Part shown: one piece after another, positions 1 through 64,000 of the stretch | Numbering within the stretch: the stretch's first letter is position 1 | How the letters are laid out: every line of letters starts with the position of its first letter | NCBI GenBank assembly: GCA_036874045.1 | Contig: CM072342.1 | Coordinates: forward strand, 3,742,501-3,806,500 | DNA length: 64,000 nt | From: Cymodocea nodosa | Lineage: Eukaryota; Streptophyta; Magnoliopsida; Alismatales; Cymodoceaceae | Direction of reading: 5' to 3' | Translations under genes and position numbers: made by a program | Notes under the pieces: model-generated | Seen by the model: only the letters and a program-made list of their open reading frames with translations | Told to the model about the DNA's origin: nothing | Database searches by the model: none

Positions 1-225
1 CTCACCTGATATGGTTGCAACCAACTCCTAATCCATTCAATCACACACTGGAAAACTACAGAGGAAATTTAGCCCATCATTGCTGAAGCTCCTTCGAATA
101 TTTTGTTTTTGCCCTCTAGCACAAACTCCACCATACATCATGGGGAATGGATAACCATAAATCACATCCATTTTTGTCAAGAATCTTTTTTTTCATCCAC
201 CAAGACCAAAAAGGCATCCACGTTG

Positions 226-400
226 CAGCATCCCACACATTGTGTTCTAATAAAGCTCCCACCATCTGCTAACTGAAGGAAGCCCAAATGGAATGTGCCA
301 AAATGATTCCATCTATGCACAACAAAGCCACAAACACTTGCTAAATGGAAAGCTATCCTTCTAATCTTTGATTCTATAGGCACACCACCAAGTCACACCC
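226..400. repeat. Dispersed repeat, copy 1 (partner at 43.72 kb)
   Basis: This stretch aligns by eye with 43722-43885. Shared blocks include TCCCACCAT-TGCTAA, GAAGGA--CCCAAA-GG, ACAACA-A-C, ACTTGCTAAA and TTCTAA-CTTTGATTCT followed by CACCA. The similarity runs over about 150 bases with scattered substitutions and small gaps, so it is an old interspersed repeat. I cannot place it in a named family. Confidence 0.5.
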
Positions 401-1382
401 ATCAAGCAAAAAACTACAACTTGGTAGGGATCTTGCTGATTCATATGCAATACCAAGAACTGCACTATCTACCACCATAAATCAAGACAAGGTACAACAA
501 TCACATGGAGAACATCCCATTATTAGTTCACCTCCAAACAGAGGTAAGCTGTAACAATAGAGAGCAGAAAGGAGTCTAACACTGTTCCAAGAAGTGAATA
601 TTATACCCATTCACCTCCATTCATTCAAATTTCCTCACCCTTATGCATAAATTTTGGTTGAGATGTAGCAAACCAGAATGAAACGGGTAGGATGCCAATG
701 CTTTTTTTCAACACACCTCTTTACCCTTGGGCTGACTGATAGGCTAAGAGCAAAAAACATGTGTGTGTTTCTATGGCATCCCAAACCTAATGGGCTAGTT
801 AACAATGTCAAATCCACCAACTGAACCTAAACACTACAGAACTAACCCATAGTAATTCTAAACTTCAAATTTAACCCGTATTGCTCAAAAAAAAAAACAA
901 AATTAAGTAACGACCTAGGCAACAATTCAATTTAAGCATTTTATACTCAATTATTAAGTCACAAGTCCACGGCCCCCTAGAAGAATACCACGCAGATTCT
1001 TTTTTATGGGTCAAGTCCCGAATATGAATTGTCTACTGGCTGTCTACATATAAATATGATGATCCTAAACTATAATACCATCCCCATAACCATTTGCAAG
1101 TGGTATTTGCATTTCTAAGTACGAATCTTAGGCACAACTAAAGACCATAAAAAAAACACTGTACAGCAATAACGTGGTTGAAAAAATCCTTAACGGATAT
1201 AAATTATGCACGACGTTCGCATATGCCTACACACGGACTACGAGAACATAAATCACGTCACTAGCTGCCCATACTTTCTATCCTCCAATTCACTCTAATG
1301 TACCAACAAATAACAATATCTATGGAATATAGAAAAAACGACAGAGAAAAAGATGAGAAAGAGCAAAGGCACCGTGACATAC

Positions 1383-1790
1383 TTCCGGCGAATCATCCTC
1401 TCCTTATAGTTGTTCTTTTTCATCGTCACCATCTTGCAGTATCGGTATGTATATAAACAAAACGAAACCCTGCCAATTCAGAAATCAACCGCACGATTCC
1501 ATAACATCGAGGAAAAAACGGAGGCAAAAGAAAGAGTAACATAATCAGAACAGTCCTATCCTACCTGCGACACCTCAGAAAGAAAAACGGAAAAGGGAAT
1601 CTCGTGGACCGTTGCTGCTCGAGTAGGGCGCGGACTGCCGACGGAGGATACGTTCACCCGCTACGGGACTTGAGGACGACGGATGAAGTAACTACTGCGG
1701 CAGGTCGGGAGGGCTGGAGAACTCCGCGGTCAAGCGAGCGAGGGTTTCGGGAGGAGAGGCGACGTTTTCCTTTTGATGGAGGATGAATCT
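1383..1790 (-). CDS. 5' end of an unidentified minus-strand gene
   Basis: This is a tentative model, and I do not recognise the gene. Read on the minus strand, a GC-rich leader (about 1790 down to 1565) ends in a good donor, GTCGCAG|GTAGGA. After a 132-base intron, an acceptor at 1433 (TGCAAG) precedes ATG at 1432. The short coding piece begins MVTMKKNNYKERMIRRK, is strongly basic, and ends at 1383 in a donor CGGAA|GTATGT, leaving two bases of a split codon. Any further exons lie to the left. At the left edge a second minus-strand piece ends in CAG|GTGAG (position 6) and can encode VIEWIRSWLQPYQ, but its phase could not be connected to this exon. The leader composition and the two donors are visible; gene identity and exon linkage are inference. 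Confidence 0.35.
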
Positions 1791-2284
1791 AATGGCCACA
1801 AGCTATTCAGGCACCTCGGGAGAATTATCCAGAGTCGAGGAGGACGCCGGAAGAAAGGGATTCCTCGCGCGGTCGCGCCGTTTTTTATCTACCCTGAGGA
1901 CGGTGCGAAATTTCACCCTCTCGACTTTTTTCTTCTTCTCCGAATTAAAGAGTCGTGTCATTAAAGAAAACATAATACAGATCGCCTGACGAGATGGTGA
2001 TCAAATTAATTAATTAATTGATGATGCTTGCAGATATCGAGTTTTCAAAGATATATATTACATTATTTTTAATACTCCAGATAACCCAAGAGAAATGAGA
2101 TTGTAGCGGCTTTGAATCTATTATTTTTAAATACAAACTTAAAACTTTCACATTATTATATCTAAAAAATATTTATAAAATAATCTCTCTCGCTAATAAA
2201 AGAGAAGCATTTAAATATTATTTTTGGACTCCAGCAGGCCCAGGCCGAATCTCAAAGGCCCAGTGAAGGAGAAGTGAATCCGAT

Positions 2285-3845
2285 TAATGCAAATGCGTAC
2301 TTCCATTCTTATATTTAAATATTGTTTCCTTAACTAAAACGATGACAATTACCTGTTTTCGTTTCGTAATTTTTTATTATAATTATTTAAAATATATAAT
2401 ATTTGGAATTTATTTACGCTTGTGTTTGTCAGTCACCACGGTCCGTGTTACTTTGCCCGATCTGCAAGCAAGCACACGGTGTGTTCTTGGGTGCAACACA
2501 ACCAGGACGCCCTGCTCTGCTGCAAGAAGGAAACCAACTCAAGAACGTACTGCTTGTGTTGCTTCATCATCACTCCATTCAAATTTCTCGGCTGCGTACC
2601 ACAAGTGCCATACATATACGTACGTATGTATGCATCTTCTTTGCCTTGTTCTTGGTTGTCGCTGTTGTTGTTGTTGTTGTTGTTACCTTATATCGTATGT
2701 GTGTGACATTATTTTCGGCTTAATTTCTTCCATTCCTTGAGCTAGCTTGCTGCAGTCGGGTTCGTGGCCAACTCGATTCTCCGGTGAAATCTTGATCTGG
2801 GAGGGAAGATCAATTTCCTTGGACTCTCACTTGGGTACGTGGTTAGCACCGTACTTCGAATTTCCCTACTTCGTTGCCATAACCAGTCAGTGATCTTATG
2901 CCCTTCTTGATCGCACATGCATGCGGCAGGAATGGCGGAATCTGACGATGAATCGGGAGAGCGCCCCAGCAGCAATCCGACGGAGATCCGGTTCCTCCCG
3001 TTGAACTGCGTTAGAAAGCTCATGAAGAAGGCACTTCCACAACACTCCAAGATTTCCAATCGCGCCAAGGAGACCGTCCAAGAGTGCGTGTCGGAGTTCG
3101 TAAGTTTCGTCACAGCCGAGGCAGCCGAAATGTGCCTGCGCGACAAGCGCAGGGTCATCAACGGTGACGACGTCATCTGCGCCCTGGGGACGCTCGGCTT
3201 CGGGGACTACGTCGAGCCCCTCGAGGTAACGTCCGCTTCTTGCACGCGTACCTACCTGTAACTTCCAAGCGTCACACCGAGTGTGTTGGATGATGTCCGC
3301 AGCGTTACCTTGCGATGTACCGGGCGACGGAGGGAAACAAGAAAAAGAGCAGCGCCTCCTCATCTCAGTCCCAGCAGAAAGATCGTAGCAGTGGCGGGAG
3401 TGTTGGAGACAACAGTGGCGGTTATGGTGCTGCGCCAGGGGATGGTGACGCTGCCGGAATGTACGGTGGTGCCATGACGATGGGTCAGCGGAAGCATGAC
3501 ATGCCGGGAGCACACCATACGGGCATGGGAGGTGGTAGCGCTAGAGCACACGCCACAAGCATGTTGGCGGGCGACACCGGAGCACACGACCCAGCAAGCA
3601 TGTTAGCGGGCGACGCCGGAGGACAGAAGGGAGAGAAGCAGCGCCGGAGCAAGCGGAGGCATGGTGGCCAGCACCACACCGACAAACGATCCAACAAGTC
3701 AGTGTGACCGGTGTCCCGTGATGGATCTCATCTTACCTTCGACATGTATTCATCAATCTAGCACTGAGCGTATAAGGATTTCCCTTTTTCTCTCTCGGAG
3801 CGTAAAGCATGGGCTTTATCAGTACGTACGAGTATTTCATGCACT
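2285..3845 (+). repeat. Tandem segmental duplication, copy A
   Basis: The promoter region, NF-YB gene and 3' flank of copy A match copy B (about 4965-7235) in the same order. Matching landmarks include TTCCTTAACTAAAACGATGA upstream (2326 versus 5005), the CTTATATCGTATGTGTG block before the leader, the leader text around GGGTTCGTGGCCAACTC, the coding exons, the 77-base intron and the 3' block CGACATGTATTCATCAATC (3738 versus 7148). Copy B is longer mainly because of the repeat array in its last exon. Boundaries are approximate. Confidence 0.8.
2932..3707 (+). CDS. NF-YB: Divergent NF-YB (CCAAT-box factor subunit B), short-tail copy
   Basis: This gene encodes a histone-fold subunit expected to pair with NF-YC and, with NF-YA, bind CCAAT boxes in the nucleus. 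Exons are 2932-3225 and 3303-3707; the 77-base intron is GTAACG...CCGCAG in phase 0, and the product is 232 residues. The histone fold spans roughly residues 25-107 and keeps [16 protein letters not shown] and [18 protein letters not shown]. It departs from typical plant [14 protein letters not shown] replaces LPIANVSRIM, Asn stands in KISN where most copies have Lys and LEC1 types Asp, and the Trp of LLWAM is replaced (VICAL). The C-terminal half is Gly/Ser-rich, has about three copies of the 12-residue motif that fills its neighbour (3519-3626), and ends in a basic stretch. An upstream ATG at 2917 is in frame, but it lies inside a likely leader intron (donor 2835, acceptor 2929), so 2932 is preferred. 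Confidence 0.85.
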
Positions 3846-3869
3846 ACATTTTTACCCATTTTAAGATTG

Positions 3870-4960
3870 GGAGGAGCAGGCAGATCTGCATGAACGTGCG
3901 CAGAAAGAAACTTCAACACCTGTATTAATAAAGAATGACATACAGAATTGTGATGATTGTCATGATATTAAGTTAGTTAATAAATCACCCAATAAAGCTT
4001 AAAACATGGGTAATTGAACAAAGATTACGACATAACCATGATCGTAGAAAATCAAGTTAAATTTAAGAAAGTCTGAACAACAATATAAACTATTAACCTA
4101 TTAATGGAAAATTTTAGATTTAGGGAAAAGAACCTTTATATATTATTCGTTTACAACAACAATCCAAGCTAGAATCCTACTAATCTTTTCTTCTGCATGT
4201 ATGTTTATCTATTCATATAGTGTTGATTGATCTGAAAAAATGTTATGACAAAGAACCTAAAAGTGGTTATATTCTTGTATGAGAATATAACCACGCCAAA
4301 CATACTTCAAATCATACTGAATGCACTTTAGCTACATATGTGGCATGTTTCTGTATTGTCAAACAAATTAAATAAGAATCAACAGGATGTGCATTATTGC
4401 TAATTCTTGCCGGTTGTTTACTGACCGCACAAAGATGACAAATGCACATTGTCTGTGTTGCAAAGAATGCAAATCAAATCTGCAATGCCGTTCCATTTAC
4501 TCTTATAGCATTTTGTTACTACTCTTCCATGCAAGAAAGATATCACCTTAGCTCCTGGGTGCCTTAACAACAATGCCCAAACCTAAATGGACTGAATTCA
4601 AAACACATAATGGACTCAACTCTTGTTACGACTGATGACATTCTGTTAATCTTCATATTTTGCAACGTCAAACTGACAAATAAGCTCCGCCAAGGAGATG
4701 ATGATAATCAAGCTACTTCACATGGATATGTAAACAAAACATCCTAATAATGATGATACTTCAGAAATGACGGCAAGGTATTCGTTGAAGACGATTGATC
4801 AAGACCACTTCTTAGAATTAGTTGGAACCCAACAAACGGATTGTTAGATTTGGTGGTGATAAATTAATTACAAGGAAAACGAGATCAGAGAACTCATTCA
4901 CCATTCTGATGCCTAAAAGACTTGAAAATTAAAATTCAACGGATTTTCTTAATATAAACT
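3870..4960. other. Intergenic spacer between the NF-YB copies
   Basis: AT-rich sequence with no convincing reading frame, RNA gene or recognisable transposon. It is not part of the duplicated segment as far as I can see. Confidence 0.5.
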
Positions 4961-5379
4961 ATTAAACATTCGAGATTAGGCATTCATATATTTAAATCCT
5001 GTTTCTTTAACTGAAACGATGACAATGATGTAACTATTTTCATTTATTAATTATCCCATGTATGCATGCATGCAGCTTCTTTGCCATGTTCTTAATTGGT
5101 TATTGTTGTTGTCGTTGTTGTTACCTTATATCGTATGTGTGATATTATTTTCGGGTTAATTTCTTCCATTTCCTGTCGCTCCTTGAGCTTGCCGCAATCG
5201 GGTTCGTGGCCAACTCAATTCTCCGGTGAAATCTTGAACTGGGAGGCAAGATTAATTCCCTTCAACTCTCACTTGGGTGCGTAGCTTGTATTCATCAGGA
5301 CGGTGCTTCGATAATCCCTATTTCGTGGCGTGAATCGATGATGTCATGCCCTTCTTGATCACACATGGATTTGGCAGGA

Positions 5380-7061
5380 ATGGCGGAATCTGACCATGAA
5401 TCGGGAGAACGCCCCAACATCAATCCGACGGGGAGTAGCGACCGCACATTGCCGCAAGAGCAGGACCGGCTCCTCCCGTTCAACAGCGTGAGAAAGGTCA
5501 TAAAGAAGGCACTTCCACGACACTTCAAGATTTCCAATCCCGCCAAGGAGGTCGTCCAGGAGTGCGTGTCGGAGTTCATAAGGTTCGTCACCGCCGAGGC
5601 AGCCGAAAAGTGCCGGCGAGAAAAGCGCAGGACCATCAACGGTGACGACGTCGTCTGCGCCCTGGGGACCCTCGGCTTCGAGAAGTACGTCGAACCCCTC
5701 GAGGTAACGTCCGCTTCTTGCACGCCTACCACCTGTAACTTCCAAGTCACACCGAGTGGGCTGGATGCCGTCCGCAGCTTTACCTTCAGAGGTTCCGGGA
5801 GATAGAGGCATACAAGAGCGGCGCCTCCTCATCACAGTCCCAGCAGAAAGATGGCAATAGTGGCGGGAGTGGTGGAGCCATGAACATGGGAAGCAACAGC
5901 GGCGGCTACGGTGCTGCACAAGGGGATGGAGACGCTGCCGGAATGTACGGTGGTGCCATGATGATGGGCCGGCAGATGAATGACCTGCTGGGAGCGCCAT
6001 CGTATCAACACTGCACGAGCATGAGAATGGGCGTTGGCGGATCATACGACACGAGCATGTTGGCGGGTGTTGCCGGAGCATACCACACAAGCATGTTAGG
6101 GAGCGATGACAGAGCACGCAACACGAGCATGTTGGCGGGTGTTGCCGGAGCATACCACACAAGCATGTTAGGGAGCGATGACAGAGCACACAACACGAGC
6201 ATGTTGGCGGGTGTTGCCGGAGCATACCACACAAGCATGTTAGGGAGCGATGACAGAGCACACAACAAGAGCATGTTGGCGGGTGTTGCCGGAGCTTACC
6301 AGACAAGCATGTTAGGGAGCGATGACGGAGCACACAACTCGAGCATGATAACGGGTGGTGTCAGAGCACACCACACGAGCATAGGAGTAGGCGTTGCCGG
6401 TGCGCATCACACGAGCATAGGAATTGGCGTTGCCGGAGCGCATCACACGAGCATAGGAGTGGGCGTTGCCGGAGCGCATCACACGAGCATGTTAGCAGAC
6501 AGTGCTGGAGCACATGACATGAGCATGTTAACGGGCGGTGTTGAAGCACACCATACGAGCATGTTTGCGGGCGGTTCAAGAGCACTGGACACTAGCACGT
6601 TAACGAGCAGTGTTGAAGCAGACCACACGAGCATGGGAGTAGGCGTTGCCGGAGCGCATCACGCGAGCATGTTAGCAGACAGTGCTGGAGCACATGACAT
6701 GAGCATGTTAGAAGGTGGTGTCGGAGCACACCACACGAGCATGGGAGGGGGCAATGCCGAAGCATACGACCCGAGCATGTTAGCAAGCGCTGCCGAAGAA
6801 TACGACTTGAGCACGTTAATGGCCGATGTCGAAGCATACGACTTGAGCATGTTAATGGGCGATGCCGCAGCAAGCGACAAGAGCATGGGGCTGGGCAATG
6901 CTGGAGCATGGGACATGAGAATGATAACGGGCGATGTCGAAGCACACCACACGAGCATGGAAGAGGGCAGTGCCGGAGCACACCAGACGAAGATGGGAGA
7001 GGGCGATGGGGGAGCAAGTGGAACCATGTTCACCGACGATCTTCTAGTGATCACGCCGTGA
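5380..7061 (+). CDS. NF-YB: Divergent NF-YB with a giant 12-residue-repeat tail
   Basis: Second NF-YB copy, 535 residues; family members usually have about 150-250. Exons are 5380-5703 and 5778-7061, with a 74-base phase-0 intron. The histone fold (about residues 34-142) keeps [21 protein letters not shown] and LGFEKYVEPLELYLQRFRE. It shows the same kinds of departures as its neighbour: LPFNSVRKVI, Asn in KISN, and Cys where Trp is usual (VVCAL). A Gly/Met-rich linker leads to residue 188, where 28 consecutive 12-residue units begin (6015-7022, residues 188-523), followed by TMFTDDLLVITP and stop. The start at 5380 (MAESDHES) matches copy A; an ATG at 5365 probably lies in a leader intron (donor 5277, acceptor 5377). 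The fold suggests a CCAAT-complex subunit; the role of the tail is unknown. Confidence 0.85.
6015..7022 (+). repeat. 36-bp coding minisatellite, 28 units
   Basis: Counting through the translated exon gives 28 tandem units of exactly 12 residues with no insertion or deletion in 1008 bases. The commonest forms are TSMLAGVAGAYH, TSMLGSDDRAHN, TSIGVGVAGAHH and TSMLADSAGAHD. Position 2 is almost always Ser and position 3 usually Met; units often end in HH, YH, HN or HD. Units 2-9 form a 72-bp higher-order repeat (alternating AGVAGAYH and GSDDRAHN types) with near-identical DNA; later units are more diverged. All frames of both strands are long and open here, simply because the period is divisible by three. 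Confidence 0.95.
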
Positions 7062-7239
7062 ACTGAACCAGGAAGTCAGGGTGGGATATGAACGGTGTCC
7101 TATATATGATGGATCTAACTGCGTATTCTCATGTTGATCTTACTTTCGACATGTATTCATCAATCTAGGACTGAGCGTATAAGGAAGCATAAAGCACTGG
7201 GCCTTATCAGTATAGTATGATAAGAATACACTACGTACA

Positions 7240-7980
7240 TTTTCACTGATTGGGAGGAGCAGGAAAATCGATCTGTATGACGAAAAGATTCCTATTCCAC
7301 CTAATCATGCTGAGTTTTTCTCCAGAAGCACCGTCCCTGAGGCAATAAACTGAACTTCAAACCATCGGGACCCGTTGTCCGAAGGGTATATCTTCGTAGG
7401 GACAACTTTTTCCCTGATCACGAAAATAAAAGACAAGTGAATGGATTCATCTGCCATCACCGCACCGACGCAGCATAATTTGGAGCATCACCTTTTTGGA
7501 AATCTGAGGCCGAACTTCACGGCATTAGGGATGAGATCACCTGCTAATATCGCTGGAAACGAGAAACGTGGATACTCCTTTTTGGTCTCATTGACGAAGG
7601 AAATAGTTCTTCAACTACCCAGGGGAAGATTATGGAGACATAAAATCTAATCATCCTTGGTTTTTGTCACTTTTTATTGATTGGACTCCGCAATAGCCCT
7701 GAAGCTTCTTTATAGGTAGGAATATCAAATGGGGTTCGCTTTTCTGTACGCAAGTTGTAGTGACCAAATTCCAGGAAAGGGTTGTCTTTTTCTCTCCGAA
7801 AACACATGATCTACGAAAGGGTTATCTTGTATCTGACTGGGCTGTATCACAATAGATAACACGATTGGCAATGAGAGATATTCAAGTTCGCATGCCAAAA
7901 TCCGGCAACACCAAAACTAAAATCAACTGAAGTTTGCTCTTCTCAAATTACATAATCACCACCTTGAAAGAAATTTTATT
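7240..7980. other. Spacer between NF-YB copy B and the asparaginase 3' end
   Basis: Convergent intergenic region holding the 3' flank of the NF-YB copy and presumably the 3' untranslated region of the minus-strand asparaginase. A 69-codon plus-strand frame (7441-7650) has no recognisable protein features and is not called. Confidence 0.4.
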
Positions 7981-7982
7981 TC

Positions 7983-10900
7983 CTAGGACCAAATACTAAC
8001 CTCGCGATAGCCGTCCTCAGTAGCACAAGCTCTGAACATACCTGTTGTGTTATAAGGCATGGTAACTTCTCCATCGGCTGAGACAGCAATTAGGCCAACG
8101 TCGCCTTTTGGAGCCTTTTCAACTACAGAAGCTGCTGCCTCCTTGAGAGAAAGCCCTTTATATTCCATCAAGGCAGCAACATCCCGTGCAACGGTACCCC
8201 GGATGATTGATTCACCTTTTCCTGTAGCTGAGACTGCACATAAATTATTGGCATATGTTCCAGCGCCTATGATAGGCGTGTCTCCTATTCTTCCAACCAT
8301 CTTGTTCACAAGACCACCTGTAGACGTTGCTGTAGCCAAATTCCCATGGCCATCAACAGCCACACAACCAACCGTGCCTATCTGGCTATCGCCATTAGCA
8401 GATGATACTTCTTGTGACGAATTTGCAGATCCCAATGTTGGTTGTGTATAATCTATCTGAAAGAAGACAATGAATGAACCAGGTTTTCCCAATGTATTAA
8501 CAGAAATATAGTTAATTAAATAAATTTTCAAAATAATTTATGAACCTGTAAGAAAATAAGTCATATCTGATTTTATAAAGACTAAACACAAAAAAGGAAG
8601 TTAAAATAGGAAAAGATGAAATAGATATGTTAGATGCATGTAGTTTGATAGACAACCAAAGAAAGATCGTAGAAAGATATATTGTAGAGACTTTTGAGTA
8701 AACAATAAAGAAATAGAGAGATGCTTTCTATATTTTGAAAAAGCATGAAAGCCTTTCCAGAAATATTTAGTCAGCTTCTTTTAGGTGCTGTTTGTGTGGG
8801 TGAAAAACGAGAAAAAGGAAAATCCGAAAAAAAATTTCCAAATGTTCTTGGTGTCTGTGCATCCGAAAATCTGAAAAAAAAAAAAAAAAATCTAATTTAA
8901 CTTTTCTAAATTTTCTAATATTACACCCTTTGAATTCATAGTTCACACCTAATTCTCTTATGTGGAGCTTGCACGTAGGCCGACCAAGCAATAACAACCT
9001 TATGTGGATCTAACATCAGATAGTTGGGTGTCATGTAACCACTTCAGATCAGCTCGTTTCCACCTAGCGCCTTACCATTGGAGTATAATAGAGTTAATGT
9101 CCTATATCAAGGTACACAACCCTTCTTTAATTCCAATCTATGTCCCTCGTGCACTCATCTAGCATAAACATCAAAAGGAATTTAGCCAACCCCACATCAA
9201 GGTCAATCCTTTTCATTATTTCGTAGGCCAAATGTTTGAAATAATAACACTAGTTAGTTCACTAGTCCAACTAATCTAGACCATCTAGCCACTCCAGCTT
9301 AACAAGGAAAAATCAATTATGTTGTCTACGACAAACTTTTAAGTTGCCCTGATTGCAAAGGAATGAATGGCAATGACATGTTCCACATGATCTTTTTAAT
9401 TAGGTGAAGGTGCTCAGCAACAAAGTGTAGAAGTTGGAGGAAGAGTGGGCCCAACAAAGCCTGCAACAGGAGTATATACCACCATCAGGGGAAAGTAGGA
9501 AGAAAATCAGTTCACCTCTGACCATTTCTATGTCCAAGTAGGGAAACAGCCACGCTTGCAAGGGGGTAATCCACCCTGATAGGCAAGTTTCCCACCACTG
9601 AGATGACAGTAGGAAATCATCAACCAATTTGCTAAGGCGGACGGTCACCTGAAGAAACTAAAGAAAAAAATCAACCATTGTAGACATCACCCAGGTAGTT
9701 GACAAATCCCACTTCACGAAAATAGTGGAGGTCAAATCACTGCAGAAAAGGTTCAAAATCTTTACCTTCAAGTTGTACACCAGAAAGACTGGCCCAAAAA
9801 TCACATGCAAGGATTCAAGGACCTACTGCAACCTACAAGTCCAACAGGTGTTGAAAATAGTTTTGTGTCGTATCTTCCCTATTATGTAGAATCAGATCCA
9901 ATGTGGTCTGCCAAACTCCATTCGAGATCTGTAGGAGATTTGTCTAGCTCCAACTAACATTCATCACCTATTTTGCTAAATGGCAATGCTCAAATAGGAA
10001 TATTGACTACCTATTCTCCGTGTAGCAAAGACTAGTTAAGAGAACATAGGTGATTGTCCAAAAGTTCAACATGTCAAACATAGAGATGGAAAGCATGAAA
10101 AATGCAATCACACTCTCAACATGTTGAAAGGGACTTCAATCACATTATATGGAAACTAACAAGGTCTGTCTGTAGGAAAACAAGGATGAGAAAAATAGCA
10201 CTCCATCACTACTCAAGTCAATCATGAATAGACTGAAGAGGCTAGAGTGTTGACAAGGTGAACACTTCAAAGTTAAGCCAATGATGTAATCCCTCAAGTT
10301 CAAGCCAATTTTTATATTGGTAATGTTTTTTTCCTAAACATAGAACCTAAGACTTCTTCCCACGTAAATCTCACAAGATATGACAAGGCTAAATACCTTA
10401 TCTTCAAGCCATGTTTTTGCCTTATCTGCGATGGAGAGTTCAAACCGTAATTTTGTTATTTCAGCATCATATTGGGCATAATAAACATGTAATTAGACTT
10501 ATATTTACAAAAAAGAACTATATAAACTCTTATCAAATTAATCTTCATATCTATTTTTCCTGTGTAAAAGGTGAAGGTGGAACCTATGCAAAGACTACCA
10601 GACTTACACCTAGCAAGTAAATAAATCCTAAGTTTGTGTCCACGGGCCCTTGAACTTGGAACCCCAAGGCCATTTGGCCAGCTAGTTCTTAAGTCAATAA
10701 TAATAAGAATCATAATAATTAACTTAAAAAGAAATAGAAATGGTTCATAAAATGTAAATAATGCTCATCAACAAATATTATTTGATGACAATAACAAAAT
10801 AAGCAGTAATGGATGTTCATGAAGGTTTTTTCTCTGGAACCGACCCAGTGGCTAATGCACCATCAAGATGCACAAGAAATATAGGTTCCTAAGTGAGTAT

Positions 10901-13900
10901 GAAGCTCCCAAACAGACAAATGGCAGAATATTTCCACACCACTTGAGTTCACCTCTTGGTGTACTTGACAGATGGATGTGAATGAACATTATCATAAGAT
11001 ATAATTATAGGTGGTTACTTATGAATATATGATATGATCAATCATTCCTGCTACACATCAGATATTGGAAAAACCAATAGTAAAGTACCTGAACTCTCTT
11101 TGCCTCTTTAGCTTGTATAAGCCTTTCAATGTTTTGTGATGTAATAAAGTGGCTTTCTTCTACTCTTTCAACACCCTATGCAAATTAACACTAACATATC
11201 ACTTGCAAAAACTTGGAAAATATTTATTAATAAACAAGACCACCTTATTATCAATTTAAAACTACATGACAAGTAAATTTGCAAAATGAAGGTCTTTGGA
11301 ATAACTTAATTTCCTAACATGAGATTACTAAGGTGCAAATCATAATTTACAATCACAAAAATAAAGCCCTTGTAAAACCTAAGTAAATTTCAAATTGCAT
11401 TATTGTAGTTCATGAATTCTAAACATATGCACTCTCTTTGGTTCAACAATCAACTTATCTTAAATTAAATTGATTTTTTCATTTTAAAGGTGTATGTTTC
11501 GAACTTATGCATCTCTATCATTTTAAATATTATGTATCTATCTATCTTCTACGTGAGTGAAAAGTATAAATTGGAAAAAAAATAAGGCTGTTAAAACAAT
11601 TGGAAGTTAAGATTCAAGCTTATAATGAATTAATATAGCTTTAAAAAAAGAGGGGAAATATTTATATATTGGCTAAGGTGAGAGAAAGGAGAACTTGGGG
11701 TTTAAGTCAAGTGAAGTGTCTTTGAGGACAAATAATGATAGAATCTTAATAAAAGATGATGAAACTAAAAATAGATGATATAGGTATTTTAATAAATTTT
11801 TAAATGAAATCTCTATAGAAAATTTTTATATGCAAAACTACAATAGTCATGCTAATTATAAAAACCATAGTTATTTCCGAAGAGCTAATGCTTTTGAGTT
11901 AAAAAGAGTTATAAAAAATATGAAATGTTGAAAATCTGTTGGACCAAATGATATTCCTATTGAGGTTTGAAAATGCAAGATGAGAAAGGATTAGCTGGTT
12001 AACTAAATTTTTTTAATATAATTTTAAAGACTAGAGAAATGTCAAATAAATGGAGAGGGAACACTTCAATACCTATATTTAATAATGAAAGTGGCAATCA
12101 AAATTGTAATAATTATCCTAATATTATATTGATGATTCAGGTACTTGGATGAACTTTTTAATGAAATCATTATAGAATTGTTATATGCAAAAATTTGGAA
12201 CTAAATTTCAAGCACAATCATTTCAATCCAAAATGCATAGCATGAACACAAAAGATTACCATTCAACCATAGATGTGTAAGCAATATTCAATCGTGAGTA
12301 ATTTAGTTCAAAAATATGACTTAAACAACTAATAATTATTAGCACAAATAAGCAAACAAGTGCCTAAATAAAAAAATATGTTAATGGAAAAAATTCATAA
12401 TCATAGTATGAAAAATGAAAGGATTTTACACAAAATGTTTGTTGTGAAAAATGTTTAAACACAATTCTTGATGGTGTAAACCAGCCGATGTATGAAATAC
12501 AAAATTGTCAATTTTCAATAAAGAAGAAAAACTGTCAACATGTGAAGGAGATCATGAAAATAAAGGCAAAAAGATAATCAAAAATCACTTAAAATGCATT
12601 TTATGAGTAATAATAGACGGATCAATATGCATGAAATTATCATAGGTCATATTAAAATTGACAATACAAAGGAAGAACATCAAATTAGAGAACAAAAATG
12701 ACGAATCAGAAAAGGTTCAGGTAGAGAACTAATGAAATTCTAAGAAAAATTGAAATCATAGAAAACTGTCATGCAAGAAACAAAAATAAATAATAAATGA
12801 TATGGGTTGTGGTGGAACCATGCAAATTACAAAATGAGCAGGTTAGAAATATACAGAAAATTAACTTGAATTATACAATGTGCATGCCAACCTGTTCCCT
12901 TGCAAATGCTTCTGCTCCATCAAATGCAAGATATATATGAGGTGTTTTCTGCATCACAAGTCTTGCAAGAGATATAGCATTAACAACACTTGAAAGGCCC
13001 GAGACAGCTCCACACTTCATAGTGTTTCCATCCATGATACAAGCTTCCATCTCTACCGTACCATCAGTGGTCAGCACGGAGCCTCTCCCAGCATTAAAAT
13101 GTGGGCAGTTTTCTAATTCACAGACCTGCGATTGGAAATTATAGAATATTCACTAAAAACATCAGATAAGATGCATGGCTTTCATCATCATATTTAGACG
13201 TAGAATTAGAAATTGTTGTTATTTTGCAATTTAGGAGCTACAATTTTCATAGAAACAAAATCACAGGTTCAAAAGCAGTGCGGAAGGGTATTGATCAATT
13301 TAGTGGTAGATATCCACGATTAAAGCCAAAACGGGACGACATTAAAAAATTAAAGTTCGGGATCAAAAGTCAGATGCTCAGATCATCAATAATTTAATAT
13401 CACATTATTTCGGTAAGTAAAGAGCGAATCAAATAAAGACCAGATTATCAAAAAAATTTAAATAAAGACCAAGATGGTCTACCCTATCGATTTAAAGCCC
13501 AAGCTTGGGATCATTATATAAACTCTTAAAAGCAATCATGTTTCTAATATGAATGTCTCTATTTGTCACTTCCCTGTGTTACAACAAGAATGATACGGAA
13601 TCGAAAACCGAAAGAAACGCGCGAACTTTCCAAAATTCATCACAGCAAAAAACAAGCCGAAAGTCGCCAACTTTCGCTTAGATCGTCCCAAGATCACGAG
13701 AGTAAAGAAAGCAGGAGGATGTGGAGGAAGGAGGCGTACCACGAGCTCGACCACATCGAGCGGGGAGCGGCCATCCTTGAGAGCAGAGACGCCGAGGTCA
13801 ACGCAGCGGCTGAGAGCTGCCTCGCGGGGGATCCTTCTGTCAGGTGGGAGGGAACGAGGGATGTCGCCGGCGCCGCCGTGGAGAGCAATGACCCATCCCA

Positions 13901-13901
13901 T
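7983..13901 (-). CDS. ASPGA1: Isoaspartyl peptidase / L-asparaginase (Ntn-hydrolase)
   Basis: This Ntn-hydrolase should hydrolyse L-asparagine and isoaspartyl dipeptides, releasing stored nitrogen and clearing damaged peptides in the cytosol. Four minus-strand exons join in phase 0: 13901-13740, 13125-12892, 11175-11089 and 8456-7983, giving 318 residues. The N-terminus carries the family signature [11 protein letters not shown]; exon 2 has [10 protein letters not shown] and EMEACIMDG; the last exon has [14 protein letters not shown], where Thr189 is the expected autocleavage nucleophile, followed by [13 protein letters not shown] and GAGTYAN. Length and the ending [16 protein letters not shown] agree with the plant enzyme. 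The gene looks intact. Introns are large (about 0.6, 1.7 and 2.6 kb), and intron 2 contains a decayed LINE. A GTTAGT beside the stop resembles a donor, but the conserved C-terminus argues against its use. Confidence 0.92.
8457..11088 (-). other. Asparaginase intron 3 (2.6 kb), unclassified content
   Basis: Contains an A-rich stretch near 8870-8890 and a more complex, less AT-rich stretch (about 9380-9870) that reads like decayed coding sequence but could not be matched to a family. No gene is called inside. Confidence 0.4.
11580..12200 (+). mobile_element. Decayed RTE-type LINE fragment (reverse transcriptase)
   Basis: Plus-strand frames read pieces of a plant RTE-type non-LTR reverse transcriptase: GEIFIYWL near 11650, YFNKFLNE near 11790, [17 protein letters not shown] near 11875, GPNDIPIEV near 11940, and [20 protein letters not shown] near 12000-12060. 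The order matches the family, but stops and shifts interrupt it throughout, so it is long dead. It lies antisense to the asparaginase gene inside intron 2. A block around 11785-11845 recurs at 12140-12200. Confidence 0.75.
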
Positions 13902-14059
13902 TTCCCTGCCTCCTCCTGCTCACTTTTCCCTCCTTCCTCCGTCCGCCTATTCTTATAGGTCCGTGTCACAGATAACATCACTGCCTCCGTTTGTCGCTGT
14001 CTCGTATCCAGGTCAAAATAAATTTTTAATAATAAGGCTGACGGTGGCAGATGCGTGAT

Positions 14060-14990
14060 GGTGGAGGAAACTGCCATGCCGGCCGTTTTTTTTTTTTCTT
14101 TTTCTTTTTCTTTTTCCCATCCACTCTCGTGAAAATCAAACATTAAAAATGCATGATAAATATTTTATGTTTATGTATTATCAGAAGTATTTTATTTATA
14201 TAAAAAGATAAATTATATTATAATATTTAAGTTTTTGAATTTTGTTACGTGAAATTAAATTCTTTGAAATGTCATTCAAAGGAAGTTGCAAATTACGGTA
14301 AAACTATTGAAGTGGAATAAATAAATTGTAAGGATTTTTTTTGGAGAAAGCTATATATATATATATACATATGAGAAAAATGAAAATGTCGAGAGATAGA
14401 GAGAGAAGTGTCTTCTTTTTTTGTTGAATTAGAGTAAAATTAAAAAATTAACCATGCCGTCCAAAGTTAAAAATAAAAAATCAACAGTATTAATTGACTG
14501 ATGTGCCGTAATAGTGTAACGAGCGGTATTAATGGACTGATTATAGTGTAGATTAGTGGCAAAGAAAAAGAGAGTACTTGATTCCATAAACATTCGATTA
14601 ATTAACTCAAAAATTTTGACTTCCAAATGAGCGCAACATATAGAACGAGGTCTTTTATTAATAATAAAAGTAAATATTGGAGAACAATTAATCACACACA
14701 ATATATAACATCAATTATTTTTTTGATTATTGCTATTCCCTTGTGGTTACGTTTTGGTTAATTACTCTTGGAACACATCTGTCTTGCCTCTTCCAGTACA
14801 TTCAAATGATATAAGTTGCATGTGTCTTTAAAAGTTTATTTAATTAATGCATTGGAAGCTTTGTTGGGCTAAATTTTTGCCTCATGGACTTGTTCATGGA
14901 GAATGTGAAATTACCAAAAAAGGGGACGGAGAATGTGTTTCAATCTTTGATTAAATTAATTATTTAATTATCAAATATTCCAACTCAGAA
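14060..14990. other. Intergenic, asparaginase promoter side
   Basis: Contains a T-rich pyrimidine tract (14084-14117), a short TA run near 14350 and an AT-rich spacer. No coding region seen. Confidence 0.4.
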
Positions 14991-14993
14991 GCT

Positions 14994-15067
14994 GGCCTAT
15001 TAGCTCAGTTGGTTAGAGCGTCGTGCTAATAACGCGAAGGTCGCAGGTTCGAAACCTGCATGGGCCA
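14994..15067 (+). tRNA. tRNA-Ile (anticodon AAU)
   Basis: A 74-base cloverleaf without an intron. The acceptor stem GGCCTAT pairs with ATGGGCC (one T-G wobble), with discriminator A. The D-arm begins TAGCTCAGTTGG, the anticodon loop is CTAATAA with AAT at its centre, and the T-arm is GCAGGTTCGAAACCTGC. An ATTTT run about 10 bases downstream can serve as Pol III terminator, and a CAA motif just upstream is typical of plant tRNA genes. Confidence 0.97.
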
Positions 15068-15069
15068 AT

Positions 15070-18000
15070 AATGTCATTTTCGTAGTGTGCCAACTTCTTT
15101 TTAAATGTTGTGACGCTGACATATATTTTAGTTTTGTTTTATTTTCAACTCATTCCCTCCCGATGAAAGTCACCGAAATTAGATTGTACAAGATCATAAT
15201 CTTTTTACTGGTATTTTTCTGAAATGGTGATAAATATGTATTTCTTATGATTAGAAGCGTCCTAACATTCTAAATTAATGAACCCTGCAAATGGCTCCAA
15301 GCCAATATCAATATCTCATCCTACGACGGACATATTAATATTCCTAGTTGTCGTTGGATTTAATTAATTAAGACGTGTTTGGATATAATATTCCTAGTTG
15401 TCCATATAAATAAATGATAGGCTAAATATTCTATTCAAGTTAATAAATATTCAATATTTTCCAATGTGTGTTGACGGTGCCGAATTAATTTAAGTTAATT
15501 ATACATTTATGGATGAAATAATCTATTGGTGCCAAATGATTGCGAGGATGCTGACCGTGGACAAAGCAACCAACCCACGTGCTTGTTACGGTGATCACGT
15601 GCAAAGATTTAATTTAGGTTTGAGGCAGCTTTATTAATTTGCAGGTTACGAGCGATCGAAGGTCCTCCGTTGCGTCTGGCATGGATCCAAGGGAAGCTTG
15701 CGCGGGAAGTTGGTGGCAGAAACGATACGAGAAGCACGTGAATTTATGGTGAACATGTGAGAAGAATGAAAGAGCTGTTGCGTTGCTGCCGCTGCTGCTT
15801 CAACAGCAACCCAGAAAGATGGAGGGAAGAAGCAGAAGAGCTTTTGCCCATACATGGTGCATGTGAAATTTAATGGTCGTCTCTCACTCCCCCCTCCCCC
15901 CCCCATTCCGGGACCATGTTGGGGGGGAAACGGTTTTGTTTGCAGAAACTGCATCTTCTGCTGTAGAGGAAGGTGGAGGGGGGGGGGGGGGGACAAGCCA
16001 GTCTTGCTATTGTGCTCTGTTCATAATTATGCAATGTTTCTTACCTACCTTTGCATCTCAAGGCTGGCCGTTCGATGTACGTACGACCGACTTCCAGCAC
16101 ATCCATCTGTTGAACTAATCATTCCAGCTTCCACACACACCTTTTGTTTTTAAGATAGCAAGTAAACCAGCTTTGGCTGTGCAACGTCAAGAGCTTTGAC
16201 GTTGTACAAAAGAGAATAACAAAATGCCTTAAAATTAACTGAATTAAAGGTGAGGGTAGAAAAATAGGTTTAGAATGAAACAATTCACAAAAATAGATTG
16301 AACTTCATTAAATTTATCAGCAACAACTTCTATTGAGGGTTTTCTATTTTTAAAAAAATCAGAATGAAGTAAAGGAAAGAGTATTGTTTAATGTCAATAT
16401 GATATTTCAAGAGAGAATTTTTTAAAATAATATTATTTTCTTTTTAATTTTATATTGTTCAGGGAAAGGCTAAAAAAACCAAGGTATCCCAAATGACTGG
16501 TTTTACTTCAAAATTAGGATCAAGAAAGAAAGAAAAAAATGCATGGGACAAAAAATCATCATATAAAAGAAGATTACACTTGTTGATAAGAAAAGCTGCA
16601 ATTTATTACGATACTACAATATACAAACAAATACTTTGCATTTTTGTTGACGAGATTACCACAAAAACAGGTGTCTATATCATTCTGCACGCATATCTGA
16701 TACGGAGAAAAGGACCTTTTTGACCAAATATATAACTTTGGACAAGTTTGTAGATATGGTCCTTATTCATGCATGTGTGTTATTTATTTTGATGCCCTTC
16801 TAAATTCTCATGATACGCTTCTTTTATGTTGTTGTTTAGGTGAGTTATATATATATATATCCTTCCAGACATGTCCAAGCCTTCTGACCTTGGGTTAATA
16901 TGAGGATATAATCGTAAGTCGGTTTTTTTCTTCTACAGAAATATTTGTTGTTGATATCATTTGGTTGGACATTACAAGGCAAATTCCCGATCGACATATG
17001 AGAAAAAAGAAGCGTGGAGTATATTATTGATTGGCACAGAACTAATACGAAAAGTAAGAGGAGTATCTAATAAATTCTTAATCTTATGCGGTGGTTGATG
17101 AAAACATCCTTGGAAAAATTGCATGCGGGGATTTAAATTGATGGCGACGGTCCAACACTCAGATCCATGTAGCAAAACAGAAAGTACCAACATTTGCAAA
17201 GGCAAGGAATATTCCATCCAAAAGGAAAAATTAGCAAAATAATCCGAAAATTAAAGATAAATGAGTATATCTAAACACCTCCATGGTACCCCTGTTTTTT
17301 TTTCCTCGCAAAATTATAATTACCACGTTTTCAAATGTAAAAAATAACATAAAGATTATTTATGTAGAAGGTAATTGTTATTTTCAAAATTGATATAAAA
17401 ATTGAGAGGTTTTATTCTTTTAATTTCTATAAATTTTCATGTTACACAGATATCTAAATTTTAAACTTTGTTGCTATAAATATATAAACATGTTTCAAAA
17501 ATAATACTTTTCTATCGTTTTTATCATTTTTCGTGAATTCTAAACTTATTGTTACTTTTCTTTTTTATCATTTTTACGGTAAAACACAGAGCTTAAATAA
17601 TAAATCTGTTCTCATGGTATGTGAATAAATAAATTCAGAAAATAAAAAACATAGGTGTGGTAGACACAAACAATGTGTAGCTAAAATAAATTTCAAGCAT
17701 TTCTTTATTATATCACCTATTCTTCTCTCATGATCTTCATTAATTATATATCTGTCTGTACGTATGGGCATCTAAATACATGGAGCACAGATAAACCACG
17801 GATAAATTAGATGCATGATCAGAAAAAGACGTCTCATCTTTTCCCGCAAGATTGGAGGCAAGTAGGCCAAAGAAGCACCGCAGGACGGCAGTGGAGGAGC
17901 AGGAAAGTGGTAAAGTGTGTGTGTCAGAGTGAGAGTTTGGGGGGAGTCCTCTTCAAACTTCATCTCTACTCTGTGGTCAGTGTTGTCCACCATTATTGGG

Positions 18001-18100
18001 CTTTTACGATTTCCAAAGTGACCTCACCATGTGAGGTGATAAATCCCTCCTAAATGTGATGCACTGATGCCTTCCTTTTCGACCGATTGATTTATTTTAT
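15070..18100. other. Intergenic region between tRNA-Ile and SPL6
   Basis: About 3 kb. It holds a poly-C run (about 15889-15904) followed by G runs (15919-15927 and 15978-15992), scattered TA tracts, and a LINE-like fragment at 16972-17217. Short open frames at 15646-16153 overlap the homopolymer runs and are not convincing genes. Confidence 0.45.
16972..17217 (-). mobile_element. Possible LINE reverse-transcriptase remnant
   Basis: A minus-strand frame of 81 codons contains LVLSVLLHGSECWTVAINLN, which resembles the segment after the palm domain in RTE-like LINE polymerases (LxYGSECW type). The rest of the frame does not match anything I know. The call rests on one short motif. Confidence 0.35.
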
Positions 18101-18102
18101 CC

Positions 18103-18109
18103 TATAAAT
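18103..18109 (+). promoter_or_regulatory. Candidate TATA box of the SPL6-type gene
   Basis: TATAAAT followed by a pyrimidine/AC-rich leader from about 18130. The leader appears to continue to 18710, where GGAAG|GTACGG is a good donor; the matching acceptor is TTGCAG at 19542, giving an 832-base leader intron. Confidence 0.5.
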
Positions 18110-19606
18110 TAAGCTCCTCTCACTTCCTTTCTGGTCACGAACCAGTCACCACCGCCACCACAACCACACTGCACCCACCCTCCGTTCCCCCGGCATCCCC
18201 GTCCGCACCTGCCGCTTCCTTGGTCGTCCTCTGGGGTCGATCGACTGGGAAAAGACCGTATTTTTCCGCTTCAACGGCCCATCCTCTGAAATGGGTTCTG
18301 GCCCTTTTCTGCTGTTGGGCAGGTCGGTATTGCCGTCCCTCTGAGTCTTCTTTCTGGGAGGATGGAAGAAGTCCCTCTCTGTTGCAGGTTCTGTTCCTTC
18401 CCTACAATCTTGCCGGTTTGGTACTTCTACCTTTTGCAGCTTTTGGGGCCTTTTGTCCGCGAGGGATTTTGCCTATTCTCTCGTGGAATTTCTTTATCTT
18501 TTTTTTTTTTTTCCCTTCTGTTGAGATCAATGTTTGGAAGTACATTTTATTCGCCATGGGTACTTGTTGGTTGTCAATTTGAAGAGGGTGCTTAACTTTT
18601 GGTAGAGAGGACGCTCCCGAGGATCGACTGTTCTCCATGAGATTGTCAGATGGCCTTCTTTCCGTATTGATTGTTCATATGAGGCTCTATTATGGTTTGG
18701 TACTTGGAAGGTACGGATCCTTTTACAACTACTTGCATCTTTCTTTGTTTATTTAATATATTTTTTCAACATTCGTCTTGGGCTGTGTTGTATTTCTGAA
18801 GATGCGGGACTGTGTAGAAGGGTTAGCGTATGCTCTCGTCTAGGTGGGTTCTTCAGAGCTATCGTTTTTGCCTTTTTTTAGTGTATTCGTTCGACCCATT
18901 CTTAAAAAGCTTTTCCTTATTGGTTTGTTGTAATAACAGTTTCTTTCTGATATCATCCCTACTTCGTTATTCTAGTCCTGGTTGCGATGCTATTTTTCTT
19001 AAACTAGGGATTTGCTTTGCTTTTCATGGTTCGACTTAATAATCTAGGTGGGTTATTTATTGCAAGCGCCAATGCATAATCCCATGTCCTTGTGAGCATT
19101 CTGGTAGAAGTAGCGTAATTTTATCCTAAAATCAATCTTCAATTTATGTCCTTATTGGTATAACTGGTGGTTTCCCCTCAGTAAGAGTTGATCCATGGTT
19201 TTCTACTTGACAGATTGATCATAAGTTTATTTATCAATTATCATGATGCTTGTGGTTGTCTGATAATATTTACTTGCAAACACCATTGCTAATTTAATGC
19301 CGCTCCATGGTTAGCATTTGTGGTGTTTTTTGGAAGGGTGTATTTAAGGAGTTAGTACGGCATTAATGTAAAAGTACTCTCTCATATGCCGGCATTTATT
19401 AATGGTTTCTTACTGTCTGGTTTCTTCTTGCATTTACACACTTTTTTAAATTGCACTTGTAGAGCATCTACATGCAGATTTTGTTGAAGATTTTTTTTTG
19501 TGTGTTTGTATAAACTGATGGTACAACTTCTCTAAATTGCAGTTGTGCGGCATAAACAACCAAAATCAACAGAAATCCCACCCTTTACCGCTTAATTATA
19601 CAAATC

Positions 19607-22600
19607 ATGGAATCTTGGATGTGCAATTCTCAGGGAAAGTGCCTTACAATGCCTGATGGAATCATTCCATATACTGACGACATGACAAGAATAAAAGGTA
19701 CACCAACCAAGTGGGAGTTGGAAGGCTCCTTCAACAATGATGGTACGGTTCTTTTCAGCGGTCAAGATGTGACTGAGAGTCTGAAACACGTAGAGAGTTG
19801 TGCTGGCAGTACAAAAAAGACGTTCTCTGGGTCAGTTGTAGAATTATTTGGCAAAAGTACTACTCACCTTCAGGTAACAAATACTTCTCATTCATTTAAC
19901 GAGAAGGCATTCTCAGGTGAAAAGGAGACTGGTTCAAAAAATTCAAGTTCTGTAATTGATTCTGATAGCAAGGAATCTACAACCATAGATCTAAAGCTTG
20001 GGAGATTTTCCGACTGTAGATACTCCAAGAAATGCAACTCTATAAGAGATGCAGAAACTTTTAAATCATTTGCATCACCAATACCGGCAAAGAGGATAAG
20101 ATCAACCAGTCTGAATGTACAAACTCCATTTTGCCAGGTTTTTAACTGTAACATGGATCTTAGTTCCTTAAAGGATTACTACAAAAGGCATAAAGTTTGT
20201 GAAATTCACTCGAAAACCTCTGTGGTCATTGTCAATGGCATAGAACAGAGATTTTGTCAACAATGTAGCAGGCAAGTCTTCTCCCTTGACAATTGTATAC
20301 TACTATCCTGCTAGCATGGTCATTTCCTTGGAGCAGTCTACATTGGTTTTATGTTCTTTAACGTAAAAAATTCATGGACAATTTTATTTTCACTATTCTG
20401 AATGTCAACAAGAAAAAACATTAGGTACATAATAAAGAAATTACAAACGTTTGTGTTAAATGCATTCTTCTTGTTCAACAACCTGGAAAGAAGAAACTGA
20501 ACAAAAGGGTTTGATATTGAACTGCTTTCGAGACATGGACCCTGTTTTTGTTTTGAATTTGTGTATTACAATATTCTTTACTGCTAAATATTACGGAAAA
20601 AATTACAACTGAGACCATTCAAACAATGAAGCATGATAGGGAAGTTTAGCTATTTTGAATGTTATGGTTCTCTGAATATCGTTCTTACGTAAGTGACATG
20701 AAAATTCATAAGATTCCTGCCATACAAGATTCTAAAGTGTTCTCTTCTCTGTCTGTTTTGCAATATTGCTGGTTTAGTTTTATTCTTTCCATATCTTGGT
20801 TATAAATGAAACAACCAAGGAAGTTCAAGGAGAAATGCCTTAGTGTATGTTTTCTACTGATGACAGTTTTAATTGATCAAAGTAAGTAAGTTAGGATTTG
20901 GTTTCCCTTGAGTGTAACTTTTTCAATATTTCACGTCATTTGTCAAATACTATATTTAATGTTGACTTCTATAATGTTAAAATTTGTTTTAAATCCTTGT
21001 ATTATCAGTCTGATGCTGTTTCATATTTATCTTTCTGTTTTTCTTTTATTTACGCGCAAGATCACTTTAAAGTAATTTTCATTGTTCTACACATCAACAA
21101 TGTCTGATTATAATGATTTCTTGTCATTCTTAAGATGGATTATTGGATTTTTTTCTTTCATGGAAGATTTATGTGGATTTTGTGTTGCTAAATCTTCAGA
21201 GATCTCGAATTAAAGAATCTACGGTTGGTGCATTATGTGGCAGTGATTTTGGTTCTTGATTTTTTTCAGTTATTGGATGAAATTTTTGCTTGCCCACCTA
21301 TTTGGTTGGTGTTGTTGGTAATCCTAGTAACATTCTCCTTTTATAGTTTACATTAATATACTTTTATTTAAAACATTTATTTGTGTCTTTTTTGTCATAA
21401 ACTCAATATATTTAATCATGAAAAACTCACTTTTTCCATGGTGTCATAAACTCATAATGTGTTGGTGATATGTGCAGATTTCATTTGTTGGATGCCTTTG
21501 ATGCTGGCAAGCGAAGTTGCAGAAAACGGCTTGCTGGTCATAATGAACGTCGCAGGAAGCCACAAATAGATATTAACTCTGCAAGGACTGGAAGAATGAC
21601 ACAACCTTACCATGGTAATTATGGATTTATAACTTCGTTATATCTTGCTCTGATTTTCTGACAACACACACAGTGAAATTTCGGCTGCTGCCAATTGAAA
21701 ACTACGTTTTGTCCTAAAAATCCTGTTCTTTGTAATATCTTTTTCAAGATTTGTCGTTATTTTTTTCCCCATTTTGACATCTTCTTAAAATGTGGATAAT
21801 TTGAACTCGTTTTTGGGATGAAGAAACAAGGAATGATGGAAGATTGATTATCATTTGCTATGTGACTAACCTTTATTACGGGGGTAATAAAATACATAAA
21901 TCCCACGCTATAAAAAACGTGTGCTAGTAGTCCCTTCACGTTGATTAACCAAATCCCATTTATCACGAAATGTCAATGTTTGCATTTTTCAGTCACCGCT
22001 ACTTCATTTATGGTGTGTGGAACACACAGTGCTTCATGATAATTCTTGGGTGTAATATGCTTTTTGCAATTATTAAATAACTTAATAACATGAAAGCAGT
22101 GAATATGTTTAACAGTTAGATATTTGCTGTGAGTTGGGAAGAAAACTGCTAGTTGACCAATACAACGCAATCACTTCTTTTGTAATAATATTCTGCACAT
22201 TAATATTTGTCTATCTAAATTTTCTGGTGAATGTCCAAAATCATCTAGTACGCTGGTTTATCTTTGTTCTGTGTTGCCTACATTGATCCTAAGTCCTAAC
22301 TGTCGACTCATTCACTGGCGTGGCATTTCTCTGAGTACCACTTCATCAGGTAGCACATCTTTTGTTTCTCCAGATATGTTCCCCTGCGGCATACTGCAAG
22401 GAGCAAGTTATGAGAATGCTAATTGGCAAGGACAAGCCCAATCAAGGGAAAGCACACTCAGCTGCAATGCTCCATTGAATGCAACCGTTGATGGACAACT
22501 AATTCCAAGATCCCTCAACACTGCTGTCGGCACTCAGAAGCATTTTCCCTCAGATGTCATCAATGCGATAAATCCTGATGGTATCCATGTCAACCAATGT

Positions 22601-23119
22601 GAAGTGGGCTTTGGAGCTTTAACCTTTGTTGTCGATGATCAGTTGCACGATAGAAGTCTTCCTGTGGTATCATCTGTCCCCACCTGTGCTCACTCTCTTC
22701 TGTCATCACAACCACATAGATCGTATTTGCATTCAAGTGATGTATCGGCATCAGGTCAACCATTATTGTTTCAAGATGGGAATGTGCAGTGTGGTAAGGT
22801 ACCTTATCTTGGCAAGGCATTAGCGGTGGAATCACAAGCTTCAAGTAGTGTCATTCCGAGTAGCTGCAACTCGTCGAGAATGAACAATCTCCAAGATCAG
22901 CAGATCGGTATTCTGGGTTCCTATTCCAATAATGATGAGGGTTTTGATGTTCACAGCAGTGGCAATCGTTTTATGACCACGGAAGATAACTTCGCTGACG
23001 AAAGTGGGCATACGATTGATTTGCTTCAGTTGTCATCTCTGCTACAGAATGCTGAAGAGCGTAGGTCTGTACAAGTGAAACAGGAGTCTGATCGATTCAA
23101 ATCGTTTCCAAACGTATAA
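19607..23119 (+). CDS. SPL6: SBP-box transcription factor, SPL6 type
   Basis: This is a nuclear zinc-finger transcription factor of the SQUAMOSA-promoter-binding-like family, which controls phase change and organ development. Exons are 19607-20271, 21478-21614 and 22350-23119, giving 523 residues. The SBP domain (about 176-251) has all eight zinc ligands: C176, C181, C198, H201, then C217, C220, H224, C236. It ends in the basic signal [14 protein letters not shown]. The phrase [20 protein letters not shown] and the C-terminus [12 protein letters not shown]...VKQE match SPL6 rather than other clades. The intron splitting the SBP domain starts with GC (AG|GCAAGT) and ends ATGTGCAG, so it is a GC-AG intron in the position conserved in this family. 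The last exon contains a perfect miR156 target. The gene appears intact. Start chosen as the first ATG of the frame (MESW), like MDSW in Arabidopsis SPL6. Confidence 0.93.
20272..20277 (+). other. Non-canonical GC splice donor in SPL6
   Basis: The exon ends TGTAGCAG and the intron begins GCAAGT. Joining to the acceptor at 21477 restores the invariant [14 protein letters not shown] across the junction, which no nearby GT donor does. Confidence 0.85.
22686..22705 (+). promoter_or_regulatory. miR156 target site in SPL6
   Basis: GTGCTCACTCTCTTCTGTCA is the exact complement of the common 20-nt plant miR156 (UGACAGAAGAGAGUGAGCAC). It lies in the last coding exon and is translated around residues 380-386 (CAHSLLS), the usual place in this gene family. 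This implies post-transcriptional repression in juvenile tissue. Confidence 0.95.
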
Positions 23120-26100
23120 TTGGAATGACAGCAAGACTTGGTTGTTGGTAATAGATACTTCATTCTATTCCTCTAAATCTTCCATTGTTTGGACAGCTTA
23201 AGGCCACAGCTACACTCGTTCGATTCTTTTCTCCGTAGTTCTTTCTGGCAGCCTAGCAGTTTCTTCGATGGCCTGCTGTGTTCCCCTCCCCTGCTGAGCA
23301 AAGCAAGTCCAGCGTTCAGCCCAGGGGCACTGAACTAATTTGAGAAGAATGCACGCCTCTGGTCTTAGAAATCATGCTTGCGGCCGGTAATTCAACCTGT
23401 TCCCCATCCGTTGGCTCTCCATTTTTCCTGTTTTGAATCTTGTTGTACCTGATAATTTTTATGCCATGCTTTGGTTTGTTTACCATTTTATCTTTGCCTT
23501 CTCTTTTTTATTTGAAATCCGCAAGAACATGAAAATCCACGGTTCTAGCTAAACTTAGGGTTACTTAGGGTTGATCTTCTTGTCTAATGAAATTCCATGA
23601 GTCAGCAGCAGGCGCCCGATACTGCTTTCTGACTGCAGGAATCACAACGAACAAATTACTTCACGGTGCTTGACATGATCTGAATTAATGATTTATCGCA
23701 ACCGTGATGACGTGCACTGGGATGCCTGATGACATCATCATGGATGGTCTTCACTTATGAAATCGGTTAGGGTTTGCGTAATTGGAACTGCCCTGCTGCT
23801 TTAAAGTGTAACCCGGCTGGGCCTAAGGCTAGTGAGCCCATTTATGTAATTCTCGTTACCCTAAGGATGGCGAGCCCAAAGGTAGTGGGCCGAGTTTGGC
23901 AAGCCTTCGGACCTGGCTTGGAGAGAAATCTTCCGTGAATTGATATATTGTTTGTGTGATTTAAAGATTTATTATTAATACACTTGCATTTACATGCCCT
24001 TCAAAGCGGTAAATGGCAGGTTTATTTTTTTTTAATGCTTTTTTGATAACGGTAATTTCGAATTTCAAGATTTTTCTTTTTTCCTCGGTACCGACCATGC
24101 CATCCGCAGATCGAAGATAAGAAAAACCACGTACGGTGTTTGCAAAGCCTTGGAAGGCAAGAAATCGAAGTCTGGGGATTCTGGATTTTCTTGGTTGGTG
24201 GTGGATCTGGTCGACCTAACGTTGCACTCGATTCATTCATTTAATAAAAGTTCGCGAAGGAAAATTTTCTTCTATTTTTGGATGGTGCGAGGGGTCGTGA
24301 GCCGGCGGTCTATCATTATTGCCCACACGGACCTTCCGTTTTATTCCTGAACGTTCAATCAAAGCCACCTCCGCCTGCTTGCCCAGTCCAGGAATTTCGA
24401 CGTAAAGCTGCGGCCGCTTTACCGTTTTAGACCCAGCACGTCTTCTTCATCATTCTAACTCTTCTCGAAAACGTTTTTTTTCTCAATCATCAAGTGTGTG
24501 TGTGTTCGATATATTGCTTGCTTGTGCTGTGATAACATCATTAATTTTACCTATTTAATTACCCGCGTCTTGTTAGGTTTCAATCAGTATTGTACAGAGA
24601 TCCTTCTTTCTTTCTTTCAAATTATGCAAAGATATCGGAACTGAAGTGAATCGAATCCCATCAGCAGCGTAATTGAAGCGTTGGCTATACATGCATCTAT
24701 TTATATCAGCAGCAATAATTCAAATTATAATCTACTTGTGAGGACGAACAGCATATATATTAATTCATCGATCCACATTTTTAAGTTATATATTAAGGGA
24801 AAGATTGTGTTTTGTTCCCCTTATATATGGTCTCTTATTTTTAGTCAACGAATGTTTATAATCAATAAAAATAAATTATCTAAATTAATCGAATCAGAGG
24901 CATTGTTTCTTTTAATAAAAAGTCCTCTTCGCTCTCTTGACGAATATTAATGCGTAGTTTTGTCGGTTGCACTCCGCCAACTATAGTAGTTATAACACAC
25001 TTACTAGTGTACTCAGGTAATAGCATATCTTCTCATTATTTACATGATTATAGGTTCAATTTCGAATTAAGAGAGTACGTACACCAGCAAAAAAAAAAAA
25101 ACTCTAGTAGTTATGTGGGTATATGCTTCTCATTTGAGGTTGGCGACTTTTCTTTCTATTATTCAATTTTTTTTTTATGATTCTGTTTTTATTTATTTCC
25201 AATTCGTTTCATGCTTTTATTGTTTTTTGGTTGTGATGTTATCATTTTAAACAATAGGAAGAGTGTTGAGTATTCACATAAAACATTCCTTCACATGCAT
25301 ATATTGCAATCCATCAATTATATCATCTAAAAATGCAAGGAATTTCGAAAATACCATTGAATTTTTCAAAATATAACGCATCTATATATATATATATATA
25401 TATCATCGTTTCTATTTTTTAGTTTCGTATGTGCTATATATATATATATGGACTTAAGGGTTTGAGTTAAAAGCAATAGATTTCCCTTAATGATATTAGA
25501 TTGAGACCTTAATTTAGATGATCAAATTGATTACTGCAACTCTTGGAATTAGGGAGTTTCTTATCTCCTTTCTTCCTGCCTCGTATTTCTTTGAATTCTT
25601 CATGTGGTGTGTTTGTTTAACTTCACTTCCACTTCTAAATATATCAAAAAAATTGAACATTTTTTCTTGATTTGTGAGGGTAAAGAATATATATATATAT
25701 ATATATATATCACTTTTGCAGTATTTTGGGTTGGGATTTTAACACCTTTGAAGAAATATATACGGAAAATAAAATAAAATAACAAGAAATAGGTCGAGGA
25801 TGATATTTTTTTTGTTCTTGTTTACATAAATTTGGGAAAATACTGTACACCAGAGGGGATGGTGGTTATCTATTAATCAATGGTTTTGGTTGATTTGGGC
25901 TTTAGGGAAAACAATGATATATAAGAATTGAAAATTAAATGAAAAAATGAGGCTAAGTTAGTTAAAGTAATCAAAGTTAAACAAAAATTAAATATCCCAT
26001 ATTTCCATGGTCAGGAGTTAATGTTTAATCTAAGTTGGTTACCAATAATTTAATTGGCCATAAGGACAAGACCGTCTCTTCTATTGCTTGAATATATTGT

Positions 26101-27059
26101 AGAATGTAGAAAACACTACCAGAGTCAAAGAGAAAACGGATGATGGTAATTATGTCGCCTTTGGATCGATGCTTCCCTTCCACCAACTTGATATGCCAAA
26201 ATCTGACATGTTGTTATAATGCTTACAAGTTAGTTAAGTTAAAAAGATTCAATATTGGTAACTTTCATTAATTGATTGATAACCTTAAAAATTACATGCC
26301 AAACGAAATCTATATATCATCCATGGCTAGCTGTGTGTGAAAGACCATGCATCCACACAAGGAAAAGGGCGAGGCAGATCGATGAAAGTAGACCACTTTT
26401 CACAGCACCAGCTTTTGTTCTTCGCTGGCTTCCATCCACATGCATATATATGTATATATAATAATACGTACGTACGTACGCTTCTTTAGAAAAGAAATCA
26501 ATACGCTTCACTTTAGAGTTCATTCCATTCTGACGAGATCGGTCGATCTAACAATGCTTTAGTGTTGGTATAAAGGCTGATACAAATGTTTCCAAAGATG
26601 GGTTCCCAAAAGGGTACGCTTAGGTCTAATCATTGTGCCCATATCCGTTAAACATCACACCCTGGAGTAGCTAGATTTGAGGCAGGGAATCCCACTGAGG
26701 ACAAACGCATGCGTCTCCGCGGCGGCCACCAGCCTGATGCTTCTGCTCCTGCTCCAGCGCTCCTACACCTGCCTGCCTGCCTGCCTGCGTACGTACGTAC
26801 GCGCGTCTCCGATCGATCAATCAATGCCTCGCCGGAGGGTACGTACGTTGGTCGTGTTGAAGAAAAGGCGCGCGGTGGGGGGAAGCGACGATGGACTTAC
26901 ACGGAGGTGGCGGGATGGAAGGCCAAGGCCGCGCCCCCTTGCCTTTTACCACTTCTGTAAAACCAGGAATGGTCACATCCCCGAGATGGCGACCTGTGAT
27001 CTCCCCCCACTTCCCACCCACCTGACAATTCTATTCTTCGCCGCTTCTTTTATTTTCTT

Positions 27060-27094
27060 CCTTCTTCTTCTTCTTCTTCTTCTTCTTCTTCTTC
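27060..27094 (+). repeat. (TTC)n microsatellite
   Basis: About 11 uninterrupted TTC units, visible directly. A similar run sits in DL intron 1 (28630-28661). Confidence 0.9.
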
Positions 27095-28047
27095 CCTCCC
27101 TTCTGCCTAATCTTCCTATGCATGCAATACTGGATTCAACATGAATCATATATGTACAGCGTGCACTAATCTAGCTTGGGAAGTCACTTAATTAATTAAT
27201 CCCCCTACTTTACACACATGCATGCATGCGCAATCCATACATTGTACACAAGAGTGTTGGTGGTACTCGTAATTTATTGTAACTTTGAGATCCCAAATGA
27301 TCAGAAAAATGAACCAGTGAATAAGTTTGTTGGCCACAAATCAAAAATTCAGTTAACTTGGATTACTACATGTTCTGCATTAGAATATGTTAGGAACAAT
27401 AATTGAAACGTATATTCTCATTATCCTAAAACATACATTTTTGGATGAAAAATGATAGATTTGCCTCACTTACGGCTTGCTTGCTTCCTTCAAATTATAT
27501 TTACGCATATCTCTAATTGATGTTGTCAAGTCAATCTAGCAATTCAGATTTTGCAATTTGAGACCCTAATTCAATGTCGAGAACAAAGTACTTAAACAAT
27601 ATTGCAGCCAATTATCGTAATTAAAATGCACGTGTACTTTTAGATCGACGAACATGCATGATAGATGTCACAATGAATCATTTTGAATTTTATCTGTACG
27701 CATATTGTTTAGTTTGGGATCTTAAATGTTGACAACCGATCGATCAGAATATACAGAGAGTTGAAAGACAGACGTACGGTAATGATGGCATGAAAGTCGA
27801 AATGGTGATAGATAGCTTTTGACGGACATGAATGTGCGGGCGTAAGCTAGCGACGCGACACATGTATGATGATGATATGGAGTTTGGCGTCGCTTCATGC
27901 ATCCAAATAAACAGACAAAGTGAAGCCATCCATGTAATTAACGTACGTTTGGAAGAAAATGTGGAAGATACCAGGGGAATGTGTTTGTATGAATGCATTC
28001 ATGCATTTCTATCTTAATTAGCAGCACCGTGACATGTTTCGCCGATG

Positions 28048-28063
28048 TGGGCATGCATGCCCA
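28048..28063. promoter_or_regulatory. 16-bp palindrome with RY core upstream of DL/CRC
   Basis: TGGGCATGCATGCCCA is a perfect inverted repeat centred on CATGCATG, the RY element bound by plant B3 factors. It is about 500 bases upstream of the YABBY start codon. Function is inferred from the motif only. Confidence 0.4.
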
Positions 28064-28544
28064 CCCACATGAAATTAATTGCACATACATGCATTCTCTG
28101 GCTTGCATTTTGTATCTAGCTTCTTGTTGGCATATGGGAGTACATACGATACCCTACTTACTTACTTAATTAATTAATTTCCAGGAATAATGCTATTATA
28201 TGTTTCATGCTTTAATTAGGCAATCGATCAATTAATTAAGCTGGAAAAAAAAAATATACATGGAGAAGCAAGAGGTACGTATATGGATGGCGTCGTGACT
28301 TCAGTACTGTAGCTGTGGATGGATAGCTCGTGGGCATCCTCCAGGTGATACCTTGGGAATGGAAACCCTAAGGATCGAGTACCCACTACATAAATATATA
28401 TAAGCCATGTTGGTGGCTGGGCTGCTCCTCCATGTACCTATATATCGATCCTTGAAGCATCCCATCAACATCGATCTTTGGTTGATTTCTTCAATTCCTC
28501 TTTTCTTCCCTCCATCGTCAGCCCTTTCTCTTTCTTCCCATCCC

Positions 28545-28627
28545 ATGGATTCCGTATCTCCACCCGCCGAGCATCTGTGCTACGTTCGTTGCAACTACTG
28601 CAACACCGTCCTCGCGGTATACATATA

Positions 28628-28659
<32 letters not shown>

Positions 28660-29022
28660 CCTGTTCTTAGATATCACTGTTTCACATGGGTCGATCGATC
28701 GGAGAAACATATAGCTTTGAAAGCTAGCTATGAAAGAGCGAGCGGCTGGTTGCATGCACTTTTCTGCTAGCACTAGATCGATCATCTACCACATGCTTAC
28801 TTACTTGTTACTCATCGATCTCTAACAAGCTCTTTCCTTTTTTCTGAACACCACCTCTTCGCTCCACTGAAAAGTTTGGTTCCCCCTTACATTAAAGTCG
28901 TCATTAATTACTTCCTCTTCTAGCTCGCTCGATCCAAGCATCTTCTTCATCAACGACTCCGGCCCTCCTTTTTGAACCCAACTATTCCCTTTCATTAATT
29001 TGTCCCTGATCTCTACTCTATC

Positions 29023-29058
<36 letters not shown>

Positions 29059-30962
29059 TTGCGTGTGTGTCCAATCTTAAACTCTTGTCAAGTTATATAC
29101 GGTTTTCTCTGCTATATATATATATATATATATATTGTTGTTTAAATGTTACAGAGCTAGTTATTTATACACTTTTCTGCAACTGCGGACTCCTTTGCTC
29201 TATGGGTGAATGCGTCAAATTAGGAATAGATACATATCATCATCCAAGGCGCACTTGGAGATTGATATATATTATGAGATAACTAGCACATGCATTAAAG
29301 ATTTGAAATTTGTTCAGAGTTTCGATTATTATCATCTTCTTTACATGTGGAGAGAACATCCAGCCAGATGCAATTAATACCTGCATGTAAATATATATAT
29401 ATATTTGTGTTAAGCTTGCTGTATAAATACCCTTATTGATCAGGTCGGAGTCCCATGCAAGCGGCTGATGGACACGGTGACAGTGAAATGTGGCCACTGC
29501 AACAACCTCTCCTTCCTCAGCACCAGACCTGTGATGCATACCCACCTCCCTGACTTCCAGATGGGGTTGGGGATTCAGGTAATTAATCACAGAAGCATCC
29601 ATCCTTTGGGCCTTGTCATATTTTCTCTGCCCACCTCAGCTCCATGATGAGACGACCAAGCTGGACCAATCATTCATAGAGCAGCTAGCTTTCTGCATAT
29701 ATATTTCTGGAATGTTGGAGCCAGCTTGTGGTTTAGCTTTAGCGAGCCATGCATATTCCTTGCTTCTAATCTAAGGGACTATTGCTGGTTGAATGAATTG
29801 TTCTAAGTTCGATCTACCTTCTTTGATCTGCTATTACTGAGTAGTACTGCTGGGACCGGCTAGCCATCACTTGATGATTATTCGCTATTAATTTCGTATT
29901 TTCTTTATTTCGATCAACAACAACATTAATTGGATGAAAACCCTATATATATATATACGTACACACAACCTTAAGGAATATTATTATCCACTGGATATAT
30001 GCCTAATTACTCTCGAGTTTTGGAGTTCAGGCTTCCTGCCACGATTACAGGAAGGGCCAGCCTTCGTCTCCAACATCACCGACGCCAAACTTGGAGATGA
30101 CGCCCAAAGCACACCATGTGGTAAAACGTGCGTACTTGATTAATTTCTCATCATCAGTCTTCCTATGCATGGTCGCCAGCTTCCTTTCGGCTTTGGTTGG
30201 AATTGATGGTTATGTTAATTACACACTGCTTTATCGATTATTTCATATATATAGATCTCATGCATCCTTCTTAATCCGCAGCTCCTGAAAGGAAGCATCG
30301 GGTTCCATCGGCATACAATCGGTTCATGAAGTGAGGCATTATTATTAATTTGATCATATATATATATACATACATACACATATATCTATATCTATATATA
30401 TGTATATCATCATGCAAATCACAAAACAGATGCACGCAGTTAATTGTTTTGGTGATATAACTAATTAAGCATCCAGTTTATTAACACTAAACCATTCCTA
30501 AAATTAATTACACCAACCTACAGGGAAGAGATACAAAGAATCAAGGCTGCACAACCTGATATTCCACATCGCGAAGCATTCAGCATGGCAGCAAAGAACG
30601 TATGGACAGTTTAATTTCTCTTTGGATATTGGTACCAATAAACTGATCCCATTTCAAATATCTGGTGATTAATAACATATATTCAACACAGTGGGCTAAA
30701 TCCGATACTCACGCACCCAATGGATCCACTTCTGATCACAATAGCCACAAGGCCTTAAAGGTGACGGGTAACATTAATCATGTAAGTGAATGGTTCAAGT
30801 GTGTGTGTGTGTATCAAACAACAACGTATAGTAGTAGCATGGATATGATTGAAATAAACAATATGCTTGTCACTGATGCAGGAGAAGCCCAAGGCGGCGC
30901 CCTTTGTGGTGGACGGCTTTGATGCTGTGAACCGTTCGGGGGGAGGAGGAGGTCGCATATGA
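28545..30962 (+). CDS. DL: YABBY transcription factor of the DL/CRABS CLAW clade
   Basis: This is a nuclear factor that specifies carpel identity and, in monocots, leaf midrib. Seven exons: 28545-28616, 29444-29578, 30031-30127, 30282-30330, 30524-30599, 30692-30781 and 30882-30962, giving 199 residues with consistent phases. The C2C2 zinc finger at residues 12-49 (CYVRCNYC...[12 protein letters not shown]) is complete. The YABBY box (about 103-148) reads [25 protein letters not shown] and [14 protein letters not shown]. The start ([16 protein letters not shown]), the STRP segment and the WAKSD ending of the box place it in DL/CRC rather than FIL, INO or YAB2/5, and seven exons agree with rice DL. 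The C-terminus is unusual, ending in SGGGGGRI. Introns carry TTC, TG and TA microsatellites. A TATA-like AAATATATATAAG is at about 28391-28403. Confidence 0.93.
29031..29134 (+). repeat. TG and TA microsatellites in DL intron 1
   Basis: A TG run (about 29031-29057) and a TA run (about 29114-29134), visible directly. Confidence 0.85.
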
Positions 30963-31640
30963 CTAACTAGTTGTAGCTGGAGGAGGACAAGCGTAAGGAG
31001 CTTCTCTGTGATGCAAGTTAATCAATGAAGTATCGGTGCTTTTCCCTTAAGCCTAGAATCTAGTACTCTTCTAGCAGCTGATGCTGTTGTCTATTACTTA
31101 TATGCATGTGTGTTCATGACTTCCATATATGTGTATTTCTCGATCAGCTTGAATTCCGATTCCTAGTTTATATTTAAAACCATGCACAAGCTTGTGTCTT
31201 CAAATCTAGCCAATTTAACTGCTTCATGTATTAATTTCTTCTAGTTTGAATTTATGTGGTAATCTAATGTGTCGATAGATCATGTTTCACCTCATCCAGT
31301 AATAACTTTCCGACGCAAAGAAAGTATTTAGTCTAGTTTTGCAAGAAATGTCGATATATAGAAGGTATTTCGACAAAAATAACCCAAGCATTTTTTTTTT
31401 CATTTGGATGATATCAATAAATGTTCTTAATTAGTATTCATTTGATATGTTAAAAATATATGAGACCCATTGGTTACTCCCGTAATGTATTTTATTCAAA
31501 AAACAGTCCTTAAGTACCTTGGAGAAACATGTTCCTTTGAAAATTTCTAAACTAGTGAACGTCATGTGTTTAATATATAGTCATGTGTAATGCACTAATA
31601 TTGTCACAAAATAGTGGAGATGGTTGAGATTAATTGTCTT
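30963..31640. other. DL 3' flank
   Basis: AT-rich 3' untranslated and intergenic sequence up to the copia fossil. Nothing else seen. Confidence 0.4.
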
Positions 31641-33540
31641 ATCTGTAAATCAATCTATCATTAGGAATGAAAACCATGTAATTAAGTTCAACAGTTGTGG
31701 CTAGAGCTTTTTACTCAACTTCAGCACTGCTTCTGGCAACAATTGGTTTCTTCCTTGATTGTGCTCGACCTAAAAGACATAGTTGGCACCCAAACATACA
31801 CAATGGCCACTAGTTGACCTTCTTGTTTTAGAACATCCATTCCAATCAAAATCTAAAAAACATATAGTTTTAATGTGCTTTGAGCCAGATTTGTAATCCA
31901 TGAAAAGAGAGTTCATTTGACTTATCTAGGTATCCTTCCAACCAGATAGAAATCACCTACTATGGATTTAGCCATAAGTTGACATGCCAACTTTACACAA
32001 TAAGTTAGATCAAGTTGAGTTATCATTTAATAATCCCCATGCAATACTCTTGTATATATATATGATCCAGGATTCTATGTAGGTGCATTAAAATCAAAAT
32101 AAGCATGCCTAGAACCAATTAACGGCGGTTGACACAGGTTGGTATACCATCTTGTTCGGCATCTCTAAAGAAGAAATCTTTGGCATAAGTAAATTGACAT
32201 AAGACAGCCAAATGCAGTATTGGTTACTTAAATACCAAGGAAATAATGAAGCCCACCCAAGTCACAGGTAGAGAATTTGCCCACCACCTGTGTTATTAAA
32301 TTTTCTAAACATAGCTGGATCACTTCATACCCAAACAATGCCATCTTCATGCAATAAAAGTGTCACATGCAATGTGACTGTTATCTTTCCATATAAAAAA
32401 TGATTCCAACAAGATTGCACTCAAATCCATATTATAGCTACAGGAGTTCACTCAATTTATTAAACCAAGTACTTGTAGCCTATTTTAAGCCATTAAATAG
32501 TTGTGTTGAGCTACACACATAATTAAGATGAGATTCATCAATGGAAATAGTGGTTGGTACATATAATAAATTGCTATGTAAGAAGGTATTTTTAACAACT
32601 AATTTTCTAATATTCCAATTTTTACAAATTACCATGTAACATATAATACTTTTGACGGTTCCAGTTTTTACAACTGGAATAAAATTTTGTATATAATTTT
32701 TCCTCTCTTCTTGTTCAAACTCCATAACCACATTTTTGGTTTTAAGTCTCTCTAAACTCCCCTCATCCTAAGTCTTGGTTTTGAAATTGCATTCGCATCT
32801 AACGACGATGTCCATAGAAACAAGTAGAGTCGGTAAGTACGATTTCTTTTATTCAACGGGCTATAGCTCGAATCACATCCCTGTAGGAAGGAATAGGAGG
32901 CTTCAACATCAAAGTCTCAAGATCCTTTCATACTCTGCCACCAATCCTTTTAAAAGTGTAAAGATACGATCTTGATCAATGATGGATGGATCACCCTATT
33001 GTGCTAAGTTGACCGCATTTTGATTTTCTTCAACTTAGAGATAATCAACTAGCAAACAATCTCTCTTTTACAAGAAATGGAGTGTTTAGACGAACTCAAA
33101 CTCGTTAGCTTGAGAACTATAGGAATAAATTCGGCACCATTGCATAAACTCGTTACCTTTCAAACATTAGCAACCATTTCCAATCCTACTTGCAAGCACT
33201 AGCGCCTCCTCAGATAGAGTTCTTTTGACCCATGATTTGATCAGATGATTGATTTTTCTCTGTGCATGAAACTTGAGGTTGATCAACTCACCATTAATTC
33301 TCGCTTGCGATCATGTCTTCTAGCGCAACAATATATTGAGCTACCTAGGAAACCTTCTTCTCAACAAATGCACAAATTTGTGTCTTCCGATAAAGAAAGC
33401 ATGCATGCTGCAATTTGCCTTAACAGTGATATTTAGATCCAATGAAAGATGATCATACTAAGTTAACTGTCACTTGCCATGGCCATCGTAAAGAATACAA
33501 ATTGCACACACTAACTCTAATACCATGAACGATTTACAGT
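31640..33540 (-). mobile_element. Ty1-copia retrotransposon fossil
   Basis: Minus-strand remnants of a copia-type polyprotein. A segment like the RNase H motif VARSSAEVE lies near 31720-31745, and a reverse-transcriptase segment with VVKTGT, WNIRKLVVKNTFLH and DESHLNYVC lies at about 32480-32731. A primer-binding-site-like sequence (complement of ACTCTAATACCA) is near 33515. The element is incomplete and broken in many places, and looks old. No clear pair of LTRs could be delimited. Ends are approximate. Confidence 0.65.
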
Positions 33541-34065
33541 AGACAAGTGGAAGACCTAGTTGGTTGGTCTTCATTAATTAAAATAAAGTTGACATTAGTA
33601 TTAATAAGTATAGTCACATTCTAATGATCTATGGAAAGCACAAACAAAAATTTAACAACCTTTGCTAAAGCAATCTCAACAACTTAATTAACTTCCATGA
33701 CGAGTGGCAACAAAATCTTACACGTAGACAACAAAGCATACATATCCAGGATTTGCTTTACAAAGCCTTTTTAATTAATCAACGTACGATAAAAGAAAAT
33801 CAATCATTTTGATGGAAAATAAAATACGTATACCGCGGCCTACATGTATCATCACAATGTAAAGTAATGTTGAATTACAACTTGCATAAATAATAAATGC
33901 TTGCACAAGAGAAGCTTAAACAACAGGTGTTGAAATAAACAATTACAAATTATAAAACTCAAGATTCTTCAATGTTTAGAAAAAATGAATGTGGATCTAA
34001 GATATTAACGTCAAGTGGCACTAACGAGAATGGATAATAGAGTAACGAAGTAACCTTATCCAACT
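33540..34065. other. Spacer downstream of the RGP gene
   Basis: AT-rich sequence, possibly including part of the copia LTR and the RGP 3' untranslated region. No gene seen. Confidence 0.4.
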
Positions 34066-36526
34066 TCAGTCTGTATTTCCAGAAGGATTGAGTTCGTCCC
34101 AGGCATCTATCCACGTGGCCATCCCGTCTGCAAGCTTGTCAAAGTAGGGATCTAGTTTTCCAAGCTTCTCTTTCACCTGTTTTGAGAGCTCGATGTAGCA
34201 CTGCTGAACAGATTTGCATTCCTTTGGAAGAGTGGCGGCCTGGAAGAATGGGATAATCTCTTCTTGCCAGTATATTCCCTTGTATTCCTTTTTCAAGTTC
34301 ACAAATGGGTTGCTTGCCTTGCTGTGCCAGATGTATGGAAGACCGGTTTTGACTCCCCAGCCCAAGTGGTCACAAATTACCTGAATATCATATTATTGGG
34401 AAACAGTTAAAATTACAACACAGAAAAAATAAAATAAAATTTAATCTACAAAATTTGCACTTGTATTTTCAATTACGGACTAGGACCAAGCATAATGCAG
34501 TTAAATGGATAGCTGTTATTTGTTGCTAGCTCCGTTTGACAGCTGCAAACTATCTACATATCAAAGTCAAATTTCACTAAGAAATTACAAATAGACCCTG
34601 AGCTTCTCTAATCTGTTTTTGTCGAAGCTTTTAAAAAATGTTAACAGCTAGGGAGTCTCTTCAATATATTGATAAAAATACGTAAAACAAACAACGTGGC
34701 AAGCTAAAAACTAATATTCCAGGCTGAAAGGTCAAAATAACAAAATGGATGAGCAATAAGATCCGAACCTTCATACACCATCCAGCCCACATATCATCAT
34801 ATCGTCCAATAGGCTGACCATCTCCCATTAGCCCAAAGTACATTGCTGGACCAATAAGTTCACGATTGAAAGCCATATTCATTCCACACATAGGGAACAG
34901 TGTCCCCTTTGGTACGGTGAGAATTGCATCAACATATCTGACATGGAAATCAAATAAACCAAAAAATATTAGTTTATTATTCGTGTTTACTCCAAAAGTT
35001 CATTACACAGTAATACCTGGTATTTTTTTCATGAGGCTTGACAAGCTGAGTTGGGGCATCATAGTCGGGGATGTTGAGCCAAAGGCCATGAGATACTGCA
35101 GTTGGTGCACCTTCCCTGAGACTAAAAGGGTATCCACGAACAAAGTCTGCACCTTCTCTGTACGGATCGTACAATGTATTGAAGAAAAATGGAGTGGATG
35201 GACTAAGAAGGTTCTTTATATGCTGTTCCAGTGCATTGATCTTTTGGCCAGAAGGATCTGTGGCAACCTATGAATTACATCGAATAATTATGTTGGCTAG
35301 ACTGTGGCTGCAAGGAACTGAATTATGCTTGGCCAAACTGTAACCTTAGAAAGAACATCAAAATATAGCATCCACATGCATCCATAGACTAGGAAAAGGA
35401 ATGACCGTATAGAAGGAGGTATGTACCGTGTAGTCAGTTGACATCAGGAATTAAATAGAAGCACACATGAAGAATTCAACAAGCATGATGAGCGAGCAAC
35501 TATCCTAAAAGTAGTATGCAGTGCCAAATGCACAATGTTCTCTGTCTAATTGGTGGTGCAGCAAAATGTGTCCTCGGGAAGATACTCGTGTAACAGTTGT
35601 TAGTGGAAGACATAGTCAAGTAAGTGGTACAAGAATAACAAAAATGCATTACAAATCTGAAACAAGCACATTCTCAAGATTTCACTAAGTACCGGTTGTG
35701 TCAAAACCTAGTAGAATTCATGCAACTAAGTTAAATATCGAGTACTGCCTTAATCATCATATTCATCACCGCAGTTGTCTGGCACCTAATAGTATTTCAT
35801 AATCAAATTCACACAAGATAATCAGTAATGAAACAAATGAAGCGAAGAAAGATGGTAGAATAGAACCTAGATCTGTTTCAGTTTCAATTCACATAAAAAC
35901 ATCAAACGGAGGACTTGGTCAACTCTACACCGAGAATTATATCCATCTACAATAAAATAGCACCTGACCATCAATTCGTATCTAAAGAACGCCGTGAAAT
36001 CGTAAGCGAACAACAAAAAGTAAAAAAAGAAGAAGGACGAACAGAAACAGAGAAATAATTCTGGTGATACTTTCCAGTCCAACTATATACCACTTATCAA
36101 CTTAACGAACGGAATTCCTGATTTACGAAAAAATCAGGAGGGGCAGGAGACGAAAGAACAATTTTGGAGCAAAGAAGAAGGAGAAGAAGAGAATGCACTG
36201 ACAAAGCAATCGTCGTCGATGGTGAAGATGTACTTCTTTCGCGAGACGAGGAAGCCAAAACAGCGGCAGGCGGAGTCCTTGAAGGAGATGCAAGAGGCCT
36301 TAGGACCGAGGACGCGGTTGATGTCGTTACGGTTGTAGAGCTCGTAGTCGAAGCCCTCGGGGACGAGGATCTTCTTGGAGGGGTCACCGTCCTGGACAAT
36401 GATGAGGTGGTAGGGCTGGAAGAACGGCCTCCACATCTCGAGGAAGTCGAGGTTACGGATCGTCGGGATGACGATATCCAGCTCGTCCTTCAGCAGCGGC
36501 ATCTCTGGCGTCGCCGGAGTCGACAT
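34066..36526 (-). CDS. UAM: UDP-arabinopyranose mutase (reversibly glycosylated polypeptide)
   Basis: This enzyme interconverts UDP-arabinopyranose and UDP-arabinofuranose on the cytosolic face of the Golgi, supplying arabinofuranose for wall polysaccharides. Minus-strand exons: 36526-36203, 35267-35017, 34937-34769 and 34380-34066, giving 352 residues, close to the usual 350-365. The start [20 protein letters not shown], the DDD motif at residues 104-106 (TIDDDCF), [46 protein letters not shown] and [18 protein letters not shown] are all family hallmarks, and no key residue is missing. The first donor is TTT|GTCAGT, slightly weak. Only about 410 bases separate its start from the stop of the expansin gene upstream, so its promoter must be compact. 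Confidence 0.95.
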
Positions 36527-36905
36527 GGCGGAGAGGAGGAACAGATCTGGAAAATGGAATTATGGAAGAAGGGGCAGGAGGGATGGCTTGCCGATCTCAG
36601 ATGATAGTTCGCCTTTGTTGACTTCCGTTGAAGGGTTTTTTTCTTTTTAAGTCAAGAACTCTCCACAGTTAAATTTTACCGCGAATCATCTCATGTATGC
36701 ACACACACACAAATTACCAAATAAGGGCAGATCTCAACTTGATAAATTGACGCTCATGATCTAAAACCATTGATTTTAATAATAAAAAGAGGAAAATGCG
36801 GCAACACAACACCCACGGTCGCATTCTCTTTTCTGGCACCACCATACATATTATCACTTAATAGCTAAGCAATTAAAATTTATTATCAAGCCGTAGAAAA
36901 AAGGA

Positions 36906-36934
36906 TGGTGGTGGTGGTGGTGGTGGTGGTGGTG
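36906..36934 (+). repeat. (GGT)n microsatellite
   Basis: About nine GGT units just beyond the expansin stop codon, in its 3' untranslated region. Confidence 0.9.
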
Positions 36935-36939
36935 TCGGG

Positions 36940-38014
36940 CTAGAATTGGGCTCCCGTAAAGGTCTGTCCGAAGGCCCAGTTGTGGGGAGCAACGTTGTTG
37001 GACTGCACCATCCTGCCGTCGCTGGTGGTGACCTGGAAGGACAGGCCCTGGCCCAGCATCGGCGTCCCGGTCTGCCACACCTGCCCCCAGTTCCTGGACA
37101 TGGGTATCCATCGGGTTCTGGAGCCCTTTATGGACACGGCCTTCACGTCCCCGGCTCCGGCGACGTTGAACACCAGCACCGCGATCCAGTGGGGGTTGCC
37201 GCTGGACTTCACCTCGAACTTCATCCCGCCGGATTTCACGCAGCTCACCCGGCGGAACTGCACCGGCACGATCCCCGCCCTACGTCCATCCACAACAACA
37301 ACAACCAACCCCACATCATCATGGATAGATTGATAGATTTATCGCGCGCAGTACTAATTAATCAGCTAACGCATGGATATATATCTATATTTACAGGCAA
37401 GAGCGTACTTGTACTCGGCTATCTTGAGGAACATGGGCTCGGAAAGGTCGAAATGCTTGCGGGGAGGATTGCACCACCCGCCGGCGTAGCTGGGCTTGGC
37501 GGGGTTGGGTGGGCAGAAGTTGGTGGCCGTGACGGTGATGATGCCGGGATGGCACCACCTGGAGCTGTGGCACCGGATCTGGTAGCATCCCCCGCAGGTG
37601 AGGCCGTTATTGAAGAGCGCTGTGCTCAGCGCCGTCGTCTTCAGTCCGTACCCCTGACTCAGTGTGTCGTCGTACCCACACGCTCCCTCTGCAACCATCA
37701 CCGACACACACACACATATATATATATTTATATATATTCTGACCATGCATGCGTGCACGAAACAGAAGAGGAACAAAGCTTGACCATCGATCAATCGATG
37801 AGATGGTATTCACCAAAAATGATAAAGCAAGCAAGCAAGCGCATGAAGGATTTGAAGATCGGTAACTGCAAAACTACTACTCACGTCTGGTTTCGCGGCC
37901 CATCATGTCGCCGTAAAAAGTGGCGAATGCGGCGTCCCACCCGCCACGTCCGGCCACAGCCGAGGCCGTAAAACTCAAGCTAATCAACACTACCGCCGCA
38001 GCGAAAGCACCCAT
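36940..38014 (-). CDS. EXPA: Alpha-expansin
   Basis: A secreted, non-enzymatic wall-loosening protein that disrupts cellulose-xyloglucan contacts during growth. Minus-strand exons: 38014-37885, 37688-37409 and 37279-36940, giving 249 residues, the normal length. Residues 1-21 form a signal peptide ([21 protein letters not shown]). The mature N-terminal double-psi barrel begins [12 protein letters not shown] and contains ACGYDD, a full set of cysteines and the HFD motif (residues 122-124). The C-terminal half is the CBM63-type domain (from about 150), ending TFTGAQF. The [12 protein letters not shown] segment resembles the expansin group with GDMxGxET rather than GGSDASGT. A TATA box (TATAAATA on the minus strand) lies at 38134-38141, 120 bases from the ATG. 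Confidence 0.94.
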
Positions 38015-38133
38015 CAATATTTTTGTTACGTAAAACTCGAGCTATCAGCGCCGGCGTTGATTTTTGCAACAGCGCTTGCTCCTCCTCCTCGTCCGTCTAC
38101 GTACGTGCGCGCTCAAGTGATCGATGCAGGGTT

Positions 38134-38141
38134 TATTTATA
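38134..38141 (-). promoter_or_regulatory. TATA box of the expansin gene
   Basis: TATAAATA on the minus strand, 120 bases upstream of the expansin start codon. Confidence 0.65.
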
Positions 38142-38849
38142 GTAAAACGGCGCCGCCGTGGATGGGGTGATTAATGTGAATGGACGGTAAACGTAACCTT
38201 CGGGAAATGCCATTACTGGAACGCCACCGTTGCATAATGCAGGCAGCTAAATGCGTAATTACCTTTTAATTAATGACCGATGACCCTAGGATTTAATATT
38301 TACCATATTTTCAACGTGAATCAATGCCTTTTACTTGTGCATAATATTATAATTTGACTCACGCCACAATTTAAAATTAAACATGATTTTAGGCTCTTGC
38401 AGTTACAAATAAGATAATCACAGATACGATGATAGAATTATATATTTATGTTAAACGTAATCTTCATGATTAACATATTTTAAAGTGATATACCTCAATT
38501 GTTGAATAAATACTCGCTACCTTTTTAGCCGTAAGTTATAACCAAGTTTTAAATACCGTTGTTAGATTATTCTACAAACTTCATGGTAGCATGCATAATA
38601 TATGTTGCTTAATTTGTTATATATTTTTGTTACGAACGTTAACCTATACATTGCACAAAATACAAGTGGCAAAAGTAGAAAATAGACACAGATCCAAGAA
38701 ATTTATTAATTTTGATTATTAGTAGATTTTATATTTCAATAACACGTAAAAAGTGATTCGAACAAGACCAAGGTGAATGTTTACATATTTGAAATTGGTA
38801 AAAAGATTTTAAAATTAATATTTAATACAACAAAATAGGTTTACGTCAA

Positions 38850-39660
38850 TAGTCTTCTCTATGTTTTTATCTATTTAGATTGATTATAGATGAAATAATT
38901 AAGAAAATTCAAGAAAAAATAAATTAGCGCATGTTATATTGCTAGTGATAAAAATTTAATTGCTGAAAGCAAGTTAAATATTAGTTCTAAATTAAATTTA
39001 TGAAAAGATATTTGAGAGTCTAAAGGATTTAGATTAATTCAAAATTTGAATATATGGAATGTTGATGTAATAAAAACAGGAATCATGATGAAAGTGTGCA
39101 TACTTTAATGACCATAAAATTCATATAAGTAAGAGGTTTAGATACGTAGAATTTAAAAAAAGGTACTAATAGAAAAATTATAAACGATGTTACTTATTGG
39201 ATTAAAGTATAATTAATAAGGTAGAGAAATGATTATAAAGTATTTTGTGATAAAAGGACATTCTTAAAATTAAAAGTAAGATTCTATAAAATTGATATTT
39301 GCCTAACTATACTTTATGATCTAAAATACTAAATTGTAAAACAATACCATATATAAAAAGTTAGTGTTGTTGAGATATATAGACTTTAGACGGATGAGTT
39401 ATAATACCATAAAGTATAAGCTAAAAAAAATTAATTTTCTTCTTGGAAATAAAGTAAGGGTTAAATTAATTAAAAATAGGATAAAAGAAAATTAGCCTAA
39501 ATGATTCAGTTATACCCTTAGTTAGAAAAAGAGAAATAATTAATGTAGAAGGAATTAACTAAAAGAAGTGGAAGAATGACTAAAAATATTTACTTGGAAA
39601 TTATAAGAAAATATTTAAATTTATGTAATTTAATTAAAAAATTTATTATAGATAGGAACG
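38850..39660 (+). mobile_element. Decayed RTE-type LINE, C-terminal part
   Basis: Plus-strand frames show DEIIKKIQEKIN (near 38890), ESKGFRLIQ (near 39015) and VEGIN-KKWKN followed by a lysine-rich stretch (39545-39600), in the order seen in plant RTE reverse transcriptases. It is heavily interrupted by stops, AT-rich and old. The surroundings (39700-41100) are AT-rich with no other feature recognised. Confidence 0.6.
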
Positions 39661-39699
39661 CATAAAAGAAAAGAAATTCATGTAATGGGAATTGTTATT

Positions 39700-41150
39700 A
39701 TTGTAATTATAATCTTAATTAACTCAAGTTTTGGTTCATTTATAGATATGGTTCTGTTGAGAGGCGATTTATTTGTAAATGTTGTTGACGTATGGGGGTG
39801 ATGTTGAGGATAACGCCTAATTACTGATTTAATCTCATGTATTTCTACTCAGGACTGTTGTTAAATTTTATGCATCTGCTTGCTTTGACTTCTACTTTTA
39901 CTTCCATTGATCACATAGAACTTATTATTATTAACTTTTATTCTTATTGTCATTTTCAAAATTTACTTTTATTTATTTTGATTTTTATTATCATCATCAA
40001 TCATGCATAATATTTTCTACTTTTGATGTAAATTATACAATTTACTTTATTTTTACTCATTGATATTGTAAATTATATAATTAATCTTATTTGTGTTTTT
40101 TTATTTCTTTATAAATCATAAAAATGATAGATCAAAATAAAAGTTGACATACAATCTTTCTTACCTCCTACGAGAGGTAAAAAAATATATCATTATTTCT
40201 CCGAAGACTCTTCTCTTTAAGAGAGTTTATGTATGAATAAAAGTAAAAGAAAATGATGAAAAAATATTATGTATTTGTTTCTAGTGGAAAGTGTTGTCAT
40301 TTTTTGAGAAAGTTTTGCAAAAATAATTGAAGTTATTCTTTTTCTCAAGTTGAAAAACCTGAAAATGACAGAAAATGAGAAAAAAAAGGAAAAAAAAGAA
40401 ATACAATTTGTTGAATTCATATATTAAAAAAAAAGAATTAATAATGAATTAATAATTATAATAATAATAAATTTTTACAATAATTTAAATTTATATATTA
40501 TAAATTTAATCTTGTACTATTACGAAGAATGTAATCATTTTTAATTTTTCTATAAACTTAAGATATTTACAAATATTTTTATATTATTTATTTATATTGT
40601 ATTATTTTTTTACTTTTACACAAATACTGTAATTTTTTAATAAATTTTTATAACTTTTAGTAACTTTCTTTTCTATTATTTTTTAAATTTTTTAATACTT
40701 TTTTTCTATTACTTTCTAGATATACAAACAGAATATTAAACTCGTCTCTTAGCGTGAACTCATGTTGATATTTTGCATCAATAAATTATTGCTTGAACGA
40801 AAAAAAATGATAATTTTCCCATACTTTGATGTTCTCTAGTATTATTATTTGATTTCTTTTTATTAGATAATTTGTTACCATATTTTCTAACGGTGAGGAT
40901 GATGTTAATTCTATCTAGGTACATAACACTAAGTAGGATGGCAAAAATTAAATCTTTGGTTTTTATCTCTTTTTATCATATTTACTTCATTAGAAAATTT
41001 ATTAAATATTGTTGAGCCTAATTCAGTATTTCTACTTTTATTGAATTGACTTCTCATGTCTATAACTGAGTTTATTAATTCTATTTTAACTAAAAAAAAA
41101 AAGCCTTGCAGTGTCATGACCAGCGAGCAGCGATAATTGACTGAAATCGA
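39700..41150. other. Very AT-rich spacer upstream of cytochrome b5
   Basis: Long A/T runs with short frames only. Nothing identifiable. Confidence 0.4.
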
Positions 41151-41277
41151 TGGGTGTGCGGTTTCCATTTGCTTTTCTCCTCCCTTTCCTTCCTCCCCAG
41201 GTATCATCAAACGCCGACCAAACTTAGGAAAGAAGAAACGGTGAGAGAGGAGGAAGGGGAGTAGCCAATACCCAGAA

Positions 41278-44200
41278 ATGCCAAGCATTACGAAGCTCTT
41301 CACCTTGAACGAAGCCGCAGAGCACGACTCCAGCGATGACTGCTGGATCATCGTTGACGGCAAGGTAATTGGTTCTATTGTTTTAGGTTATTCTCTTTTG
41401 AACGAAAGGGGGGAAAAAAGAAGCAAACTTGCTACAAACGATTTTGCTAATGGGAGACGATAATTTATATGTTTGTAGATGCATGATTTTTTCGGGTTTC
41501 CTGTGCTTGGATTTCTTCCATGGCTGTAGTTTGTAATAGGATGTTCTGTATTCTTTTGTTTGATGCCTTCCTGGAAGCAGTTCGTCTTTTCAGCTGTTTC
41601 TGGGTGATCCCATTCTCCATGTTTTCTTCTTGACTTCTTCTTGTTCTGACTATGGAAAGGTAAACACCATAGTTAGTTTGTTTGGGGAATGCAGTTGAAT
41701 TTGACGTTGTCATTCACAATTGGTATATTTTGTTATGGATACGAAAATCAACTAACTTGTGGATATGTTGATTACTTTGGTTTTAGTTCTCATAGGATTC
41801 TCCCTTCATTTTGTGCCGAAACCAAGATGAGCTGCCTTTGTTCATTAGTTGTCCGGTATTCATAGTTGCTTCCTACTTGAAGGAACAAACGGCTATGCCA
41901 TTTTTACCTTCAACATTGCTCCATCGTCGAGTGTGACATAATTGTGGATATTCTTTGCTTGCTTTCTGTCGGTGAGAAAATCATATCTCCTTATGGAAGA
42001 CATTTTTACCACCTGAACAAGCATTTTGGGAAAAAAACTTACTAATTACCAACAACTACAAATAACAACAATATAAGTTATAATCCCAGTATGTGGGCTC
42101 GGCCACATGAATCTTTTTCTTTCAAGTATTTTAAACTATTATCAAAACTTCAATTAAATTACATAATTTTTTTTTACAATTCGTAATCAAGTAGTTTTAG
42201 ACCTACCTCAATTTCTTTTAATTTCTTCCATACTAATTAATTCTCCTCTCTTGACCGATGCATTCCTTGGTCTCCTAAAGATAAGATGAAACCACTTAAG
42301 TTAATTTTCTTTTTATCTTATTTTCAATTGATGTAACTCTAACTCTATTCTTAATAAAATTGTTTTTTAGCTTATTCCTTATAATTTTACTACTCATTTA
42401 TCTAAGCATGCACATTTCAGCAACTATCTTTAGGATTCATGTTTAGGAGGAGTTAACAAATTTTTACAGTTGACTGTCTATCTAATACTAACTTTCCTTC
42501 TTTATCTGGGTTTGGGACCGGCTGTGAAGGAATGAACATCCATAGGACTAACTTAAATTATTTTTTGTGCTTAGGATTAATTCATCTCTGGTTTCATCTT
42601 CTCTTGTCAGATTGTCACATTCACAATCATTGACTCCAATCTAATTGCCTTCCTCTATGTGTTGTAACTATCTGGTTTCATGTTATGAACAAGTCTGCCA
42701 CATTCTTAAGTAGATGTGATTGAGAAAAAAAGGTCCTCTACTGACTTGAAACTTGTTTAAATGAACAATGCCTGGTAAGGTGCATATATAAAATTTGTTT
42801 CCAGTGCACCTTGTCCTTCGCAAGTAGAGGTGAAAGCAAAGGAAAATCTTAGCATTATGGGTCAAGACTTGCATAATATTTGGACGACCAATTTGTCTTC
42901 GTTGATCAATTTCTTGCTGTTTCTATCTTGAGATTGGGGATGCTTTAGTGGTTAACTATATTTGGAACCAACACCTTGGAGCCTCTCCTCAAGAGGGGCT
43001 TTTTGATGTCATTTCCTTTTTCGTTGGTTTTCTGTATACCTCATTTATTATAATTACATACCTGATTCTTCATCTTTGTATAATCCATTCCATTAGATAA
43101 ACAAAAAAATTACAAAAATGGAAGAGCTCATTATACTTTAATAATTTATCTTTTTTTCCAATGTCTTGATATGTCAAATATTTAAAACTCTTGAATAGAT
43201 ACCAATTAGGCAGTCGCCCAAAATTTGTTGTCAACTTGCATAATATTGAATTTAATGCAAGCCATGCTATGTTGGTTGACTAGATTTTCCTTGAATATTA
43301 GAATGTTTGCATAGGTATTGGAGCATGCTAACAAATTATAGAGATTATACATTTAATGGCATTGATATTCTTTTCAAAATATACATGGACTTAAACATTG
43401 TACAAATGTTGAGCAGTAGCTAAGTAAGGTAAAGTACTTGTTTGGCAATATCTAGACTAGTTTTATTTCTTCATCATGCTTCCAGAATCAAGTTCATCAT
43501 TATGCACTTTACAAATGTCCTTTTAACAATGCTACCTAGATAGTTATTCACAATGCAATCTAGTTTTCAAGGAATCCTTCTCTCCCATTAGCTTGCTTGC
43601 ACTCATTTCTAAAGGTAAATGCATAGGTTGAACTTAACTATGCATAGGGTTGTGGTCCTTACATTGCATATGTCGAGTTTCTAGTAGAATCCCTTTGTTA
43701 TATATGATGATCTTTGAGCACAACATCATAAGGATTCCCACCATTTGCTAAGGGAAGGACCCCCAAACGGTAGATGCTGCAAACATTCACTTGAGTACAA
43801 CAGAACTTGTAGATACTTGCTAAAACCTTGCTTTCTAAGCTTGGATTCTCTGCAGGCATGCCACCATGCCATACCAATTATCTTTTTCCAGTTTTTTCTT
43901 ATGTTTTCCCTTGAGTTTTTTTGGATTGACAATTTGCACTTTTTTTGAGAAGCAATTTGCACTCTTATTTTACAGCAATGTTCTCTGACTTGAACCTACA
44001 ACATTTTATTTTAAGCTTTATAAGTATATCACAAGCCATATTTACCATTGTTCGTGTGCCACTATAACTTTGTATGAGTTATTTTGTTATTTACACAATT
44101 GTTGGTTTATGGCAGGTTTATGATGTTACAAAATATTTGGATGATCATCCTGGAGGAGACGACATACTTCTAAATTCTGCTGGTAATGTAACCTAATTTT

Positions 44201-44608
44201 TGGTTTTTGCTGTCTCCGAACCTGAAATTTCTTCAAAATAATATTGCAAAATTAAAAAGTACCAGACCCAAAATTTTAAGAGCCTTTAACTATTTTACAA
44301 AAGAAATATTTAACCGTTGGTGTTTTTCTTGTGAAAACTTAACATCGTGACATTCCACAGGGAAAGATGCAACCGAAGAATTCGAAGATGCTGGACACAG
44401 CAAAAGTGCGAGGGAGCTCATGCAAGATTTTCTCATCGGAGAGATTGACTCTTCTCCAGTTATCAATGAACTTGAGATTGTAAAGAAAGAACAGCAGTCT
44501 CTATTCAATCTCAAAGTCCTCGACAAGCTTATGCAATTTTGGGCCTTCCCTCTGGCTGCCATAGGTATTTCGGTGGTTGCTGGTTTATTGCTCATGCGTA
44601 AAAGGTAG
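41278..44608 (+). CDS. CB5: Cytochrome b5, ER tail-anchored
   Basis: An electron carrier of the ER membrane that supplies desaturases, hydroxylases and some P450s. Exons: 41278-41364, 44116-44182 and 44361-44608, giving 133 residues, the usual length. The heme-binding core is complete: HPGG with axial His40 and the second axial His64 in DAGHSKSA. Residues about 108-129 (FWAFPLAAIGISVVAGLLLM) form the C-terminal membrane anchor, followed by RKR. Intron 1 is 2.75 kb and carries an RTE LINE 3' fragment and a dispersed repeat. No defect is seen. Confidence 0.95.
42050..42420 (-). mobile_element. RTE-type LINE 3'-end fragment (antisense, in cytochrome b5 intron 1)
   Basis: CAACAACTACAAATAACAACAA is followed by a block around ATCCCAGTATGTGGGCTCGGCCACATGAAT (42084-42113), the complement of the 3' end typical of plant RTE LINEs with a TTG-rich tail. 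Downstream text (GACCGATGCATTCCTTGGTCTCC) fits the antisense of the C-terminal coding part. It is diverged. Confidence 0.6.
43722..43885. repeat. Dispersed repeat, copy 2 (partner at 0.23 kb)
   Basis: Aligns with 226-400 through several short blocks (see that entry). It lies in cytochrome b5 intron 1. Confidence 0.5.
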
Positions 44609-45600
44609 TCATTGGCGGTTGTTGGCCTGTTGCTTCCACAGATGAGACAGACGGATGCTAGAACTGTTATGCAGACTACTGATCCAGTGGTTACTAACAT
44701 TGTTAGGCAGAACATTCTCTTACATTTAACAGGCTGTGACAGTTGGTTGATGTTCCTAAGCCAAAATTTGTCGGCCGAGTTGCTTCCACAATCCGATTTA
44801 AAGAAGAAACATGAAAAAACTTGATTTTGCTCTTTGGATGAATGTAGACGGGAAAGACTCATCCATGGCACTTTTTGTTAGCAGAAAAAATAATGCCCTG
44901 CGCTACAACCGATTTTGGATTCTGGAAGGGCTATGCAAATTTCCCTGCCTTGGTCACTGCTCTGAATGTGGTTGTTTTATTTCATGGTACCATTATGAAT
45001 TTGGGAGCTTGCAGGTTGATAGATTATACAATTTTTGCTATGTTTGTGTCGGCCTCTCGGTAGAAGCCACTGATCAAGTGGAAATACATGGCCTAAAGGT
45101 AAGAATGATTTGGAGGTTGGCTATTGATAGTTACATTTAAAAAGAAGATGTGGTTGGCCGTTTTACGTCATCAATTATCTTTTTCAATACTAAACAGCTA
45201 TTAGAATCCAATAGCTATGATTTGAACCCAAGCCTTGAATATACCCTTTCCTCCCAATTGGAAGAAGGATTCAAGCACTTAGCCTGTCTTTTTTTTTCTT
45301 CCATTTTAATTTACAGTAAAGCTCGTCTATAACAGAAATTAATGAAATATCTAAATTTCACATTCTTATCCAAGCATATGTGAGAATCATAAAAACGTAT
45401 CCTTTGTTTCCACCTCTTCTTGTCCTGGTTTCATCTTAAGAACTCAGATAAAAAAAGACAAATTAAACATGTTTTAGAAATTTTATTGTAAACGAATAGA
45501 GATACTAATGAAAATTAGAATTAGAAATTGAGTAAAGTAAAATGGAAAATTTTAAAAATAATTTCGAAGTTTATAAACCATAAATATCTTAACTTTCAGT
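44609..45600. other. Cytochrome b5 3' region and spacer
   Basis: Probable 3' untranslated region, then AT-rich intergenic sequence up to the next leader. Short frames at 44811-45140 look random. Confidence 0.4.
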
Positions 45601-45787
45601 AATTTAAGATATGTTTTACATGAAAAAAACAACACAGGTCTATATTCTGCTGTCGTATTTCTACCTCTGGCTCCCTTCTCGCTTCCAAAACTGGAGGGAG
45701 GGTTTTGGTCTTCGTTTCTTGGACACCGCCACCACTGCGGCTGCAAGCAAGCAGAGACGAGGAGGAGAGGAAGGTGGAGGAGGTGCG

Positions 45788-48144
45788 ATGAACGTGGTCC
45801 CGGGGTCGCAGAAGCACACGCTGTACGTGGGGGGTCTGGCGGAGGAGGTGAACGAGTCCATCCTCCACTCGGCCTTCATCCCCTTCGGCGAGATCAAGGA
45901 CGTCAAGACTCCCCTCGACCTTGCCACCCAGAAGCACAGGTCCTTCGGCTTCGTCACCTTCCTCGAAAAGGATGACGCCTCCGCCGCCATGGACAACATG
46001 GACGGCGCCGAGCTCTTCGGCCGCGTCCTCACCGTCAACTACGCCCTCCCCGAGAAGATCAAGGGAGGCGAGCAAGGATGGGCTGCGCAACCAAGTGAAC
46101 CTCTTTTCCTCTTTTCTACTGTTCCCCTTTCTGTTTTTATAACTAGTTAAACGACGGATTCATCTGCCTTAGTTTCTTTGGGATTTTTCATGTGCTAGGG
46201 TTTGATATTCATTTTAGTCATAAATTTCTAAGCTTGAGTGGATGGTTCTTCGGTTGCCTCTTCAACTGGATGCACACCATCACTTTCACGACTGCCTTCC
46301 TCAAGCGAAATAAGTATACAATTGGATAGGATCGATTTCCACGACGCTGATGTGGTGGTGGTTCTAGCCATCTCTACCATAATTTTGCAGAATTTCTTGT
46401 CTTGTATCGGTTGCTTTGATCGCTCATGTTAATACCACCACCATTGTCGTCAGTGGTGCAGCCTCCCTTTTTCTCGTCGATGTCCATTATTGGTATAGAA
46501 CTTGAGACTCTTTAATGCCATTTCCCTTTATAATTGAAACAGCATTTGCTTCTTGCAATCATCTGTATTGCATTGGGACAGTGAGGGGGCAAGACACCAC
46601 TTTTTGTCTCAATCACCCACTTCCAAATGATTCTGTCTTCCAAAGTTATTAGTTACCCCTCGCCCTACCAACCACACATCCAATCGGAAAATATGTATGA
46701 AGTAGATCCCTTAATGTGGGTTGTCATGGACATAAGTCTGTTCTAGTAAGTTGTTAAATATTGCTCAACAATTGGAATCCTAGGTAAGTCAGAAAGTTAC
46801 TGCACTCAATGTACAGCATATAATGGTGTCTTTGTTCACCTAACTATTTTATGCATTTATTCTGAATGCTTCAATATGTGTACATTTCATTGTTTCTCAT
46901 TTATACGTGAATGTCAATGTCGACTTGATTCAAGACAAAGATTTATTTAACTATTTAATAGCTAATACAATATCCTGTCAGTAGAATGGCCGCAAGCTAC
47001 TCTGTGAGGCTGTCTAACAGTTGGGGCTTACTTGAATATTGTTTTATAGAATATATCTTTGGGCCGTCATGTGTATACAGCACCGAATTCTTAGATATTG
47101 CCTTGTCATCTTCTTAGTTTTGTTTCCTTTTGTTTTTACTAGTGCTTTTATCCTCCAATTTTTATGACAAGGTGACTCCAACCATTTCCTTGAAAGGAAA
47201 GGTTGAATCTGCAGAAGCTGATTCTCTGGATAACCATTGACCTGATCTAAGCTCTACGACCATGATGGATAGTTAAAGATTCTGATTATATAATATTGCA
47301 ATGCTTCATGCCATGATTCGAGACTTGTGGAAGAATAAAAGGATAGAAGAATCCTACGAATTTTTAATACAATGGAAGACATGTTTAGGATGCTTAGGTT
47401 ACAATACAATTGTTTCATCCCATTACCAATACTAAAAACTTCATTTCAAAAATAATTGATCCTTGTCAGTGGTATTTTCTGGATTTTTGGATTGAGAAAT
47501 ATGATCTGGGTAACTTCAGAGTGCTTAAGAATAGTGGTACGACTATTCATGGAAGAACAAAAGGATACAGATGAATACTAAAAATTTATGATACACTGCA
47601 GGACGTGCCTAAGAAACAATGTGACTGCTTTATCCCATTAGTTTGAGTAAACTCAATTGCAGGAATCATTAATCTTGGTGGGTGTACTGTTTTCTGGAAT
47701 TTTCTTAGTGAGAAATGTTATACTTGGGCACGGTGGTGAATCAATGAGAATACTTTAACAAAGAGTTCACGTGCATCATTGTATTTTCTACTACGCATCA
47801 TTATATCGCTATGATCTTCTAGAGTTTGTTTTTGATTTTGTAGCACCTAATCTTTTAATGGTTCTGAGTTTTCGGATTAGATTAGCTTATATATCAAGAG
47901 TTTAGACTCACTGACATTCTCTTTTTCAGTTTGGGCGGATGCTGATACTTGGTTTGAGAGGCAACAGCAAGAAGAGGAAATGCAACGGTTACAAGCAGAA
48001 AACAAAGCTGCCATGCAAGCTGCCGAGGAACTGCATAGAAAGAAAATGGCTGAAGAGCGAGAAGGGGAGAAGGAAGAAGAAACTGAAAGCAAAACAGATC
48101 CTATGGTGATGGCTGAAGCAGAGGCACTGAAGGCTAGTGACTAA
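45788..48144 (+). CDS. RRM protein related to the RNA-binding half of cyclophilin-33 (AtE1-like)
   Basis: A small nuclear RNA-binding protein. Exons: 45788-46094 and 47930-48144 joined in phase 1, giving 173 residues. One RRM spans about residues 10-88, with RNP2 LYVGGL (12-17) and RNP1 RSFGFVTF (51-58), plus FIPFGEIKDVKTPLD and DNMDGAELFGR. These closely resemble the N-terminal RRM of animal PPIE/Cyp33, but no peptidyl-prolyl isomerase domain follows. Instead residues about 112-165 form a Glu/Gln-rich predicted coiled coil (WFERQQQEEEMQRL). This matches the plant RRM-only protein I remember as Arabidopsis AtE1 (At1g13690). The first exon is very GC-rich, typical of monocots. Further exons in the 1.8-kb intron cannot be excluded, but the join reads smoothly (WAAQP-IWADADTW). 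Confidence 0.88.
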
Positions 48145-49111
48145 GTTTTTCTTGGGTTGGAATCTGTTGCATCTTGAGCTGTTCCAAACATGCTTAACCT
48201 TATACCATGTTGAAGGAAGCACCATTTTCAGATAGATCTTGAGGAATTTAACTGTTTCAAGACTCCTAAGCTCATACTACCATGTAGATAGCTTAAATTC
48301 ATTTTTCCAATCCAGTTGGTTTCAATCTCTTTTGAACGATTAATTGTCGTCAATCATCTTATGAGAACCTGGTATGTTGGGAGCTGTGAGTTCTTTAAGC
48401 ATATCTTCCAGCGTTCCCCGAGCTTCCATCATCATCCCAAACGATTGTAATGTTTGACAATAGGAAGGAAAGGAAAAGAAAGCGTAAGCAAGAACTAAGA
48501 AGAGCAAAAACGCTGTTACTTTTGTTGTTCTTTATTTTGGCAGCTCAAGGACCAGGGTAATGCTTTTCAACGAGGGTTTTGATACCACCAACATTCATTG
48601 ATTTTCCAAGTAAATGGTATACAATCATTATTGTTTTCCATCCAAATCCTTGGTTCATTTTTCACCTCCGCAAGTTTTTACTCGTTTCGATTTTATAGTT
48701 TCTTTTCTTAACAATGACAGTGCTTGTGCCTAGATTTGAATCTAAACCTCATCATCATTGCTAAACATATGCATGAGGCGTCGTCCCAGGGGGGGATTTC
48801 AGACAGAGTGAGGAAAAAACACATACAACGGCAGCAATTGAGCACCACGAACAGACTTGTAATTATGAATTGAAAAGGAAGGATAAGTACAGTATGAAAA
48901 CTCGAAGTGGGCGGCCAAGTTTCATGTATATTTAAAAGTTTCATATGGTCATGATGCAGTACACGATAAATTTGTATATATCGGCAAGGCAAACGTGGAA
49001 GTCTAGCTAGCTAGTAGAAGCAAATAATCAACAAATGATGCACATCATGTGTTGGTTAATGAAATGATCTCAGGAAATGAAAGAATAGGTGCAGGTCGTG
49101 CAGCACCGGAC
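48145..49111. other. Convergent spacer between RRM gene and COBRA-like gene
   Basis: Holds 3' untranslated sequences of both genes. No further feature seen. Confidence 0.4.
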
Positions 49112-51710
49112 TTAAAGAAGCAGCAGAACTGACCAAAGCAGCGCAAGCAGACCAAAAGTGGGAGGCTTTGATGATGAAGGTGTGGAGTTGGGGAGGGAAG
49201 GATAGTCATCTGGGGGTGGCATGACACAGTTATCTCCGTTGAAATACACGCGCCGTGGGAAAGCCCATCCCTTTCGAAAAGTGAAGGACCGGGAGTCCTT
49301 GTGGAGGAGTATCTCCGATTGTACATTCCCCATGGGACCAGCCACCAACAGAAGTTCATTGAAAAACTTGAGCCCCCACAGCATAGCAGTATCATCTGAA
49401 TACATATGCATAACACCAACAAGTACGGATCGATCAGTTGTACCACTAACTTAATTAGGCTTCGCCCCAGCGGACGATCGATGATACATATAGATAGCTT
49501 CACTTTATGTATATATATATATATAGAACTTACTAATTTGAGATCCATAAGGCGTCAAGGATTTGTAGTTGAAACTAAGCACTTGTGTGACGTCGTCGAA
49601 GTTGGGGTGCTGGAGAACCAAATTCCATCGCGTGTAGTTCCTCCGGTAGTTGAAATTAGTAATGGTGACCTTTACGCGCCAGTACTCCTCGTAGCTCCTT
49701 TTGATGTGCCAGTGCACTCTTATGGGACACATGTGGCTGGTGCACTGCACCAGAGGTGTGTACGAGCTTTTCCCCGCTCCTTCGACGGAGGCCTTCAGAT
49801 GAGGTGAATCGCCCCTGCAAATAATGAATGAACACCCCACCGACCGGCGCCGTTAGCGTACGAGTGGTGGTATCCATCCATATATATATATATATATATA
49901 TATAGTACGTGGATATATGGATATATATCGATCGATCGATGGAATTACTCACTGGACGCAGCTCCCATGGGCGTTTGCATCGCCTGCACACCCGCACGCG
50001 CATCTTGGGCAGGTGACTATGGTGTCGTCGTAGAAGGACGAAAGAGCAACACAACAGGTGGGAGCCTCCTGAGCAAGGAATTGTGAGTACGTACATGTAG
50101 CATTCCATGTCACTGCAAAATTAATTAGGCGCGTAAATAAGTAACTTACAAATAAAAGAAACCGTTAGCAAATTCGTCTGCATAGGTAAAATTGTAGATA
50201 AGGTTGAATATTATACATGTGAATCGTTTCATTCATCTATTAATTTTAAATTAGAATTTTAACGCATACAAACAAGTATATATCTTAACACATACTCATG
50301 GCCTGGGTGGTTCTCCTCCCATCCTCCGAGATGAATTTGGTTGGCTTCCCAACGTCGCCATCTCCACATGTATAGCCTGGCCCTGGCGTCTTGAGAGTGA
50401 AGTTCTTGGGCGGAACGACCGTCGTATTCGTAGCTCCGGACGAGCCGACTTTGATACTGAAAGCGGCAGCCGCGTATTCTGGGTCCTGCGCCCATGAGCT
50501 GATCACACCTCCCCTGCAGCAATTGGGGAACTGCTGTTCAGGTGGAGCTGAAGGAAGTAGATCCACAATGGTGGGTGTCTTCATGCAGCAGTGGGGAAGA
50601 CCCTGTTGGAATCTTGAGCAATCACCCTGCTCGGCTGCCTGCGCCCCCCTCATGGACCATATCACCTCCTTCTCCCCCCACGACCAACCAAGTGACCATC
50701 CGGGAGCTTCGATCTGTCGGTATTGCTGAAAGTTGTAGATTGTGACTACAGCCTGCACAAGGAAGATGGTGATCGATCTTAGTTCGATTAACATTGATTC
50801 TGATACAGCCCACCATATATATATATATATGTGTGTGTATCACTTCCAATTAAGCCCAGAAATGAAAAGTACTGCAGGTAGGAATTAAATGGCTGCAGAG
50901 TTATCATCAGAGTTTCTAAATCCAAACAAAAACATTACGACTTAACAGAATTAAGCACACGATCTACAGGTCTTTTGTTCTCTAATAAATGGTGGTTAAT
51001 TTCAACCAAAAAAAAAGGCCAGGATTCCATTAATGTTCAGCATTGGAAGCAACACCACAGCTTAGTCATGCAATTCACATGTGGAGGATAGAACACGGCC
51101 TATCTAGATTCTTAGGACGATTTCATTAATTGGCATTCATTAACGAGCTAGTATTCATTCGTCAGCAGAGATACTTACAATGTAACCATCTTTTGTCCAG
51201 GTCATTACATCCCATTTTATCGTTATGTTTCCATTAGGATCCAGCTGATCGTAAGCTTCTGCAATACATTAATTAACAGTAAGAACTGAAGCAAGGAAAA
51301 CACAAACGCAAGTAAAATTACAGGCACTATTGCATGGTTTTCTGATAAATCAATTCTTTTAGAAAAAGGTTAATTGTGATCAAACCAAACACCGTCTAAG
51401 AATCAATCATCCTCGCAAGTCAAAAGGAACAACAAGTACCACAATTTCACAGTAATTAATCCAACGACGACGCTAGTACATGGAACTTCCCCATCCATCT
51501 CCCTGAATCCAAGCAACGAGGAACCAGGAGAACGGCGGGGGAACCCATCAACCAAACAGAAAAGACCAGAATCGTTCCTGCTAGCTAGAGAAGGTGCGTG
51601 GTTCGGTGAAAGAAAAGCTCAACGGCGGGCGGCAGACCTGCTGGTGCCGAGTTGGAGCAGAAGAGCGTGAAAACCACCAGAAAGGCGGTGAAACCGGCAA
51701 GCTTCCACAT
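49112..51710 (-). CDS. COBL: COBRA-like GPI-anchored wall protein
   Basis: An extracellular glycoprotein held on the plasma membrane by a GPI anchor and needed for cellulose deposition and oriented growth. Minus-strand exons: 51710-51638, 51258-51179, 50752-50296, 50112-49953, 49814-49534 and 49395-49112, all phases consistent, giving 444 residues. Residues 1-24 are a signal peptide. EAYDQLDPNGNITIKWDV opens the conserved N-terminal region with its carbohydrate-binding-like fold. The cysteine-rich CCVALSSFYDDTIVTCPRC centre matches the family CCVS domain, and PNCCRGG, NDTAMLWG and FRKGWAFPRRVYFNGDNC are hallmarks. The C-terminus is Ser-rich, then hydrophobic (FGLLALLWSVLLLL), as expected for GPI addition. 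It belongs to the short COBRA class without the long N-terminal extension. An upstream in-frame extension lacks an ATG. Confidence 0.94.
49882..49940. repeat. TA and ATCG microsatellites in COBRA-like intron 4
   Basis: A TA run (about 49880-49903) followed within 40 bases by ATCG repeats (about 49928-49940), visible directly. Confidence 0.85.
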
Positions 51711-51719
51711 GCTGTATGA

Positions 51720-52033
51720 CGATCTGAAGCTCACATCCAGTACCGTAGAATGAAAGGCCTGGTTAGAACCTCTCAAATCCACGCGCAGCCAAAATGGTGG
51801 TGGAGAGCACGGAGGAGGGAGGGGCTGACCTTTTTTTTTTTTGCAAACGAGAGGGAAAAATACAAAGTCAAATGGAAGTACACAGAAAACACCACCATTT
51901 TCTTCAGTTTTCTCAAATTTTCCTTATTTGACAAGGAAATCACAGCCACTTCTAACATGTTATTGCCGTAATTGAAATTACTACTTCTAATGTCAAAAAG
52001 AAGGAGAAGAAAATCACAACCACAACGCATCGG

Positions 52034-52090
<57 letters not shown>

Positions 52091-52440
52091 TATTTTTTTT
52101 CAAAATAAGGTTTGTGAATAATTTTGATATTCCTTTTTATTTGGGCCGCTATTTTCCTGTGGGCTGGAAAAATCGAAGTCGTTGCATGCACGACGCAGAC
52201 CGAAGGAATGCATGCATGATAACGAACGTAATCAACGGCATTTACAACCTCATTGTTTCCGTTAAACTTATGTATATCTGCATCCGCAAGGGTAAAATCC
52301 CACTCATGATGAAGATAATGATAACGATAATAATAATAATAAGGTGGAAAATATGTAGTTTAGACGGTACAAAATCCTACCGACGAAGAATCACTTGGAC
52401 TTTACGTCTTTATTTACAAAAGAGAAAAAAAAAGAAGAAG
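51720..52440. other. COBRA-like promoter and spacer
   Basis: Contains a T/A homopolymer tract (51832-51842) and the compound CT/AT microsatellite. The COBRA-like promoter (minus strand) and the phosphogluconolactonase 3' untranslated region share this interval. Confidence 0.45.
52037..52091 (+). repeat. (CT)n(AT)n compound microsatellite
   Basis: About 17 CT units followed directly by about 10 AT units. Confidence 0.95.
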
Positions 52441-55336
52441 TTAAATTACGTTGACAACGTTAAGCTTGGAGGCAGCAGCCCCGTCCAAGAACCAAACCAG
52501 TTTCCCATGGGTGGGCTGCACCAGTCGTGCCGGCAGCATCGTTTCCTCGACGATGTCGTCTATTGCAAGGTGCACGGCATCGGCCTTCGCTTCGCCGGTG
52601 ACCACCACGGCCACATTGGACGCGGAGTTTATCACGGGCAGGGTGAAGGTTATCCTCTCGGGCGGCGGGCTTGGAGAGTCGGTGAGGTGTGTCACCCAGT
52701 CGCCGCTCGGTTCAAGAGCAGGATGGTTCGGGAACAGAGAGGCGATATGCCCGTCAGCGCCCATCCCAAGAAGGATCAGATCAAACATGGGGCAGTCACT
52801 GCTCTCCAAAACATCAACCATGCGGGTCCGCACCGCTTGACGGAGGACGAATTCGTACTCTGTTGCAGCATCTTTTGCAGGTAGGCTGTCATTGATGGAA
52901 TGCAAATGGCTAGAAAGCACTGGTACCTGCTTGTGCCATTCAAATACGTGAGAATTCCGGAAACAGCATAGATCAATATTAATGAAGAGATGCACATCGT
53001 CTGAATTGATATTGTGTGTTCTTACAACTGTGTTGAAACAGTACCGGCTAATTATTCACCCAACCACCAGAATCCATCTCTTTCCCCACCCAGCACCTAG
53101 CACTGCACCTCTAACCTCTCCTACCAGCACAATCCAAGATAGATGCCTTTTCTGGATAAGGAATTATTTATAATGGTTGCATCAATGACAAGACACCTCT
53201 TGCGCGATTGACAAGGACATTTTCTATCATTAAGTGAGCGAGGAAAAAGTCTTTCGTAATCTGCCAAGTCTACTATATCATTGCATATTCTAAAGACCCC
53301 AGCAGAGGCATTTACTCTACTGTTAAAATAACCGAATGACGTTTGAGAACGTTCACAAATTTGACTCAATGATGGTTCCAAATCGATGTTAGAAGACCAA
53401 TTAGTGGAGGAAAACATATCGGCAAACTCAATCAAAGGATGCCAATTGAAGTTGAAGTTGCCGATCTATGGTAACTTCACGTAAGAAAGTTGAATCGAAA
53501 TGAGAGTTGGATGGACTATTTGATATATTAGTGCCCAAGAAATGGGTCTTAAGTAGGATATAGGGATGTTTCCAACATTTCCTTGGTTCTCTGCTGGCTC
53601 TATCTTGTCAAGTATTGATTGGTCTTCTTTCCCTTTTGCTTCCCCCATATATAGCCAGGCCACAGCAACAACATTTAACGGTCCACGCCAAGGTGGATAT
53701 TCCAAGAATCGTTAATGCCAACTTCCTTCTGCTTTCGTAAAGGGGATTGGTAGGAAGATTAATCACTTGTCTAGAAAGTTGCTAGCAGAGGAAAACCACT
53801 TGTTAATGTCCAATTCATTAGAATGCAAATAAGAAGTCTCAATCCTACGACTACAAAGCATCATTCTCTAGTGTGTTTGGAATGCTCAAAGGTTTCACAT
53901 GATATTAATTAAGAACCACTACCAGCATCACCTCATCTTCAATCATAATTATCACCCAATCTACTGTAAAAAAAATAGACAACAAAGACTAAGATCCCAA
54001 TTCTAAATAAGCATCTATTGCATTGATTATGCAAGACATCTTGAAGGTAATCTCACTCATAGTCATAGGATAGTTGGTAAGATACCTCTAGAGGTTCACA
54101 GCAGCTCCATCGGTCATAGGGTACCCTCAAATGTAAATTTCTCCTCTGGAGCACATCCTTCAATATCTATTTTGTATCTCCACTTGATCTTTTGTTTTGG
54201 AGTCATGAACCCAAGTTGGATGTTGTACTTGTCATATTTTTGTTTTAAGTTGCTCAAATAAATGACCTTAAACCATGGATTGTTACCGATAATCAATACG
54301 AGTGGTCTACCAAAATGGCACATGCCTCTTATGTAAATTTTACTTAATTGGCCTTCTCCCTTCTTGGTACAAGTCGATCGAGACCTTACTCTAAATCCAG
54401 GAATTCAACTTCAATTTGTGTCAAATTTCAGTAAGTTGAAAATTTGATGTAGTGGTAAAATTTCAACATGAGTCATGTCAATGTCTCTTACATTGCCATT
54501 CCTCGAAGATAACAATGGTATTGAAAATCCATTTGAACATCATTTCCAAAATGCTTAGTTAGGGCGTTCCTCTTTTTTATAATGCTAAGAATGAGAAACC
54601 TCAACTACAACGGCTAGAGGAATTCAGGACCTAGACATGTTCCAACTGCCTCTTCCCTCTTCTTGATTCTCTACGTCCTATCCTCTTTGCAAAAAGTAAT
54701 TTCAATAATAGTTTGCAAGGAGCAATAATTTTCAATATCTGGAAGAAGAATGCAACTTTTCAATATCAGGAGGCAACTATTCAGCACAAACAAGGTGAAA
54801 AACATCCAGACAGACAAGTCCAAATTGTTTGCCAATATCAGTGATATTATAGATATTAGATTCTAATACCTCTTCATTTACTAGATGATATTTAACTATG
54901 GGAAAACAAAAACAACAAGAAAAAACAAACGTGGTAATAATACGTACCTTTGAAATAAATCCTTCTTTAGCAAGCTTATAATTACTATCAGCATGATTCT
55001 TTGACACTATGCGTTCATCTACCCAAAAGATAAACCATTTTGTCCAATCAACTGTTTTAATATATGGAGCTTCACAAAGTTTCCTGCTTCAACATAACAG
55101 TTAAGCTCAAAAGCATACAAGCAGTTTAATTTGTGAGATGGAAGAATGGAACTGGAAACATACCCCATCAAGCTGATAAGAGACCCACCAGATAAGGCAA
55201 TAGAAAAATATCCCCTCTCCTTTACAGATGCATCTGATAATTGAGTAACATACTCTGCCAAATCAATTGAAAGATCAACCAAACTTTCGTAAGCTTTTAC
55301 TTCCCCTCTATTCTTGGTGCGAGCAGAAAGTGCCAT
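52441..55336 (-). CDS. PGL1: 6-phosphogluconolactonase, cytosolic
   Basis: Hydrolyses 6-phosphogluconolactone to 6-phosphogluconate, second step of the oxidative pentose phosphate pathway. Minus-strand exons: 55336-55164, 55083-54948 and 52926-52441, giving 264 residues, the usual length. Motifs in order: [34 protein letters not shown] (substrate-binding DER segment) and [23 protein letters not shown], followed by [13 protein letters not shown]. There is no N-terminal extension, so a cytosolic form is likely. An acceptor (TTTCAG at 55344) directly before the start indicates a leader intron; the first leader exon may lie in the GC-richer stretch near 59.0-59.3 kb, but I could not fix its donor. 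Intron 2 (2.0 kb) holds unclassified repeat-like sequence. Confidence 0.93.
52927..54947 (-). other. Intron 2 of the 6-phosphogluconolactonase gene with unassigned frames
   Basis: Two minus-strand open stretches (53121-53435, 104 codons; 54114-54323, 69 codons) read like decayed protein-coding DNA, for example [19 protein letters not shown] and [17 protein letters not shown] text. I cannot name a family. An old transposon remnant is the simplest reading. Confidence 0.35.
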
Positions 55337-55344
55337 TTTTCTTC

Positions 55345-57250
55345 TGAAACATCAGGGACAAGTAATTATCAGAAACAAAATAGGCTATATTCAATTGACA
55401 ACTTAGGAATACATAAGTGATATCGTATTAAACATTTACATATATCAACCTTAATTTAGAAGATGTTCCATAACAAACATGATGGAATAATATAATTTAT
55501 ATTGTAAGACTAATTCATGGATTTACTAACAGATAGAATCATTAAAAAAACTGATTCTGGTATAAAGAAATGATGTGAAAGAACTGTTAAACTCAATTAT
55601 GCCCATGCATATCTGTATCTCAACTTCTGAGGTCCTCAGCTGGTCCTGCTTGACAGATTTAGTCTGATTCGATTTGCACATGCCATGTGGTGGCATCAAC
55701 TTCATTGTCTCCTTGATCCATAAGGAATGTGGACAGTAATTATTTTGCTGCAAAATGTATTAAGTGGGCCTATCTTAAATAAAACTTGTGTGGATTAGTA
55801 CAGTGTTTTTTCTGGTGATGGCTTTACAGAGGGTACATATCTTTCTTGTGAAGAGCTATCTTGTTTGTCTACATTCTCCTCAATGACTAAGGATTTGAAT
55901 ATTAAAAATAAAATCTAAATTTAGACAATAGCCACACCCAAATCAACAGCCTTTTTCAATATGTAGAAGTGGTAATCTCTAACACAACACATCAATCCAA
56001 ACAGGATGCAACCCTATTAATTAACTGATTAAAAATTGAATTCCTATCTAACATTTCTTTAACTAATTAATAATACAGAAATGTTAATTAAAATGGTCAT
56101 GAAATGTTACCCCAATTGCCACAAAAAGGAAATGTGTCCAGCCCAAACTCAAGATGCATGATGTTTTAATATATAAATATATAAACTATTATTTCTGTGT
56201 AAATTAGTTTCTGTAAATTTTAATAGATTATTATTATTAATTAATAACATCATTTTTTCAAATTATGGCCATTTACATGAATATAATTTTAACACAGATA
56301 TAACCTACTTTGAAACAAACCTAAATCTAACAATTCAAACTACCACCCCTAAAATCGACAAGGATAAACATAAGCATCTTGTTCAAAGGGTGATGTCAAA
56401 TCAGGAAGATAAAAAATTATGTATTACAGAAAAAAGATCTAGATGAGAAATAATGTCAAATAAAGAAATTAGTAATCAAGTCAAGAATGATTAAAAACAA
56501 TGATGAAGTCAAATAATGACAATCTACGATTTCTAACAATTAAAAACAGAGAACGCATTTCCTAATAACTAACGTATTCATTCTCTCTATATGTTGGCAC
56601 ACAACTTTCAGCGTATAAGAACCAAAAAGAGAGAAATAAGAGATGTAAACGAGTCATCCATATACCTGAACTATGAGGCCAGTTGTTCCTATAATTTTTC
56701 AACATATTATTATGTAGCTTGTTGAAATTATGACCATTTATATAGAAAATTATGTAGTTTGGTGAATTGCATTTATTCCCTTTTATAGTCCAATCCAAAC
56801 ACTCATCTCATTCCATCTGACATGCATAATCCAAAAAACTCCATTACCATGAGCTCATTTTGACAATAGTTTTTTTTTAAAAAAAAAATTGGGTCCATAT
56901 GACATTGAAGAGTTACCATTCATCTAGCAATTCAACAAATAATCCCAATCCATTAATTTCGCAAACAAATGGACCCCATATTTTAGTACATTTCTTTAAT
57001 GCTAAATATGTAAGAATTGATTTGAAATCTACTAAAATTATGTTGGATCAAGTAGTAATTGTGTTGAATCATGGTGGAACAAAGTTGCATTCATAAACAT
57101 GAATGATATGAATATCTCAAGATAGTTCACACAAAATTCTAAATTTTGTTCTATTTTCGTGTTGGATCAGGTAATTATCATATTACAATGTCATGCCAAG
57201 AATTGCCACTCAGAAAAACATGCAATTTTTTCCACTACCAAAAAGGATAA
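55345..57250. other. AT-rich region upstream of the 6-phosphogluconolactonase start
   Basis: Probably part of its leader intron. No exon or named element recognised. Confidence 0.35.
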
Positions 57251-57284
57251 ACTACAATCTCCTCCAAACTCTTTAACATCTTGA

Positions 57285-58310
57285 AAGCAACCTACCAAAC
57301 AGAAAAGTGGTATGAAATGGGCCTAGAAATCACCCCAAAAGCTAGCTTATTAGGGGAGAGAACGTTCTTATCAACCTATACAAGTTTTCAATGTAGCCAA
57401 TGCAGAGCTACATTTGACCACCACAAGACCATGGTCACCAGGTATATGGAACAGAGCGAAATGTGGAGTAGATACTAAAACAAAAATCATCTGCTAATAA
57501 ATTATATGGAATGATAAGTGTAGCTTTAGTTGGAACATTATTATGGAACAAAAAATGAAATTGTGAAACCAAAACAAATCTAGGAATTGAAAACAACTTT
57601 GATATGACTTCTGTACAAATTCTTTACAAGAAGAATGGTGAAACTACGGAGCCATGAATTTGGAGCTACAAGTGGTCTCTGATTCTATATTCTGCCACTA
57701 CAAAAGAAGAAGAACAATGAGATGAAGGGATGGATTTATTGAAGGCGAGAAAAGAAGGAACATTATAAGCATATGTGACTTGGTGGGTTCAAATTAATGG
57801 GTTTGGAGAGGCACCAAGGGGGCACTGTGTGTGTTTCATGGGCTTGAACATCATTCTCAAGGACTTCCAATGTGTAGAAGAATGAGAATAATCAGAAAAG
57901 TCATAGCACGAAGGGAAAATAGAAAACCAATATTCAAGGCATTGGGTTTGTGGAAAGGGGAAGGAGGAACTGGTATGCCACTTTGTTGATGTTGGTACGC
58001 ATTCCTCAAAATACCAATACGAAGGTTTGAAAATGAAGGATGAATACCCATTCCCATTTTCATACATCGTAGCACAGGATTACATTGAATGGTAAATAAC
58101 AAATATCCAATATGCTTCCAATCTTGAATGGTTCACTCCCTTAGAGATCCAAATAGAATCGTGGGTCTATTCTAATACCACTTGATAAAGGCCTAAGAGA
58201 ATTCTCAAAAGTCAGCTTCTCTATTGAGAGAGAGAACCTATGTCCATACCAACCCACACAAGTTTTCAATATAACCAATGTGAGACTACATTTGGTGCTC
58301 CAAAAGACTA
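57285..58310. mobile_element. Pair of LTR-like repeats (retroelement fossil)
   Basis: Two related blocks in direct orientation, about 57291-57425 and 58165-58310, share GGCCTA, CAAAAG, AGAGAAC, ACAAGTTTTCAAT, AACCAATG/AGCCAATG and ACTACATTTG-like words. The spacing (about 0.9 kb) would suit the two LTR pieces of a small non-autonomous LTR element (TRIM-like) or two separate solo fragments. No coding part is recognisable. It is diverged and old; ends are approximate. Confidence 0.45.
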
Positions 58311-60035
58311 CATAATATGGTACACAACACAGTATTCCTATGCAGACAGAGAATTTTGTGCAGAAAATTTCTAATGTTAGAAAATGCAAGGAAGACATTC
58401 TAAAAACAGCCGAAGGTGCAAGGAAACTCCTAAGGAAAAGGAGTGACCCAAATCTCAAAAATCAAAGCCGCAGAGAAAATGTAACCTGAAAAAGAGAGAA
58501 GTTGAATCCGGTAACACCAAAAGATACCATGCACTTCAGACCAGCAGAGTAGTGTCCGCTTCTGAACGAGACCAAGACACCAAACAAGAGAAGTTTTTCC
58601 AATTCGAGACGTCCCAAAAATTAAATCAGAGGAAGAGATCGGTGGGATCCTAAGCCCCGAAGAACAAAATTTCTATCCGAAGAGAACAAACTAAATCGAA
58701 TTGTGCCAAAGCAAACCAACATCTAAATTGACGAAACATCAGAAAATCTGCAATTTTTCACTAACGAGATCAAAAAAGTTAACACGATGGAATTTTTGAA
58801 AAGTTCGTGGAAAGGGAACGACATGCGCAAGAACTGCCGAGAAACCATGCGTTAAAACAAGTGAAAGACTCGTGCCAAGCTAGAGCAACCCATGCAAGAA
58901 CGATTCCAACAGAAACCCAATTCCACGATCCCAAAACCTGCGGACCAAGCATTCATCCAATTCACCCTCCCCACATCACGAGCAGTCGAAACCAAAACCA
59001 ACCCACGATTCTCGTTATTGCGACAAGAAAAGGCAAAGTTGGTAACTCAAAACCGGAACATGAAAACGGTTTTCCGAAATCTGATTCCAATCGGAAACCA
59101 GATCACTTCCTGCAACACCTGCATCAGGAAACGAAACGGAAAAGTCCAGTATGGCAGTAGCATGCATGTCAAGAAGAACACTTGTCTCACACTTTCTCCG
59201 CCGCAAACTTCCACCGGGTGGTTCGTACACTTCCTCTCCCAAGACTCCACCGATCAGAGACCTCCAAATCTCTATCTCTCTCCCCTCCAGGCCTCCTCCT
59301 TTAAACCTTGTACGCAAACGGGACTGTTCGTCGTTCCTTTTTTTTTTTTTTCTCGATAATTCAATTCACCAGCTGCTCCCTGTTGTCTGTCTTTGTCGTA
59401 ATCCACAAGCCTTTTTTTTTTATTGCTTGTTTTTTTTTTCTCTCTCTCTAAATTCTCTTCCCCATGCTTCTCACCTGAAGCAAACATAAATTAATCGTAA
59501 TACAAGTTAATACATAAAGAATCTTTTCATTTATTATTAATTAATTTTAAATTACAATTTTCATATGATATCAAAATAAGTTCACGCATATTTGATTATA
59601 AAATACCTGTACGTATAAAATAAGTGATAAATTTCTTTATTTACTATTGATTCATTTTATATTAAATTTTTTTCATTTTTAATTATTTTTATCATGCACA
59701 AACAATCATATCGTGAAAATAATATCACTTCCTCCTCCCAAAGATCACATCATGTAAACATACCACGATTAGACACGATCGTGTCATGTCGCTTTCATTC
59801 GAAAATTGACTTGAATTTATTTTGATGTCATTTTTCATAATCAATTCGGTCAATTTTCTGTAAAGAATCCTAATCATCATTTACGTCCCTTTCTTAATCA
59901 TTGATATCCTCCGTAATCATGTCGTCAATAAGGTGAAATCGCGCCACGGATCAATAATCAAACCAAATAAATAAATTGTCGCAAATTTAAGGATGCAGAC
60001 GAAGGTAAACTCAAAACGCGTAAATAAAATAATCT

Positions 60036-60037
<2 letters not shown>

Positions 60038-60078
<41 letters not shown>

Positions 60079-60095
60079 TGTGTGTGTGTGTGTGT
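60038..60095 (+). repeat. (AG)n(TG)n compound microsatellite
   Basis: About 19 AG units followed by about 9 TG units. Confidence 0.95.
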
Positions 60096-60336
60096 AATAT
60101 TGTAATGTCATGTGTGTGATGCAGACGAATGAAGAAGACTCATAACTAACGAAATTAGAAATTCAATCGTAAATGTAAGTTTAGAGATTCAGATTTATAT
60201 CAATCATATAATAATAATAATTCCACTGTTAAAATACACTTTTAAGTGTAAGTACCCTTCAATAGAGTTAGAAAAGCTTTTCTTGAAGGGCGTACAAGTT
60301 AATCGAGGTCTAAAGATTTGGGATAATCTGCCAGGG

Positions 60337-60396
60337 AGGGGGGGGAGGGGGGGGGAGAAGAAGAAGAAGAAGATGATGATGATGATGATGATGATG
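60337..60396 (+). repeat. G-run, (GAA)n and (GAT)n compound repeat
   Basis: Two interrupted G runs, then about five GAA/AAG units, then about nine GAT units, all contiguous. Confidence 0.9.
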
Positions 60397-61748
60397 ACTT
60401 CACTGGAAAATTCTAATCCTGTGAAAGCAAAATGCATCTGTCCAACGTTGTTGAATTCAAATTGGGAATGGAATATGCCTTATCAAGCAGATGTCACCAC
60501 CATGTTGGGGGAGAGAACCTAGATTTGTCATGGGTGGTGACAAAAGAGTAGAAATCCTTCGCTTGACACTCGTCTTCTTTTAGCTGATGAATTAGGTAGC
60601 CATACTTTGTTGATTGCCTAATTAAATGAGGTGAGTAGTAGGTGACTACAATCGTCTGGTTGAAGGCAATTGCCTCCCCACCACCCAAGCGACTTTCTTC
60701 AAACTTCGCCATCTTGGTTGTTCAATCTTCACCTTGACAACACTAGCAACCAACAACAAGATTAATAAATTCCTCGAAATTGACGAGTAATCTACAGATA
60801 TACCATTGGAATTTTAGCATACTAGTAACAATTAATAGGATTAAATTCCACCAAATCAAAACACAAAATTGTTGGGCAATTTACATACACGCCATTGAGG
60901 CTACCCTCCCATCAAGCCTTGATGAGAACAAGAGAGGCTTCGTGATTGTTGTTGAACAACGCTTGAAATCGAATCGTAACCAAAACAAAATCAACCGAAA
61001 TAATATATTTGTGACATCTTGATTACATTCCGAGCATTTAATGGTTTTATTCGGTTTCGATATACTTAAAACCAATTCATAATTTCATCCTTCGATTTCT
61101 GATTCCTAGCCAATTTGCCTAAATGAGACTATTGCAATCTCTCCATACACAACAAAAAATCCTATAGCTCACTCTATTGATCTTTGCCCTCTTTTGAAAT
61201 AAAAAATCATTGAAATTAGTTTGTTAACAGTTACAATAAACTTTTCTGGATAACGTTTACTCTGATGAGATGGTTTTGATCCCGTCAAAAGAAATAGCTC
61301 AACCAATCAATATGGTTTACTTTGAATCTCACTGCAGTCTGCAAAATTCACTTGAACACATAATAAGATGATACCTTTGTTTTTGAATATTCTCTTACCA
61401 GAATACATACAAAGATAACTTCATTACATATAAAAATTTAAAAATAACGAAAGATTACACACATGAACTGATGAAAAGACTCCTAATAGAACAAACAAAA
61501 AAACCGGATTCTCTGTTTTCCTCGTAGCAATGCTAAACTAAGAGGAAAATGTAGAACAATGTCTAGAATTCCAAAATGTACAACATTTACCTAACAAATG
61601 GAACAACCTTTCGAGAAAGCCATGAAGACTGTAAAAAGCTGAATGGCAAACCAATCCGTATAGCTGATTGTCGGTGAGTTGCTTACAGTGAAAAGAATGA
61701 ATAATGTGAAAATTCTTCCTGTGTTTGCCTGATATTTGTGCCTCAAAT

Positions 61749-61892
61749 TCACTTGCAAATGGGGTCATCTCCACCTCCATTGTCTCTGGCCAGTTCATCG
61801 CACTCGTCTAAAGATGTAGCAGAGACTAACTCTCCTCTGCTTCTATCACCGACTGTAGGTGCAGCTGCTCCACTGGCCTTACCTTTGTTCAT
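61749..61892 (-). CDS. Possible last coding exon of an unidentified minus-strand gene
   Basis: On the minus strand a good acceptor (TTTATGACAG) at 61893 opens a frame that begins MNKGKASGAAAPTVGDRSRG, continues SATSLDECDELARDNGGGDD and ends PICK-stop at 61749; it is 47 codons long with no stop before the end. Composition is coding-like (acidic, Gly/Ala-rich) and unlike the AT-rich surroundings. Upstream exons would lie to the right, possibly beyond the window, with the copia fossil in between. I do not recognise the protein; it may be chance. Confidence 0.4.
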   Translation of the reverse strand: MNKGKASGAAAPTVGDRSRGELVSATSLDECDELARDNGGGDDPICK

Positions 61893-61899
61893 CTGTCAT

Positions 61900-63640
61900 A
61901 AATCATGCAAAATTAGTTTCAAAGCTAGCTGCAAAAACACAATTCTAGAGTTTCCTTGATGTTGCAAAACAAAAATACTTTTAGCCAGAGAGAATCGATG
62001 ATAAATAAAATTGCTTCAATGTGATCAGAAAGTCACCAATTGAAATTTTGAAGACTGCCTTCTATTTGTGGAGATACGGTTTTATCTGCGAGGCTTGTCC
62101 GCTTAACAGATATTTTCCCCATATAAATAGATAAAGCAATCCTTTTTAAGGTGAGCACCTAGGCGCCATGATCACACCTTGGTTCCTTACCTCGCTTTAT
62201 TTTAATCAAGAGGTACTTTTGTCGGATCCATGTAATTAAATATATTCTTGCAAAAAAAAATTTAGGGAGAATATTATTGAAATATATAAATTTATTTAAA
62301 TATATAGAAATACATATTACTGATATATATTAGTATTATTATACTTCATATGTGGTGATGTCTTCGGATTATTTATATTTGAATGTTATTTAGGAAAGAG
62401 TTAAAAATATACTTGATTATTATTAAATATGTATAAATATATATACAACATATATTTAAACAATTTTAAAAAATAAATATCTAAATGAGCACCTAGGTTC
62501 CTTGGTGCCTTATGATGCATCAAAGGACCAACAAACTTCATCATCATTGTCCATCTGCTACCCAACAAACATGATTTGAACCCATTATAGAATGTCTAGA
62601 GTCTCATGCGAGGTTTACTTTCTACCACATCTACCATCAAGGGTTCACCATGTTCCAACCCAACTTCCCCTCTTTGACACCCTTAAAACCCATTCCTAGT
62701 GATACCGCTGGAAAACTACAAATCATCATCAAAACATCAAAGAGTCACTTAAAGCATGGAAACAATTTTACATGTTACATTTTGCCAAATAAAATGTCAT
62801 TCAACAAATTGAAACCATGAACAAAACTTGACAATGGCCACATTATGGAACAAAAAAGAGTACAAACTGAAAGATAAGGTATAAAGTTTTCTTAGGAGAG
62901 GTTTGTATACAAGAGAAAGTGATAGAAAGAAAAGAGAGAAAGTAATAAATAAAAAATGGTATGTTTGTGCCTAACAGAAAGTTGGTGTCACTTTCCATCG
63001 TATTTAAAATGATACTTTCTCTAGAATTTGTTGCAAGAAGAACGAGGGTGCTCATCTTTCTCGAGCTCAACCTCTGAAAGCTAGGGAATCTAAGCTCGTG
63101 AGCTTCGACCTTCAACAACAACTTGCGACCTTCAACCCTTTGTCTCCAGCAACGCCGTCGGAAAGAACAACGCTGCCAAATCAACACCACCTGATCATCA
63201 TCCATCTTGTGTTGTAGACTTCTCCTCATCTTGCACCTTCCGTCGAACCTCTTCCATTGCTTTCAAGCTTGTTGAACTATGTGGATCAAGGTCTACTTTC
63301 GATTTCAACAAATGTCTCAATTGTGTAGTAAGCCCCTAATCAACATTGATGTATTTCTCCACTGACCTTGTTTGTGCCCTAAAATCATTTATTTCTTCGT
63401 TCGTATGATTTTTACTAGACCTTTGTTCGTATTACTCTAGAAACATTATGTCTGTTTACTGGTTTTTTAAATGTTCTCATGAATGTTTACAGGTTTTTAA
63501 AATGTGCTCATGAATGTGTTTGTATGAAGTTTTGTACTGATTTTTTGAAGTTTATAATGTGCTGGGAGATGTTAATGAAGTTTTGCTTATGTGTACTTAA
63601 TTTGTCATGAAAGTTTATAATGTACTCCTATTGATTTTTA
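61900..63640. other. Repeat-rich region, unassigned
   Basis: AT-rich, with two copies of a GAGCACCTAGG word (about 62153 and 62487) and a GC-richer patch at 63010-63290 whose minus-strand frame (62843-63229) has no recognised domain. Direct short repeats around ATGAATGTTTA occur at 63480-63665. Confidence 0.35.
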
Positions 63641-64000
63641 TGTGTTGATAAATGTTTATGAATGTTGATGGATAGAGAAGATGACAACAGTCATTCTTTA
63701 TGGTTGCAATTTTGCAAACAGAAGCAAAAGGCTCCTAAAGACTTATAATATGCAAGACCAACACTTTGATTATAACTTACAAGTCTTAAAAATCTCTCAC
63801 TTTCACTATTGGACTTATATCTTATTTTGTAGACCCATTTGCATCTTATAGATTTATTTCCATTAGTGTTGTTAACAACAATCCTTCAAAAATCAGTAAA
63901 CAACGCTTCCATTAATCTGAAATTTCTTTGCCTGACACAACTCTGACCATTCACAACTTTAAAAATAGTAGGTTTTTTAAGAGAATTGATATTGTTTGAT
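63640..64000 (-). mobile_element. Ty1-copia retrotransposon fossil, right edge
   Basis: The minus strand encodes KWVYKIRYKSNSE (near 63830), the conserved start of the copia reverse transcriptase (KWVYKIKYKSDG type). Surrounding sequence is consistent with the family but broken. The element continues beyond the window; age looks old. Confidence 0.6.

Follow-up and report, generated by a model that had tools for sequence, protein, structure and literature searches.

In PRDM9, the repeated units of the array are folded zinc fingers, and selection acts at their contact residues. The gene described here (gene A), which lies in a 64,000-nucleotide stretch of DNA that we call the window, encodes an NF-YB protein with a long repeat tail; it is like the PRDM9 array in its in-frame units of constant length, in having recent identical units beside diverged ones and in its fast evolution, but its units, in contrast to zinc fingers, match no known domain by Pfam or by sequence comparison. 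A second comparison comes from the NF-Y complex itself, where repeat number in the polyQ tract of NF-YC9 is described as tuning CO/NF-YB2/NF-YC9 condensates (PMC11696179). As there, the repeat in gene A is carried in a tail, and both proteins are NF-Y subunits. The tract in that report, however, is polyQ, belongs to NF-YC and has a tested function, whereas the repeat here is a 12-residue unit in NF-YB with at most a putative function. Within the limited collection of literature searched, no publication was found that joins NF-YB with a minisatellite or with an amino acid repeat.

Gene A is read on the forward strand. Exon 1 (5380..5703) encodes the N-terminus together with the greater part of the NF-YB histone fold, and is followed by a 74 bp GT..AG intron (5704..5777) that interrupts the fold at the same position as in a tandem paralogue (B), in the canonical NF-YB copy of this genome and in a further duplicate on C12. 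Exon 2 (5778..7061) encodes the last helix, the Gly/Ser-rich NF-YB tail, the array and a short end with the stop codon. The spliced open reading frame gives a product of 535 amino acids from the ATG at 5380, which is the start that aligns with that of the canonical gene, or of 540 amino acids from an in-frame ATG upstream at 5365. The fold is recognized by Pfam (PF00808, 72.4 bits). Its best match among solved structures is NF-YB2 (6r0m, E = 2e-32), compared with 3e-13 for NC2 beta; judged by sequence, it is an NF-YB fold, nearer to NF-YB than to NC2 or to other histone folds.

Gene A shares with plant NF-YB2/NF-YB3-type subunits (6r0m, 7cvq and 7cvo) and with the canonical copy (L001) the histone fold, an N-terminus of the form MA(D/E)SDxESG, a Gly-rich tail with a Met-rich stretch and the glutamate of the VSEF motif. 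It differs from the canonical copy in that only 60 of 91 fold residues are identical and in its tail of 28 units, and from the four NF-YBs compared in that 14 of their 54 shared positions are altered. The VSEF glutamate, which we take to correspond to E65 of Arabidopsis NF-YB2, is retained in both A and B. Binding of NF-YA is reported to require E65 of that protein (E65R; PMC5157953). Pfam also returns a phospholipase D motif (PF00614), at 24.5 bits against a cut-off of 21.9. The active-site motif of phospholipase D is HxK...D; the matched stretch, GAYHTSMLGSDDRAHNTSM, has no lysine and we therefore judge this match to be due to chance.

The array itself (6015..7022, forward strand) consists of 28 tandem units of 36 bp, each coding for 12 residues; 25 of the 28 units are distinct, and there is no indel and no in-frame stop. 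It accounts for 336 of the 535 codons of the two-exon gene in a single open frame, while the other two forward frames contain 27 and nine stops. The original prediction of an NF-YB with 28 consecutive 12-residue repeats of unvarying length is thus borne out, as is its statement that the tail is abnormally long for an NF-YB: the canonical protein of the same genome has 182 residues and no array. Tandem Repeats Finder delimits the array at 6014–7016, with a period of 36, 27.9 copies, 70% matches and 0% indels, and the mean pairwise identity between units is 69%. An antisense open reading frame of 333 amino acids (5359–6360) is read as a by-product of the array.

Units 2–9 (6051..6338, forward strand) are arranged as four 72-bp dimers, and since units 2, 4 and 6 are identical to each other, as are units 5 and 7, they represent a recent expansion. 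Units 13–14 (6447..6518, same strand) are a near-copy of units 18–19, with 34 and 35 of 36 bases in common, and stem from a separate block duplication. Recent and old duplications are therefore found side by side, as in minisatellites, and the array has the features of a coding minisatellite in being made of tandem units in the range of about 10–100 bp, with a length that is a multiple of three, inside an open reading frame and with recent identical units among them. Identical units such as 2, 4 and 6 or 5 and 7 belong to the type of region that assemblers miscount, so that the number of units could be inflated or wrong. With 25 of 28 units distinct, however, the whole array is no assembly loop, and we consider such an artefact hardly credible.

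The window corresponds to C14:3742501-3806500 of a genome of 374.6 Mb (28 contigs), which its genes suggest to be that of a plant. Searched against this genome, the DNA of the array gives two matches, its own locus in A and, at 73% identity, 127 bp of B, which argues that the array is not a chance occurrence. The protein sequence of the tail gives three matches genome-wide at E ≤ 1, one in A and two in B. A comparison by sequence with solved structures yielded no match to the repeat units at E ≤ 1. This last result bears on whether the 12-residue period reflects a fold of the β-solenoid type, a fold that would account for units of constant length. The conservation of small and apolar positions and the location of the array on the compact side of the charge–hydropathy plot (0.489 versus a boundary at 0.439) would be in line with such a fold, but columns rich in replacements, among them 5 and 7, fit it poorly and, together with the lack of structural matches, make it very improbable.

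We consider it probable, though far from certain, that the array is a coding minisatellite, with its frame kept and its sequence mostly free, in the final exon of a divergent, tandemly duplicated gene of the NF-YB2/3 type. The history of the array is suggested by the other NF-YB copies of the genome. Searching the genome with the histone fold returned 11 exon-wise matches. The canonical copy on C17 lacks the repeat, and its intron occupies the equivalent position. The C12 duplicate (L022, C12:18668712-18669314, minus strand) is a divergent protein of 172 amino acids that has an SSSQxQQ tail motif in common with A and B. Its C-terminus is GAPSYHHKMSMD followed by the stop, that is, one seed-like copy, and its DNA can be aligned with that of A as far as the first TSM in the array. 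In the C12 duplicate 18 of the 54 shared fold positions are altered, including Q35V and E36H (91-column numbering), and hence this copy is also evolving fast.

Paralogue B (2932..3707, forward strand) lies in the same orientation as A, with its start 2.4 kb further upstream. Its exons (2932–3225 and 3303–3707) encode 232 amino acids counted from 2932, and its intron (3226–3302) lies at the equivalent place and has GT..AG ends as in A. B has three units of 36, 39 and 36 bp (3519..3629, forward strand), the middle one with an extra codon; which units of A they correspond to is ambiguous in the unit comparison. At the end of the array (3615..3707, forward strand) B is a net 8 bp shorter than A, with nine bases lost and one gained, and as a result the sequence of B that is homologous to the last unit of A is out of frame. 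The frameshifted C-terminus of B (3615–3707) is a new Lys/Arg-rich stretch with a composition resembling that of a nuclear signal. Beyond the coding sequence, A and B remain homologous in the 5' flank and in part of the 3' UTR. A stretch of 49 bp in the 3' UTR (3730–3778 in B and 7137–7185 in A) is 96% identical, while the wider 3' UTR aligns poorly.

Within one genome the tails thus range from zero units in the canonical copy through one seed-like copy on C12 and three units in B to 28 units in A. From these states the array probably grew stepwise, although the C12 copy may alternatively once have carried an array and then lost it. In the scenario that we prefer, a C-terminal seed of the form GAPSYxHxxSM probably predates a segmental or whole-genome duplication and would have given rise to a few 36-bp units before the tandem duplication that separated A from B. 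A would then have expanded to 28 units by in-frame unit duplication, partly in the form of 72-bp dimers, an expansion that never breaks the frame because the unit length is a multiple of three. A 0-1-3-28 series on related NF-YB genes in a single genome would allow the origin and expansion of a coding minisatellite to be traced stage by stage.

The original prediction had described frame and Ser/Met at positions 2 and 3 as strictly preserved and had taken this to suggest that the tail is under selection. The frame is indeed preserved (zero stops and zero indels), but 'strict' is a slightly too strong word for the residues, with serine retained at position 2 in 26 of 28 units and methionine at position 3 in 23 of 28. 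Diversity among units is 0.309, 0.351 and 0.278 at codon positions 1, 2 and 3, respectively. A codon model on the unit tree (M0) gives ω = 0.998 (F3x4) or 0.933 (F1x4), neither of which differs from 1, and pooled unit counts give dN/dS = 0.96 (bootstrap 0.60–1.76); these values come from a tree that ignores gene conversion and from units of 12 codons that offer few synonymous sites. The ratio between units is therefore indistinguishable from neutral. Such a ratio is half of what the original prediction had named as speaking against it, the other half being frame-breaking length variants in other individuals and the lack of a transcript over the array; in the same genome, a frame-breaking change is present at the array end of B.

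By column, rates on the tree are low for Ser2, Met3 and Ala10, whereas columns 5 and 7 are fast and rich in replacements. Ser2–Met3 is the most conserved adjacent pair of codons, and in 2000 simulations under a homogeneous neutral model it is matched in a fraction of only 0.001 after correction for scanning. At the serine, silent and replacement sites alike are frozen (pS = 0.010 and pN = 0.088 in pooled counts), and so its conservation cannot be put down to the protein. Ala10, on the other hand, has a true silent excess (pS = 0.354 versus pN = 0.080). Column 11 has ω > 1 on the tree, yet pS > pN in the pooled counts, and because of this disagreement we give it no weight. Diversity varies among the 36 sites beyond what is seen in most simulations (P = 0.02), while third positions taken alone give P = 0.78. 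The claim of selection on the tail thus finds partial support in the kept frame and the Ser–Met pair, and is not supported for the tail sequence at large.

Neutral simulations produce on average 3.7–4.0 units with stops; among 400 runs 9%, and among 2000 runs 11%, contained no stop at all. The absence of stops from the array is consequently not rare under neutrality (P = 0.09 and 0.11), which suits an explanation that takes A and B for duplicates that are not expressed or are in decay, with the frame still open because the duplication is young. The gaps between A and B are harder to reconcile with decay. Upstream of the array, the coding gaps measure 30, 15, 6 and 12 bp (the last taken from protein alignments) and are multiples of three in four of four cases, whereas only one of the seven gaps in the 5' flank and intron (6, 10, 2, 2, 4, 1 and 2 bp) is a multiple of three (one-sided Fisher p = 0.015). 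The GT..AG ends of the intron are also kept in both genes. Within the array of B there is one gap of 3 bp, and the net 8-bp change at its end is no multiple of three.

In the array of A, about 14 indels would be expected from the seven gaps per ~55 differences in the 5' flank and intron and the 108 parsimony changes among units, against zero observed; this yardstick is small, and the 3' UTR was omitted from it as poorly alignable. These observations favour a frame constraint on A, although unit turnover may also weed out odd lengths. Constant unit length is the default behaviour of a 36-bp minisatellite. Strict unit length was therefore rejected as sole proof of selection, a 36-bp unit being in register by default. 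A scan of 213,116 bases for other arrays with at least three copies and a period of at least 15 yielded just two, one of 3.7 copies with 16% indels and one of 3.0 copies with 0%, too few for a comparison. Constant unit length plus one conserved motif is no proof by itself of selection on a repeat tail. Drift alone is nevertheless an incomplete account, as conservation of the Ser–Met pair and of Ala10 exceeds that under the neutral model and 28 units are free of any indel.

Three observations, 28 units without stop or indel, the Ser–Met pair and the silent excess at Ala10, would be in keeping with a tail that is a selected, multivalent low-complexity module in which 28 Ser-Met/Gly-Ala/His units make weak contacts that tune NF-Y condensation and in which the number of units is under selection. 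The tuning of condensates by repeat number described for the NF-YC9 polyQ tract (PMC11696179) provides a precedent. The overall ω close to 1 speaks against it, as does the shortage of the usual drivers in the array, which has ten aromatic residues (F, Y, W), eight Q/N and 11 K/R among its 336 residues. The charge–hydropathy plot moreover places the array on the compact rather than the disordered side, and B has just three units and a frameshift. We therefore regard a selected module of this kind as rather unlikely. Our preferred reading of a coding minisatellite with a mostly free sequence would make the tail most likely a loosely constrained low-complexity appendage in which length and openness outweigh the individual letters. 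More speculatively, and doubtful in our own estimation, length and open frame of a transcription-factor tail might be selected with the sequence nearly free, so that unit number would serve to tune, quickly and in steps, an NF-Y complex that has newly begun to diverge; Ser–Met and Ala10 would then be its few stickers under constraint. Should the number of units differ from plant to plant, these plants would provide a natural length series with which to ask whether NF-Y tails tune transcription.

In the histone fold, too, the ratio is close to neutral. In the core, 28 of 86 codons differ between A and B, 22 of them nonsynonymously, and dN/dS over 88 codons is 1.50 (NG86) or 0.93 (ML). For the short N-terminus the corresponding values are 1.05 and 1.37, and for the pre-array tail they are below 1 (0.43 and 0.72). 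Purifying selection on the fold, a usual property of NF-YB proteins and not a defining feature, was not found on the A and B branches: their joint ω of 0.79 is not different from 1 (2ΔlnL = 0.23), compared with a rough 0.07 elsewhere in the tree (2ΔlnL = 21.9). A model with five free ω values fits better than the joint A + B model (lnL = −1013.63 versus −1021.44) and gives estimates of 16.6 for A, 0.49 for B, 0.87 for the A/B stem, 0.24 for the C12 copy and 0.03 for the rest, while freeing A alone or B alone drives ω to its bound of 20. As the short branches are inseparable and the outer ones saturated, we use only the joint A + B value and call that of 0.07 rough.

Distances between A and B (K) are 0.071 for the intron, 0.122 for exon 1, 0.186 for the 5' flank, 0.197 for the pre-array part of exon 2 and 0.493 for the poorly alignable 3' UTR. 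The exons have thus diverged no less than the intron, although exon 1 has diverged less than the flanks. Of the 54 positions common to the four NF-YBs, 14 are altered in A and 18 in B. Near-neutral ω in both fold and array, exons no slower than the intron, the altered NF-YB positions and the frameshift at the array end of B would all suit unexpressed or decaying duplicates. Against the in-frame gaps, the kept splice sites and the missing array indels, we nonetheless think it unlikely that decay accounts for the pair. Under the coding-minisatellite reading, A and B would be a fast-evolving pair, with repeats and fold at a near-neutral ratio and no frame-breaking changes in A, and A is most likely still translated and able to pair with NF-YC.

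The surroundings of the pair give an indication of relative age. Between 7983 and 55351 the window contains Pfam-recognized genes for an asparaginase, an SBP-box protein, a reversibly glycosylated polypeptide, a DPBB protein that by inference is expansin-like, an RRM protein, a COBRA-like protein and a 6-phosphogluconolactonase-type protein. The open reading frames of the SBP-box, COBRA-like and 6-phosphogluconolactonase-type genes, three of the seven, match the region of the C12 copy in inverted collinear order, this region being represented by 13 pieces that together cover about 130 kb around that copy. For the asparaginase, reversibly glycosylated polypeptide, DPBB and RRM frames, no match was found in these pieces at E = 1e-6. 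We read this collinearity as a putative segmental or whole-genome duplication followed by gene loss.

For six chosen segments of the three collinear genes, Ks (NG86) is 0.335, 0.374, 0.667, 1.352, 0.699 and 0.414. For A against B, the core has a dS between 0.105 (NG86) and 0.157 (ML), the pre-array tail one between 0.266 (ML) and 0.377 (NG86). Comparison of these values suggests that the tandem duplication is probably younger than the block duplication, with the tail dS overlapping the low end of the block Ks. Two NF-YB searches found no third NF-YB on the contig of A and B. A stretch of 339 bp between B and A (4431–4769) has a second copy of 90% identity some 7 kb further upstream on this contig (L024:4872-5202), perhaps left by another duplication.
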